Notes under the pieces: generated by a model
The model's database searches: none
What the model was told of the DNA's origin: nothing
The model's input: only the letters and a program-made list of their open reading frames with translations
Origin: Lachnospiraceae bacterium
GTDB taxonomy: Bacteria; Bacillota; Clostridia; Lachnospirales; Lachnospiraceae
Direction of reading: 5' to 3'
Assembly (NCBI GenBank): GCA_021771695.1
Contig: JAETON010000006.1
Span: 52,245-116,244, forward strand
DNA length: 64,000 bases
Made by a program: the position numbers and the translations under genes
Part shown: piece by piece, positions 1-64,000 of the stretch
Layout: each line of letters opens with the position of its first letter
Numbering within the stretch: the stretch's first letter is position 1

Positions 1-1
1 T

Positions 2-82
2 CTTGGCGAAATTCCAAACTTGGTGTATGATGAATATATCATTTATTATTTAAAGGAGGTCTTTATTTTATGGGAAAAATGA
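2..82 (+). CDS. C-terminal fragment of an upstream ORF cut by the window edge (...LGEIPNLVYDEYIIYYLKEVFILWEK*), overlapping the next start by 13 nt
   Basis: Open frame from the window start to TGA at 80-82; overlaps ATG at 70, as in a coupled operon. Confidence 0.4.
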   Translation, partial: LGEIPNLVYDEYIIYYLKEVFILWEK

Positions 83-534
83 CCGTTTACCATGGAAGTT
101 ATTCTACAATAAAGCACCCTAAAATCATAAAAGGGAGAAATACAAAAGATTTTGGTACAGGTTTCTACTGCACTGTTATCCGCGAACAGGCAGAACGTTG
201 GGCAAAAAGATATGATACCCCAATACTTAATACATATACAGTTCATATGAATACCAGCTTAAATATACTGGAATTTAAAGAAATGACAGAAGAATGGCTT
301 GATTTTATTATTGATTGCCGGCATGGAAAATCTCATAATTATGATATTGTAATTGGTGCAATGGCAAATGACCAAATATATAACTATATAGCTGATTATA
401 TTGATGGCATTATTACGCGGGAACAATTCTGGATTATGGCAAAATTCAAATATCCAACACACCAAATTAATTTCTGTTCCCAACCAGCGTTAAAATGTCT
501 GAATTTTGTTTCTAGTGAGGAGGTTTCTAAATGA
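70..534 (+). CDS. DUF3990-type protein (ADP-ribosyltransferase-like fold family)
   Basis: 154 aa with VYHGSYSTIKHPKI...DFGTGFYCTVIREQAERWA, typical of DUF3990. Confidence 0.75.
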   Translation: MGKMTVYHGSYSTIKHPKIIKGRNTKDFGTGFYCTVIREQAERWAKRYDTPILNTYTVHMNTSLNILEFKEMTEEWLDFIIDCRHGKSHNYDIVIGAMANDQIYNYIADYIDGIITREQFWIMAKFKYPTHQINFCSQPALKCLNFVSSEEVSK

Positions 535-986
535 CAGGAAGGGAAAACCCAAAAGAAAATGATTTATTTTTTACCTGCAGTCTCATTGACTATATTGCAA
601 GAAAAACGAAAAATAAAAGAAATACAGTTGTAAATACGCTCGGTAAAACTTCCATTACTAAAATTTACGATTTAGCCGATGTATATCATAGTGACAACAT
701 TGATAAAGTCAGTGATGATTTCATCCAAAATGCCCATATTTCTCAAGGTTCTTTTGATAATATATCTACAGCAAAATATGCAGTTCCAAGCCATTGGGAC
801 ATTGGAAAAGTATATAAACGCTTGATACTAGGTATTGCAAAAGAAAAAAATATGAATATTATAGATGCTTTATTTGAAGCCTACAATTCTTACGTTAGTA
901 ATAAAATTGATGATTATAACAGCAGTTTTTATTACGATGCACCACAAAATATTTTAAATGCTTACATTGATGGAAAAATTGAATAA
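531..986 (+). CDS. Hypothetical protein translationally overlapping the DUF3990 gene; possible partner or antitoxin
   Basis: 151-aa ORF overlapping the previous stop by 4 nt (ATGA). Confidence 0.6.
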   Translation: MTGRENPKENDLFFTCSLIDYIARKTKNKRNTVVNTLGKTSITKIYDLADVYHSDNIDKVSDDFIQNAHISQGSFDNISTAKYAVPSHWDIGKVYKRLILGIAKEKNMNIIDALFEAYNSYVSNKIDDYNSSFYYDAPQNILNAYIDGKIE

Positions 987-994
987 AAAAGGCA

Positions 995-1031
995 TGCCGC
1001 AGAAGCTAATTAAAAATCAGCTTCTGCGGCA
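995..1031. terminator. Intrinsic, probably bidirectional terminator between convergent genes
   Basis: TGCCGCAGAAGCT-aattaaaaatc-AGCTTCTGCGGCA. Confidence 0.8.
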
Positions 1032-1062
1032 CACTCCTATCTCTGATTTAATACCTTATCTT

Positions 1063-1938
1063 CTATGCCTCACTGAAAAATTTTGCTTTTACTTCTTCTA
1101 CCGGCATATCTTTCCCTGTAAATAATTTAAACGAAGCAACTCCCTGCCACATCAGCATTCCATTCCCAGGAACTGTAATACATCCATGTTCTTTTGCTTC
1201 TCTTAACAACCTTGTTTCTATTGGATTATAAACAACATCTGCAACAACCAAACCTTCATGGAACAGGCTTGTATCTGTAATAACTGTTGTATCTTCTTTT
1301 GGTTTCATTCCCAAAAGCGTCCCATTAATCAAAATATCTGCTGCATCCATCTTATCACGAAGAACATCTTTCGCATCCAAATCATATAACTCTACCTGGC
1401 AATCTGGTACCTTTACCATGATTTTTTCTACCATTTTCTCGGCTCTTTCAAAAAATGAATCCCTTGGATTAAAAATTGTAATGGATTTTGCCCCATCTAA
1501 CGCACATTGTACTTGAATTGCAGTTGCTGCCCCGCCGGCGCCAAAGATTACGATATTTTTATCTTTTACTTCTACGCCGTGATCTTTTAAATTGGCAACA
1601 AAACCTTCTCCATCTGTAATATGTCCATATAATGTACCATCTCTGTTTACAATTGTATTCACTGCACCAATCAATTCAGAAGCCGGAGATAATTCATCCA
1701 TATTCTGTGCTGCAGCAGTTTTGCAAGGCATTGTTACATTGCATCCCTGAATATTTAAAAGGCGCATAGATTTTATAAATTCCGGCACTTGATCTTCTGT
1801 AATATCAAAAGCAAGGTATGCTCCATCTACACCGCATGCCTGAAATCCATAATTTTGCATCGCCGGAGAACCTGAATGTCCTACCGGAGATCCAATTAAT
1901 CCATATAGTTTTGTTGTTCCTGTAATTCTTGCTTCCAT
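1063..1938 (-). CDS. aroE: Shikimate dehydrogenase
   Basis: MEARITGTTKLYGLIGSPVGHSGSPAMQN...; GAGGAATAIQ Rossmann motif. The ORF-track start (2169) is over-extended into glpK. Confidence 0.9.
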   Translation of the reverse strand: MEARITGTTKLYGLIGSPVGHSGSPAMQNYGFQACGVDGAYLAFDITEDQVPEFIKSMRLLNIQGCNVTMPCKTAAAQNMDELSPASELIGAVNTIVNRDGTLYGHITDGEGFVANLKDHGVEVKDKNIVIFGAGGAATAIQVQCALDGAKSITIFNPRDSFFERAEKMVEKIMVKVPDCQVELYDLDAKDVLRDKMDAADILINGTLLGMKPKEDTTVITDTSLFHEGLVVADVVYNPIETRLLREAKEHGCITVPGNGMLMWQGVASFKLFTGKDMPVEEVKAKFFSEA

Positions 1939-1948
1939 TATATTTCTC

Positions 1949-3445
1949 CTATTCTTTTTCCCAGGAAAGACTTCTCTTGACTGCTTTTTGCCAGCCCGAG
2001 ATTTTTCCCCGGCGTATATCATTTTCCATAACTGGTTCAAAAACTTTATCCAAGCTCCAGTTTTGTTTAATTTCTTCTTTATCTTTCCAGTATCCCACAG
2101 CCAGACCTGCCAGATAAGCAGCCCCCATCGCTGTTGTCTCCACACATTTTGGGCGATGTACTGGTGCATCGATCATATTCGCCTGAAACTGCATTAAGAA
2201 ATTGTTTGCACAAGCCCCTCCGTCCACTTTTAAAGCAGCCAGATGAATTCCACTGTCTTCTTCCATCGCTTTCAAAACATCCAGTGTTTGATAAGCTAAG
2301 GCTTCCAATGTTGCACGGACAATATGATTTTTATTGACTCCGCGGGTTAAACCTTGGATACTTCCTCTGGCATATGCATCCCAATATGGTGCACCTAATC
2401 CTGTAAATGCAGGAACTACATAACAGCCGTTGGTATCTTCTACAGAAGCTGCCATCGCTTCACTTTCAGAAGCCTTCTCAAACAGTCCAAGTTCATCCCG
2501 AAGCCATTGAATCGCTGCACCCGCTACAAAAATAGAACCTTCCAATGCATATTCAATTTTTCCATCCATTCCACAGGCAATCGTTGTAATTAAACCATTC
2601 TTTGAATCTACCGGCATTTCTCCTGTATTCATTAAAAGAAAACATCCGGTGCCATATGTATTTTTTGCTTCTCCTGCACGGAAACATGTCTGTCCAAACA
2701 ATGCAGCCTGCTGATCTCCTGCAGCACCTGCAATTGGAATTTTGCCTCCAACAATCTCAGCATCCGTATATCCATAAATTTCACTGCAGGAAACAACTTT
2801 CGGCAGAATACTCTTTGGAATATCTAAAATCTCTAGAATTTCTTCATCCCAGCACAAATCATTGATATTATAAATCATCGTTCTGGACGCATTGGTATAA
2901 TCTGTTACATGAACTTCTCCTCCAGTCAGTTTCCAAATCAGCCATGTTTCCACAGTTCCAAACAATATCTCACCTTTTTCGGCTTTTTCTCTCGCACCAT
3001 CCACATGATCTAAAATCCAATGAATCTTTGTACCGGAAAAATATGCATCAATTGGAAGACCTGTTTTTTTACGAATGGTCTCTTCCAATCCCTTTGCTTT
3101 CAATTCATCACAAAATTCTGCTGTTCTGCGGCATTGCCAGACAATGGCATTATATATCGGTTTACCAGTCTTTTTATCCCATAAAATCGTTGTTTCTCTT
3201 TGATTGGTAATCCCAATTCCGGCAACTTCTTCTGCGTCAATATTTAAACCCGTCATAGCTTCAATCATAACTTTTTTCTGAGTTTCCCATATCTCCAGCG
3301 GATCATGCTCCACCCAGCCCGGTTTTGGGAAATGCTGTGTGAACTCCTGCTGTGCCATACTGCAGATTTCACCTTTTTGATTAAATAAGATACAGCGTGA
3401 ACTGGTCGTCCCTGCATCCAGCGCCATCATAAATTTGCGTTCCAT
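1949..3445 (-). CDS. glpK: Glycerol kinase
   Basis: 498 aa; [28 protein letters not shown]. Confidence 0.96.
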
Positions 3446-3477
3446 AATGATTTCACTCCTTTTAAAGAGCTGATTTC

Positions 3478-4947
3478 CTATTTTCCTTCGATAATTTCCT
3501 GAATCAGATCTCTTTCGTCCATATGGTGTTTTACACCTTTGATTTCCTGATAATCTTCATGTCCCTTCCCTGCAAGTATTACGATGTCTCCTTTGCCTGC
3601 GTGTTTCATACAATAACGAATGGCTTCTTTTCGATCCGGAATTGTTACATACTCTCCCGGTCCTTTATGGACTCCAATTAAAATATCATTGATAATGTCC
3701 ATTGGTTCTTCATTTCGAGGATTATCAGAAGTCACTACCGTTAAATCCGCTAAATTAGAGGATACCTCCCCCATTTCGTAACGTCTGGCTTTGGCACGGT
3801 TTCCTCCACATCCAAACAATGAATAAATCTTTCTTGGATGATATTTCCGAATCGTTGCCAATAAACTTTCCAAACTCATAGCATTATGAGCGTAATCAAT
3901 CATCAATGTATATTCTCCCGGCGTCTTAACAATTTCCAATCTTCCTTTTACTTGGATCGTATTTAACGCTTCCAGTACATCATCTTTCTTAATTCCCATA
4001 TGACGGCATAAAGAAATCGCTGCCAAAGAATTATAAACCGTAAAATCACCTGGTATATCCACATGCACATTATATTCCTGTTTTCCTTTTAAATCGTAAG
4101 ACACACCCAAATATCCTGGTTCCTGAACTCGTTCAATATTCTGGGCATAAATATCATTGGATGCCTCTAAACCAAATGTTTCTATCTCACAAGTATGACC
4201 TTCGATGATGCGTTCTACATAATCATCATCTCCATTGATAATTCCCTGTCTACACTGCTGAAACAAAAGACTTTTACAACGAATATAATCATCCATATCT
4301 TTATGCTCATTTTCTCCAATATGGTCTTTGGCAAGATTGGTAAAAATACCATAATCAAAAGTAAATCCGCCGACTCTGTGAAGCATTAATCCTTGAGAAG
4401 ATACTTCCATAACTACGTTTTTACAGCCTGCATCTGCCATTTTGCGGAAAGATTCTTGAATTACATAAGATTCCGGAGTTGTATTGACCGATGGAATTGT
4501 TTTATCTCCAATAATTGTTTCAATCGTTCCAATCAATCCTGTTTTTTGTCCTGCATGTTCTAAAACCGCACGAATCATATAAGTAATAGTCGTCTTTCCT
4601 TTGGTTCCGGTAATCCCAATGGTTGTTAATTCTTCTGCCGGATATCCAAAATATGCAGCAGACATCTCCGCCAGTGCAAGACGTGTATTTTCGACTTTAA
4701 TTACAGTGAATCCTTCCGGTATATCTACATCCTTTTCTACTACAACGGCTGCCACACCATTTTGAGCTGCCTGAGCCGCAAACTTATGTCCATCGAAAGC
4801 AGCCCCTGAAATGCAAACAAAGACACTTCCTTTTTCTATTTTTCTAGAATCATACACAAGCGTAGATATTTCTATGTCCTCATTTCCTTGGATACAAGTA
4901 TATTCTGATCGTTCCAATAAGTCTTTTAACTTCATCTTTTCCTCCAA
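3478..4947 (-). CDS. murE: UDP-MurNAc-L-Ala-D-Glu:meso-diaminopimelate ligase
   Basis: [11 protein letters not shown]-loop; DNPRNE meso-DAP signature. Confidence 0.95.
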
Positions 4948-4949
4948 AT

Positions 4950-5786
4950 TTATAATTCAATTTCACCGTCAAATACTTTCGTTGCAGGTCCTGTCATAAA
5001 AATAGTATTCTTTTCTTCATCATATTCAATCTGCAGGTCACCGCCCAGTAAATGAACTAGAACTTTCTTTCCTGTTTTTTTATTTAACCATGAAGCATAC
5101 GCACTTGCACAAGCTCCGGTACCACATGCCAAGGTTTCTCCTGCACCGCGTTCCCATACACGCATCTTAATGGTATTTTCATCAATTACTTCTATAAATT
5201 CCGTATTCACTCTGTCTGGGAACATAGGATGATTTTCAAATTTCGGACCGATTTTTTCTAAATCCAAATCATCTACAGAATCTACAAAAACAACTCCGTG
5301 AGGATTTCCCATAGAAACGCAGGTAATATGATATCCTTTTCCATCTACAATCAACGGCTGGTCAATAATTTCATCCAAATCATCATAAATTGCAGGAATC
5401 TGCTCTGCTTTTGTGATTGGTGCTTCCATATCAACTTTTACCCATGTAACTTTTCCATCTTCCACCGTAAGTTCCAGTTCTTTAATTCCGCCTTTGGTTT
5501 CAATCGTAATCGTCGTTTTATCTGTTAAACCATAATCATATACATATTTTGCAATACAGCGGACTCCATTTCCGCACATAGCTCCCTCAGAACCATCAGA
5601 GTTATACATAGCCATTCTAAAATCCGCTTTATCAGACGGACAAATACAAATCATCCCGTCAGAACCGATTCCAAAATGCCGGTCACTCACAAATTTTGCC
5701 GCCTTGCCTGGTTCATCAATCGTCTCTTCAAAACAGTTTACATATACGTAGTCATTTCCACAACCGTGCATCTTTGTAAATTTCAT
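4950..5786 (-). CDS. dapF: Diaminopimelate epimerase
   Basis: MKFTKMHGCGNDYVYV, GAMCGNGVRCIAKY, ACGTGACAS. Confidence 0.96.
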   Translation of the reverse strand: MKFTKMHGCGNDYVYVNCFEETIDEPGKAAKFVSDRHFGIGSDGMICICPSDKADFRMAMYNSDGSEGAMCGNGVRCIAKYVYDYGLTDKTTITIETKGGIKELELTVEDGKVTWVKVDMEAPITKAEQIPAIYDDLDEIIDQPLIVDGKGYHITCVSMGNPHGVVFVDSVDDLDLEKIGPKFENHPMFPDRVNTEFIEVIDENTIKMRVWERGAGETLACGTGACASAYASWLNKKTGKKVLVHLLGGDLQIEYDEEKNTIFMTGPATKVFDGEIEL

Positions 5787-5894
5787 GTAATCACTCCTTT
5801 TGCTTTTTTACTATTCTATCATAAGCTGGTTTTGGATGAAACAAAAATCTTCTTCCTGTGTTTTATTATATAACTTTCTCTGTATACAACACAA

Positions 5895-5921
5895 GCGGAA
5901 TCTGCCCGAAACAGATTCCGC
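5895..5921. terminator. Intrinsic terminator hairpin
   Basis: GCGGAATCTG-cccgaaa-CAGATTCCGC. Confidence 0.7.
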
Positions 5922-5945
5922 TTTCAAAAATACCTTTATTTCATT

Positions 5946-7214
5946 TTATGCTTCCAACAGTTTTTCTACTCCTGCTTTCTTCACACAAACACAGAATAAA
6001 TCCATTGCCTGCTGTAATTCTTCTACTGTTGGATAGGTTGGTGCAATTCTTAAATTACTATCTTTCGGATCGCTTTTATATGGATAGGTTGCACCTGCTC
6101 CGGTTAATACAACTCCTGCTTCTTTTGCAAGCTGTACTACTTTCTTTGCACATCCTGGAAGTAAATCTACAGATACAAAATATCCGCCTTTTGGATTTTC
6201 CCATGAAATCAATCCGCTTCCTGCCAATTCTTTCTCTAATGTATTTAATACAGTTTCAAACTTCGGTTTCATACAATCTGCAAGGATCTGCATATGATTG
6301 CGGAGTCCCTGTGCGTCTTTAAAGAACTGTACATGACGAAGCTGATTAATTTTGTCATATCCAATTGTTTGCGCATTCATAATTTTTTTAATTTCTGCAA
6401 TATTTTCATCGCTGGCAGCAATCAAAGAAACTCCTGCTCCCGGGAAGGAAATTTTAGATGTTGAGAAGAAATAATATGGACGATTTTTTGTTCCTGCTTC
6501 TTCACATGCATCCAGAATATTCTTTACTTTTACATCCTCAAACACCGGATGTACTCCATATGCATTGTCCCAAAAAATTTTAAAGTCTTTTGCTGCTGTT
6601 TTCATAGAAGCCAAACGGTCTACGGTTTCATCACTGTAACAAATTCCCTGTGGGTTAGAGAATTTTGGAACACACCAAATACCTTTGATGGAATCATCTT
6701 CTGCTGCTAATTTTTCTACCTGATCCATATCCGGCCCGGTACTTGTCATAGTAATTGGAATCATTTCCATTCCTAAAGTTTCACAAATGGTAAAATGTCT
6801 GTCATATCCTGGAGCCGGACAGAGGAATTTCACTTTTTCTAATTGTCCCCATGGTTTTTCTCCCATTGTTCCAAAAACATAAAGACGCATCATCGCATCA
6901 AACATCAAATTTAAGCTGGCATTTCCGCCAATAATCAAATGATCTGCCGGAATATCCAATAAATCACTGAACAATTTCTTGATATCCGGAATACCATCTA
7001 ATACTCCATAATTTCGGACGTCCATTCCTGCCTCTGTACAATAATTCTTCATTTCTTTTAACATTCCATTGGCATGATCCACCTGACTCGGTGCGGGTTT
7101 TCCTCTGGACATATCAAGGGCAAGATTTAGATCTTTAAATTCCTGATATCTTTTATCAATTTCTTTTTTTAATGCTTTCAGTTCATCTTTTGATTTCGTG
7201 GTAAATGATTCCAT
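5946..7214 (-). CDS. PLP-dependent class I aminotransferase (aspartate aminotransferase-like)
   Basis: MESFTTKSKDELKALKKEID...; FFSTSKISFPGAGVS lysine region. Start trimmed from 7274. Confidence 0.85.
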   Translation of the reverse strand: MESFTTKSKDELKALKKEIDKRYQEFKDLNLALDMSRGKPAPSQVDHANGMLKEMKNYCTEAGMDVRNYGVLDGIPDIKKLFSDLLDIPADHLIIGGNASLNLMFDAMMRLYVFGTMGEKPWGQLEKVKFLCPAPGYDRHFTICETLGMEMIPITMTSTGPDMDQVEKLAAEDDSIKGIWCVPKFSNPQGICYSDETVDRLASMKTAAKDFKIFWDNAYGVHPVFEDVKVKNILDACEEAGTKNRPYYFFSTSKISFPGAGVSLIAASDENIAEIKKIMNAQTIGYDKINQLRHVQFFKDAQGLRNHMQILADCMKPKFETVLNTLEKELAGSGLISWENPKGGYFVSVDLLPGCAKKVVQLAKEAGVVLTGAGATYPYKSDPKDSNLRIAPTYPTVEELQQAMDLFCVCVKKAGVEKLLEA

Positions 7215-7258
7215 ACGTTTTTCTTCCTTCCTATGTCTATAAATTATGTGCCGATGAA

Positions 7259-8275
7259 TTATGCTTCTTCCCACTCTAATGTCGTATATTCTTTTCTTCG
7301 TTCTCTTAACAGTAAGTGGCTGACTTCTTCTCTTGGATCTGCATTTTCAAATAATACTCGATTAACCGCTTCCACAATTGGTACATCTACGCCGCATTTT
7401 TTTGCAAGTCCCAATGCGGCTTTCGCAGAATAAACGCCTTCTACAACCATTTTCACTTCTTTCATAGCCTCATCTGCTGTCATTCCTTTTCCAATTAAAT
7501 ATCCTGCTTTTCGATTGCGGCTGTGAACACTGGTGCAGGTAACAATCAAATCTCCCACGCCGGTTAATCCGGAAAATGTCTCTGCTTTTCCGCCAAGTGC
7601 TACTCCCAAACGGGAAAGTTCAGCAATTCCTCTCGTCATCAATGCAGCTTTTGTATTGTCTCCATACCCCAAACCATCCGTAGTTCCTGCTGCCAAGGCA
7701 ATGACATTCTTCAATGCTCCCCCAAGTTCAATTCCCATAATATCCGGATTGGTATATACACGGAATACTTCACTCATAAATACATCCTGCAGCATATCTG
7801 CAATTTCTTTTTTCTTAGAAGCCACAACAACCGTTGTCGGAATTCCCTTTCCAACTTCTTCTGCATGGCTTGGTCCGGAAAGTACGCAGACTTCTGCGTT
7901 TGGAATTTCTTCCTCAATAATTTCTGATAATGTCATGTAAGTAACATCTTCGATACCTTTTGCCACATTAACAATCACCTGTCCATCTGCAATAAATGGT
8001 GACATCTGTTTTGCGACAGTACGAACAACTGGTGATGGAACTGCCATAACGACAACATCTCTGTCTGTTAAACTGGTTTCCATATCCGCTTCCACTACAA
8101 CACTATCTGGAAGTTTTACGCCGGGAAGTTTCTCTTCCTGCTCTCTTTTATTTGTAAGCATCTCAATTTCATGAGGATCTACAGACCAAAGCATTACCTC
8201 ATGTCCATTGTTTGCCAGCAAAACAGCAAGGGCAGTTCCCCAGCTTCCTGCACCAATTACACTAACTCTTTTCAT
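7259..8275 (-). CDS. gpsA: NAD(P)-dependent glycerol-3-phosphate dehydrogenase
   Basis: VIGAGSWGTALAVLLANNGHEV; GLGYGDNTKAALMTRG. Confidence 0.96.
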   Translation of the reverse strand: MKRVSVIGAGSWGTALAVLLANNGHEVMLWSVDPHEIEMLTNKREQEEKLPGVKLPDSVVVEADMETSLTDRDVVVMAVPSPVVRTVAKQMSPFIADGQVIVNVAKGIEDVTYMTLSEIIEEEIPNAEVCVLSGPSHAEEVGKGIPTTVVVASKKKEIADMLQDVFMSEVFRVYTNPDIMGIELGGALKNVIALAAGTTDGLGYGDNTKAALMTRGIAELSRLGVALGGKAETFSGLTGVGDLIVTCTSVHSRNRKAGYLIGKGMTADEAMKEVKMVVEGVYSAKAALGLAKKCGVDVPIVEAVNRVLFENADPREEVSHLLLRERRKEYTTLEWEEA

Positions 8276-8284
8276 TTGCTCCTC

Positions 8285-8908
8285 CTAACGGTCAACCTTC
8301 TGACCTAATTTATTTTCAGTTCCATGAATCAGCCGATCAATATTGGCACGATGGCGCCAGATTGCCATTGCAGTAAAGACACATCCGACAGCAATCAATG
8401 CCCAGTTGTTCGGTTCAATATAATATAAAATAAACGGTATCACTAAAACCATACAAATAGATCCTAGAGATACATATTTTGTAATTGCTGTAATTACACC
8501 AAAAATCAAAGCACAGAAAAGTCCAAGCTGCCAGTGAAAAGCAAAAATAACTCCACCTGTGGTTGCAATTCCTTTTCCGCCTTTAAATCCAAGATAAAAC
8601 GGGAAATTATGTCCCAAAACAACTGCAAATCCGGTTAACAGCCATAAAGCTGACTGTCCTTCCACTCCAAATGCCGGCATAATTATGTATCTGGCAAGAT
8701 TGACCGCAATCAATCCTTTCACTGCATCACCCAAAAAAGTAATCAATGCAGCTGTCTTGCCCAATGTACGCAGCGTATTGGTCGTCCCGGAATTTCCGCT
8801 TCCATAATCTCGAATGTCTATTTTATTGATCTTTCCAACAAAATATCCTGTCTGAAAACATCCAAACAAATATCCTGTGATCATACATACTATTATACAC
8901 AGCGTCAT
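8285..8908 (-). CDS. plsY: Glycerol-3-phosphate acyltransferase PlsY
   Basis: GSGNSGTTNTLRTLGK; GHNFPFYLGFKGGKGIATT. Confidence 0.96.
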   Translation of the reverse strand: MTLCIIVCMITGYLFGCFQTGYFVGKINKIDIRDYGSGNSGTTNTLRTLGKTAALITFLGDAVKGLIAVNLARYIIMPAFGVEGQSALWLLTGFAVVLGHNFPFYLGFKGGKGIATTGGVIFAFHWQLGLFCALIFGVITAITKYVSLGSICMVLVIPFILYYIEPNNWALIAVGCVFTAMAIWRHRANIDRLIHGTENKLGQKVDR

Positions 8909-10230
8909 TATCTTTCCTTCCTTTCCCTCGCAATAATATGAATTGGAGTTCCTCGGAAACCAAATGTATTCCGAATCTGATTTTCAAGATACCTTGTGTA
9001 AGAAAAATGCATCAGCTGTTTGTCATTAATAAATACAACAAACGTCGGCGGTTTTACAGAAACCTGCGTCATATAATACAATTTCAAACGTTTTCCTTTG
9101 TCAGACGGCGGCTGTTTCATTGCCACTGCTTCTGCAAGAATTTCATTTAACACTCCTGTCTGTACACGCAATGCGTGATTTTCAATCACTGCATCCAGCA
9201 AATCGAAAATCTTTGGAAATCTTTGTCCAGTCTTTGCAGAAACAAATACCAGTTCTGCATAAGACATATAAGAAAGCACATCCCTCACTTTATTGGTGTA
9301 CTTATAAATGGTCTTATCATCTTTTTCAATCAAATCCCACTTATTCACAGCAATAATCATTCCTTTTCCACGTTCATGTGCGATTCCTGCAATTTTAGCA
9401 TCCTGCTCTGTAATTCCTTCCTGTGCATCAATCACAAGAATTGCCACGTCACACCGTTCTACGGCTGCAACTGTACGAATGACGCTATAACGCTCTAAGT
9501 CCTCTTTTACCCGGCTCTTTCTTCTTAACCCTGCAGTATCAATAAATACATACTCTTTATCACCGTGCCGGATAACTGTATCAATGGCATCTCTAGTGGT
9601 TCCGGCAATATCAGAGACGATGAAACGTTCTTCTCCAAGCATCTTATTAATCATAGAAGATTTTCCTGCATTTGGTTTTCCAATAATTGCAACTTTTGGA
9701 CGTTCATCCTCTTCTTCTTTTAAAGTTTCCGGATCACAATTAGCAATTACTTCGTCCAATAAATCTCCAAAACCGATCTTTGAATTTGCAGATACCGGAA
9801 ATGGTGTTCCAATCCCTAAATTATAAAATTCATAAGTATCTAAAATAAATTTTTCATAATTATCAACTTTATTTACCGCTAAAACAACCGGTTTCCCAGA
9901 ACGGCGCAGCATATCTGCCACTTGATAGTCCGCTTCCATAAGACCTTGTCTCACATCCGTCAGGAAAATAATCACATCTGCAGTTTCAATCGCAATTTCT
10001 GCCTGATCACGCATATGTGATAACAACAAATCTCCGGTATCCGGCTCAATTCCTCCAGTATCAATCATCGTAAACTGATAGTCCAGCCAGCTGATATCCG
10101 CATAGATACGGTCTCTGGTAACACCTGGAGTATCTTTTACAATCGAAATATTTTCTCCTGCCAATGCATTAAACAATGTAGATTTTCCTACATTCGGTCT
10201 TCCTACAATGGCTACAATTGGTTTACTCAT
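8908..10230 (-). CDS. der: Ribosome biogenesis GTPase Der (EngA)
   Basis: Two GTPase domains ([24 protein letters not shown]) plus KH-like C-terminus. Confidence 0.97.
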
Positions 10231-10297
10231 AATCTATATTCCTCTCTATATGTTCAAAATACGGATTCATGTATAGTATAGAATAATCTGGTTTTAA

Positions 10298-11116
10298 TTA
10301 CAATACGATAAATGCCCCTAAATTACCTCTTTTTCCATGACTTGCTCTATGTGAAAACAAATATTCATGGTTACAGCAGGTACAAATATCCGTAATATCC
10401 AAATGCTCTTTTATAATCCCTGCTCCCAAAAGAATGATTTCATTCACTTTCCATAAATCCAATTGATATTTTCCATTTCTTTTATCTTCTAAATATTCTT
10501 CCCATGAACACTCACAAAATTCCTTTTTAAATTCTCTTGCAACGTCTTCGCTGATTTCATAACAATCCTGACAAATGGACGGTCCAATGGCTGCAATGAT
10601 ATTTTCTTTTTGACAGCCGTACTCCTGCTCCATAACCTTTACCATTTTTGCACCGATTCTTCCTACCGTTCCTCTCCATCCAGAGTGTGCCATCGCTGCA
10701 ACCTCTTTCACCGGATCATAAAAAAATAATGGAACACAGTCTGCATAACCTGTATACATCGGAATTCCTTTTACATTTGTCACCAAGCCATCCATACCTG
10801 TCATAACTTTTCCACAATCTTTTTCTGTCACTTTATGAATCTGGGTATTATGAATCTGATTGGAAAAAACCAGTTTTCTTGAATCAAATCCAATGGCTTT
10901 CCCAATTCTTCTGAAATTTTCGTCTACAGACTCTTTATCATCACCACGGTTATAACTCAAATTCATGGACGCATAAATTCCTTTGCTGACTCCTCCCATT
11001 CTCGTGGAGAAACCATGGGTAACCCCGGCTTCTGAAAGTTTTTGAAAAGTAATATATGGTACCTCTCCTTCATGAAATACCGTAGACTGATAATTATTTG
11101 ATTTCTTAAAATGCAT
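10298..11116 (-). CDS. pgeF: Polyphenol oxidase/laccase-domain protein (peptidoglycan editing factor family)
   Basis: YADCVPLFFYDP, AHSGWRGT, GPSICQDCYEI. Confidence 0.9.
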   Translation of the reverse strand: MHFKKSNNYQSTVFHEGEVPYITFQKLSEAGVTHGFSTRMGGVSKGIYASMNLSYNRGDDKESVDENFRRIGKAIGFDSRKLVFSNQIHNTQIHKVTEKDCGKVMTGMDGLVTNVKGIPMYTGYADCVPLFFYDPVKEVAAMAHSGWRGTVGRIGAKMVKVMEQEYGCQKENIIAAIGPSICQDCYEISEDVAREFKKEFCECSWEEYLEDKRNGKYQLDLWKVNEIILLGAGIIKEHLDITDICTCCNHEYLFSHRASHGKRGNLGAFIVL

Positions 11117-11450
11117 GTTTTATCACTCTTATCTTCTTTCCTAATATTTCGACTACATCAAAACGTATGGCTGTTTCAAAAGAAATATGATGTTTCTTTA
11201 AATATACCATCGCCGTTTTCTTAATTTTTTGCTGCTTTTTCTGATCAACTGCCTGTGCAGGATAACCAAATCCAATATCTTTCCGATATTTAACCTCTAC
11301 AAATACCAAATAACCTGATTCCCTCGCAACAATGTCAATCTCGCCTATTCCCGCATAAAAATTGCGGGCAAGGATTTCATATCCCTGCAGCTTTAAAAAC
11401 TGTGCTGCAACATTTTCTGCAGTTTTTCCCTTTTTTCTTTGATTCATCAT
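11106..11450 (-). CDS. YraN/UPF0102 family endonuclease-like protein
   Basis: KGKTAENVAAQFLKLQGYEILARNFYAGIGEIDIVARE...VFVEVKYR. Confidence 0.9.
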   Translation of the reverse strand: MMNQRKKGKTAENVAAQFLKLQGYEILARNFYAGIGEIDIVARESGYLVFVEVKYRKDIGFGYPAQAVDQKKQQKIKKTAMVYLKKHHISFETAIRFDVVEILGKKIRVIKHAF

Positions 11451-12103
11451 ATGTATTTCTTTACAAACGTCCTGCGGTGAATATCACAAATGCCCTGTTT
11501 CTTTATTCTTTGAATATGTGCCTTTGTCCCATAACCTTTATTTTTTGCAAATTCATATCCCGGATATACTGCATCATACTCTTTCATCATACGATCCCTT
11601 GTCACCTTTGCCACAATACTGGCAGCCGCAATGGATGCACTTTGAGCATCTCCTTTGATAATCGGTACCTGCTTGATCTCTACTTCCGGTATCGTCACTG
11701 CATCATTCAATAAAATATCCGGCTTCACAGACAATTTTGAAATTGCCAAACGCATTGCCTGATACGTTGCCTGTAAAATATTGATTTCATCAATGACCTT
11801 TTCTGATGCCATGCCGATTCCTATCGCTGCTGCTTTTTCATAAATTTCGTCATACAGCATTTCCCGCTTTTTTTCTGAAAGTTTTTTAGAATCGTTTAAA
11901 TATAAAATGTCACAGTCTTTTGGAAGAATAACTGCTGCTGCGACCACTGGTCCTGCAAAAGGTCCTCTTCCCACCTCATCAATTCCACAAATATTTTCAT
12001 ATGCTGAATATTCCTGTTCATAAGAAAACATTTGATACATTCGTTCTTTTTCTTGTTCTAACTTCGCAATCTTTCTCGCTTCTCTTTCTTCTTTCTTTGT
12101 CAT
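11447..12103 (-). CDS. rnhB: Ribonuclease HII
   Basis: ICGIDEVGRGPFAGPVVAAAVILP. Confidence 0.96.
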   Translation of the reverse strand: MTKKEEREARKIAKLEQEKERMYQMFSYEQEYSAYENICGIDEVGRGPFAGPVVAAAVILPKDCDILYLNDSKKLSEKKREMLYDEIYEKAAAIGIGMASEKVIDEINILQATYQAMRLAISKLSVKPDILLNDAVTIPEVEIKQVPIIKGDAQSASIAAASIVAKVTRDRMMKEYDAVYPGYEFAKNKGYGTKAHIQRIKKQGICDIHRRTFVKKYI

Positions 12104-12666
12104 AATTCATCCTTATTTATTGTCCCGGCCTGTTTCCATGGATAAATCCGAAAAACAACCCTGCCTATGATTTCACTTCTCTTTACCGGACCGACTTCCA
12201 AATAACGGCTGTCCCGGCTGTTATTTCGATTATCACCCATGACAAAATATTCATCTTTATCCAAAGTAAGTTCCTTCTTCATATTTCCGTTGGGAGTCAT
12301 ATAATCTTTGGCATAGTCTGCTGCAATTTCCTGTCCATTAATGTAGACTTTTCCATCTGAAATCTTCACAGTTTCCCCCGGCAGCCCGATAATACGTTTC
12401 ACATACAACTTCTTTCGCCCTTCCGGTCCCGGAAATACAACAATCTCAAATCTTTTCGGCTTTTGAAAACGATAAGTGATTTTATCTAAAATCACTTGAT
12501 CTCCATCATGTAATTTTGGTTCCATAGAACTGCCTATGACTTTGGTCCGCTCTCCAACAAATATCAAAACACACGCTGCGGTAAGTCCTGCCACAGCCAA
12601 TGTAACCAGCCAGAGAAAAATTTCTCTTCTATTTCTGTTCTTTCGTCTTCTGGCACGAAATGTCAT
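12100..12666 (-). CDS. lepB: Signal peptidase I
   Basis: VIGSSMEPKLHDGDQVILDK; VKRIIGLPGE; GDNRNNSRDSR. Confidence 0.93.
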   Translation of the reverse strand: MTFRARRRKNRNRREIFLWLVTLAVAGLTAACVLIFVGERTKVIGSSMEPKLHDGDQVILDKITYRFQKPKRFEIVVFPGPEGRKKLYVKRIIGLPGETVKISDGKVYINGQEIAADYAKDYMTPNGNMKKELTLDKDEYFVMGDNRNNSRDSRYLEVGPVKRSEIIGRVVFRIYPWKQAGTINKDEL

Positions 12667-12667
12667 C

Positions 12668-13522
12668 CTATTTCATCCCCTCTTCTGGTACCTCCAATGA
12701 AATCTTTCCTAATTTCCCATTTCTGAATTCTTCCAGCAGAATGTGTGCTGCCTTCGTGTAATCCAGCTCATCCCCTTTTAATTTACAATTTCGGTTCTCC
12801 GCAATATTCTCCAAAATTTTCACCTTATCCAAAGATTCATCTGCCTGATAACGCTGACTCAAAATTCCCGGATAATTGACCGTTAAATATTCAATCAATT
12901 CCAACGCCATCTCATCTTGATTTAAGATTTCGTCACGAATAGATCCAATCAAAGCCAGCCGAAGACCTACCGACTGATCCTCAAATTTCGGCCATAAAAT
13001 TCCCGGAGTATCCAAAAGCTCAATATTTTTATTTAATTTAATCCATTGCTTTCCCTTGGTAACTCCCGGTTTATTTCCTGTTTTTGTACAAGCCCTGCCA
13101 ACCAGACTATTAATAAATGTAGACTTTCCTACATTAGGAATCCCTGCAATCATCGCACGGATCGGACGGTTTTTAATTCCCCTTTTTCGATCACGTTCTA
13201 ATTTCTCTTTACAGGCATCCATAATAATAGACTGGGTTCCCTTTACCCCTTTTCCTGCCTTTGAATTGGTCTTTGCTGTAAAAAATCCTTTTGATTTAAA
13301 ATATTCTTCCCACTGGGCTGTTGCTCTTTCATCTGCCATATCTGATTTATTTAACAAAATCAGACGATATTTCCCGGCTGCCAGCTGGTCAATATCCGGA
13401 TTCCGGCTGCTTAGTGGAATTCTTGCATCCACCAATTCAATCATAATATCGATTAATTTCATATTCTCCTGCATCATACGCTTTGCCTTGGTCATATGCC
13501 CAGGATACCACTGAAAATCCAT
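12668..13522 (-). CDS. rbgA: Ribosome biogenesis GTPase RbgA (YlqF)
   Basis: QWYPGHMTKAKRMM; circularly permuted GTPase GIPNVGKSTFINSL. Confidence 0.94.
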   Translation of the reverse strand: MDFQWYPGHMTKAKRMMQENMKLIDIMIELVDARIPLSSRNPDIDQLAAGKYRLILLNKSDMADERATAQWEEYFKSKGFFTAKTNSKAGKGVKGTQSIIMDACKEKLERDRKRGIKNRPIRAMIAGIPNVGKSTFINSLVGRACTKTGNKPGVTKGKQWIKLNKNIELLDTPGILWPKFEDQSVGLRLALIGSIRDEILNQDEMALELIEYLTVNYPGILSQRYQADESLDKVKILENIAENRNCKLKGDELDYTKAAHILLEEFRNGKLGKISLEVPEEGMK

Positions 13523-13541
13523 CCTTTTCTCCTTTCACCCT

Positions 13542-14096
13542 TTAACCCCACGGCCAATATTTAAAGCTTACTTTTCCAACAATATTGGTCCTCTTTACAT
13601 TTCCAATACTTGCACTTCTGGAATCTTCGCTATTGTTATAATTATCCCCCAGAACAAAATACTGGTTTTCTTTTAGTGTAATCTTTTCAGAAGCAAGCCC
13701 CGGTGAAAGAATCTTTTCTTTTGAAAACATAGTGGTCCTTTTTCCATCCACATAAACATTTCCATCTTTAATTTCAATCGTCTCTCCCGGCAGTCCCACA
13801 ACTCTTTTTACATAATAATTTTTATTATTTTCATCTGACAGCTTGAATACAATTATATCATACCGGCTTGGTTTTTTCACTTGATAGATTACCCGGTTTA
13901 CCAGATGTTTTTCTCCTTTCCCGAAGGTTGGTGCCATCGAATCTCCCTGAATGGTATAACTGAAACATATAAAACGCACAATGAAAAATGCACAAAATAC
14001 AGCGGCCACAAATTTCAAAATATATCCTATAATCTTCTCTCTTCTCTGTCTGCGCTGTTTTCTCATTTGATAAGTGACAGTATATCCTTTTCTCAT
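13542..14096 (-). CDS. lepB: Signal peptidase I (second copy)
   Basis: IQGDSMAPTFGKGEKHLVNR; VKRVVGLPGETIEI; GDNYNNSEDSR. Confidence 0.92.
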   Translation of the reverse strand: MRKGYTVTYQMRKQRRQRREKIIGYILKFVAAVFCAFFIVRFICFSYTIQGDSMAPTFGKGEKHLVNRVIYQVKKPSRYDIIVFKLSDENNKNYYVKRVVGLPGETIEIKDGNVYVDGKRTTMFSKEKILSPGLASEKITLKENQYFVLGDNYNNSEDSRSASIGNVKRTNIVGKVSFKYWPWG

Positions 14097-14133
14097 AATA
14101 ACTCCTTTTATATAGAAACATATATAGAAAAAC

Positions 14134-14159
14134 AGGGATAAGCTGTACGGCCTATCCCT
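14134..14159 (-). terminator. Hairpin between lepB and rplS
   Basis: AGGGATA...TATCCCT inverted repeat. Confidence 0.4.
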
Positions 14160-14180
14160 CTTCTTTGTAATCTGTAATGA

Positions 14181-14528
14181 TTATACTCTTTCTTTCACTT
14201 TTGCAGCTTTACCAACACGGTCACGTAAGTAGTATAATTTTGCACGTCTTACTTTACCACGTCTTACGACTTCAATCTTTTCAATGATTGGAGAATGAAC
14301 TGGCCAAGTCTTTTCAACTCCTACACCACTTGCATTTTTTCTTACTGTAAATGTTTCGCGGGCTCCACCGTTCTGTCTTTTGATTACAGTTCCTTCAAAT
14401 ACCTGAATTCTTTCACGGTTTCCTTCTTTTACTTTTGCGTGAACTCTGACAGTATCCCCTGTTCTGAATTCAGCTACTTCTCTTAACTGTGCATCTTCGA
14501 TGCTCTTAATAATATCCTGTGCGTTCAT
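14181..14528 (-). CDS. rplS: 50S ribosomal protein L19
   Basis: [48 protein letters not shown]. Confidence 0.97.
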
Positions 14529-14608
14529 TGTTGTTCCTCCTTGAACGAATTTAGATGTTCTTAATACCTATCGTAAAAGCGGACCATCCTATTTATAACA
14601 ACTCGAAT

Positions 14609-14637
14609 ATATTACCATACTTTTTCTTTTATGGCAA
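14609..14637 (-). promoter_or_regulatory. Candidate sigma-A promoter for rplS
   Basis: On the minus strand: TTGCCA - 17 nt - TAATAT, upstream of the rplS leader. Confidence 0.55.
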
Positions 14638-14879
14638 GCTGTTTTTTAATTTTCAAAAATAAATTTTTCCATCGAGAATTGCAACCCTTTTTTGAATGTC
14701 TTTTTGATTTCTTTTTAATGGATTATGCTTTCTTCCATTAATTCTCTCTATAAATTCATTTTTCCATTAATTCTTTTCAATAAAATTTCCATTTATTAAC
14801 TTTTTACAATCAACTATTTCTATTTCTTTACATAACAATAACAAGTCCTAAGTTTTCTCTTTAGCACTTGCAAATTTTC

Positions 14880-16000
14880 TCTATTTATTTTCCAGAAGCA
14901 GGTTATACTAGATATAAAACTGTCAGCCTGTCAGTCTTTCGATTTCTGATCGATATAATTCCTCTGCTGACTGATAACCTAACAATCGTCTTGGCATTTT
15001 GTTCATCCAATCTTCTATATATTGAATATCTTCATCTGATAACGGAGCAATCGGTTTTCCTTTTTTCGCATGACGTCGGACTAGCCGATTCGCATTTTCA
15101 TTACTTCCACGTTCATATGATGAATATGGATGTGCATAGTAAATATAAATACCATGTCCTTTTTCCATTTCATATAGTCGTGAAAATTCAGAGCCATTAT
15201 CACTCGTAATGGTTTTAATTGCTTTTCTTGGTATCTCTTTTAAAATCTCTTCTAAACAAGCATTAATATCTTCTGCTTTTTTGGATGGTACTTTTCTGAT
15301 TATGTCATACCTTGTTTTTCGTTCCGTTAATGTTAAAAGTGCTTCATCATTCTGTTTCTTTCCTATTATTAAGTCAATTTCATAATGTCCAAATTCTTCT
15401 CTTTTATCAATATCTTCATCTCGTTTTTCAATACTCGTTCCAAATTGTCGTTTCTCTCTTTTTGGCTCACGCTTTTCTTTCTTTTGTTTCCGACTAACTT
15501 TGCATGGTAAATCAATATTCTTAATCTTTATGATTCCATGCTCCACATAATTGTATAGTGTGCGAACGCATACAATATCTTCTTTACTATAGTTTTCTTT
15601 TTGTAAAACTAAATGCAGTGCAGAATCTAAACTGTAACCTTTGTTTAATACAATATCTTCTACTTTTCCAATAAATTCCTGCACTTTTATATTTGAATCC
15701 TTTTTGTAATGATGAACTGATTTACAACGATTCTTTTTATATCTAGCATAACCTGCTTCCGGAAAATATATATAAAGGTCTTTGTTTCTTCTCGAATCAT
15801 ATTGATGTACAATTCCTCTTTTTAGTTCATTCCTTATCGTATTACTAGCACGACCTAATTCTTTTCCAATTGCATATGGGGAATATCCCTGTTCATGCAA
15901 TACTTTAATCATACCTCGCTCAAAATCTGTTAAGTGTTTGTGTTTGTTTTGATTTTCTGCCATATTATCACTCTCCAAAATAATAATACCAAAAAACTAA
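14880..16000 (-). mobile_element. IS30-family insertion sequence (approximate limits; terminal repeats not confidently identified)
   Basis: Complete IS30-type transposase with non-coding flanks. Confidence 0.7.
14923..15978 (-). CDS. IS30 family transposase
   Basis: N-terminal HTH (HLTDFERGMIKVLHEQGYSPYAIGKELGRASNTIRNELKRG) plus DDE region (GHYEIDLIIGKK...TITSDNGSEFS...YYAHPYSSYERGSNENANRLVRR). Confidence 0.95.
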   Translation of the reverse strand: MESDNMAENQNKHKHLTDFERGMIKVLHEQGYSPYAIGKELGRASNTIRNELKRGIVHQYDSRRNKDLYIYFPEAGYARYKKNRCKSVHHYKKDSNIKVQEFIGKVEDIVLNKGYSLDSALHLVLQKENYSKEDIVCVRTLYNYVEHGIIKIKNIDLPCKVSRKQKKEKREPKREKRQFGTSIEKRDEDIDKREEFGHYEIDLIIGKKQNDEALLTLTERKTRYDIIRKVPSKKAEDINACLEEILKEIPRKAIKTITSDNGSEFSRLYEMEKGHGIYIYYAHPYSSYERGSNENANRLVRRHAKKGKPIAPLSDEDIQYIEDWMNKMPRRLLGYQSAEELYRSEIERLTG

Positions 16001-16109
16001 TACTGAATCAAACCTTGGGAACTACATTCCCAAACCCTTGTGTTACGCACTCGTTTCATGAAGTAAAACTTCATCTTCACTTCGGCGTGTTCTTTTATAA
16101 CTCAACTAA

Positions 16110-16155
16110 TAAAAAAAAGACATCTACCTTTATAGCAAATGTCTTTTTATTTTAC
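16110..16155. terminator. Hairpin terminator at the left end of the conjugative element
   Basis: AAAAAGACAT...AtGTCTTTTT-type inverted repeat. Confidence 0.55.
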
Positions 16156-16200
16156 GCTACTTTTGAATAATCAATAATCGAGATTTCTTCCACTTTCTTT

Positions 16201-16413
16201 TTACCAAAACTCTAAGTCTATTATCTCTTCGCTGTTAAAATCTATCCTTTCAGCATACGTCCATACATTCCCAGACGCATATTTAATACATAAGTTACCA
16301 TCATTATCTCTCCATGCACTCTTAATCTCACCATCATCCCATTTCTTTATCGTCTTTCTGTGAATACCATAATACTGTTTTGCTAAGGCTAATAAGGCTT
16401 TATCTTGTATCAT
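16201..16413 (-). CDS. Hypothetical protein (70 aa)
   Basis: ORF overlapping the next gene by 14 nt in the transfer operon. Confidence 0.55.
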   Translation of the reverse strand: MIQDKALLALAKQYYGIHRKTIKKWDDGEIKSAWRDNDGNLCIKYASGNVWTYAERIDFNSEEIIDLEFW

Positions 16414-16867
16414 AGTGTATTTCCTGTTTGCTTTCCTTATAATCTTTTATAATAGAAAGTGGAACACCTGTTACCATTTGAAGCATAGAAAAACCGATTT
16501 TCTTTAAATACATGGAAATTGTATCCTTTTTAAAAATAAGTCCTAAAATGCCGGAAATGATAAAAAAGGCTGTTACAATGACATTAAAGCCAAAATACAT
16601 CATACAGATAATTGTGATAAGTTCCCACCCATTCATTCCTGCTTGATACCTTTGATTGATAACATAGGCAAAAGATATTCCAAACCATAGCCATAATAAA
16701 ACTACTACCAAATAAAGGCAGGCAAAAAGAAAGACTCTATCTTGCTTTTCTTTTGCCCGAAATCCGGTTATCACTTTTTTTACACATAATAGAAAGAATA
16801 ACAAATACCCGATTATCCCCATGAAAAGATATAAGATATGATATCCTCTTAATAAATATTCACTCAT
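16400..16867 (-). CDS. Multi-pass membrane protein, conjugative element
   Basis: About four hydrophobic helices; operonic position. Confidence 0.65.
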   Translation of the reverse strand: MSEYLLRGYHILYLFMGIIGYLLFFLLCVKKVITGFRAKEKQDRVFLFACLYLVVVLLWLWFGISFAYVINQRYQAGMNGWELITIICMMYFGFNVIVTAFFIISGILGLIFKKDTISMYLKKIGFSMLQMVTGVPLSIIKDYKESKQEIHYDTR

Positions 16868-16877
16868 GCCTACTCCT

Positions 16878-18104
16878 TTATTTTATAATTTTCCAGTTAC
16901 CATCTACATTCTTTAAGACAAAATCAAACTGTTGTATCATGTTTTGATTTGTTTCTTTATTAATATAACGTACAGTTGTTACTACATCAATGTTTTTTCC
17001 ATCTTTGTTCATTACTGCACTGACTATTTCATTAAATTCATAGTTCTTATCAATTTCTTCTAATACTCCATCTTTTACATAAAATGATAGTTCCTGTGAA
17101 GTTGCTGTTGGATATAACTTAAAGAATGTCGTTAAGAATGTTGTTACACTCTCTCTTTCATCTGCATTTACACTTCCATCTTCCTCAATCGTTTTTGGCT
17201 CATAAGCAGATTTCTTTGGTACAGATGTCATGGTAGGATTTTTGACAATTACCATGTTACCGCTGTTATCTACGTGAACTGTAACATGATAAGCAGATGT
17301 TACATGGTCACGAACCTCTACATTGTTTGTTACCTTTACCGTCTTTTTCTTTACTTTCTTTGTTGTTGCTTCGGCTCTTGTACCTACAATATCTTGTCCT
17401 ACTTCGTAAGTCACACGATAATCTCCATCTACTTCTTCAATATCCCACATGGTTACGTCTGTAACCTCTGCGTTTGTCTGCACATCACTCCCAATATCAT
17501 CTTTATTTAATGTCTGTAGTTCATTGTCAAGATAATTCTTTAACTGCTCCTGCCGACTTGCTAAAGATTCCTCACCTCTCGTCCATGAATGATAAGTTTT
17601 AACAAAAGATTTGACAAAGTTCTCAATCTTATTGGTGTCCATTAACTGTTTATCAATTACTTCTTTTTCATGTACCGTATGCATATCAATAGCAGTGAAG
17701 TTTTTGTAAACTCCAAAACATAGACTGCATAATAGCAACCCCCATAATACTAAAATGGATTTCCTTGAAACTCCCATAGGTAGTTTCTTTGCTTCTTTTC
17801 CCTTTTTCTTTCGTTTGGCTTCTTTCTTTTGTCGCTTGGCTTCTTTGGCTTGTAATTTTGCGTCTGCTTTAGCTTGCTTCTTTTGTTGCTTCTTTTCTTT
17901 CCTTGACACCGGTTGTTCTATCACTTCCTCTGTTTGCTCTGTCGATTGTTCCTTTAAAGCTTCTTGCACACGGTTTATTTCTTCCTCATTTAATTCATCC
18001 ATATAATCATTTACTTCAATTCCTAATGATTGCACTAACAAAAATAAATCATATGTATTCATAGATAAATCTTCGGCTACCTCATATAAACTTTTTGATT
18101 CCAT
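16878..18104 (-). CDS. TcpC-family conjugal transfer protein (Tn916 Orf13-like) with an N-terminal extension
   Basis: Single TM helix plus VirB8/NTF2-like C-terminal domains; Lys/Arg-rich charged N-terminal region; conserved position. Confidence 0.8.
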   Translation of the reverse strand: MESKSLYEVAEDLSMNTYDLFLLVQSLGIEVNDYMDELNEEEINRVQEALKEQSTEQTEEVIEQPVSRKEKKQQKKQAKADAKLQAKEAKRQKKEAKRKKKGKEAKKLPMGVSRKSILVLWGLLLCSLCFGVYKNFTAIDMHTVHEKEVIDKQLMDTNKIENFVKSFVKTYHSWTRGEESLASRQEQLKNYLDNELQTLNKDDIGSDVQTNAEVTDVTMWDIEEVDGDYRVTYEVGQDIVGTRAEATTKKVKKKTVKVTNNVEVRDHVTSAYHVTVHVDNSGNMVIVKNPTMTSVPKKSAYEPKTIEEDGSVNADERESVTTFLTTFFKLYPTATSQELSFYVKDGVLEEIDKNYEFNEIVSAVMNKDGKNIDVVTTVRYINKETNQNMIQQFDFVLKNVDGNWKIIK

Positions 18105-18116
18105 ACCTGCTCCTTT

Positions 18117-18416
18117 CTACTGTACACCATCTGTCGGTGTAATGTTACTTTCAATTACATTTCCATCTAAATCACGGATTTGATTATCGTCCGTCTGCTT
18201 TCCTGTGGTTCCTGCTTCCTCGGTCGTATTCGTCGTTTCTTCCTGCGTGGCTGTTATTTTGTCACTTGTTTTATCTGTTTCAGTTGAAGTTGTTCTTTGC
18301 TCCTGCGTTGTCGGATTGCTTTGCTTCCCACTCGATACCATGTTATGTACTGCAAAGATACCTAATACTATCAATAATATAAAAATTAAAATTAACTTCA
18401 TTTTATTTGACCTCAT
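18117..18416 (-). CDS. Small membrane-anchored Thr-rich protein
   Basis: N-terminal TM plus a low-complexity T/E/Q region. Confidence 0.6.
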   Translation of the reverse strand: MRSNKMKLILIFILLIVLGIFAVHNMVSSGKQSNPTTQEQRTTSTETDKTSDKITATQEETTNTTEEAGTTGKQTDDNQIRDLDGNVIESNITPTDGVQ

Positions 18417-18466
18417 GTTCTTTCACTCTCCATTTCATTCGTTGATCCACTTCGTGGAAACTCATG

Positions 18467-19642
18467 TCATTTCTTTTCAATCACCCAAAATGGACCACCT
18501 GCACTTGCACTACTTCTCGCTTCGTTATATACAATGTCAAAATCCCACGCATGATTTCTCTCTTTGTTTCCACAATCAGCAACTAAGATTTGTCCATCTT
18601 TTGTCATGCCACGCAAAACAATATAATGTCCACCATTGGTAAAATGACCCTGTGCCATAATCGCTACCACTAACTTTTTCTTCTTTAAAGCCTGTTGTAA
18701 CTTCTTTTTGTCCTTTCCTATGGCGGTACATTTTAATCCATATTTTTTGGCTAAGGCTGAAACAACACTGTGCGACCAACCGGAACCCTTGACATAATAT
18801 CCGGCTTTGGAAGCCCATGTACAAGTTTCTTTCGGTGTGGTACTACTTCCTTTTAATGTCGATATGCATATCGCCATGGACGTTGGTCCACACCCTGCTT
18901 TTGCTATCGTGTTTCCACCAAAATTGTAATTACCCCAACGACTATCTCCTTGTGCATAGTAAACTACGCTTACTCCACCATTACCACTGACAGTTGTTGT
19001 ACCACCACTGCCTGCATAAGAGTAATATTGCATAACTAACTGTGCGTGTTGTGGTGTTCCTTTCGCTCCGGCAGACATACATTGATTGCTATATTGCTGT
19101 GCTAAAGCCAAAGTATAAACTCCGCCATGCTTGTTAATCCAATTAATCCAACCGGTCATTCCAAAGTTATAACCTTGTATTGCTACCATGATTCGTCCAA
19201 TGTCTGTTGGACTTTCCACTTTTGCCATTTTAAGTGCGTCACGTAATTCTTGCATTCCTGCATTGATACTGCATTCTCCATGCCCAGTTGGAATCCCATT
19301 CGGATTTTGGCTGTGTCCACCACTTTTATTTTTTGTCTTTAAACAATAAAGACCATAGGCTCCCTCTGCCGCCTGCATTGGGTCAGGCTCACTTCCACCG
19401 GATTCTTGTTGCATTAAAGCAAGTGCCAACGGTACATAATCTTCTATACCATACTTTTTTGCATATTTTCGTACCGTTGGTTCCCATTTTAGGACTGCTT
19501 CACTCAACTGCTTTTCTGCTACATAATCACCGGACAAATCACCACCACTTTCTTCATCATCACTGACTGCTAATAATAAGGCTGAAAAAATAAGGGAAAA
19601 TAACAAGATAGTTGGCAGACAAAATATCAATATTTTCTTCAT
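18467..19642 (-). CDS. Bifunctional lysozyme-like / C39-type peptidase (Tn916 Orf14-like)
   Basis: LALMQQESGG...DPMQAAEGAYGLYC muramidase motif; AKAGCGPTSMAI Cys peptidase and GGHYIVLRG His motif. Confidence 0.85.
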   Translation of the reverse strand: MKKILIFCLPTILLFSLIFSALLLAVSDDEESGGDLSGDYVAEKQLSEAVLKWEPTVRKYAKKYGIEDYVPLALALMQQESGGSEPDPMQAAEGAYGLYCLKTKNKSGGHSQNPNGIPTGHGECSINAGMQELRDALKMAKVESPTDIGRIMVAIQGYNFGMTGWINWINKHGGVYTLALAQQYSNQCMSAGAKGTPQHAQLVMQYYSYAGSGGTTTVSGNGGVSVVYYAQGDSRWGNYNFGGNTIAKAGCGPTSMAICISTLKGSSTTPKETCTWASKAGYYVKGSGWSHSVVSALAKKYGLKCTAIGKDKKKLQQALKKKKLVVAIMAQGHFTNGGHYIVLRGMTKDGQILVADCGNKERNHAWDFDIVYNEARSSASAGGPFWVIEKK

Positions 19643-19651
19643 AGGCTACCC

Positions 19652-21508
19652 TCACTTGTCTGTGTGTTCTGTCTTTAGTTTCGCAACTGAACGCTCTGTA
19701 TTTTTTGTTGTATGATTGCGATTCTCCGTTTTTCTTTCTTCTTTTGTTTCTGTCGTTGTGTCGTTGTTAATATGTGTCATTTTCCGGTCACGTTGTCCGG
19801 TTGTTGCTACTCCTTTCTTCTTTTCTGTCTGTTGCTTGTTTCTATCTAAATTCGTGCGTTTCTCATCTTTCTTATCTGTCTTTTTCGTATTGTCGATTGG
19901 TTTCTTGCCTTTCTCATCCATTGGTTTTTTCTTATCCATGGCTTTTTTATTCGTAGATGTTTTATCCGGTTTCTTTTTGTTTTTCTTATCGTTTGGATTT
20001 TCCATCTTTTGTGAGTTGGCTCTTTCCTTAATTCCATTCTTGTTGTTTTGATTGGCTGTATTCTTGCCTGTGGCTTGCTTTCGTTTACTGCTATCGTCCG
20101 TTGATTTCTGCCCTATTTTCTTTCCTAATAAAAAGGTACCGACTGTTCTTGCAGTTCTCTTTGCTCTGCGTCCGGCTTTTCGCATAACCGTTTTACCAGA
20201 TGTTCCACTTTGTTTTAATCCAATCAAGCCTAGTATTTTTTCGTGATTCATACCAATACCGGCAAAAGTGACAATCTGTAAAAACATCACCATAAAGAAC
20301 GGATAATTGCCCGATATGCTATAAAACATGGTGGAAATAGTAAATGCAATACACATAACCAAAGTATATCCGGCTCGCACCATTAACGTATTAAATAGTG
20401 CTAATACATACTTTTGTACATTTCCACCAAACGTCGGTAACATGGCAAGTACACAAACAAACGGTGCAAATATCGCCATTCCTACAAATAAAATCTGACT
20501 GAATATCATAAGTCCGCATAAATATAAGACAAAGGCTGATATTCCAATGTTAAATAGGAATAAAAAAAGCACCATACCTAATCGTGGTGCAACTTTTGTT
20601 ACTGTTAAGTTTTTGTTTTCTTCGTCCTCTATCTCCTTTTCAACAGCATCTTGTCTTGTTTCTCCGTCATCATCATCCGGTGATACACTCTCTAATGCTT
20701 TTACCCGGTCATTGCCGATTTTGTTTACACTCGTATTACCAAACTGCATTAATAACCACGGTTGCCGGACTTGGATAGAAAATAATTGTTCCCTCATGGC
20801 TACTGCTCCATCTGTCGTACTATCGGAATCCGGTGCAATCAGAGATGTTCCGGCATTTAAAACTGACGTTGCTACATCGGAACTAAAACTATTGATTTTC
20901 TTGATATAGTCCGGTGCATATGCAATGAATGATACAGATACAATGAAGATTAAAATAAAAGATAACACGGAGTTCATTGCTTTTGTTGTTTCTCTCTTTA
21001 ATAAGCCTACATATAAGACATAAACTCCTAAGACTAAAACAAACATAAGCAGGAAGCCACCAATTAAGCCACTTTTGGAAACTCCACCACTCTTTGTAAC
21101 ACCTGCTAACGTCTGGATGCTTTTACCGACTGTACTACTTAAATCGGAAACAAAATCTAAATTAAAGGCTTCTTGTACTACATAACCGGTAGCATTGCTA
21201 ATGTTTCTTGATATGTACCAAATAGCGTCGGTTAGCATATAAACCGCATACATGGCCCCATCTCCAATACCATCTGTCCAATTCCAAGGCAACCAATCCC
21301 AACTCGTATCCACGTAAAAATCTAATTGATAATTGTCTAACGGATATTTGGAGAATAAATGTTTGTTGTCTATCTTCGTATCAACAAAGGTGGAAGCAAA
21401 CACTGTATTGTTTAAGGTACATAACAAAAGGAAAAATATAAGCACGGATAGCAGAATACAAAAGATAATCTTATATGGCTTTTCTGCTTTTCTTTCTTTC
21501 ATAAGCAC
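19652..21508 (-). CDS. VirB6/TrbL-like conjugal transfer membrane protein (Tn916 Orf15-like)
   Basis: Multi-pass region followed by a Lys/Asn/Thr-rich tail; conserved position. Confidence 0.82.
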   Translation of the reverse strand: MLMKERKAEKPYKIIFCILLSVLIFFLLLCTLNNTVFASTFVDTKIDNKHLFSKYPLDNYQLDFYVDTSWDWLPWNWTDGIGDGAMYAVYMLTDAIWYISRNISNATGYVVQEAFNLDFVSDLSSTVGKSIQTLAGVTKSGGVSKSGLIGGFLLMFVLVLGVYVLYVGLLKRETTKAMNSVLSFILIFIVSVSFIAYAPDYIKKINSFSSDVATSVLNAGTSLIAPDSDSTTDGAVAMREQLFSIQVRQPWLLMQFGNTSVNKIGNDRVKALESVSPDDDDGETRQDAVEKEIEDEENKNLTVTKVAPRLGMVLFLFLFNIGISAFVLYLCGLMIFSQILFVGMAIFAPFVCVLAMLPTFGGNVQKYVLALFNTLMVRAGYTLVMCIAFTISTMFYSISGNYPFFMVMFLQIVTFAGIGMNHEKILGLIGLKQSGTSGKTVMRKAGRRAKRTARTVGTFLLGKKIGQKSTDDSSKRKQATGKNTANQNNKNGIKERANSQKMENPNDKKNKKKPDKTSTNKKAMDKKKPMDEKGKKPIDNTKKTDKKDEKRTNLDRNKQQTEKKKGVATTGQRDRKMTHINNDTTTETKEERKTENRNHTTKNTERSVAKLKTEHTDK

Positions 21509-21514
21509 TCCTTT

Positions 21515-23980
21515 CTATATAACCTCTGTTTTGTTAATTTCTTCTATTGCTACCGGTGGTCTTGTATCAAAGGCTCTGAATAATTCTTCAAATACTATAT
21601 CAACCTTAATGACACCTACTCGACCATATATATCACAAAAAAGGCATTCTCCGTTTTCTAGGTTCATCAAACGCTTTTGATTTTGCTCATCTTCTTCATC
21701 TACTCCAAAGAATTGAAGCGTTTTCTTGATTTCTTCTATATCTGTCGAACGGAACGCAAACTTCATACCGATATTGTTTTTCATCTTTTCGTCACCAACA
21801 TCGTCTGTGTTTTGCGTTACAAAATAAACTCCTGCCTGCATGCTTCGTCCGGTTCGTACCAATTTCTTTGATAATGCTTTTCCCTGTGCTACATTTAGAA
21901 ATGCCCACGCTTCATCTAAATTGACTATCTTATATAATTCTCTGTTTTTATAAATAAAGTCTAATGAATAGGTACTTAAAACAATCATAATGGCTACTGA
22001 TAACATTTCCATGGTAGTGTAATCTTCCATAGTGGTTCCCTCATCCGGCAGTACCAAGTCAGCAACCTGTACGATATTATATAAGTTGTCTACATGAATT
22101 GCATTTTCCGTCGTACCATCTCCAAAGAGTAAAGACGCAAAATCATAATCTGTAAAGGATTCAATGTGACTTGCAATTCCATTGGCTGTTACAGAACCAT
22201 CTCTTTTTAATTCTTCAATGACTAACAACAATCCTCTTTTCTTACCTTGCGTAACAGAACGAATCGCTTTTCTTAATGTCGGAAATTTTTCCGAATCATG
22301 TACTGTGATACCTGTTAGGAATGTTAAAATATCTAACGCTAAACTTTCAGCGTCTTTTTCATTTTCCATAATCGCATATGGGTCTAACAACCCACGGTTC
22401 CTTTCTTCGCTCGTAAGATTTACAATATTAATCTTGTCTGCTATCATTCCTAAATGCTCACCCCAATTGCCACGCTCACTTTTTGGGTCAAGTGTAATTC
22501 CTTTTGCACCATATAAAATACTGTAAAAGAAAATAAGGTTATCACAAACAGATTTTCCACCACCTAACGCTCCGACAAATGCCATTGCCAGAGCATTGGT
22601 TACAGAACCTTGTACTCCTTGTGCCGCCAAAGATGGATTGATATAAACTGACTTTCCTGTATCAACATTGTGTCCTAAGTAAAATCCACTTGTTTCTCCT
22701 AACTGCTGTGTGGCTCCAAATCCTAAGCAAGATAAAAAATCGGCTTTTACATACTGTACATAATCATTAATGTATCGTTTACTTGCAGGATAAAACTCGC
22801 CATGCAAACCTATCATATCACCGAATGGTCGTACCATTTTAATTTTCATATCATCATAAAAGTTTCTTACCTCATCCACTCGACGCTTTAATTGCTCTAC
22901 ACTGTCAGCAGGAACTCGAACCACGTATGATAACTTGTACATATTTTCTCTTGAACGTGATAGTTCTGCTTCTAGGTCGTTTACATCTTCTAAGGCAGTT
23001 TGTACTTGGTCGCTTGTTTCATTTCCACTCTCATATGCATGGTTATCTAAGTCCTTTAACTCCTTTTTCTTATTCCTTACCGTCGTTAAAGATTTCTTGT
23101 TTGGTAAGATTTCAACATTCATACTCGTATCTATCGGAAAATCAAAATACTGCTGTTGATAATAGAAAATTTCATCACTTGGAAATGCAAGGTCACTAAC
23201 AATTGTTTCTATTGTAAGATATGATACATACTGTTTGGACGTTTCACCGGTAATCTCTAAATATCGTTGTTTCTCTTTGATTTGATAACGGTGTGGTTTG
23301 ATTAGGTCATATTTCTTTAATAAAACCTTGTCACCCTGTTTTTGCTCCGGTAAATAGAACTTGTAATCCTCATAAGCAACTCCGGTCATACCGTTTATAT
23401 GCTCAATCAAATATCCAAAATCATCTTTTCCTAACCGACGCATGGCAAAACGTTTGTTGATTTTTCCATATAGTAGTTTTTCTAACTTTGTATACATATT
23501 TAATTCATCTTCACTCATGGTTACAAAGTCACCCATCAACTCATGATTGACTTCTCCGATAAAATCCCGAAGCGTCATTTTGATTTTTTTCTTGATAGTA
23601 TCAAAACTTAATTCATCTTCCATTGGAATCAATTTAAAACCAATAAAAAAACGATAATCTAACTCATTTTCTCCAACTTCCTCAATCAACCATTCTGTCT
23701 GTTTATCAATCATGTCATAAGCAACTTCTTTTAAATCACCTTTGACGTGCTTTTTGCAGGCTTCCTGCGTGGCTTTTACACTTCTCTCTGTTGCTATCTC
23801 TAATGCATGGAGTTTCCCATCATCAATCTGTGCAACTAACTGTCTAAAATTTTCCGCTACGTTCTTTTTCTGTTCTTCCGATAAAAACGAATAGTTATAT
23901 GGTTTCATCTCGTAATAGGCAAAACATTCTCCATCACGATTAAAGACCAAGTTGTTGTTAATATATTTAATCGGATACAT
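21515..23980 (-). CDS. VirB4-like conjugation ATPase (Tn916 Orf16-like)
   Basis: AFVGALGGGKSVCDNLIFF Walker A; IVNLDEAWAFL Walker B. Confidence 0.92.
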   Translation of the reverse strand: MYPIKYINNNLVFNRDGECFAYYEMKPYNYSFLSEEQKKNVAENFRQLVAQIDDGKLHALEIATERSVKATQEACKKHVKGDLKEVAYDMIDKQTEWLIEEVGENELDYRFFIGFKLIPMEDELSFDTIKKKIKMTLRDFIGEVNHELMGDFVTMSEDELNMYTKLEKLLYGKINKRFAMRRLGKDDFGYLIEHINGMTGVAYEDYKFYLPEQKQGDKVLLKKYDLIKPHRYQIKEKQRYLEITGETSKQYVSYLTIETIVSDLAFPSDEIFYYQQQYFDFPIDTSMNVEILPNKKSLTTVRNKKKELKDLDNHAYESGNETSDQVQTALEDVNDLEAELSRSRENMYKLSYVVRVPADSVEQLKRRVDEVRNFYDDMKIKMVRPFGDMIGLHGEFYPASKRYINDYVQYVKADFLSCLGFGATQQLGETSGFYLGHNVDTGKSVYINPSLAAQGVQGSVTNALAMAFVGALGGGKSVCDNLIFFYSILYGAKGITLDPKSERGNWGEHLGMIADKINIVNLTSEERNRGLLDPYAIMENEKDAESLALDILTFLTGITVHDSEKFPTLRKAIRSVTQGKKRGLLLVIEELKRDGSVTANGIASHIESFTDYDFASLLFGDGTTENAIHVDNLYNIVQVADLVLPDEGTTMEDYTTMEMLSVAIMIVLSTYSLDFIYKNRELYKIVNLDEAWAFLNVAQGKALSKKLVRTGRSMQAGVYFVTQNTDDVGDEKMKNNIGMKFAFRSTDIEEIKKTLQFFGVDEEDEQNQKRLMNLENGECLFCDIYGRVGVIKVDIVFEELFRAFDTRPPVAIEEINKTEVI

Positions 23981-24347
23981 TCTCTAACCCCCTTACATAT
24001 GTTATTTGCCCTGTTTCTTCCTGTTCCTTTAATTCTACCTTTTTATCTGCATACGTGACTTTTGCACGAAACAAATATAAAACCACGGAACGAATAAAAT
24101 TTAATGGTCGTTTCCCATCAAATGTTTTTTGGCTTAATCCCCATGCAACTCCAATCGGAATCGCACCATAACGGATAAAGACATTTCCTAATAACCATAC
24201 ATTCGGCACAAACATCATTACAAATAAGGTAAGTAAAAATACCGCTATCTGTTGAAATGTAACCGGAAATGGCAAATGAAAGTCATTGATGGCATATATC
24301 ATTTTTTCCACCGACCATATCGACGTATAACTCTTTGCTTTCTCCAT
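23967..24347 (-). CDS. TcpE-family conjugal transfer membrane protein (Tn916 Orf17-like)
   Basis: 126 aa, two TM segments, conserved position. Confidence 0.85.
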   Translation of the reverse strand: MEKAKSYTSIWSVEKMIYAINDFHLPFPVTFQQIAVFLLTLFVMMFVPNVWLLGNVFIRYGAIPIGVAWGLSQKTFDGKRPLNFIRSVVLYLFRAKVTYADKKVELKEQEETGQITYVRGLENVSD

Positions 24348-24361
24348 AATTGCTCCTTTCT

Positions 24362-25072
24362 CTACTTGACCTCGATTGCATGAACAAAGGTACGATAATT
24401 ATCCGCTTCATAACTGCACGTAACAAAGGTATAAATCCTGTTCGCTTCCTTTATCTGTTCATTCGTTGCTTTTGTCTTAATTTCACTGCGACTTAATATA
24501 TCTTCTTTATAAGCCAATAATGTATTTTCTTTATCAAATGTTATCGGTATCTTACATTTGGCACTTCTCGCATACGCTGATATCACTTGTAAATGTATTG
24601 TTTTTGTTGGTGTATAAATCACAATTTTATCATGCTTCTTTATAAAACTTTGTTCCCGAAACTTTAATAAATCAGCAAACATTGTGCCATTTCTCATGTG
24701 ATGTCCGTATATCACATTGTTATCAGATAAAAACTCATTGTTTCCTTTTGCGTCTAAAAAAATACTGCCCGACGCATTGTACGTTCCTTTGAATGTTTTG
24801 TGCAAATATTCACTGTTGTTTTTTCCCTGCACAATCGGATAGTCAATGTCGGTTCCTTTCGCATAGACCCATCCAACCGTATCTTTATTAATGCTTAATA
24901 ATTTCTGCCAATTTATCTGTCGTTTCCCTCGTATCTCTTTTGCTAATGCAGTGTACTCATCTTTTGCTTCTTTTTTTTCTAAAAAGTCAGACACAATCCG
25001 ATACCCACAATAGAGAAAAATAATAATACAAAGAAATAACATCATGTTTGGCAAAATGTTTTTTCGCTTCAT
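24362..25072 (-). CDS. srtB: Class B sortase
   Basis: IDYPIVQGKNNSEYLHKTF, NVIYGHHMRNGTMFADL, TFVTCSYEADNYRTFVHA (catalytic His, Cys, Arg). Confidence 0.92.
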   Translation of the reverse strand: MKRKNILPNMMLFLCIIIFLYCGYRIVSDFLEKKEAKDEYTALAKEIRGKRQINWQKLLSINKDTVGWVYAKGTDIDYPIVQGKNNSEYLHKTFKGTYNASGSIFLDAKGNNEFLSDNNVIYGHHMRNGTMFADLLKFREQSFIKKHDKIVIYTPTKTIHLQVISAYARSAKCKIPITFDKENTLLAYKEDILSRSEIKTKATNEQIKEANRIYTFVTCSYEADNYRTFVHAIEVK

Positions 25073-25151
25073 AAGTTATCCCTGCTTTCTTTCCTGCAAT
25101 TCAAAGCAAAGGAAAAGATAGATAATATCTTCCCCTTTGCTTCTTACTTTT

Positions 25152-25685
25152 TTATAATAGTACTTCCAAAATTGCTCCCGACGTTATAATAAATTCTCTC
25201 TCTAGCTCCTCATCTCTTGCCATGTCAGAAAAATCTATATATTTAATTAAACTATCCGATACTTCACCCCAGAAACCATTTTGTACTTCTTGATAAAGCA
25301 ATCCTTCCACATCACTGACACCGGTATGAATGATAATTTCATCTTTACTTTCAATTACTTCTTCCATAGAACCATAAATATCTAATAATTCTCCAAGCGC
25401 ATCTTCCAATTCTGTACCGGCAATGTTATCTTGATATGCTTTATACATTCGATTCAACTTATAAATAGATTCATACTCCGAAATCTCAAACGGTAATTCA
25501 TAATCATAGATTGCAATTTCTTCCTCATTTTCACCCATGTTTAAACGCTCCCGAATCGTTTCCATTGTAACCGGAAGATTAAACCAATCTCCTGTTGATA
25601 ATCCATTGTTGTATTTTGCTAATGATACAACATAAATACTCCATTCCATCTTGTCACCTGTTCCTTTCCAATAAAAAAAAAGCAC
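25152..25685 (-). CDS. ardA: Antirestriction protein ArdA (Tn916 Orf18-like)
   Basis: IYVVSLAKYNNGLSTGDWFNLP...; EEIAIYDYELPFEISEYESIYKLN. Confidence 0.9.
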   Translation of the reverse strand: MLFFYWKGTGDKMEWSIYVVSLAKYNNGLSTGDWFNLPVTMETIRERLNMGENEEEIAIYDYELPFEISEYESIYKLNRMYKAYQDNIAGTELEDALGELLDIYGSMEEVIESKDEIIIHTGVSDVEGLLYQEVQNGFWGEVSDSLIKYIDFSDMARDEELEREFIITSGAILEVLL

Positions 25686-25778
25686 TTAGGCTTCCTAACA
25701 TTTACGCCCCATTTTCAAACATTCGCTGATCTACTAACGTAGGTAACTCATGTTTTCCCATGTTCGCTTGATTTTCTT

Positions 25779-25997
25779 TTACTTAATAAATTTGTTTCCA
25801 AGATTCAATAATACATCTTTTACTCCGGATGGATTGAAAACAAAAATTACAACAATCAATGCAATCACTAACATTGATACTAACTTTGTAAACTCTCGTT
25901 TAAATCCTAAATACAACCCCATAACAATAATTGCTACATAAACTAATGGCTGTGCATTCGTTGAAAACCATGTATATAAGTTATTTCCAAAATTCAT
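25779..25997 (-). CDS. Small membrane protein (Tn916 Orf19-like)
   Basis: 72 aa, two TM helices, between ardA and rep. Confidence 0.75.
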   Translation of the reverse strand: MNFGNNLYTWFSTNAQPLVYVAIIVMGLYLGFKREFTKLVSMLVIALIVVIFVFNPSGVKDVLLNLGNKFIK

Positions 25998-26014
25998 CTT
26001 ACTTTCTCACTTTC

Positions 26015-27208
26015 TTATTCTGTTATTATGTTTTGATTGGCTACTTCTGTCTGTTGTTCTAATAGTTTCTTTTGCTTATCTGTTAACTTTGCATTGTTAA
26101 TTATTTCTTCTATCTCGTCTACTCCGTGAATTTCATCTAAAGTTAATAGTAACTTTAAAGATGGTGCTACCTGTCTTGCTATCCAATTCTTTGTCTTTTC
26201 TAAGGTGTAAGGCTCCGGCTTCATGGTTAACCTAATGTCGGTTCCCTCATCCCCAATAAACATTTTCCATATTTCATTGGTTTTCCAATTCCTGCGGTCA
26301 ACATCTTCCTGCCAGTCAGCAAATCGAATATAACGATTGATGATGGAAAAGGCTGTTTGAAATGGATTACGGTAACATAAAATATCATTGATGGCTAAAT
26401 ATGCCCTGTCATTCTTTAATCGAATTTCAAAACGATTTTTTACATCTGATTCTTTCACATCTAAACCACGCTTAATATACTGTTCCATGTCTTTTTCATA
26501 AATACAAAAGTAAATGTCACTTTGCAAGGAACCAATATATAACGTGTTTCCCATGCCGATTTTTTCATCACGCTTCTTCAATTCTCCACTGGCATAATAA
26601 CGAAAAGCACGAAACATTGAAATACACTCTCCTGCTTCACATTTGCTCGCTAAAAATGGAATGTCAAGTAATCCGGCACGGTCATTGATTGCAATGTCAA
26701 TTCGTTTAAAGACTGCATTTTCATGGTCTAATATCGGTTTAAAAAAATCATACCAACTTCTATCCTGTGCAAGTAGACAAGATTCAAACTGCCTGCAACC
26801 TTTTCCCTTTAATTCTAAGAGAACTCCTTTTTCAAGGTCTAACGTATCTGCCATTACAACTATATCTCCAAGTATATATTGTTCAGAATAACCATAAAAA
26901 GCGTGTTCCTCATGTATCATGTACTTTGGATTTATTTTTAAAATGTCTCGTAAAATGTGTTCCACATCATCTGTTGGAAAACGGATTCTTACGTAATCGA
27001 AAATGATTTCTAGTGGTGCATTGGGATTTAATCGTTCTAATGCAGTTTCAATTTTATTTAGCATACGGTCACCTGCTTTTCTTTTACCGGATAAAATTTT
27101 ACCTAAGTTTTTATAACTAACACCGGTCACTGCCTGTAATTGTCGGTAAGTAACAGCATACATTTCTTTTTTATCTGCTAATTGTTTGATTTTTGTTTCA
27201 TAATCCAA
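26015..27208 (-). CDS. Replication initiation factor / MobT-type relaxase (Tn916 Orf20-like) with N-terminal HTH
   Basis: TYRQLQAVTGVSYKNLGKILSGK HTH; FDYVRIRFPTDD...; RIDIAINDRAGLLDI. Confidence 0.88.
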   Translation of the reverse strand: MDYETKIKQLADKKEMYAVTYRQLQAVTGVSYKNLGKILSGKRKAGDRMLNKIETALERLNPNAPLEIIFDYVRIRFPTDDVEHILRDILKINPKYMIHEEHAFYGYSEQYILGDIVVMADTLDLEKGVLLELKGKGCRQFESCLLAQDRSWYDFFKPILDHENAVFKRIDIAINDRAGLLDIPFLASKCEAGECISMFRAFRYYASGELKKRDEKIGMGNTLYIGSLQSDIYFCIYEKDMEQYIKRGLDVKESDVKNRFEIRLKNDRAYLAINDILCYRNPFQTAFSIINRYIRFADWQEDVDRRNWKTNEIWKMFIGDEGTDIRLTMKPEPYTLEKTKNWIARQVAPSLKLLLTLDEIHGVDEIEEIINNAKLTDKQKKLLEQQTEVANQNIITE

Positions 27209-27299
27209 ATGATTGTCTACTCCCTTCTTCTTTTTGTTTCCATTTTTTAGTATTTGTCGTCATTTTTAGCCATTTGACGATAAGAAAAAATGCTTTAAA

Positions 27300-27465
27300 A
27301 ATAATCTCTAACCCCCATGTTTGCAAGGTTTTTTGGCTTCGGATACAGTCGAAGTATACCCCCCTGTTAGATAAAGGGGGTTAATTGCGTGGGGCTATCG
27401 CCCCACGCAAGACACAAGGCGGTTGTCGTGGCTTCCACTCCGTACGCCACTAACCGCCCTTGTCT
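27300..27465. promoter_or_regulatory. Probable origin of transfer (oriT)/origin region
   Basis: Non-coding; three successive inverted repeats (CCCCCC-tgttagataaa-GGGGG; GCGTGGGG-ctatcg-CCCCACGC; ACAAGGCGGTT...AACCGCCcTTGT), next to the relaxase gene as in Tn916. Confidence 0.65.
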
Positions 27466-27492
27466 TTCTTGCTATTACGCAATACTCCCACT

Positions 27493-27753
27493 TTAACTCA
27501 TGCCTACATACTCTGTTACCGCTTCCCCATCTTCCAAAGATGTATAGAAATTAAACTTTACCGCTTCTCGTTCCCTCGTTTGCTCCACATCTAAAAAAAC
27601 TGCAAAACGCTCATTACCCTCTATTAAATCACAAATCGATTGTAACTTACTATCTGCCTGCGACCTCATTTCCTCATTCGCTGTTTCCTCATAATCCTTT
27701 ACATAATCATCATAACCTGTGATTTTTGTAATATCTTTTATCACTTGTGCCAT
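27493..27753 (-). CDS. Small acidic protein, paralogue 1 of a tandem family (MAQVIKDITKITGYDDYVKDYEE...)
   Basis: YDDYVKDY / ADSKLQS signature; RBS GGAGC upstream of ATG at 27753. Track start 27798 is probably over-extended. Confidence 0.7.
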   Translation of the reverse strand: MAQVIKDITKITGYDDYVKDYEETANEEMRSQADSKLQSICDLIEGNERFAVFLDVEQTREREAVKFNFYTSLEDGEAVTEYVGMS

Positions 27754-27767
27754 AATTGCTCCTTTCC

Positions 27768-28058
27768 TTAGCAAAAACCGATATATCTTATCATGCATAC
27801 TCCATCTTCCATACTGCGATAAAATACAAAAGTTAAATTAAACCCTTTTAATTCGGCTTTCTTTTCATCCCTAATTTCTTCACTACTTATAAATATGTCA
27901 AAATCTCTGTCACCCTCTAATCCATTCACTGCACTTTGCAATCGCACATCAGCTAAACGATGAAGTTTTGGAATGACATAAGATTGATAATCTTTTATGT
28001 ATTCATCATAATCGCTTACCTTTGTAATATCATACTCCAATACAATCATACCTTTCAC
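27768..28058 (-). CDS. Small acidic protein, paralogue 2 of the tandem family
   Basis: YDEYIKDY / ADVRLQS signature. Confidence 0.7.
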   Translation of the reverse strand: MKGMIVLEYDITKVSDYDEYIKDYQSYVIPKLHRLADVRLQSAVNGLEGDRDFDIFISSEEIRDEKKAELKGFNLTFVFYRSMEDGVCMIRYIGFC

Positions 28059-28109
28059 TTTGTGTAGGTGTATTCTGTAACATATTGATAGTATTTCTCA
28101 ACACATTCA

Positions 28110-28388
28110 TCAAATACAACCAAGATAATCTATCACCTGCTTTCCATCATCTGTTTTGTGAGCATGAAATAGAAAAACTAAATCTTCTACTTCATCAGAA
28201 ACTAAATTTTCTAATCCCATATATACATTAAAATATCGACTGTCTACTTCTTCTAATTCACGTGGTATTCTTTCTAACCACGGTTGCAACTTTGTATCTG
28301 CATAAGAATGATACTCTTTTCGTACACGCTCTTTAAAATCTTTTACATAATCATCATAATATTGCACGTCACTTATTTCTAATATCAT
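28110..28388 (-). CDS. Small acidic protein, paralogue 3 of the tandem family
   Basis: YDDYVKDF / ADTKLQP signature. Confidence 0.7.
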   Translation of the reverse strand: MILEISDVQYYDDYVKDFKERVRKEYHSYADTKLQPWLERIPRELEEVDSRYFNVYMGLENLVSDEVEDLVFLFHAHKTDDGKQVIDYLGCI

Positions 28389-28402
28389 AACTACCTGCCT
28401 TT

Positions 28403-28676
28403 CTAACCATATGAATAATAACGGATTCTCTGTTTACCATCTATATCTCCTGCAACAAAATAAAAATCAATTCCACTAAATCCATAATAAGCACGAAATT
28501 CACTCTTTATTTCCTTATTTTCTACCAGAACATGAAATGCTTCGCTCCTATCATCTAAGGATTCTAATTTTGACTGTAACTTACTATCGGTTAAATGATG
28601 ATACTTTGGCATTACCATTTTTTTTAAAATCTCTTATATATTCCTCATAAAACATAACATCTTCTACGCTATACAT
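28403..28676 (-). pseudogene. Paralogue 4 of the tandem family, split by a +1 frameshift at an A8 tract (possible slippage gene)
   Basis: Frame 1 from ATG 28676: MYSVEDVMFYEEYIRDFKK; frame 2 from 28618: MVMPKYHHLTDSKLQS...; together they align end to end with paralogue 3. Confidence 0.65.
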
Positions 28677-30019
28677 TACACACCCCTTTCTTGATATGCT
28701 TTTTCTATCTCACGCATAAAGTCATGATTATCCGGTACAAACGGAGAATAAAACTCTATAATAACACTTTCTCCAAAATCAATATATCCACGTCCTTTGA
28801 TGTCCTTTAAGTAGAAGTTTTTGTCTACATCTCCATACATCATGGAATATCCCAGTTCAGACATTCGACCTAATGCGACACGGAAATTGAATTGGTCACG
28901 CATACCATCTCCTAAATACTTTGCGTCCGGTCTTTGACACGCTAAAATAACAAAATAACCTGCCTGCCGACCTAACATTAGGATTTGTACCAACTTGTTG
29001 TTAAATGGTTCTCGTAAGGCTCTATCCTTATCTATCATGTTAGAAAATGCTACATACTCATCAAACACTAAAAAATGCGGTGCTAATCCATAATAAGCAT
29101 AGTTCTTTCCTGTCTGATAATTCGGTAATGCCTTAATATCTTCCATACGGTCTAACATCTCTTGATGAAATTCTTCTACACACGCTACAATATCCTCTTT
29201 CGTATGATATACGTGTGGTAAAACTTTCTCTAAGTCTGCTAAATCGGCATTCTTAGGGTCACAGATGTTTAAAACTGCTCCTGCCTTAATCAGTGCTTCT
29301 ATTAAAGCCAGTATAAAGTATGATTTACCGCTACCAGTGCCACCTGCGATTAACATATGCGGTTGTTTATCAAAATTCCAACTAAGGCTTCTCATTAACT
29401 GCATGGTACTATTTTGTACCGTAACGTCCTTAATCTCGATTCTGTCTTTCATCAATTCTTCTACTAACTCATAGGTCACTCGACCACTCTTTACTTCCTT
29501 TAAAATTAATTCACAATCAAAACCACTTTCTAATCGTTTCTCTAATGTCTTATATTGGTCTTGATAGCGTCCTAGCGTTAACTTCACGACTATAATAATC
29601 GTACGTCCGCTTTTCTTGTAATACATCTTCGGAAACCATGCAATGCTTTCTTCTTTGCTTACAGGAATATCTTTAAAGAAACTTTCCTTTGGCTTTCCTT
29701 TTTCATACCATCCATTTTCTAATACCATATGTGCTAATTTCTGCCGGTGAAACATTTGGTGTAAATGCTCTCTGCCATACTTTAAATAAAGAAAACATAC
29801 CAAAAGAAATATCAATACAGAAAACATAAATATCAATATAACTCTTGAAATAATGATATGCATATAAAAATAAAGTCCATACGCATTTAGTAACAATGCA
29901 AAATACAATCCCATAGGAAGCAAAAAGATAAGAGAAACTATCGTCGCTACAAAATGAAATACTAAATGTTCATTCTTTGGACGAATCCGTTTCCCTAAAT
30001 ACCAATCTTTTATTTTCAA
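28676..30019 (-). CDS. FtsK/SpoIIIE-like coupling protein TcpA (Tn916 Orf21-like)
   Basis: MLIAGGTGSGKSYFILALIEAL Walker A; HFLVFDEYVAF Walker B; two N-terminal TM helices. Confidence 0.92.
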   Translation of the reverse strand: MKIKDWYLGKRIRPKNEHLVFHFVATIVSLIFLLPMGLYFALLLNAYGLYFYMHIIISRVILIFMFSVLIFLLVCFLYLKYGREHLHQMFHRQKLAHMVLENGWYEKGKPKESFFKDIPVSKEESIAWFPKMYYKKSGRTIIIVVKLTLGRYQDQYKTLEKRLESGFDCELILKEVKSGRVTYELVEELMKDRIEIKDVTVQNSTMQLMRSLSWNFDKQPHMLIAGGTGSGKSYFILALIEALIKAGAVLNICDPKNADLADLEKVLPHVYHTKEDIVACVEEFHQEMLDRMEDIKALPNYQTGKNYAYYGLAPHFLVFDEYVAFSNMIDKDRALREPFNNKLVQILMLGRQAGYFVILACQRPDAKYLGDGMRDQFNFRVALGRMSELGYSMMYGDVDKNFYLKDIKGRGYIDFGESVIIEFYSPFVPDNHDFMREIEKAYQERGV

Positions 30020-30023
30020 TTAA

Positions 30024-30386
30024 TTATTCTTTCTTTGGTGGCATTTGTCCTTGTGGATTGCGTTTCTTTGGTACAATATCCTCTGCTTTGATGTACCATG
30101 TTACTTCCGGTTCCGGGAATCCCGGTGTTGCTACCGAAGATACAACCGGATTTACCATGTCTACCTCATCATTATAATTAAATTTCTTCTCACCGGCTCT
30201 CTCAGGAATAGATACTTGAATCATTCCACCCTGTCCTCGTGATTTCAAATCATAAGTACGTTCTGTAATTTCATCTAACATCATTCCATCTTCGTCTTGT
30301 GCGTGTACTTCTCTACGTAACGCTGAAAACTTTAACTCTCCGAATGTTTTTACTTTATCTACTACAATTCCGTTTGCTAATCTCAT
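30024..30386 (-). CDS. DUF961/YdcP-like protein (Tn916 Orf22/23-like)
   Basis: FGELKFSALRREVHAQDEDGMMLDEITERTYDLKSRGQGGMIQVSIP; position. Confidence 0.82.
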   Translation of the reverse strand: MRLANGIVVDKVKTFGELKFSALRREVHAQDEDGMMLDEITERTYDLKSRGQGGMIQVSIPERAGEKKFNYNDEVDMVNPVVSSVATPGFPEPEVTWYIKAEDIVPKKRNPQGQMPPKKE

Positions 30387-30402
30387 ATCTTACTGTTCCT
30401 TT

Positions 30403-30720
30403 CTATAATTTTTTCATATTGTCAGCATATAAAATATAATCACTGTATGCTTGTCTATTATCAATTGCTACTGCCCGTACTTCTAAATGAGGATTTTCTA
30501 ATGCAACCATATCCTCATATTCAAAATGCTTCTCCCCTGCACTTGGCTGTAAAATTACACTTATATTATCTGCCGGCTGTTTTTCAGCATAAAGTCTATA
30601 CTCTCTACCGATAACTTTGGCACTCCTGCCATTTCCATCTGTAACTAGCTTTCCCTCTCCTGCAAATGTAATCTTTCCAAATGTTTCTTGCATATTTAAA
30701 ACTACATTTCTTAAATCCAT
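30403..30720 (-). CDS. DUF961/YdcP-like protein (second copy)
   Basis: ETFGKITFAGEG...SAKVIGREYRLYAEKQPADNISVILQPSAGEKHF; paralogue of the adjacent gene. Confidence 0.8.
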   Translation of the reverse strand: MDLRNVVLNMQETFGKITFAGEGKLVTDGNGRSAKVIGREYRLYAEKQPADNISVILQPSAGEKHFEYEDMVALENPHLEVRAVAIDNRQAYSDYILYADNMKKL

Positions 30721-30818
30721 TGGTTTACACCTCTTTCTTAAAATGGATTAAGATTTACCATTTTTATCATGATAAACCTCAATCTTAGTTTTTTGTTTGT
30801 GACTTTTTTTAATCGTTA

Positions 30819-33800
30819 CTATTTTGCTTCTTTTTTGTTTCTTTTTCTGTAAGCGTATGTTCCACCAATAAGTGCTAATACACTCATTCCTGCAAATGGT
30901 AATACATTCATCATATCACCTGTTTTTGGTGTACTGGATGATGTACCATTGCTTGGTGTGCTTGCAGATACAGGTTTTACTGTTACCTTTGCTTCACGCT
31001 TTGGCATTCCCTCACCTGTAATTTTTGCTAAGTTTGTTAAGTTACCATCTGCTTCTTTTAGTACCTTTGCGTCATATGTTACTTTCAATGTTTCTCCATA
31101 TTTCATTGTTGGAACATTGATTGTAATTGTCTGACCGTCTACTGATACTGTAGCGTCTTTTACTCCTGTTACCTTAATGCTGTCCTCATCTACCTCTAAT
31201 CCATCCGGTACTTCATCTGTTAGAACAACATCTGTTGTTTCAGCATTTTCTGTTTCAATGGCAGATTCAATCGTATACTTTAAAACATCTCCTACCTTAT
31301 AGGTATCTTTGTCAACACCTTTGGTTAACGTCCAATCTGCTTTCTTTACTGTTACAACATTGTTATCTTCATCATCCGGTGTATTGTCAGAACTTGCGAC
31401 AACTGCATTTGCATATTCACCTGTTTTTGTAAAAGTTGCATTGTATGTGATAACAAGTTCATCTTCATCTGTTAAGTTCTTGCCTGTTTCGATTTTGAAT
31501 CCTGTTTCACTTGTGGTAATCGTACAATCTTTCGTAATATCCTCTTTGTTTAAAGTTACCTTTAAACTGTCAGCGTCAATTACTACTCCATCTTCGTTTG
31601 TAAATGCGTCCTCTACAACTACATTCTTTGCTGTTAAATTTTCTTTGGTTTGTTTTACAACTTCTGTATAGGTTCCTGTTGCTCCAACTGCATATTCTTG
31701 CTTATCAGATGTTTTTGTTACTTCTAATGCAGGTGTTTTCATTGTAATATCCTCAATATCTTCTCCACCACCACTAGGAATCGTATCATCTGTTACAATC
31801 AAGTCACCATTTACATTTTCAGTTGCAGGTGCAGTAAATGTATTCTTCAAAGAACTTGATACGTCCGCGTCCTCTGTAATTACTGCGTCATATGTTACGG
31901 TTACTTTGTCTGCCCATGTCATAGCATTGTATGGGTCTTTTTCTGCACATGGAATATCACCATTCTTTAAGTTGTACTCCGTATTGATGGTAAATCCTTT
32001 GCCATCATCATTATAGGTCACATCTAAGTCTTTAGTAATGTCTTTACCGCCAACTAAAACTGCTACTGTACCCTCTTTGATTTCAAGTCCATCACTGTTT
32101 ACAACATCATTTAATACAATGTTGTGCATATAAGTTCCGGCATTTTTGTTTGTAATGGTTACTTTATAACCTACAACATCTCCTACCTTATATTTCTTAT
32201 CCGGTGCTGTCTTTACAACGTCCACTTTCGGACTGTTGATGTAAACCTGTTCCTTATCTGTCTTTTCCGGGATACCTGCAGCGATCGCTGAAGCAGTGTT
32301 ATCGACACAGGTTCCGTTACTTGCAACCAAAGCTTTCGCATCGTAAGTCACGGTAATCGTCGTTCCATACGGAAGAGCATAATCTCCTTTGGATTTTAAA
32401 ACCCATCCGTTACCGCTTTGCGAAATAGTATAATTGGCTTCATCAATTCCGGAAACTTTCACAGAACTAAAATCAAAAGCAAAGGTATCCGGCAGTGTCG
32501 TATCAGAAATCGTGAAATATGCCGTATCCGCATTTGGATTTGTATTTTGAACCTTTACTGTATAATGTACGATATCGCCAACCTGATGTTCATATCGGTT
32601 CACATCCTTTGTAATCTTCAGTCCCGGTTTTGGTGTCTCTCCCGGAGGTGTCATTTCAGATAATTCAATCAGCGTTTTCACTTCATTCGTTACTTTATTT
32701 TCTCCATCGATGATAGTCTTTGCACTATTATTTTCTGTCAAAACAGTCTTTGTTTCATTGTAATGTCCGTGGGTTGTCCATGTTTCCCTCAGTGCATTTA
32801 ACTGCTCTTCTGAAGTATTAGCCGGAACATTCATTCTTACTTTTACTTTCAATGTATATAATACATTAGAGTAAAATTCAGAATCCTTTGGATTTTTCAG
32901 AGTCGCTTTTACATCATTTCCAACCGTAGAAATATTGAACATGGAACTTACATCCGTTTCTGCCCCTCCGTTCGCAGCAACAACCTTCACGTCCAAAATC
33001 TTCATACATTCTTCTACCTTATCTTCAAATGCAAAGCTGTCATAACAGAAATTTTCTGCCTTTGCCGGTATCGGCTGTGATACACTGTAAGTCCATGTTT
33101 TGCTCAGATCACGGACATGGATTTCTTTTACATCCGTTTCCTTATCATTGCTGTCATTGGTGACTGTTTTTACCGGAGCTTCCGTTGGAAAATCCACCAT
33201 GGACTGGCCGGAACCTACATACTGTTCCGTTCTTGTCGCATGAGTATACTCTGGATGCTGTCCCATGTCACGGCCAAAGGTGTATGTAAAGCTGTTGGAT
33301 TCAAATGTAAATCCCACAGCTGTAAATGCTTCTCCTTCATAATTTGGTGAATCGGAACAGTAGTAAGCATTTCCGCCTTTTTCCATGTATTTCAGTTTCG
33401 TATTGCCTGCAACATATTCCCCTGTGACTTTATCTGCATTGATGGATATATACTGGCACTCGTCAATATCATTTAATGTTAAATTAGATTTCAATGTAAT
33501 TGGTGTATTTGTGCCTGCTTTATAAAACTGAGTTTTAACTGTCATCTGGTCCAGTCCCACGTAAGAAGCATTGGCAACTCCTGCACCAATGCCGACATAT
33601 CCATCCCCATACTCATCATCCAGTTTCGGATTGGAGATCGTACGCACAATATCAACATCTACAAACTTTCCATTCTGCCAGATAGAAAGTCCGGTGATTT
33701 TTACTTTAAATACATCACTTTCACTCTTTACATGAAACCATGTATACTCTTTTAAAAATGCCGGGAGTGTCACATCTTTATCATGAAACTGTGTCGGCGG

Positions 33801-34163
33801 ACTGCACTCATTTCTGGTACTTCCGTTCATGACTTCTATTTTTCTTAAACTGTTTCCATTTTTATCTTTTTTGCTTTTCAGCTTATAGCCATATGCAGCA
33901 TTGACTTTCAGGGCTTTATTCTTGGAATCATCATAGCTGGAATAGCTGTGTGAATCATTTCTCCACCAGTTAGTTCCATCATTAATCTTTTGTGCACTTC
34001 CTGTATCTGTCCCAGCAGCATAAACAAAACTCCCTTGAGAACCCAGGCTGTTTGCACACACCAGAACCGCTGCTAATATGCACACGGCTTTCCTCGAAAG
34101 TTTCCTCACTTTCGACATAAACTTATCTTTCTTCATAATCTTTTCCTTTCTGTTTTCATGCAT
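30819..34163 (-). CDS. Large sortase-anchored surface protein with DUF11-like isopeptide/Ig repeats
   Basis: Signal peptide; repeated VxKTxDKxxYxVGDxVxYTVxxxN units; C-terminal TPKTGD + TM + KRNKKEAK. Confidence 0.88.
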   Translation of the reverse strand: MHENRKEKIMKKDKFMSKVRKLSRKAVCILAAVLVCANSLGSQGSFVYAAGTDTGSAQKINDGTNWWRNDSHSYSSYDDSKNKALKVNAAYGYKLKSKKDKNGNSLRKIEVMNGSTRNECSPPTQFHDKDVTLPAFLKEYTWFHVKSESDVFKVKITGLSIWQNGKFVDVDIVRTISNPKLDDEYGDGYVGIGAGVANASYVGLDQMTVKTQFYKAGTNTPITLKSNLTLNDIDECQYISINADKVTGEYVAGNTKLKYMEKGGNAYYCSDSPNYEGEAFTAVGFTFESNSFTYTFGRDMGQHPEYTHATRTEQYVGSGQSMVDFPTEAPVKTVTNDSNDKETDVKEIHVRDLSKTWTYSVSQPIPAKAENFCYDSFAFEDKVEECMKILDVKVVAANGGAETDVSSMFNISTVGNDVKATLKNPKDSEFYSNVLYTLKVKVRMNVPANTSEEQLNALRETWTTHGHYNETKTVLTENNSAKTIIDGENKVTNEVKTLIELSEMTPPGETPKPGLKITKDVNRYEHQVGDIVHYTVKVQNTNPNADTAYFTISDTTLPDTFAFDFSSVKVSGIDEANYTISQSGNGWVLKSKGDYALPYGTTITVTYDAKALVASNGTCVDNTASAIAAGIPEKTDKEQVYINSPKVDVVKTAPDKKYKVGDVVGYKVTITNKNAGTYMHNIVLNDVVNSDGLEIKEGTVAVLVGGKDITKDLDVTYNDDGKGFTINTEYNLKNGDIPCAEKDPYNAMTWADKVTVTYDAVITEDADVSSSLKNTFTAPATENVNGDLIVTDDTIPSGGGEDIEDITMKTPALEVTKTSDKQEYAVGATGTYTEVVKQTKENLTAKNVVVEDAFTNEDGVVIDADSLKVTLNKEDITKDCTITTSETGFKIETGKNLTDEDELVITYNATFTKTGEYANAVVASSDNTPDDEDNNVVTVKKADWTLTKGVDKDTYKVGDVLKYTIESAIETENAETTDVVLTDEVPDGLEVDEDSIKVTGVKDATVSVDGQTITINVPTMKYGETLKVTYDAKVLKEADGNLTNLAKITGEGMPKREAKVTVKPVSASTPSNGTSSSTPKTGDMMNVLPFAGMSVLALIGGTYAYRKRNKKEAK

Positions 34164-34317
34164 GAAAAAAACACCTTTCGGTGCTTATAATTACTTTTAT
34201 GATCTTCTATCCATAGGAGGACTTCGATTTTTTAAATTCATACCCTTCTCCTTTTTAATTTTTAATACAAAAAAGGAACAGATGGTTTGTCTGCTCCTAA
34301 TTATTTAATATTTAATT

Positions 34318-35382
34318 TTATTGAAACATCGCATCATTATAACCTGCAATCAAATATTGACAACCATAATTAATCATTACTAATTTTCCATTTTTATATC
34401 CTTTTATCTTAAAAAATAAATCATCTCCTGGTATCTCTTTAAAATCAGACCCCTCATATTTTTTGGTCTGTCCAGATTCCAGCTTAAAATCATAATCTTC
34501 CGTTATCGGTTCTTTGACATTATCCAAGCTTCCTACTCCAACGCATCCGTACAATGTAACTCCATTCTTAGCAGTAAATTTAGCATGTGCTCCATCTGCA
34601 TCCTCTTTCATATAATAATAACAATAACCAATACTCATAAACCCATTACCAGGTCCAATATAATATGCATAAGTATCATTTACATTTGTTTTTCTAACGC
34701 TTTTATCTATAACTTTCTTTGTTTTCTCAGCCGTTGCAATATCTTTATTCAACTGTGCTTCATTGATTGGATCTGTTTTTCTCGGATATTTAATGTTTGC
34801 TGTGGAAGCATTATAGGCTTTCTTCTTGTAAGTCTTAAACAACTTCCCTTTTGTATTATAGACCTTTACAGTTGCTGTTGCATTTCCTGCAGCTTTCCTA
34901 AGTTTGATATTAAAATATCCTTTGACTTTTGATGCTTTTTTCTTGTAAGTCTTTCCGTTGACCGTAACCTTTACTGTATATTTCGGTCTTGTGTATCCTT
35001 TGATATTTTTCGCTGTCTTGGAAAACCTGCTGATACTTGCTGTCTTTGCAATCACATATACCTTTTTCTTTTTGTACAGCTTCTTTCCCTTATAAGCCTT
35101 TACGGTCAATGCCTTTCCGGCAGGCTGTTTTGGAATTTTGACTGTATATTTTCCTCTTTTATTTGCTTTCGCCTTGTAAGTCTTCTTTCCAATCTTGATT
35201 TTTACCGTATATTTTTTCTTTGTCTTTCCCTTCACCTTTGTAGTTGTATTATACACCCGATTCACGGTCAGCTTTTTCTTTGCTGCGCTAACATCAGTTA
35301 CCTGTAACATGGTAACTGAAAAAAACAATACCATGGCTGCCAAGGCTACTCGTTTTAATCTTCTCATTTCATTACTCCTCAC
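34318..35382 (-). CDS. Secreted, highly basic protein with tandem Ig-like (KKYTVKIKIGKKTYKAKANKRGKYTVKI) repeats
   Basis: Signal peptide plus at least two Lys/Tyr-rich repeats of ~80 aa and a unique C-terminal domain. Confidence 0.75.
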   Translation of the reverse strand: MRSNEMRRLKRVALAAMVLFFSVTMLQVTDVSAAKKKLTVNRVYNTTTKVKGKTKKKYTVKIKIGKKTYKAKANKRGKYTVKIPKQPAGKALTVKAYKGKKLYKKKKVYVIAKTASISRFSKTAKNIKGYTRPKYTVKVTVNGKTYKKKASKVKGYFNIKLRKAAGNATATVKVYNTKGKLFKTYKKKAYNASTANIKYPRKTDPINEAQLNKDIATAEKTKKVIDKSVRKTNVNDTYAYYIGPGNGFMSIGYCYYYMKEDADGAHAKFTAKNGVTLYGCVGVGSLDNVKEPITEDYDFKLESGQTKKYEGSDFKEIPGDDLFFKIKGYKNGKLVMINYGCQYLIAGYNDAMFQ

Positions 35383-35635
35383 TTTCTAATCTACTTTATT
35401 TTCTTGTTTGTTAATATTATATTATTATTTAAAAGAAAAAACAATTCTTTTACGTAGAATATGTATATCTTCTATGATTTATAATATAACGTCATTCTCT
35501 GATAAGTTTTGCGACCATGAAAATATCGGTTGTCCTCATTTTCTAATTTCTTTAACTTCCCTCTCCCATTCGCAATCCATCCTTTCTACTCTAATCGGTC
35601 AATCATATCTTTATTCCCTCGAATCGGTATAATAA

Positions 35636-35776
35636 TTATGGTGTTTCATATACAATCTGTTTTACCTGTCCACCTTCTAAAATAGTAGCCAATCCATGTG
35701 ACTTGTAAATATGATACGCTACCTCAAGAGAACAATTCTCTTTTTTGTCTAATAATTCCTTAATATTAATTGCCAT
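35636..35776 (-). CDS. Small protein MAINIKELLDKKENCSLEVAYHIYKSHGLATILEGGQVKQIVYETP (46 aa)
   Basis: Intact ORF not in the supplied track, ATG at 35776 and TAA at 35636. Confidence 0.55.
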   Translation of the reverse strand: MAINIKELLDKKENCSLEVAYHIYKSHGLATILEGGQVKQIVYETP

Positions 35777-35804
35777 GTTTTATTACCTCTTTTCTGTATT
35801 GATT

Positions 35805-35987
35805 TTATTCTTCCTCGTCTATTTCTTCATAATCAAGACATTCCACATAACCATCACCACCGGAATCTATCGCTACGTGTAATTCATCAAAATTATTATT
35901 ACAACCGTAATCTCCATCATAGTGTTTACACTCTTCTGCATTGCAACGTACATAATAACTATACATATTAAACCCCTTTTTACTCAA
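35805..35987 (-). CDS. Cysteine-containing small protein (possibly DUF1540-like)
   Basis: VRCNAEECKHYDGDYGCNNNF...YVECLDYEE four-Cys pattern. Confidence 0.55.
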   Translation of the reverse strand: MSKKGFNMYSYYVRCNAEECKHYDGDYGCNNNFDELHVAIDSGGDGYVECLDYEEIDEEE

Positions 35988-36120
35988 CTTTAATGTCTAA
36001 AAATCCTTTTCTAACATTGTTTACGGAAATCATACCAACTTCTCTTTCTAAAAGTTTACTCGATAGTCTACTGCCATCACTAATATACAGATTATGAAAT
36101 ATAATGGCTCTATCCCCAAT

Positions 36121-36582
36121 TTATTTATATCTTCTACTCCTTATTTCTCCAACTACAAGTAATTTTTTATATATCTGATGCATTTTTTCAACATATGAAA
36201 TCAATATTCTCATAATCAACGCAGTTATAAATACAGTTATAATTACAGATATTATAAACATTAATTTTGCCGTTTCAATATCATTTCCATGGTCCAGTGT
36301 TACAAATTTCATGAACATCTCAACAAAATTATAAAAATATTTCCACACACTCATTAGAATTGATACTATAATTGTAAGCATAAAAATTGATAGAATATTT
36401 CTTTTATGTTCATATTGAGATTTTAAATCAAAATACTCTAGATCAATTTCATCATTTTCCATTTTTTCCAGATATTTAATTTCTTTTTTATATCGTGCAA
36501 GTTCTCTTTTCTTTCTCTCTTGTAATGAAATTGACATTATATAATTCTTTATCTTTTCTCTCACATTCTCCATAATTATCAC
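36121..36582 (-). CDS. Membrane protein with coiled-coil N-terminus
   Basis: 153 aa, two TM helices. Confidence 0.6.
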   Translation of the reverse strand: MIIMENVREKIKNYIMSISLQERKKRELARYKKEIKYLEKMENDEIDLEYFDLKSQYEHKRNILSIFMLTIIVSILMSVWKYFYNFVEMFMKFVTLDHGNDIETAKLMFIISVIITVFITALIMRILISYVEKMHQIYKKLLVVGEIRSRRYK

Positions 36583-36988
36583 ACTCCTCTATTCATATAT
36601 CACATCTTTATACAACATTTATCTATAAATTTAAATATTGAAAAGAGAGATACTTTTTAGATTCAAGTTTTTACAAAACACTATAAACAATATTAAAGAA
36701 ATACTGTTCCCATTCACTATATTCACAATACCGTTTTTAATTAGCTGTATAATCACTGTTTTGTACTGTTTTTTTACTATATTGGAAAAGTTTTTTTGCT
36801 TTTAGTGATAGCATACATAAAATAGACCAAATATAAGAAACATTATAACCAGAGACTCTCGTATAGGCATTCCGTTAATGCAAATCACATAGGGATACTT
36901 TAGTCTGCTCCATAATACACGGCAAATAATGTACAGTTATCAAATTCTGTTATAATAAGTGTCTTGTTTTACTGTCATTTGATTGCTT

Positions 36989-37086
36989 TATGCCTTTATA
37001 TCACCCTGCCTGCATTGGATAGATTTTAAGGGTAGGGTAAAACTTCTTTTTCACAAATAAATAGGCAGGCTGATATAAAAGCATAA
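36989..37086. repeat. Imperfect long inverted repeat at the right end of the element
   Basis: ATGCcTTTATATCAcCCTGCCT (36989-37011) vs AGGCAGgcTGATATAAAaGCAT (37063-37086). Confidence 0.55.
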
Positions 37087-37444
37087 TAAAAATAATTGGT
37101 GTTGTTCACGCTTCGTCGCTTCCTCTGCCTTATCGGTTTATTCCCTACATTGCTTTTCTTGCATTTAGACAGGTATTAAATTCGGATAACCCCTGCTCCA
37201 TCACGAGCAGTTATCTAGGAATTATCGCTATATACAACAAGCCTTTCATACCCACTTTTTCTTGTTACGAAACACACTCATTCAGTTTTCAATGTACAAT
37301 TTTTTTCGATTTTGGGATAACCGGTTTTGACAAAAACCTATAGAATTGATAAAATTAGATTTACATAATTTCATCTTAGGCACTGCCTAGTGAAGTTATC
37401 CCTGTTATTGGGTAGTAGTTACAGTCCGTCAAAACTTACAACTG

Positions 37445-37648
37445 CTACCCAATTTTCATGCCCTCAATCACAATATCTTTCGGCTTAACACCAAGTCCTT
37501 CGCAAAACTTATGGACTGATTTTGGGCGAACAGTTTTACCATTTTTCATAGTATAAATCGTATTCATAGATAAATCGGTTTTGGCTGAAATTTCAACATT
37601 TGTTAATCCATATGTATCTATGATTTCTGTTACCTTGCTTCCATTTAC
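37445..37648 (-). pseudogene. XRE-type HTH protein or remnant; no canonical in-frame start found
   Basis: VNGSKVTEIIDTYGLTNVEISAKTDLSMNTIYTMKNGKTVRPKSVHKFCEGLGVKPKDIVIEGMKIG*. Confidence 0.5.
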
Positions 37649-37707
37649 TATATATATTAAAACATTTCTAGAACCCCCTTTCTACTTCAATTTTTATAAT
37701 AAAAAAA

Positions 37708-37745
37708 TGAAGTTAAACCCTTTTCTTTAAGTTCAACTTCATTTT
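37708..37745. terminator. Intrinsic terminator downstream of the HAD gene
   Basis: AAATGAAGTTaAAC...GTTcAACTTCATTT. Confidence 0.65.
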
Positions 37746-37750
37746 ACCAC

Positions 37751-38575
37751 TTACCTAAATTTTTCCATAGCCTTTGCTACACCGTCTTCATTATTAGATA
37801 CTGTAATATAATCCGCAATTTTTTTCACAGAATCCAATCCATTTTCCATAACTACAGCAATTCCCGCTTCTTGAAGCATTTCTGTATCATTATCTGCATC
37901 CCCAAATGCCATCGTTTCCTCTTTTTTCAATCCAAGTGCTTCCGCCAAATGTTTTAATCCATCTCCTTTGTTGCATCCTTTAGTAGAAATCTCAAGGTTC
38001 TTCGGCAGTGAACTGGAATACTGAATATCCTCAAACTGCTTTAATTCTTCCCATACTTTTGCCCGTTCTTCCATAGTACGAAAAATTAAAGTCATTTTTT
38101 CAATGGTTTCATAATGTTCTTTTATGTATTCATCCAGATTCTCAATTATCTTTCTGGAGCCTTTCACAACTTCCCTTGTGTTCGTATCCAATTCATAATA
38201 ATCCAAATTCTCCATAGGTTTCCGTTCTCCATATGCCTGTCCGTTTTGGCTGATACTAATCATCACATCAAAAGAACGTAAAAATTGAATCAGCTCCAAA
38301 ACTCTTTCTGGCTGAAAATGATTTTTATAGAGCACTTTCTGCTCATGAAGATCATAAATTGTAGCACCATTGCTGAATATTCCGTAACGGATTTTCTCCA
38401 TAGCTGCTAATTCTTTGGGTAAACTATTCACAGCTCTCCCGGTAGCCGCTACAAAATGCACTCCGCGGTCTAATGCTTTTTGAATCGTATTCTGCGTATA
38501 CTTTGTAATTACACGATTTCCATCTAATAAAGTTCCATCCATATCTGCTGCAACCAGCTTAATCTCACTTTTCAC
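37751..38575 (-). CDS. HAD-superfamily Cof-type phosphatase
   Basis: KLVAADMDGTLLDGNRVITKYT; MAFGDADNDTEMLQEAG. Likely GTG start at 38575; track start 38794 is over-extended into trmD. Confidence 0.85.
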   Translation of the reverse strand: MKSEIKLVAADMDGTLLDGNRVITKYTQNTIQKALDRGVHFVAATGRAVNSLPKELAAMEKIRYGIFSNGATIYDLHEQKVLYKNHFQPERVLELIQFLRSFDVMISISQNGQAYGERKPMENLDYYELDTNTREVVKGSRKIIENLDEYIKEHYETIEKMTLIFRTMEERAKVWEELKQFEDIQYSSSLPKNLEISTKGCNKGDGLKHLAEALGLKKEETMAFGDADNDTEMLQEAGIAVVMENGLDSVKKIADYITVSNNEDGVAKAMEKFR

Positions 38576-39281
38576 TTTGTTCTCCTGTATTTTTTTGATA
38601 TTCTTCCCATAAATCGGGTCTTCTCTCTTTTGTTCTTTGTATAGACTGCTCCTGTCTCCACTTCCGAATATTTTCATGATGTCCGGATAACAATACTTCC
38701 GGAACCTCTTTTTCCAAAAACTTCGGTGGTCTTGTATACTGTGGATATTCCAACAATCCATTTTCAAAGGATTCATCTCCTGCAGATTCATCATTATTTA
38801 ATACTCCCGGTACGAAACGGGAAATAGCATCGATCATTACCATTGCCGGAAGTTCCCCTCCCGTCAACACATAATCTCCAATGGAAACATAATCTGTAAC
38901 AATCTCTTCTAACACTCTTTCATCCACGCCTTCATAATGTCCGCATAGAAATATTAATTCCTCTTCTTTTGCCAATTCCTTTGCCATATTCTGATGAAAA
39001 ACACAGCCTTGCGGCGTCATATAAATCACCCTTGGCTTCCTTGGCATATTCTTCGTTATATCCTGATACGCGCTGTAAATCGGTTCCGGCTGCATTACCA
39101 GTCCGGCACCCCCGCCATAAGGATAATCATCCACTTTCATATGCTTATTGGTAGAATAATCCCGGATATTTACTGCTTGAATATCCAAATATCCAGCCTC
39201 CATTGCTCTTCCAATAATACTTGTATTTAATCCATTCATCACCATATCTGGAAACAGTGTTAATATATGAAATTTATTCAT
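38565..39281 (-). CDS. trmD: tRNA (guanine-37-N1)-methyltransferase
   Basis: FHILTLFPDMV; DDYPYGGGAGLVMQPEP; IGDYVLTGGELPAMVMIDAISR. Confidence 0.97.
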   Translation of the reverse strand: MNKFHILTLFPDMVMNGLNTSIIGRAMEAGYLDIQAVNIRDYSTNKHMKVDDYPYGGGAGLVMQPEPIYSAYQDITKNMPRKPRVIYMTPQGCVFHQNMAKELAKEEELIFLCGHYEGVDERVLEEIVTDYVSIGDYVLTGGELPAMVMIDAISRFVPGVLNNDESAGDESFENGLLEYPQYTRPPKFLEKEVPEVLLSGHHENIRKWRQEQSIQRTKERRPDLWEEYQKNTGEQSEK

Positions 39282-39789
39282 CCAACAATCCTTTCATCAC
39301 ATGCACTGTAATCTGCTGATTTTCCACATCTACCTTTTTCACACACTCACGAATGACTGGAAGCAATACTTCTTTCCCATCAGCCATTGTTACAACGTAA
39401 ACATCATTGGCTCCTGTCTGCAAAACGTCTGTAAGTTCTCCAAGAACTTCTCCATTATCATCACGAACAACTGTAAGCCCAATCAAATCTACAATAAAAT
39501 ACTCATCTTTTCCCAAAGGAACTGCTTGATCACGGGTTACAAACAATCCGCATCTTTTATACATCTCTACCTGATTGATATTATTAAATTCTTTAAATTT
39601 GAGAATCGGCTGATTTTTTACAAATTTACAGGATATAACATGTAAAAGCCTTCGCTCCTTTCCAGTATCCAAATACACTTCTTTTAATTTTTTAAACCGC
39701 CGGACATCATCCGTCATCGGGAAAATCTTCACTTCTCCCGCAATCCCGTGAGTATTGGCTATGGCTCCGACTTGTAAAAATTCTTCCAT
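39274..39789 (-). CDS. rimM: 16S rRNA processing protein RimM
   Basis: VGAIANTHGIAGEVKIFPMTDD; VLPVIRECVKKVDVENQQITVHVMKGLLD. Confidence 0.95.
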   Translation of the reverse strand: MEEFLQVGAIANTHGIAGEVKIFPMTDDVRRFKKLKEVYLDTGKERRLLHVISCKFVKNQPILKFKEFNNINQVEMYKRCGLFVTRDQAVPLGKDEYFIVDLIGLTVVRDDNGEVLGELTDVLQTGANDVYVVTMADGKEVLLPVIRECVKKVDVENQQITVHVMKGLLDE

Positions 39790-39956
39790 AATTCGCCCTG
39801 TCCTTTCTAGAAACTATTTCTTATTTATCATAAAGAAAGCCAGGAAAAAACTCAAGGTTTTCTTTCATTTTCCTATAAGCTGTTATCATCAATCCATCCA
39901 AAATATCTGCACGCATGATAACAAGAAAAATTTCAAAAGCAAACAGCATATAACAG

Positions 39957-39985
39957 TTGACAACAGTTAATTACTGTTATATACT
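39957..39985 (+). promoter_or_regulatory. Promoter of the GntR-ABC operon with palindromic operator in the spacer
   Basis: TTGACA - 17 nt - TATACT; ACAGTTAATTACTGT palindrome between boxes, flanked by further ACAGT/ACTGT half-sites. Confidence 0.75.
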
Positions 39986-40008
39986 GTTTACAAGAAAGGA
40001 GAACACAG

Positions 40009-40380
40009 ATGAAACTGATTATTAACGGATCATCGATGGTTCCGATTTACGAGCAGATTATGGATCAAATCAAAGCACTGATTCGCAGCGGGAAACTCAT
40101 TGAAAATGATGCTCTGCCATCTGTTCGTTCTTTATCCAAGGAATTAAAGATCAGTGCTTTGACTGTCAAAAAAGCTTACGACCATCTGGAACAGGAAGGT
40201 TTTACAATCACTGTCCATGGGAAAGGAACCTATGTAGCTGCAACAAACAAGGAACTTCTGTTGGAAGAACAGCGAAAAGAAATCGAAACCGATTTGGAAC
40301 TGGCCATCCAAAAAGGAAAACGATATGGATTAACAACCGAAGAATTAAAAGACCTATTTGAAATTATTTTGGAGGGCTGA
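40009..40380 (+). CDS. GntR-family (YtrA-type) transcriptional regulator
   Basis: PIYEQIMDQIKALIRSGKLIENDALPSVRSLSKELKISALTVKKAYDHLEQEGF. Confidence 0.92.
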   Translation: MKLIINGSSMVPIYEQIMDQIKALIRSGKLIENDALPSVRSLSKELKISALTVKKAYDHLEQEGFTITVHGKGTYVAATNKELLLEEQRKEIETDLELAIQKGKRYGLTTEELKDLFEIILEG

Positions 40381-40383
40381 AAA

Positions 40384-41235
40384 ATGTTAAAAATGAATAA
40401 CGTAAAAAAGAAATATCCCAACTTTACATTAAATTGTACACTGGAAGTGAAACCAGGTTACATTACCGGATTAATCGGACAAAACGGCTCTGGAAAAACA
40501 ACTGCTTTTAAATCCGCTTTAAACCTCATTTCAACAGACGGCGGTTCCATTGAAATTCTCGGAAAAAATCTTGAAGATATAAAATCTGAGGATAAAGAAA
40601 ATTTTGGAATTGTTTTATCTGATTCCGGGTTCAGCGGATATTTGTCCATCAATGATTTAGCTCCTGTGCTCAAAAGCTTTTATAAAAATTTTGATAAAAC
40701 ATATTTTTTCAAACAATGCCAGCGTTTCGCACTGCCTAAGCAAAAGAAAATCAAAGAGTTTTCCACTGGAATGAAGGCAAAACTAAAATTATTAATTGCC
40801 CTTTCCCACAAAGCTTCTTTCTTGATACTGGATGAACCAACCGCAGGACTTGACGTTATTGCAAGGGATGAAATTCTTGACTTGCTGCGTGAATTCATGG
40901 AACAAGACGAAAACCGTTCCATTCTCATCAGTTCTCATATTTCGTCTGATTTAGAAGGGCTGTGTGATGACCTTTACATGATTCACGAAGGACAAATCAT
41001 TTTCCATGAAGAAACAGATATTTTATTAAGCGATTATGCAATTTTAAAAATCTCAAAAGAAAAGCTCCATAAAATAGATCAGCAATATATTTTAAAAATC
41101 AAAGAAGAAAATTTCGGATATTCCTGTTTAACAAAAGAAAAACAATTTTATCTGGATAATTACCCGGATATTGTAATTGAAAATGGAAATATTGACGAAT
41201 TAATAATGATGATGATTCGAGGTGAAGATTTATGA
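40384..41235 (+). CDS. ABC transporter ATP-binding protein
   Basis: GLIGQNGSGKTTAFKSAL Walker A; FSTGMKAKLKLL signature; FLILDEPTAGLD. Confidence 0.93.
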   Translation: MLKMNNVKKKYPNFTLNCTLEVKPGYITGLIGQNGSGKTTAFKSALNLISTDGGSIEILGKNLEDIKSEDKENFGIVLSDSGFSGYLSINDLAPVLKSFYKNFDKTYFFKQCQRFALPKQKKIKEFSTGMKAKLKLLIALSHKASFLILDEPTAGLDVIARDEILDLLREFMEQDENRSILISSHISSDLEGLCDDLYMIHEGQIIFHEETDILLSDYAILKISKEKLHKIDQQYILKIKEENFGYSCLTKEKQFYLDNYPDIVIENGNIDELIMMMIRGEDL

Positions 41236-41891
41236 AAGGCTTATTAATCAAAGATTTAAAATTACTAAAAAATCAGCGGGTTTTCTTTCTTACTGTCATA
41301 TTAGTTACACTTGTATTTGTAAATTCCCCTGAACAGGGAGGTTCTTTTGCTGTTGGATATCTTACTTTTGTATCCTCTCTTTTTGTATTGAGTACCATGA
41401 GCTATGATGAAACCGATAACGGTCTGTCTTTTCTATTTACCCTGCCCTTTACAAGAAAAATATATGTATACGAAAAATACATCTTCGGGCTGATGATTGG
41501 AGGAACTGCATGGCTGTTATCTTCCACCGCCGCTTTCATTCACGATTACCACACGCTTCCTTTGTTAAACATTACAGACTGGTGGCTGTCCTATATACTA
41601 ATTTTAATCATACTTTTTATTATCATTTCCTTTGCCATTCCTCTGCGTTTAAAATTCGGAAATGATAAAAGCCGCATATTTGTTGCTATTTTATGCGGCG
41701 GTACCTTTGCTATTGCTTTTATTATCGCACAGGCAGGAAAACATATGGGAATTGACATTGAACAAATATTAGAGTCTTTCATATTCACAAAATTACTTTC
41801 TTCTGTCGGAACTTTACTGGCTGTTTCCTTCATTATTTTAGGAATATCTATTGTTGTTAGTTTAAAAATTTTAAATCATAAGGAATTATAA
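41232..41891 (+). CDS. ABC-2 type permease
   Basis: Six hydrophobic segments; overlaps the ATPase gene. Confidence 0.85.
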   Translation: MKGLLIKDLKLLKNQRVFFLTVILVTLVFVNSPEQGGSFAVGYLTFVSSLFVLSTMSYDETDNGLSFLFTLPFTRKIYVYEKYIFGLMIGGTAWLLSSTAAFIHDYHTLPLLNITDWWLSYILILIILFIIISFAIPLRLKFGNDKSRIFVAILCGGTFAIAFIIAQAGKHMGIDIEQILESFIFTKLLSSVGTLLAVSFIILGISIVVSLKILNHKEL

Positions 41892-41915
41892 ATTTCATTT
41901 CAGGGAGGTAAAAAT

Positions 41916-41990
41916 ATGTTCTATTCTATATTATCTGTATTTGCATTGATCGTATTTGCGTATTATGTACTTGTAAAAAAGAAAAAATAA
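41916..41990 (+). CDS. 24-aa single-TM microprotein MFYSILSVFALIVFAYYVLVKKKK
   Basis: Strong RBS (AGGGAGGTAAAAAT-ATG) directly after the permease; classic TM plus Lys tail. Confidence 0.6.
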   Translation: MFYSILSVFALIVFAYYVLVKKKK

Positions 41991-41994
41991 GACA

Positions 41995-42052
41995 GGAGGC
42001 GGTTTGTCACCCAATGTCATTTAGTTAAGACATTGGGTGACAAACCGCCTCC
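41995..42052. terminator. 24-bp perfect inverted repeat, probable bidirectional terminator
   Basis: GGAGGCGGTTTGTCACCCAATGTC-atttagttaa-GACATTGGGTGACAAACCGCCTCC. Confidence 0.75.
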
Positions 42053-42063
42053 CTCTTACTAAA

Positions 42064-42405
42064 TGGACCAGGCGGGAATCGAACCCGCGTCCAAAAACCC
42101 TTCCACATGAGGCTCTCCCATTACAGTCTGTCTTTTAACATTCCCTCCAGAATTCTCCGGCAGACAGGATGATTCCTTCAGTAGCTTCATCAATACTTCA
42201 TCGGCCGCAAAGCTTAGGCAGATGAGTGTCCTACATCATTTGAAGCCAGGACTCACAGGCTGTAGGTGACCTGGAGCTGACTGCTGCAAACTAGGCAGCG
42301 TACGCTAATTTATTATCTGCGTTTATATTTAAGTTTGTACCGTAAGGTGGTCCCTCCCAATGGCTCCTCAAGTTTTTAGGCCCCTGTCGAAACCAGTACT
42401 GGCCC
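42064..42405 (-). ncRNA. ssrA: Transfer-messenger RNA (tmRNA)
   Basis: Acceptor ends GGGCCAG...CTGGTCCA pair perfectly; GGTTCGATTCCC T-arm; GGTTTCGACAGGGG 5' motif; tag frame ending NKLAYAA*; adjacent to smpB. Confidence 0.92.
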
Positions 42406-42498
42406 ATAATATAGAAACTGCCGAGACCGGGTCATATCCTTCCAGTCTCGGATTATCATTATATCTCTTGGATAAATTCCTGTCAAGCATCCGGCCAT

Positions 42499-42978
42499 TT
42501 ATCCAAAATTTCTCACTTTAAAATCTCTTTGCGCCTCACGCAGCTGATCCCGTTTGGAAATGTCCTGCCGCTTATCATATAATTTTTTACCACGGCAAAG
42601 TCCAATCTCCACTTTTACAAGACTTCCCTTAAAATATACTTTCAAAGGAATTAATGTGTATCCTTTTTGCTTCACCTGTCCCACCATCTTGGAAATTTCA
42701 GAGTGATGCAGTAAAAGTTTACGAACCCTCAAGGGATCTTTATTAAAAATATTTCCCTTTTCGTAAGGGCTGATATGCATTTGATGAATAAATGCTTCCC
42801 CTTTCTCAATATCAATAAACGCTTCTTTGATACTGCAATGTCCCATACGAAGAGATTTCACTTCCGTCCCATGAAGTACGATTCCTGCTTCAAAAGAATC
42901 TTCCACAAAATAATCATGTCTTGCCTTTTTATTATTGGCAATCATTTTGATTCCACTGGTTTTCGCCATCGTCCTCAT
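42499..42978 (-). CDS. smpB: SsrA-binding protein SmpB
   Basis: [34 protein letters not shown]. Confidence 0.97.
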
Positions 42979-45106
42979 CCTCCACTAACTCAAAATCAAT
43001 ATTTTTCAGGAGCATATCTACTCCTTTTACTCTAATCCTTACATGCTGTCCCAGTTTAAACTCTCGTTTTGTCCGTTCCCCCGCCATAGAATAAGAAGTC
43101 TCATTATAATAGTAATAATCTCCCGGAAGCATTGATACATGAATCATACCTTCTACCGTATTCGGAAGTTCCACATAAACACCCCAGCTTGTAATACTGG
43201 AAATAATTCCTTCATGCACTTCTCCAATGCGTCGTTTCATGTACTCTGCTTTCTTTAGTTTCTGTACCTCCCTTTCTACTTCCTCTGCACGGCGTTCCGT
43301 TCTAGATGTCTGTTCTGCCACTTTCGGAAGAATCCCCTCATAATGTCCAAATCTTTTTCCGGTAAATACTCCATGAAGGTTTTCTTTGATTATGCGGTGT
43401 ATCTGCAAATCCGGATACCGCCGGATTGGCGAGGTAAAATGACAATAATATCTGGTTGACAATCCAAAATGTAGAGAACTTTGTACTGTATATTTGGCCT
43501 GCTTCATAGAACGAAGAGTTAATCGGCTGATTAACGGTTCTTCCGGGGTCCCTTCAATCTTTGTCAACAGCTTCTGCACTTCCATTGGATGCAGTTCGTC
43601 CCTGCTGATTTTTAAATAAATTCCAAAATTCTGCAAAAACGCCTGCAATTTATCAATTTTTTCTCCATCTGGAATATCATGCGTCCGATATAAAAACGGA
43701 ATCTCTCTCCAGTAAAAATCCTCTGCAATAGTTTCATTGGCACACAACATAAAATCTTCAATGATCTTTGTTGCTGCATTTCTTACCTGAGGAAATACAT
43801 CTATCGGCTTCCCTTTTTCATCCAAAATAATCTTAGATTCTGGAAAATCAAAATCAATACTTCCTCTGGCATGTCTGCGTTTCCGCAAAATATCTGAAAG
43901 CTCCTTCATCAACTCAAACATCAGTACGAGAGAGCCATAACGTTTCCGTTCCGTTTCATCTCCATCTAAGATAGCTGCCACACTGGTATAAGTCATACGT
44001 TCGTCCACTTTAATCAATGTTTCTGCAATCTGATGATCGATCACTTTACCAGATGGATCAATCTCCATGATACAGCTTAATGCCAAGCGGTCACATCCTG
44101 CATTCAACGAACAAATTCCATTGGACAATTGATGAGGAAGCATTGGAATCACTCGATCTACCAAATAAACACTGGTTCCCCGTTTCAAGGCTTCTTTATC
44201 TAATGGAGAATATTCTGTCACATACTCTGACACATCTGCAATATGAACTCCTAACAGATAATTCTGCCCTTTTTTTGTCAATGTAATGGCATCATCCAGA
44301 TCCTTGGCATCCTCTCCATCAATGGTTACCATCTGCCAATCACGAATATCCACACGGTCTTTATATGCTGATACATCCACTTCTGCCGGAATCTGATTCA
44401 CTTGACGCTGTATCGCCTCATCAAATTCTGTCGACAGTCCATAAGCCTTCACAATAGATAAGATATCCACTCTTGGATCATCTTTATGTCCCAATACTTC
44501 TATAATTTTCCCCTCAGGACTGTGCCGTTCATCTCCATAATTTGTAATTTCTACCATAACTTTAAAACCGCTGGTTAGATTACGGCATTCTGATTTTGAC
44601 ACAAAAATGTCGCTGTCAAACCGCTGATTATCCGGTATAACAAAACCAAAATTCTGGCTTTTCTGCAAAGTTCCAACCACTGTTGTTATACCGCGTTCCA
44701 AAATCTTTAAAATCTTTCCTTCCCTGCGGCGTCCGCTTCTTGGCTGTTCGTCCAGCACTTCCATCAAAACTTTATCTTCATGGAAAGCACCATTCATGTT
44801 CTTTTCATGAATATAGTAATCTTCTTCCTGTCCTTCCACCGTCACAAAACCATATCCACTCTGAGTACATGTAAAAGTTCCCTGAATGATTTCTTTCGAT
44901 AATGGTTTATATTTTCCACGTTTTGTAACTTCAATGCTGCCTTCTTCCACCAGTTCATGAAGAATACTTACAAATTCTTCCCGATCCTCCGGCTCCACCT
45001 GCATCAAATAGCCAATCTCTTTTTGTTTCATCGGCTGATAATGTTTATCATAAATCAATGCTTTTATTCTTTTTTTTCTCTCAAATCTTTTGTCTGTCAT
45101 TCTCAT
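42932..45106 (-). CDS. rnr: Ribonuclease R
   Basis: [36 protein letters not shown]-terminal S1 domain. Confidence 0.96.
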
Positions 45107-45123
45107 TCCTCCAAAGAAGAAAA

Positions 45124-45155
45124 AACACTCCTTAAAACAAGTTTAAGAAGTGTTC
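45124..45155 (-). terminator. Hairpin between secG and rnr
   Basis: AACACTcCTTAAA-acaag-TTTAAGaAGTGTT. Confidence 0.6.
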
Positions 45156-45163
45156 TATCATCC

Positions 45164-45400
45164 TTAAATAAATCTGGAACATAAAATCGCTGCTGTTACA
45201 AAGAAAACAATCGTTAAAAATGTCGTAATTTTAATCAATGTTCCTTCTCTGGAGCGTCCTTTATTCTTACCCCAATATGTTCCAGAGTCTGCTGATCCTG
45301 TCAAAGAACCAAGCCCGGCTTCTTTTCCTTCTTGCATTAATACTAATATAATTAATAAAACTGACGCTATAATAAAGATAACGGTTAATGCTGTTTTCAC
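45164..45400 (-). CDS. secG: Preprotein translocase subunit SecG
   Basis: Two TM helices; LVLMQEGKEAGLGSLTGSADSGTYWGKNKGRSREGTLIK. Confidence 0.93.
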   Translation of the reverse strand: MKTALTVIFIIASVLLIILVLMQEGKEAGLGSLTGSADSGTYWGKNKGRSREGTLIKITTFLTIVFFVTAAILCSRFI

Positions 45401-45474
45401 AATATGCCTCCTAATATTCTTCTACTCACTGTGGACTATTCTACCATAGAAAGAATTAAGATGCAAGAAAAACT

Positions 45475-46884
<1,410 letters not shown>

Positions 46885-46958
46885 CTAATTTTCGCAAAAG
46901 AAAAAGGAATCTGAATGTGATTTCAAATTCCTACTTACATTCTTTAATGAATTTTATT

Positions 46959-47267
46959 TTAAGACCGCTCCAATACTGTAAAGAACAATTCATACATATC
47001 GTCTTCTCCCGCCAGCATTGGAGAATTCTCTCCGCCGCCATTGGTACTTCTGCGCATTGTTGCATAAAATTCTTCTCCTGCATTCACCAACTCCATTGGA
47101 TAAATCTCATATCCTAATTCTTGACATTTCTTACAAAATGCAAACAACGGTTCTTCTTCTTTCCGTGTTTGAAGCAAAATTTCTTTTAATGCATGATCAT
47201 GCATTGCCTTTTCCTGTAATTCTTCTAACATTTCATATATGCTCATAACTGCACCCCCTTCTATCAT
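46959..47267 (-). CDS. Small protein resembling the Nif11 leader-like family, function unknown
   Basis: MSIYEMLEELQEKAMHDHALKEILLQTRKEEEPLFAFCKKCQELGYEIYPMEL...; GGGENSPML; likely start at the MSIYEML Met. Confidence 0.5.
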   Translation of the reverse strand: MIEGGAVMSIYEMLEELQEKAMHDHALKEILLQTRKEEEPLFAFCKKCQELGYEIYPMELVNAGEEFYATMRRSTNGGGENSPMLAGEDDMYELFFTVLERS

Positions 47268-47345
47268 ACTTTTGATAAAACTCTTTCCTAAATATAGATA
47301 AAAAGACGCCCGTGTTTTCCACCGACGCCTTTGTCTTATCGTATT

Positions 47346-48908
47346 TTATTTTACTAATAAAGAAGTTCCTGTCATTTCTTCCGGCTGTTCCATTCCCATC
47401 ATTTCAATTAATGTAGGAACAATATCTGCCAGACATCCACCTTCTCTTAATGTTACTCCTTCATCATAATTTACAAGGATGAAAGGAACCGGATTTGTTG
47501 TATGTGCAGTAAATGGAGCACCTGTTTCATAATCTTTTAACTGCTCTGCATTTCCATGGTCTGCACAAATAAACATCTGTCCATCTACTTCTTTGATTGC
47601 TTCAACTGCATCTCCAACGCATTTATCAACTGCTTCAACTGCTTTGATTGCAGCTTCTTCAATACCTGTATGTCCTACCATATCACTGTTTGCAAAATTA
47701 ATGATAATCACATCATATTTATCAGATTTGATTGCTTCTACCAATTTTGCTCCAACTTCCGGTGCACTCATTTCCGGCTGTAAATCATAAGTAGCAACTG
47801 CCGGTGATTTTACAAGAATTCTTTCTTCGTTTTCATTTGGCTCTTCGATTCCGCCATTGAAGAAGAAGGTTACATGTGCGTATTTTTCTGTCTCAGCCAG
47901 ACGAAGCTGTTTTAATCCATTTTTTGCAAGAAATTCACCAAATGTATTTTTGATCTCTACTTTATGGAATGCAACCAGTTTATTTGGAATTGTTACATCA
48001 TATTCTGTGAAACATACAAAAGTCGTCTTAAAATATCCTTTTGGACGATCAAAGCTGTCAAATTTGTCATCACAGATAGAACGGGTAATTTCTCTTGCAC
48101 GGTCTGGTCTGAAATTATAAAATACCACAGAATCATTTTCCTTTAACGTAGCAACTGGAGCTCCATCTTCCATAATTACCGTTGGTACTACGAATTCATC
48201 GGTAACATCTTCTTTATAAGAAGCTGCAATTGCTTCTACACCATCTTCTGCTGTATTTCCCTGTCCCATAACAATCGCATTGTATGCTTTCTGTACACGT
48301 TCCCAGCGGTTATCACGATCCATAGCATAATAACGTCCGGAAACAGTTGCAATTTTACCTACTCCAATTTCATCCATCTTGGCAACCAGTTCTTCTGCAT
48401 ATCCTTTTCCAGAAGTAGGTGCTGTGTCACGTCCATCTAAGAATAAATGAACATATACTTTGTCCAGTCCATTTCTCTTAGCCATTTCCAAAACACCGTA
48501 TAGATGTGTATTGTGGCTGTGTACACCGCCATCAGATAATAATCCAAAACAATGAAGTGCAGAATCATTTTTCTTACAGTTATTCATTGCTTCCATCAGT
48601 GCTTCATTCTCAAAGAAAACACCATCTTCAATTTCTTTTGTAATTCTTGTCAGTTCCTGATATACGATACGTCCTGCACCCATATTCAGATGTCCTACTT
48701 CAGAATTCCCCATCTGTCCTTCTGGAAGTCCTACAGCCATTCCTGAAGCATTTCCCGGAACAAATGGATATTCTTTCTTTAATCTATCCATAACAGGAGT
48801 ATTTGCTTCTGCTACTGCATTGGCTTCCTGTTTTTCATTTAATCCGTATCCATCTAAAATCATAAGAACGGTTGGTTTTTTACTCATATTTATCTCCTTT
48901 ATCTTCAT
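47346..48908 (-). CDS. gpmI: 2,3-bisphosphoglycerate-independent phosphoglycerate mutase
   Basis: MILDGYGLNEKQEANAVAEANTPVMD; GNSEVGHLNMGAGRIVYQ. Confidence 0.97.
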   Translation of the reverse strand: MKIKEINMSKKPTVLMILDGYGLNEKQEANAVAEANTPVMDRLKKEYPFVPGNASGMAVGLPEGQMGNSEVGHLNMGAGRIVYQELTRITKEIEDGVFFENEALMEAMNNCKKNDSALHCFGLLSDGGVHSHNTHLYGVLEMAKRNGLDKVYVHLFLDGRDTAPTSGKGYAEELVAKMDEIGVGKIATVSGRYYAMDRDNRWERVQKAYNAIVMGQGNTAEDGVEAIAASYKEDVTDEFVVPTVIMEDGAPVATLKENDSVVFYNFRPDRAREITRSICDDKFDSFDRPKGYFKTTFVCFTEYDVTIPNKLVAFHKVEIKNTFGEFLAKNGLKQLRLAETEKYAHVTFFFNGGIEEPNENEERILVKSPAVATYDLQPEMSAPEVGAKLVEAIKSDKYDVIIINFANSDMVGHTGIEEAAIKAVEAVDKCVGDAVEAIKEVDGQMFICADHGNAEQLKDYETGAPFTAHTTNPVPFILVNYDEGVTLREGGCLADIVPTLIEMMGMEQPEEMTGTSLLVK

Positions 48909-49079
48909 GAATTATTCTTTTTATAGTCCGTTAACATTATAACGATTTTTTCAAATAAATTCAACACTATTATTTATACTTACTGCAACAATCCTCCTAT
49001 GGTTTTTTATTTTTCAATAGAGTATAATTGATTTATAGATATTGTTGATAAAATTTCCAAAAGATTTGGAGGTGCAATT

Positions 49080-49172
49080 ATGTTACACGAAGTAAGTTTC
49101 CAATCCTTTAACAAGCATGATCAAGATCCAGCAGGCGAATATGGTAAAGGAATCTATGAAGTTACCAAATAA
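49080..49172 (+). CDS. 30-aa microprotein MLHEVSFQSFNKHDQDPAGEYGKGIYEVTK
   Basis: Intact ORF with a strong RBS (TTTGGAGGTGCAATT-ATG) and an upstream TATAAT; not in the supplied track. Confidence 0.45.
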   Translation: MLHEVSFQSFNKHDQDPAGEYGKGIYEVTK

Positions 49173-49182
49173 TATACAGCTT

Positions 49183-49548
49183 TTATTTAATATCATAAAT
49201 ATCATCAAATAAAATTTTCGTATTCACAATCTTTAAAATTCTCGCTGTTTTATCAATTCTTGATACCATGCCAGTCACTTCTAAATATTGGTTCTTACAA
49301 AAATAAACAACTGTTATGATATCCTTCTTACGTATCTGATGCAGCTTATAATCCAATATTTCTGCATATTCTTCAGATATTTCTCTTCTCGGAACGGGAA
49401 TTTTCTCCTTCTGGCGCAGTGCTTCATCATATCCTTTCAGAGCAGAAAATGGCATAAACTGCTTGGCACGTTCCTCACGGCTCATTCTACTTCTATACTC
49501 CACTTTTATGTCCTCCGATTGTCCGGTTACGCTCTGCTGCAGTCGCAC
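49183..49548 (-). CDS. YolD-like family protein
   Basis: MSREERAKQFMPFSALKGYDEALRQKE. Confidence 0.88.
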   Translation of the reverse strand: MRLQQSVTGQSEDIKVEYRSRMSREERAKQFMPFSALKGYDEALRQKEKIPVPRREISEEYAEILDYKLHQIRKKDIITVVYFCKNQYLEVTGMVSRIDKTARILKIVNTKILFDDIYDIK

Positions 49549-50758
49549 CTTTTAATAAATTCATTCCTCGTAAAACCGCATTCTTTCCAAATTTATCTTT
49601 GATATCTAAAATTGTTTTTTGCATTTTATACTCATGCTCCAAAACTGCAGGATCAGAGAACAAATCATACTGCTGATACATCTCATCCACAACATGATTC
49701 AATGTCAAACAAAACCTGTGAATAAAAACACCATAATCTATAATTTGATGATATAACTTTAATGTGTATTCTACAATTTGTCTGGATGAATTTGTCGCAG
49801 CTGTCATCTTAATGGTTCCGTGAGCCGGCTTTTTTCCATATCTCCGGCTGTAACCTATGTGCAATGTGATTGAATCTGTGACAAGTCCTTTTTCAACCAA
49901 TTCAAGACTCAGCAAATCCGCCATTTCTTTAACAATCAATTCTCCATTCTTATAATTTACATCATTTCCTAAAACCTGTCCGCTGCCAATCGAATTCGAC
50001 TTCGGCTTATATGCTTTAATGTCACTCATTAACACTGGTTCTCTCCCCCATGCATGATCAATCAACAATTCTGCATCAATCCCAAACAATCGGTAGAGCA
50101 TCGTCTCATCTGCTTTTGCTATATCTCCCATAGTACGAATTCCTAAACTGTTTAGTTTCTTCGCTGTTCCTGTCCCTATTCTCCAAAAATCTGTCAATGG
50201 CTGATGATCCCACAGCATTTCCTTATAAAGTTTTTCTGTCAGTACACCTATATGATTTTGGGCATGTTTCGCCGTAATATCCAATGCTGTTTTTGCAAGA
50301 TATAAATTCGTCCCAATCCCGCAGGCCGCTGTAATTCCAACACTTTCTAAAATATCCTGCATAATCATCGTTCCTAGTTCTCTGGCACCCATCTGATACA
50401 TTGATAAGTAATCCGTCACATCCATAAATACTTCATCTATGGAATAGACATGAATATCTTCCTTGGCAATATATTTTAAATAAATCGAATAAACCTCCGC
50501 AGAATAATCAATGTAAAGCTGCATACGCGGCGGTGCCATAATATACGGAATAGATTTTGGAATTTCAAAAACCCTGCATCTTCCCGGAACTCCAAGTTCT
50601 TTCATCGCAGGTGTCACCGCCAGACAGATTGTCTTTTCTGTCCGCTCTTTATCTGCCACTACAAGATTCGTTCTCATTGGGTCCAGTCCTCGCTCTCTAC
50701 ATTCCACTGATGCATAAAAACTTTTCAAATCAATACACAAATACACTCGATTCTTCAC
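49493..50758 (-). CDS. Y-family DNA polymerase (UvrX/ImpB-type)
   Basis: YLCIDLKSFYASVECRERGLDP; VYSIDEVFMDVTDYL; IGIGTGTAKKLNSLGI-like HhH. Confidence 0.92.
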   Translation of the reverse strand: MKNRVYLCIDLKSFYASVECRERGLDPMRTNLVVADKERTEKTICLAVTPAMKELGVPGRCRVFEIPKSIPYIMAPPRMQLYIDYSAEVYSIYLKYIAKEDIHVYSIDEVFMDVTDYLSMYQMGARELGTMIMQDILESVGITAACGIGTNLYLAKTALDITAKHAQNHIGVLTEKLYKEMLWDHQPLTDFWRIGTGTAKKLNSLGIRTMGDIAKADETMLYRLFGIDAELLIDHAWGREPVLMSDIKAYKPKSNSIGSGQVLGNDVNYKNGELIVKEMADLLSLELVEKGLVTDSITLHIGYSRRYGKKPAHGTIKMTAATNSSRQIVEYTLKLYHQIIDYGVFIHRFCLTLNHVVDEMYQQYDLFSDPAVLEHEYKMQKTILDIKDKFGKNAVLRGMNLLKGATAAERNRTIGGHKSGV

Positions 50759-50779
50759 CTATATCCCTCCCAAATATTC

Positions 50780-51100
50780 TTACCTTATCTGGGCAAATTC
50801 TACAGCTGCTTCCGGGTAAAACAAGTCCTCACATTCATCCATAATATACCATGCCTCTTTATTCTTCACATACCAAACAATATGTGTTCGGAATTGACCA
50901 AACCGGTCCATCTGCACCCTCATCTTATATTCAATGTATTCTGTCGTTTCTTTTGCATAATTTCTTTTCTCTCCATGTTTGATAAACAGTATCTCTAAAA
51001 TAGGATATTTTAGAATCCCTTCCTCCGTACAAATCTGAAAAGCTGAACACTTCGGAAGCATATTAATCATCTGCATATCATTCCCTCCTTTGTTTCTCAT
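50780..51100 (-). CDS. Hypothetical protein associated with the YolD/Pol Y operon
   Basis: 106-aa ORF immediately upstream of the polymerase. Confidence 0.6.
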   Translation of the reverse strand: MRNKGGNDMQMINMLPKCSAFQICTEEGILKYPILEILFIKHGEKRNYAKETTEYIEYKMRVQMDRFGQFRTHIVWYVKNKEAWYIMDECEDLFYPEAAVEFAQIR

Positions 51101-51210
51101 TGTACCAGAACTTATGTTCGATGTAAATATGAAATTTATGTCATTACAAAGAGGAATATTTTTCTACAAAAAAAGGAACAAAACCTAATGTCTTGGTTCC
51201 TTTCTTTTCC

Positions 51211-52137
51211 TTACAAAACATATTTATTTAGGATTTCTATAACGCTTCCTAAATACGTTCTGCCAAATAAATTTAGATGATTCAAAAGCTGATATAAATG
51301 ATACAAATCCTTTCGTTCCAAATATCCTTCATCTATCGGATTGATTTCATTATATGCTGCATAAAATTCAGCAGGAAATCTTCCAAAAAGCTGTGTCATT
51401 GCCAAATCTGTTTCAAAATCCCCAACATAAACTGCCGGATCGAAAATCCATGCCTTTCCATCATTCCCGCAAAGAACATTGCCACTCCACAAATCTCCAT
51501 GCAGCAAAGAAGGAAATTCTGGTTCTCTTAAATAAGAATCCAAATGTTCTAATAGATATGTAAATTTTTTTCTTATTTTAGTATCAAAATAAACTTCTGC
51601 CCTTTTTATTTGCGGCAAAAGACGGCATTCACGGTAAAACTCCACCCATCCTGCCTTCGGAAGATTCTTTTGGGGATTTGAACCAATAAAATTATCTTCT
51701 AAAAACCCATATTTTACATTATCTTTGACTGACTTTACAAATTGCAGACATTCAGATTTATGTAATTGTGCCAACTGATGTCCAAATATTTCCCAATAGT
51801 TTTTTTCGCAGGATGCACCTTCTATATACTCCAAAAGAAGAAATGAAAATCCTTTTTTCTTATCAATTCCTATTCTAAGAACTTTCGGCACACCAATTTT
51901 TTCTGATGTTCTTAAAGCCTTCAATCCTAGAAATTCTGCAAAAAACATTTTAAATTTCTTTACAGCATTGGTTTTTGCAAAAACCTTTTCTCCATTGGAA
52001 AGATATATTCCATATGAATTATTGATACTTCCTCCATAAATACAGTCCCTTTTCATAATTTTAACATTCTGCCCAAATAAATCTTTCACTGCATCTTCTA
52101 GAGAACAATATATTTTCTCTATATTTCCATTTATCAT
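51211..52137 (-). CDS. Fructosamine kinase-family protein
   Basis: GGSINNSYGIYLSNGEKVFAKTN; LLHGDLWSGNVLCGNDGKAWIFDPAVYVGDFETDLAMT. Confidence 0.92.
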   Translation of the reverse strand: MINGNIEKIYCSLEDAVKDLFGQNVKIMKRDCIYGGSINNSYGIYLSNGEKVFAKTNAVKKFKMFFAEFLGLKALRTSEKIGVPKVLRIGIDKKKGFSFLLLEYIEGASCEKNYWEIFGHQLAQLHKSECLQFVKSVKDNVKYGFLEDNFIGSNPQKNLPKAGWVEFYRECRLLPQIKRAEVYFDTKIRKKFTYLLEHLDSYLREPEFPSLLHGDLWSGNVLCGNDGKAWIFDPAVYVGDFETDLAMTQLFGRFPAEFYAAYNEINPIDEGYLERKDLYHLYQLLNHLNLFGRTYLGSVIEILNKYVL

Positions 52138-52210
52138 TTTTTATTCCCCATAAAACTTTCAAAACAAATATTAAATACCTGCTTACGTTTTAGAAATCCT
52201 TTTAAAAAAA

Positions 52211-52240
52211 TCTCCCAAACACCTCTCGATGTCTGGGAGA
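52211..52240 (-). terminator. Terminator downstream of tpiA
   Basis: TCTCCCA...TGGGAGA hairpin. Confidence 0.65.
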
Positions 52241-52265
52241 CCCATCTTCTAATTAATCAATCAAA

Positions 52266-53012
52266 TTATTTATAATTTACAATCTTTCCGAAGTCTGGTT
52301 TTAAAGATGCACCACCAACTAATCCTCCGTCAATATCTGGCTGAGCAAATAACTCTGGAGCACTAGCTGCAGATACAGATCCTCCATACTGAATACGGAT
52401 TGCTTCTGCTGTAGCTTCATCATAAACTTCAGCGATGCAGGCACGAATAGCTGCACAAACTTCCTGAGCCTGTTGAGTTGTTGCAACTTTACCAGTTCCA
52501 ATAGCCCAGATTGGTTCATATGCGATAATAGCAGTTTTAGCCTGATCTGCTGTTACTCCCTGGAATGCAATCTTAATCTGCTGGCGAACGAAGTCAATTG
52601 TAACTCCCTGTTCTCTCTGAGCAAGAGTTTCACCACAGCAAACGATTGGAGTAATTCCGTGTTCAAAAGCTTTTAATACTTTTTTGTTTACAGTTTCATC
52701 TGTTTCAGCAAAGTATTCCCTTCTTTCAGAATGTCCAAGAATAACATATTTAACTCCTAAGTCTGTTAACATGTTTGGAGCGATTTCTCCTGTGTAAGCT
52801 CCGCTTTCTTCAAAATACATGTTTTCAGCACCAATACAGATATTGCTTCCTTCTGCTGCTTCTAAAGCTGCTGGAATACAAATTGCTGGTACGCAGAATA
52901 CTACGTCTGAAGTTTCACTTGCTACTAATGGTTTTAATTCTTCTACTAAAGCTTTTGCTTCACTAGGAGTTTTATTCATTTTCCAGTTTCCTGCTACAAT
53001 TGTTTTACGCAT
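52266..53012 (-). CDS. tpiA: Triosephosphate isomerase
   Basis: [37 protein letters not shown]. Confidence 0.97.
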
Positions 53013-53244
53013 GAGACTTATCCTTCTTTCTTAAAAATATAATATTATAATTCTTTTATATGGTGTTTACACTAAACTCAAACTGTATTACATTTGTTCT
53101 CATTAAATGTTTTTCCATTAAGGTAGTTCCACTCGACTAACATTCAAACTTCGCTTCTACTCGTTTTCACTAAGTCTCGGGAACGGCTTTCTCACTAACC
53201 TCATTCTTCGTATTGCATACTCGAATTCGGTAAGTGTGCAATGC

Positions 53245-54450
53245 CTATTTATCATTTGCTGCTACAACACCTGGAAGGTCTTTTCCTTCTAAGAATTCCA
53301 GAGATGCTCCACCACCTGTTGAGATATGTGTCATCTTATCTCCAAATCCTAACTGGTTAACAGCTGCTGCGGAGTCTCCTCCACCAATAATGGTTGTTGC
53401 TTCTGTTTCTGCTAAAGATTCAGCTACAGCAATTGTTCCTTTTGCCAGAGTTGGGTTTTCAAATACACCCATTGGTCCATTCCATACAACAGTTTTTGCT
53501 GATTTTACTGCTTCAGCAAACTTAGCTGCTGTTTCTGTTCCAATGTCAAGTCCCATCTGATCTGCTGGAATTTCATTTGATGGCACAACAGACACTTCAA
53601 TTTCCCCATCAATTGGATCAGGGAATTCTTTTGCAATTGTTGTATCTACTGGAAGAAACAAGTTCTTTCCTAATTTTTCTGCTTTTGCCATCATTTCTTT
53701 ACAATAGTCAATCTTTTCATCATCTACTAAAGAAGTTCCAACTTCATATCCTTTTGCTTTTAAGAATGTATAAGCCATTCCACCACCGATAATCAAAGTA
53801 TCGCATTTTTCAAGAAGATTGTCGATAACGTTTAATTTATCAGCTACTTTTGCGCCGCCTAAGATAGCAACCATAGGTCTTTCCGGATTGTTTACTGCAT
53901 TTCCTAAGAAATCAATTTCTTTCTGCATTAAGTATCCTACAACTGCAGTGTCAACATATTCTGTTACACCTACATTAGAACAATGTGCTCTATGAGCTGT
54001 ACCAAATGCATCGTTTACAAATACATCACAAAGGCTTGCCAGATCTTTACTGAGGGCTTCTCCGTTCTTTGTTTCTTCAGCTCTGTAACGAGTATTCTGA
54101 AGAAGAACTACTTCTCCGTCTTTCATTTCAGCAACTGCTGCTTTTGCATTTTCACCAACAACATTATCATCTGCTGCAAATTTAACTTCCTGTCCCAGTA
54201 ATTCACTTAAACGTACTGCAACTGGTGCAAGAGATAATTCTGGTTTAGGTTCTCCTTTTGGTTTTCCTAAATGAGAGCAAAGAATAATTTTCCCACCGTC
54301 AGCAATCAGTTTTTTAATAGTTGGCAGTGCTGCAACCAGACGGTTTTCATCTGTAATTACTCCGTCTTTTAATGGTACGTTAAAGTCACAACGTACTAAA
54401 ACTTTCTTTCCTGCTACATTAATGTCATCTACAGATTTTTTGTTTAACAT
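53245..54450 (-). CDS. pgk: Phosphoglycerate kinase
   Basis: [40 protein letters not shown]. Confidence 0.97.
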
Positions 54451-54532
54451 GTTTCGTATTTCCTCCTAAGATTTTCCGTTTGGAATCAATGGGATTATAA
54501 CGAATGTCTCCATTCTATCCCTAAAATAAAAA

Positions 54533-54562
54533 GGGGAATCCGGTCCAAAGAGACCGGACCCC
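54533..54562 (-). terminator. Hairpin between gap and pgk
   Basis: GGGGaaTCCGGTC-caaaga-GACCGGAcCCCC. Confidence 0.7.
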
Positions 54563-54616
54563 CATTGAGTCTTATCACACTGTAAAATACAGGCTTGTCC
54601 TCATAAAATATTCAAA

Positions 54617-55690
<1,074 letters not shown>

Positions 55691-55832
55691 CTATTGACAA
55701 ACTTCTTTTTTATTGTAAACAATACCTATAAAAATTTCAAGGGAAATTTAATATTTTTATCATGTATACAATAAATTTTTTTTGTACAACTTCAACAATT
55801 TTTATTTATTCTATGTTTACTGTTTTTCTTCC

Positions 55833-57506
55833 CTATTTGACATTTTGACTAAAAACATACCCTGCAATATTATCCGCGTGATCTGAGATTCTTTTCAGGC
55901 TGGATACAACATCTAAAAAAAATACACCTGCTTCCGGCACGCAATTTTCTGATTTCAATCTCTTTAAATGTTTTTTCCGAATTTGCTTTTCCATTTCATT
56001 CACTTTTTCTTCACTGATTTTTACCATATGTGCCTCTTCTATACTGTCTTTTTCAATGGCATAAATTGCGTGATTTAGTGCATTTTTCACATATTCGGTC
56101 AATTCCTGCAGTTCCGTTGCCGCATCTTTTGTAAAATAAAAACCTACTTCTTTTAGGTTCTGAATATATTCTGCAATATTTTCTACATGGTCTCCCGCAC
56201 GCTCAAAATCCGTAATAGAATCAAAGAGATGATTTACTGTCAGCATTTGTTTTTCCGTTAATGATAAATGACTGATTTTTACAAGATATTCTGTAATCAT
56301 TGTTTCCAAATGATTGATAACCTGCTCATTTTGAAAGACTCTTTTTATTTTTTCTTTGCGAAACTCCTTCATTGTGGTTTCTTTGGTAATTCTGTTCAAA
56401 TTGCTCAAAACAATATTCCCCATTCGTACAACCTCTTTTACTGCATTTTCTACTGCAAAAGACGGCGTTTCCAAAATCCTTGGATCAAGATGTCTTAATA
56501 CTTTTTCTTCGATTTCTTCAGCCTCATCCTCTTCCATATCTTCATGAATCATAAGTCCGGAAAGTTTTACCAGCATATTTGCAAATGGAAATAACAATAC
56601 AGTAACCGATACATTAAAAATCGTATGAAATACTGAAATCTGGGTGCTGGAAATATTCTTTAATGCTAAATCATGAAATACTCCAAAAAAAATTGTCATC
56701 ATAATTCCATATATAACTGCTCCCATAATATTAAACAGCAAATGTATAACTGCAGCTCTTTTCGCTGTTTTATTTGCACCAACACTGGATAGAATTGCCG
56801 TAACACAAGTACCGATATTTTGTCCAAGAGTGATAAAAATCGCGGAACGCCAATTTACAATTCCTTTCATAGCCAGCGTCTGCAAAATACCCACAGATGC
56901 AGATGAACTTTGGATAATTGCTGTGACTGACGCACCAGCCAAAATTCCAAGGACCGGATGATTCCCAAGCATCTGAAATGTCTGATAAAAAATAGGACTA
57001 TCCCGGTATATACCAATCGAATTAGACATAGAAGAAAGACCAATGAATAAAATACCAAATCCAACCGCAATTTCCGCCTGCTGCGTTAATTTCTGTTGAT
57101 TAAAAAATGTAATCATAAACGCGCCAATTCCAAGAACCAGCGGTGCAAAAAAATCGGGTTTCAAAATTCCCGCCCATTCATTGGCAGACACCAGCCATGC
57201 TGTAATAGTTGTTCCAATATTGGCACCCATAATTACACCTGCTGCCTGTGTTAAATTCATAATTCCTGCATTTACAAACCCTACAACCATAACCGTTGTT
57301 GCAGAAGAGCTCTGAATAACAGCAGTAATAACAGCTCCTGCTAAAACTCCCAGAAAGCGATTATTCGTCAAATATCCTAATAATTCTTTCATTTTATTTC
57401 CAGCTGCTTTTTGCAGACCGGATGCCATAATATCCATCCCATATAAAAACATGCCCAGTCCTCCAATAAAAGCAAACAAATTTCCAACATGCGTTAATAT
57501 ATCCAT
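55833..57506 (-). CDS. Na/Pi cotransporter family protein with C-terminal PhoU-like domain
   Basis: Duplicated QSSSATTVMVVGFV / QSSSASVGILQTLA motifs; helical PhoU-like tail. Confidence 0.92.
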   Translation of the reverse strand: MDILTHVGNLFAFIGGLGMFLYGMDIMASGLQKAAGNKMKELLGYLTNNRFLGVLAGAVITAVIQSSSATTVMVVGFVNAGIMNLTQAAGVIMGANIGTTITAWLVSANEWAGILKPDFFAPLVLGIGAFMITFFNQQKLTQQAEIAVGFGILFIGLSSMSNSIGIYRDSPIFYQTFQMLGNHPVLGILAGASVTAIIQSSSASVGILQTLAMKGIVNWRSAIFITLGQNIGTCVTAILSSVGANKTAKRAAVIHLLFNIMGAVIYGIMMTIFFGVFHDLALKNISSTQISVFHTIFNVSVTVLLFPFANMLVKLSGLMIHEDMEEDEAEEIEEKVLRHLDPRILETPSFAVENAVKEVVRMGNIVLSNLNRITKETTMKEFRKEKIKRVFQNEQVINHLETMITEYLVKISHLSLTEKQMLTVNHLFDSITDFERAGDHVENIAEYIQNLKEVGFYFTKDAATELQELTEYVKNALNHAIYAIEKDSIEEAHMVKISEEKVNEMEKQIRKKHLKRLKSENCVPEAGVFFLDVVSSLKRISDHADNIAGYVFSQNVK

Positions 57507-57642
57507 GTTCTCCCTCCTGCTCTTCCATTTATTTATTGTGAAACATCCATAAAATCCAAAGAACTTATTAGATAAATATTCCCTTTTTGAAACATTTGTA
57601 TAATAATATATCTATGAAAATTTATAATAAAGGAGTTTGCCT

Positions 57643-58452
57643 ATGATACAAGCAGATTATCATTTACATACCAGTTTTTCATCTGATTCAAATTCTTCTA
57701 TGGAATCTATGATTCTCCATGGAATTTCTCTAGGGCTTAAGACCATATGCTTTACCGAACACCATGACATTGATTATCCAGACAATCCGGAACATTTAGA
57801 TTTTTTGGTTGATCTTCCTGCTTACAAACAGCAATTATTTCTGCTGAAAGAAAAGTATCAAAATCAAATCGAAATTAATTTTGGAATAGAACTTGGGCTG
57901 ATGCCTTCTACTCTGTCAAAATGCCATGATTTTGCAGAATCTGAAGCTTTTGATTTTATTATTGGTTCCACTCATATTGTGAACCATTTAGATCCTTACG
58001 ATTCTATTTATTTCGAAACTTACCCTTCTAAAAAGGGATTAAAAAGGTATTTTGAAGATATTTTAAACAATGTGTCATCTTATAAAGATTATTCTGTATA
58101 TGGACATTTAGATTATGCTGCAAGATATATAAATGATGAACATTTTCAATTCCATTATAAAGATTTTGGAGATTTACTTGATACGATTTTGAAACAAATT
58201 ATTTATGATGGAAACGGTATTGAAGTTAACACTGGAGGATGGAAATATGGCATGAGTGATCCGAATCCGCATCATGAAATTCTCCAAAGATATTTAGAAT
58301 TAGGCGGTGAAATATTAACTCTAGGCTCCGATGGACACTGCCCGGAACATATGGCATATGATTTCCAAAGACTGCCGGAATATTTAACTTCCCTTGGCGT
58401 TAAGTATTACACAGTTTATCGAAACCAAACACCAGAATTTATAAAATTATAA
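57643..58452 (+). CDS. Histidinol-phosphatase (PHP family)
   Basis: ADYHLHTSFSSDSNSSMESM; CFTEHHDID; VYGHLDYAARY. Confidence 0.88.
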   Translation: MIQADYHLHTSFSSDSNSSMESMILHGISLGLKTICFTEHHDIDYPDNPEHLDFLVDLPAYKQQLFLLKEKYQNQIEINFGIELGLMPSTLSKCHDFAESEAFDFIIGSTHIVNHLDPYDSIYFETYPSKKGLKRYFEDILNNVSSYKDYSVYGHLDYAARYINDEHFQFHYKDFGDLLDTILKQIIYDGNGIEVNTGGWKYGMSDPNPHHEILQRYLELGGEILTLGSDGHCPEHMAYDFQRLPEYLTSLGVKYYTVYRNQTPEFIKL

Positions 58453-58485
58453 TGTATGCAACCTATTTATATTGCCCATACTTTT

Positions 58486-58522
58486 TAATGCACTTTCTGA
58501 TCGATATCAGCAAGTGCATTTT
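58486..58522. terminator. Hairpin, AATGCACTT...AAGTGCATT
   Basis: AATGCACTTtctGATcgATATCagcAAGTGCATTTTTC. Confidence 0.65.
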
Positions 58523-58583
58523 TCTTTTTATGCAGAAAGTCTTTTTTATAATTTCTTAAACTTTTAGAAAAGGAGGCTGTTTT

Positions 58584-59201
58584 ATGAACCGTTATGCTTA
58601 TATCCGAGTTTCCAGCAAAGATCAAAACATCGCCAGACAAGTACAGGCTATGTCAAAAGCCGGATTATTAAAAAAACAAATGTATATTGACAAACAATCA
58701 GGAAAAAATTTTAACCGTCAAAATTATCAAAAACTTTTGAAAAAACTAAACTGCGGAGATGAACTTTACATTAAGTCAATTGACCGTCTTGGACGTAACT
58801 ATGAAGAAATTATAGAACAATGGCATTATCTCACAAACACAAAAGGAATTCATATCATTGTCTTAGATTTCCCTTTATTGGATACAAGAAATCAGATCAA
58901 TGGAATTACTGGAAAATTTATTGCTGATTTAGTATTGCAGGTTCTTTCATATGTTGCACAGATAGAACGTGAGAACATTCATGAAAGACAAATGGAAGGA
59001 ATACGAATCGCACAAGAAAACGGCATTCGTTTTGGAAGACCGAAAAAAGAAAAACCAAAAGATTTCGATACACTTTATACACTTTGGGAGCAAGGAAAAA
59101 TCAGTTTAAGAGAAGCATCCAGACGTTCTGGTGTCAGTAATCACACTTTTTCCACATGGATAAACGAGAAAAACAATAAAAATTCTTGGGAAAAAATGTA
59201 G
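58584..59201 (+). CDS. Serine recombinase (resolvase/invertase family)
   Basis: YAYIRVSSKDQNIARQVQAM; IKSIDRLGRNYEEI; C-terminal HTH ISLREASRRSGVSNHTFSTWI. Confidence 0.93.
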   Translation: MNRYAYIRVSSKDQNIARQVQAMSKAGLLKKQMYIDKQSGKNFNRQNYQKLLKKLNCGDELYIKSIDRLGRNYEEIIEQWHYLTNTKGIHIIVLDFPLLDTRNQINGITGKFIADLVLQVLSYVAQIERENIHERQMEGIRIAQENGIRFGRPKKEKPKDFDTLYTLWEQGKISLREASRRSGVSNHTFSTWINEKNNKNSWEKM

Positions 59202-59377
59202 ACTTTTCTTCCCATATATATTTTACATAAATTCCTCTAAAAAAACCTTTTCAATAGTATAAATATTCTATCTTAATTTAGAATACATCAAAAGTTAAAA
59301 AAAGTCTGATTTTTTTCCCATATGAACCCTAAAAGCATTCTGTTACAAATCAATCTCAAAATGAAAGGAAGAAAAAC

Positions 59378-61795
59378 ATGAGGAAAAAAATAGCAGCCTT
59401 TTTGATTGCAATGCTCTTGATATTCACAATCATTCCGAATACTATCGGATTCGCAGAGGAAAATAGCCCTTCCACACTCACTTCTGACACCACAAAAAGT
59501 GATGTTACAGAACAAACTTCTGCGCAAGAGAATACTGAGAGTACTGAAAGCACTGAAACTACTACAAAACCACTGAAAAATCAACGTGATATTTCATATG
59601 CAGCCAGAGTCGGAGAAAAGACTTATGAAACTCTTTCAGAAGCTGTTCAAGCAATCATTGATTCCTCTGATCAAACCGGTACGATTCAAATAATGAATGA
59701 TATAGCGCAGGAAAATGGTATAAAAATTCCATCTGGGGTTAATATTACTTTGAAAGATAATGGAACACCGCATACTATTACAAGTGCCGGAAAAAATGCA
59801 CTCTTTATTGTAGAAGAAAATGCCTCTTTTGCAATAAATGGGAATTTGACTTTAACGCTAAACACTAATAATAAGAAAGCACTAATTGCCTGCCATGGTT
59901 CTTTTACGCTTAAAAATGCTACATTAGATTATCATGGTTATCAAACAAATATAGATCTGGGTTATAACCAAACCAAAGATGAAGCTGCTGTTGTTCTTGT
60001 AAGCGGTCCTAAAGCAAAATTTACTATGTACAGCGGTGTCATTCAAAATGCAAAACTTACTACTGACACTGGTGGAGTAAGAATATGCGATAATGGGACT
60101 TTTGAAATGAATGGCGGTACCATACGCAATTTCGATGCAGGTGGGTCTCTTCACACAGGAGCTGTATTCGTTTATGGTGGAACTGGTACATGGGGAAACG
60201 GAACAGCTGATTTTATCATGAATGGTGGTGTCATTGAAAATAATAAAGGCTACCGCGGTGCAGGTGTCGATGTTTACGGAGATCATAAGGATTATCGTGC
60301 ATCTATGACAATGAATGGCGGTACCATCCAAAACAACGAAGTTACCGGATGGATAGATGATGGTGGAACATCGTTTTCTGCCGGAGGAGCTGGAATTTTT
60401 ATTGAGATGAATGCTTCTGTGACTATGAATAATGGCATAATCCAAAATAATACGGTTCATAGCGGAGAAGGCGGTGGTGTATGCATCGTTGATAGTTGGA
60501 AAGAATTTGAAGAAGCATTTATAAACGCTGGAATCGATATTGACTTAGACCGTTACAGCCAGCTATATCCAGCTGCCTTTACCATGAATGATGGTACAAT
60601 TGAAAATAATAAGGCAATCATAAGTTCCCAAGGCAACGGAGATAACGGCTGCGGAGGCGGCATTTACGTTGCAAGCAATCAGGTCACCTTAAATGGCGGG
60701 AAAATTCAAAATAATACCGCTTCCAGACAAGGCGGCGGAGTTTATGTGGGATGTATTCCATACGTTCTGCATATTAAAGATGCCTTAATCACTGAAAACT
60801 CTGCTGACCTTCTTGGTGGTGGAATCTGGGCATGTCCGACTGGAGAAGTAGAAATTTGTGCTACAAACGGAGTTGCTGTCTATGATAATAAAACCGAAAG
60901 TCCACAAAACGACAATGCAGGAGATGATATCGTATCCATAAAAAAACCAGATAGCATCTATACGTTAACACTTGCAGACCGAATCTTAGGCGGCGGACAG
61001 GTATTATGGTGCCAAGATGGAGGAATTACCGATGAATCCACAAGTGGACTTGGTATGCCTGATCCTTCTGTATCCCGTTATGATTCCCAAAATCCAAAAC
61101 AGTTTACAAACATTAAAAACAGTTCCAAAACTTATGCGTTAAAAGCTGTTGTAAGCCAAAATGCAAAAAGTCTAGCACAAGAGAATGCAAAACTGATCAT
61201 TCAGAAAAATCATTCATACCGAGGTGGTGGTATTGGAACCAATGGCGGCATCGTTATGGGAGAAAAGGATCAAGATTATTCTTTGACCGTAACAAAAAAA
61301 TGGGAACAAGGAACCCCAGATTCAAAGAAAAAAGCAGTTACCGTATATCTGAAAGTTGGAGATATAAAATTAGATCCTATAACATTGAATTCAGAAAATA
61401 ACTGGAAAGCAGTTTTCAATGAATTACCAAATCCTGATTCTATTAAAGATGGAATGCAATACGCCGTCGTTGAAGACCCTGTACCCGAAAATTTCACACC
61501 AGTATATTCAGAATTAACATATGATAGAGAAAACAAAAATATGTCAATAGAAATTACAAACTTGGCGTGTACTACTGCAACGACAGAGAATACAACCACT
61601 GCGACCACAGAAAATACGACCACTATCACTAATAAAAAAACAGAAACGAAAAATCAAACAAAACAAACTACAAAGAAAACCTCTCACACAAAAACTCCTA
61701 GAACAAGAGATAACGCTAATGTTAAATTATGGATTTTCATTTTGGTATTATCCAGTTGTCTATTTGTGATGGTAGCAGCAAAGAAACAGAAATAG
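59378..61795 (+). CDS. Cell-surface protein with right-handed beta-helix repeats, CNA-B-like domain and Thr-rich stalk
   Basis: Signal peptide; many MNGGTIxNN / GGGVYV repeats; YSLTVTKKWEQG...; C-terminal TPRTRDNANVKLWIFILVLSSCLFVMVAAKKQK. Confidence 0.87.
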   Translation: MRKKIAAFLIAMLLIFTIIPNTIGFAEENSPSTLTSDTTKSDVTEQTSAQENTESTESTETTTKPLKNQRDISYAARVGEKTYETLSEAVQAIIDSSDQTGTIQIMNDIAQENGIKIPSGVNITLKDNGTPHTITSAGKNALFIVEENASFAINGNLTLTLNTNNKKALIACHGSFTLKNATLDYHGYQTNIDLGYNQTKDEAAVVLVSGPKAKFTMYSGVIQNAKLTTDTGGVRICDNGTFEMNGGTIRNFDAGGSLHTGAVFVYGGTGTWGNGTADFIMNGGVIENNKGYRGAGVDVYGDHKDYRASMTMNGGTIQNNEVTGWIDDGGTSFSAGGAGIFIEMNASVTMNNGIIQNNTVHSGEGGGVCIVDSWKEFEEAFINAGIDIDLDRYSQLYPAAFTMNDGTIENNKAIISSQGNGDNGCGGGIYVASNQVTLNGGKIQNNTASRQGGGVYVGCIPYVLHIKDALITENSADLLGGGIWACPTGEVEICATNGVAVYDNKTESPQNDNAGDDIVSIKKPDSIYTLTLADRILGGGQVLWCQDGGITDESTSGLGMPDPSVSRYDSQNPKQFTNIKNSSKTYALKAVVSQNAKSLAQENAKLIIQKNHSYRGGGIGTNGGIVMGEKDQDYSLTVTKKWEQGTPDSKKKAVTVYLKVGDIKLDPITLNSENNWKAVFNELPNPDSIKDGMQYAVVEDPVPENFTPVYSELTYDRENKNMSIEITNLACTTATTENTTTATTENTTTITNKKTETKNQTKQTTKKTSHTKTPRTRDNANVKLWIFILVLSSCLFVMVAAKKQK

Positions 61796-61814
61796 CCAGT
61801 ACAGGAGGCAGAAA

Positions 61815-62234
61815 ATGGGACGTGGAAATCTTACAAGACAGGAAATCCAATTATTAATTAAAAATCCTTTTGTTCTTGATGTAAATAGTAACCGCATTGT
61901 TTATTCTGATGAATTTAAACAACGCTTTATGAAAGAATATCTTGCTGGAAAAGGTCCGACACAGATTTTTAAAGATGCCGGATTTAATCCTAACATTCTT
62001 GGCTCCAAACGCATTGAACGTGCTTCTGCCAGATGGAGAGAATCCTATGCCGCAGGTTCTCTTGGAAAGTATGAAAGCAGCTCTATTCCCTGCCAGCAAG
62101 ATACAAAAAAAGCAAAACATCCTTCTAGACAATATGCACAATGTCAAAAGGAATTTGAAAAATTAAAGGCTGAGAACGAACTTCTTAAAAAGGCCATTTT
62201 ACGTTTATCAGAGGATGCTGATATTTTTCTTTAA
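61815..62234 (+). CDS. Orphan IS3 OrfA-like HTH protein with C-terminal coiled coil
   Basis: DEFKQRFMKEYLAGKGPTQIFKDAGFNPNILGSKRIERASARW...; FEKLKAENELLKKAILRL zipper; no OrfB downstream. Confidence 0.7.
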   Translation: MGRGNLTRQEIQLLIKNPFVLDVNSNRIVYSDEFKQRFMKEYLAGKGPTQIFKDAGFNPNILGSKRIERASARWRESYAAGSLGKYESSSIPCQQDTKKAKHPSRQYAQCQKEFEKLKAENELLKKAILRLSEDADIFL

Positions 62235-62250
62235 CAGCAATACGATTCAA

Positions 62251-62305
62251 TTACACAATGCACTTCATTATATTAGTTAATCAAACTAATATTTGAAGTG
62301 CATTT
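62251..62305. terminator. Hairpin, AATGCACTTCA...GAAGTGCATT
   Basis: AATGCACTTCAttatATTAGTTaatcAAACTAATatttGAAGTGCATT. Confidence 0.65.
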
Positions 62306-62382
62306 CATTTACTTTATCAAGAAATTACCAATAAGCGGTCTTTTCTATAAAGTAAAAAAAGAACCAGATTTTGATCCAGTTC

Positions 62383-63054
62383 TTATTTTACAATTCTTCT
62401 AACCGCAACAATTTTTCTATATCTAGGATTTGATGAAATCTTAATTCCTGTTTTTCTTGTGCTGGCATGAACGATTTTATTATTTCCTATATAAATTGCC
62501 ACATGCCCACTGTAACAGATGACATCTCCCGGCTGTCTTTTTGCATAAGATACTTTTCTGCCTGCCTTCCTCTGAGAACCAGATGTTCTAGGAAGCTTAT
62601 ATCCAAAAGATCTATATACGCTTTGTACGAAACCAGAACAATCTGCTCCAGTATTTAAATTTGTGCCTCCCCAGCGATATGGGTTTCCAACAAAACGTTT
62701 GGCAAATGAAGCAACTGTAGCACCCTTATTATAAGTACTTCCTGTTAAACTTGGAGCATTTGTGTTGATATAAACATATTTCTTTAATACATAACCTGTT
62801 TTATTTCCAACTTTTACTTTTCTCCACTGTCCGCTGGTTGAATATACAGTAACCCGTGTTCCAATTTTTAATTTACGGATTACTTTTGATTTCTTTGACT
62901 TCTTTGTTCTCAGCTTGCACCAATGACGAAAAATTTTTCCACTATAGCCTGAGGCTGCTGCAACATCTCGTTGTGACTGTGTATAAAAAGATGCTGTAAA
63001 TATCATTAAAAATGCCAGCATAAATATTACTATTTTCTTTGTCATTTTTCTCAT
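62383..63054 (-). CDS. Secreted SH3-NlpC/P60 (C40) peptidase
   Basis: SH3-like region; GTNLNTGADCSGFVQSVYRSFG Cys motif; GHVAIYIGNNKIVHAS His motif. Confidence 0.93.
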   Translation of the reverse strand: MRKMTKKIVIFMLAFLMIFTASFYTQSQRDVAAASGYSGKIFRHWCKLRTKKSKKSKVIRKLKIGTRVTVYSTSGQWRKVKVGNKTGYVLKKYVYINTNAPSLTGSTYNKGATVASFAKRFVGNPYRWGGTNLNTGADCSGFVQSVYRSFGYKLPRTSGSQRKAGRKVSYAKRQPGDVICYSGHVAIYIGNNKIVHASTRKTGIKISSNPRYRKIVAVRRIVK

Positions 63055-63238
63055 GTTACATGTTTCCTGTTCTATTATGTTTATTACATTTTCATTACGT
63101 TTAATTGAATTTTATCATATATTCAAATTTCTGTAAAGAGTTTATGTAATATTTTCGTAATATTTAATTGTTTTTTGTAATATTTAGCAATTCTTTTAAT
63201 CTATTAATATTTTTCTGCATTTATGCTATAATAATATC

Positions 63239-63340
63239 ATTCATCAGTTCTGGAAAGAATGCGGTTCTGCCCGTATCGGAGGTGTCTAAGCTCACGGAAA
63301 GATTATTCTTAGAAACACGCTCCGGCTGATGAATTTTTTT
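63239..63340 (+). ncRNA. Candidate structured small RNA (~100 nt), family unknown
   Basis: Extended -10 (TGC-TATAAT, 63227-63232); 5'/3' closing stem ATTCATCAG/CTGATGAAT followed by T7; internal stems UUCU-GGAA-AGAA, CGG/CCG and CGGAGGUGUCUAAG/CUUAGaaACACgCUCCG. Confidence 0.6.
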
Positions 63341-63383
63341 CTTTTATCATGCACATACTGTTTGAGAAAGGAGTGCCTATAAA

Positions 63384-63539
63384 ATGAAACATACAAAAAA
63401 GAATTTTACACCGCAAAATTCAAAACAAAACAATTATGATGATGATAACATTCCCGAAATTGATTTACCGGAAAACACAGATGCCGATAATATAATTCCT
63501 GATGATGTACCACGTCATGACGGTCCTGGCGGCGAATAA
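63384..63539 (+). CDS. 51-aa small acidic protein MKHTKKNFTPQNSKQNNYDDDNIPEIDLPENTDADNIIPDDVPRHDGPGGE
   Basis: Strong RBS (GAAAGGAGTGCCTATAAA-ATG), followed by an intrinsic terminator; not in the supplied track. Confidence 0.6.
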   Translation: MKHTKKNFTPQNSKQNNYDDDNIPEIDLPENTDADNIIPDDVPRHDGPGGE

Positions 63540-63546
63540 AGCAAAA

Positions 63547-63577
63547 GCCTCGTAATTACCAGCAGTAGTTACGAGGC
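63547..63577 (+). terminator. Terminator of the 51-aa ORF
   Basis: GCCTCGTAAtTAC-cagca-GTAgTTACGAGGC plus T-rich tract. Confidence 0.75.
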
Positions 63578-63723
63578 CCTTTATATTTAAAAGAACAAAG
63601 CGGACAAGTCCGCCTCGAACTCCCTAAATCCCTCAATCCTTGAAGGACTTGTTCCGCTTTGCGTGCTGATGTGCGGCAGCTTTCGCTGCCTTCCTTTGCA
63701 CATCATGCACATCCCGCGGAGCG

Positions 63724-63770
63724 TTTTTGTGGTATAGGAAATTTCAGAGGAATTTCCTATACCACAAAAA
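63724..63770. terminator. 20-bp perfect hairpin, probable terminator of the rRNA/tRNA operon
   Basis: TTTTTGTGGTATAGGAAATT-tcagagg-AATTTCCTATACCACAAAAA. Confidence 0.75.
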
Positions 63771-63805
63771 AAGCCTAAGAAATACATTATTCCCTAGACT
63801 TCCAA

Positions 63806-63877
63806 CAGGGGCAGAGAGACTCGAACTCCCAACTGCGGTTTTGGAGACCGATGTTTTACCATTGAAACTATGCCCCT
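63806..63877 (-). tRNA. tRNA-Trp (CCA anticodon)
   Basis: AGGGGCATAGTTTCAATGGTAAAACATCGGTCTCCAAAACCGCAGTTGGGAGTTCGAGTCTCTCTGCCCCTG; cloverleaf arms pair, loop CT-CCA-AA. Confidence 0.93.
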
Positions 63878-63944
63878 ATACGTATACCTTCAAAACATCA
63901 TACAAAATCTTTCCACATCTCTTCCCTCACACTCCGCCTTCCTT

Positions 63945-64000
63945 GGTTAAAGCCTCGACCGATTAGTGACAGTCAGCTCCATACATTGCTGTACTTCCAC
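63945..64000 (-). rRNA. 23S rRNA, 3' end (truncated by the window)
   Basis: Reverse complement GTGGAAGT...ATGTATGGAGCTGACTGTCACTAATCGGTCGAGGCTTTAACC matches the conserved 23S 3' terminus. Confidence 0.88.

Follow-up and report, generated by a model that had tools for sequence, protein, structure and literature searches.

Several described systems invite comparison with a tandem array of small acidic genes beside the oriT of a Tn916-type ICE. The DNA-mimicking antirestriction proteins ArdA and sArdA are likewise small, acidic and encoded near oriT of Tn916-type ICEs, and most members of the array family are similar to them in net charge per residue; nevertheless, the array differs by the absence of profile similarity and of an ArdA fold match, and by its location on the opposite side of nic. 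Polyimmunity arrays also comprise tandem, diverged, small and acidic proteins, whereas the present array resides in a conjugation operon and features neither a recognized toxin partner nor an immunity profile match. The neighboring DUF961 genes, compared here with those of the OB-fold proteins OrfL and OrfM of ICESt3, are small operon genes too (about 100-130 aa). However, they occur in nearly all ICEs compared and are matched by Pfam, while the array family is sporadic, unmatched and modeled as ααβββ instead of an OB-fold. Finally, the leading-region anti-defence genes of conjugative plasmids are small, diversified and near oriT (PMC11541004), and DNA-modification genes occupy the same place in relatives of the array. 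In contrast to these genes, the array is predicted to lie on the trailing side, in a MOBT element, a class for which the same study detected no anti-defence enrichment in leading regions (PMC11541004).

The stretch of DNA analyzed here (the window, 64,000 nucleotides, contig label G000:C39:52245-116244) carries a Tn916-type ICE on its minus strand, with two DUF961 genes, tcpA, the array, oriT, mobT, a small gene, ardA and transfer genes in this order. Profile matches identified both DUF961 genes (30024..30386, of the OB-fold relaxosome auxiliary family, with a putative role taken from PMC12614216; and 30403..30720), tcpA for an FtsK/SpoIIIE-type coupling protein (28676..30019) and the mobT relaxase gene (Rep_trans, 26015..27208), while ardA (25152..25685, Pfam match 9.9e-24) is placed on the leading side of nic. 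All four array copies are found between tcpA and oriT, as the initial annotation had it, and follow each other in the transcription order P4-P3-P2-P1 with tight spacing and on the same strand as the conjugation genes. P1 (27493..27753, 86 aa, pI 4.2, with the Shine-Dalgarno sequence AAAGGAG upstream), P2 (27768..28049, 93 aa, with an uncertain start at 28058, 28049 or 28040) and P3 (28110..28388, 92 aa) are intact reading frames. The same had been assumed for the fourth copy, P4 (28403..28676), which proved to be split by a frameshift: its N-terminal part (MYSVEDVMFYEEYIRDFKK...) and its 71-aa C-terminal part (28403-28618) are in different frames, parted near an A8 run at 28617-28624, and both halves, each in its own frame, align with the family over the whole length. 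P4 is probably a pseudogene, or its product is rarely made via slippage. The start codon of P4, which follows a strong ribosome-binding site, shares bases with the stop codon of tcpA (TAATG); P1 and P3 are also preceded by good ribosome-binding sites.

Further features of the element were recorded alongside. Two strong hairpins (GGCGGTT...AACCGCC and GCGTGGGGCGATAGCCCCACGC), possibly part of oriT or an attenuator, immediately precede the nic hairpin on its upstream side, at 27387-27457; no Rfam elements were found in 26000-31000. A large LPXTG-anchored repeat protein with DUF11 and pilin-backbone domains (30819-34163) adjoins the DUF961 genes, and large ORFs like it occur at the same place in many related ICEs. 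The ICE is situated between rplS (14181-14528) and trmD (38565-39281), which are usually neighbors. Within this span (14181-39281) no tyrosine or serine integrase was recognized by eye, and an IS30-like transposase (HTH_38 and rve, 14923-15978) is located at one end; thus, the element may have been truncated, or its mobility may rely on other means. Beside this transposase, a stretch at 14882-14919 repeats in inverted orientation a segment inside the transposase gene (15735-15772), the 38-nt pair being 92% complementary.

The array members have in common the motif Y-D-(D/E)-Y-(V/I)-K-D-(Y/F)...AD-x-(K/R)-LQ...(E/D)DG...Y-(V/I/L)-G. BLOSUM62 local scores yielded shuffle z values of 25.0 (P1/P2), 16.9 (P1/P3) and 12.9 (P2/P4c), and leave-one-out profile searches recovered every member (E 5e-24 to 2.5e-9). 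With a similarity far above chance, P1-P4 can be regarded as one tandem family, and the alignment corroborates the shared four-copy motif and the tandem diversification adjoining oriT that the initial annotation had described. The acidity claimed there holds for P1, which has about twice as many D/E as K/R residues (20 vs. 9), but is graded across the copies, with net charges of -11 (P1), -6 (P2), -10 (P3) and only about -3 (P4). Per residue, the charge amounts to -0.11 to -0.17 in P1, P3 and the relatives designated G119, G953, G920 and G1330, to about -0.07 in P2 and G141 and to about -0.03 in P4, compared to -0.147 for the ArdA of the window and a window median of -0.007. Accordingly, most family members are about as acidic as ArdA. 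In the family sequences, neither a membrane segment nor a signal peptide is evident.

Scans of the array proteins against Pfam, NCBIfam, PHROGs and PADLOC profiles gave chance-level matches only (for PADLOC none better than E 0.0039), without any recognized DNA-binding or enzymatic domain, and among PDB sequences a profile search hit two entries at chance level, both above E 0.2. The family, which had not been recognized initially either, therefore appears to be new in the sense of being without description in these five collections. Membership in ArdA/sArdA was rejected, as hhalign against two ArdA proteins returned a probability of 0.2% and none of P1-P4 matched Pfam PF07275. AlphaFold2 models with P3 or the G953 protein as first sequence reached mean pLDDT values of 92.9 and 92.7 (pTM 0.82), and both are compact, with two helices followed by three strands (ααβββ). 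Foldseek searches with the two models gave no convincing match in the PDB (best E 0.31 and 0.5) or among the BFVD viral structures (best E 0.21), and ArdA was not among the best 50 PDB fold matches listed for either model, with nothing below E 0.3. Structure prediction, which had been suggested to look for DNA-mimic or inhibitor folds, thus led to no convincing fold match in these two collections. Provisionally, judged against the PDB and BFVD, the predicted ααβββ fold is possibly new.

Profile searches of whole genomes (1869 in all) revealed single-copy relatives in seven other genomes (G119, G222, G141, G953, G920, G1330 and G1490), and the genes of G119 and G953 recur almost unchanged on two IMG/VR contigs. 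As the genomes of the relatives belong to three families of one class (f1, f64 and f81), the gene travels widely. Every confident relative adjoins tcpA of a MOBT ICE: in G119, G222, G141, G1330 and G1490 it occupies the DUF961-tcpA slot, in G953, G920 and the window the slot between tcpA and oriT. In the genomes searched, the family was confined to MOBT (Tn916-type) ICEs and there to these two cargo slots flanking tcpA, and multiple copies occurred only in the window. Most of the 20 ICEs under comparison lack it, and the nearest other ICE of the same genome (L036, tcpA 66-67% identical) has an empty slot, with 176 bp from the tcpA stop codon to nic vs. about 1.3 kb in the window. No match was obtained by tblastn against plasmids (P3 and G953 queries) or phages (P3 query), and order-level search matches inside larger ORFs (E 0.001-0.05) were treated as chance. 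The array is an accessory gene family of known ICEs and ordinary in kind. In a small tree, which is indicative only given the short sequences and long branches, the family separates according to slot, with P1 placed beside G953/G920 (support 90/93). This suggests that P1 was the founding gene of the tcpA-oriT slot, P2-P4 being later or imported copies. Two of the relatives' loci showed additional peculiarities. In G1330, the slot between tcpA and oriT, which corresponds to that of the array, holds a 127-aa acidic protein without Pfam match (L091 10620-11003). In G920 (L088 5700-14200), tcpA is apparently split in two frames and a large conjugation ATPase gene is interrupted beside a recombinase-like ORF; this element looks decayed, its family gene nonetheless being intact.

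The family gene diverges out of step with its surroundings. Between G119 and G1490, the flanks share 88-97% protein identity and the family gene 63%, with a dS of 1.62 for the family gene vs. 0.21-0.48 for the DUF961 genes and tcpA. The reverse applies to G953 and G920, where the flanks share 75-79% and the family gene 83% protein identity, at a dS of 0.43 vs. about 1.6 for the flanks (dS values above 1 being rough). The gene is hence exchanged between ICE backbones independently of tcpA and moves as a cassette; we have hardly any doubt about the description of the family together with this behavior. In both pairs, the dN/dS of the family gene is 0.14-0.22, without a sign of positive selection. 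The gene is hence functional and mostly constrained by purifying selection, and strong diversifying selection was not seen in the pairwise dN/dS of the relatives, a comparison that had been proposed for copies in related ICEs; the paralogues of the window are too diverged for it.

Cleavage by MOBT relaxases takes place at CT'AA, within the loop of a hairpin rich in GC, and relaxases remain on the 5' end that the nick leaves (PMC9371924). In the window, the corresponding motif CCCCCTTTATCT'AACAGGGGGG is located on the mobT-sense (minus) strand in the loop of a GC-rich hairpin (27361..27382), which sets the nick between 27369 and 27368. The motif has the same orientation in the 20 ICEs compared first (the window and 19 relatives), with no opposite-strand match, and again in G953, G920 and G1330. 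From the conserved motif, we infer nick and polarity as in ICEBs1 and ICESt3. Given this orientation and a relaxase on the 5' end, transfer would start towards mobT; the first DNA into the recipient would be mobT, slightly later followed by ardA, and the array, which is placed on the trailing side of nic, would enter at the very end. An assignment of the array to the leading region, as originally envisaged, was abandoned, since the array lies upstream of nic and not in the predicted first-transferred segment; the survey of leading regions likewise found MOBT elements to show no anti-defence enrichment there (PMC11541004). Entering last, it could not act in the first moments of entry.

The two slots flanking tcpA also harbor other cargo. 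A Mom DNA-modification gene was detected in the slots of G148 and G920 (Pfam E 3.5e-64 and 6.8e-58) and an MT-A70 methyltransferase in that of G953 (E 2.7e-29), so DNA-modification genes, which can confer protection from restriction, recur there, as do unrelated genes. The slots further hold a DUF2971 protein with a strong PADLOC PDC-S31 match in G183, a candidate defence protein (E 4.8e-35), DUF4238 in G152 and several unknowns, as well as a peptidase S51, SF0329 and an HTH-membrane protein, which have no link to defence; the slots sampled are too few to test for enrichment. The Mom family, chiefly known from phage Mu, was observed here in the DUF961-tcpA interval of two MOBT ICEs (L044, -745 to 70 relative to tcpA, tcpA-oriented; L088 4839-5690). 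Besides, the DUF961-tcpA slot of the ICE in G007 (L046, -529 to -45 relative to tcpA, tcpA-oriented) holds two consecutive small proteins of 83 and 76 aa, which are alike by eye and have no Pfam match.

With regard to function, the array is tentatively read as accessory anti-defence cargo acting in the donor or the new host, a reading that we favor at clearly less than even confidence. The acidity, the cassette exchange and the presence of Mom and MT-A70 in the same slots make such a role possible, and the multiplication and decay of copies add circumstantial evidence, as a broken P4 beside multiplied copies is the pattern expected under changing targets. The array is a local expansion of one cassette encoding a new family of small soluble acidic proteins. 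Their production would go along with that of the conjugation operon, in donors upon activation and in new transconjugants as soon as the second strand is present. There, they might bind and inhibit a host protein attacking the element, likeliest a restriction or other DNA-targeting defence enzyme, with the acidic face as the likeliest mode of binding and different copies suiting different hosts or targets. Against this reading, profile scans and Foldseek gave no match of any member to a known inhibitor, defence protein or fold, and the array would enter too late for the first moments of entry. Furthermore, strong acidity is lacking in P4 and P2, genes without a link to defence occur in the slots as well, dN/dS gives no sign of positive selection and the nearest other ICE of the same genome (L036) has no copy. 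More doubtful is the specific form of a trailing-end counterpart to leading-region anti-defence, in which the paralogues of this new family, with its possibly new fold, would each be directed against another host defence once the element has entered completely.

A function as auxiliary parts of the transfer machinery, which would attach to TcpA, MobT or the oriT complex and adjust how DNA is processed or which substrate is chosen, is considered rather unlikely, even though every member adjoins tcpA, the first copy overlaps its stop codon and a role of this kind is described for the neighboring DUF961-like family in ICESt3 (PMC12614216). The gene is missing from most related ICEs, among them the nearest one of the same genome, and shows no co-evolution with tcpA, being swapped independently and found on either side of it, which makes a machinery role less likely; moreover, the adjacency is common to unrelated cargo (Mom, peptidase S51) and so uninformative. 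Antitoxin-like, exclusion or immunity proteins, shielding the donor or new host against either a rival element or the activity of the ICE itself, are an unlikely explanation. The tandem, diverged, small acidic proteins resemble polyimmunity arrays and show no apparent membrane segment or signal peptide, but no partner toxin was recognized beside any member and no immunity family was matched in Pfam, NCBIfam, PHROGs or PADLOC. In addition, transcription of the conjugation operon in Tn916-type ICEs takes place mainly after excision, which fits constitutive immunity badly. Modulators of host physiology or ICE expression in activated donors or transconjugants, without a defence role, would agree with the same-strand operon position and with the effect of Tn916 activation on host growth described in PMC9632896, yet with no DNA-binding or enzymatic domain recognized and no known partner, we regard them as improbable, too. 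Chance or decayed reading frames without function, to which the frameshift in P4 might point, are highly implausible in view of three intact copies, strong ribosome-binding sites at P1, P3 and P4, purifying selection in the relatives, a confident fold from two different query members and conservation in eight genomes.

Elements of the Tn916 type rank among the major vehicles of resistance genes in Gram-positive bacteria. The main survey of leading regions left MOBT elements aside for want of anti-defence enrichment (PMC11541004). The cargo slot beside tcpA, with Mom, MT-A70 and the array family, offers a concrete place to seek counter-defence genes of MOBT elements, and the array family a ready set of small proteins for testing.
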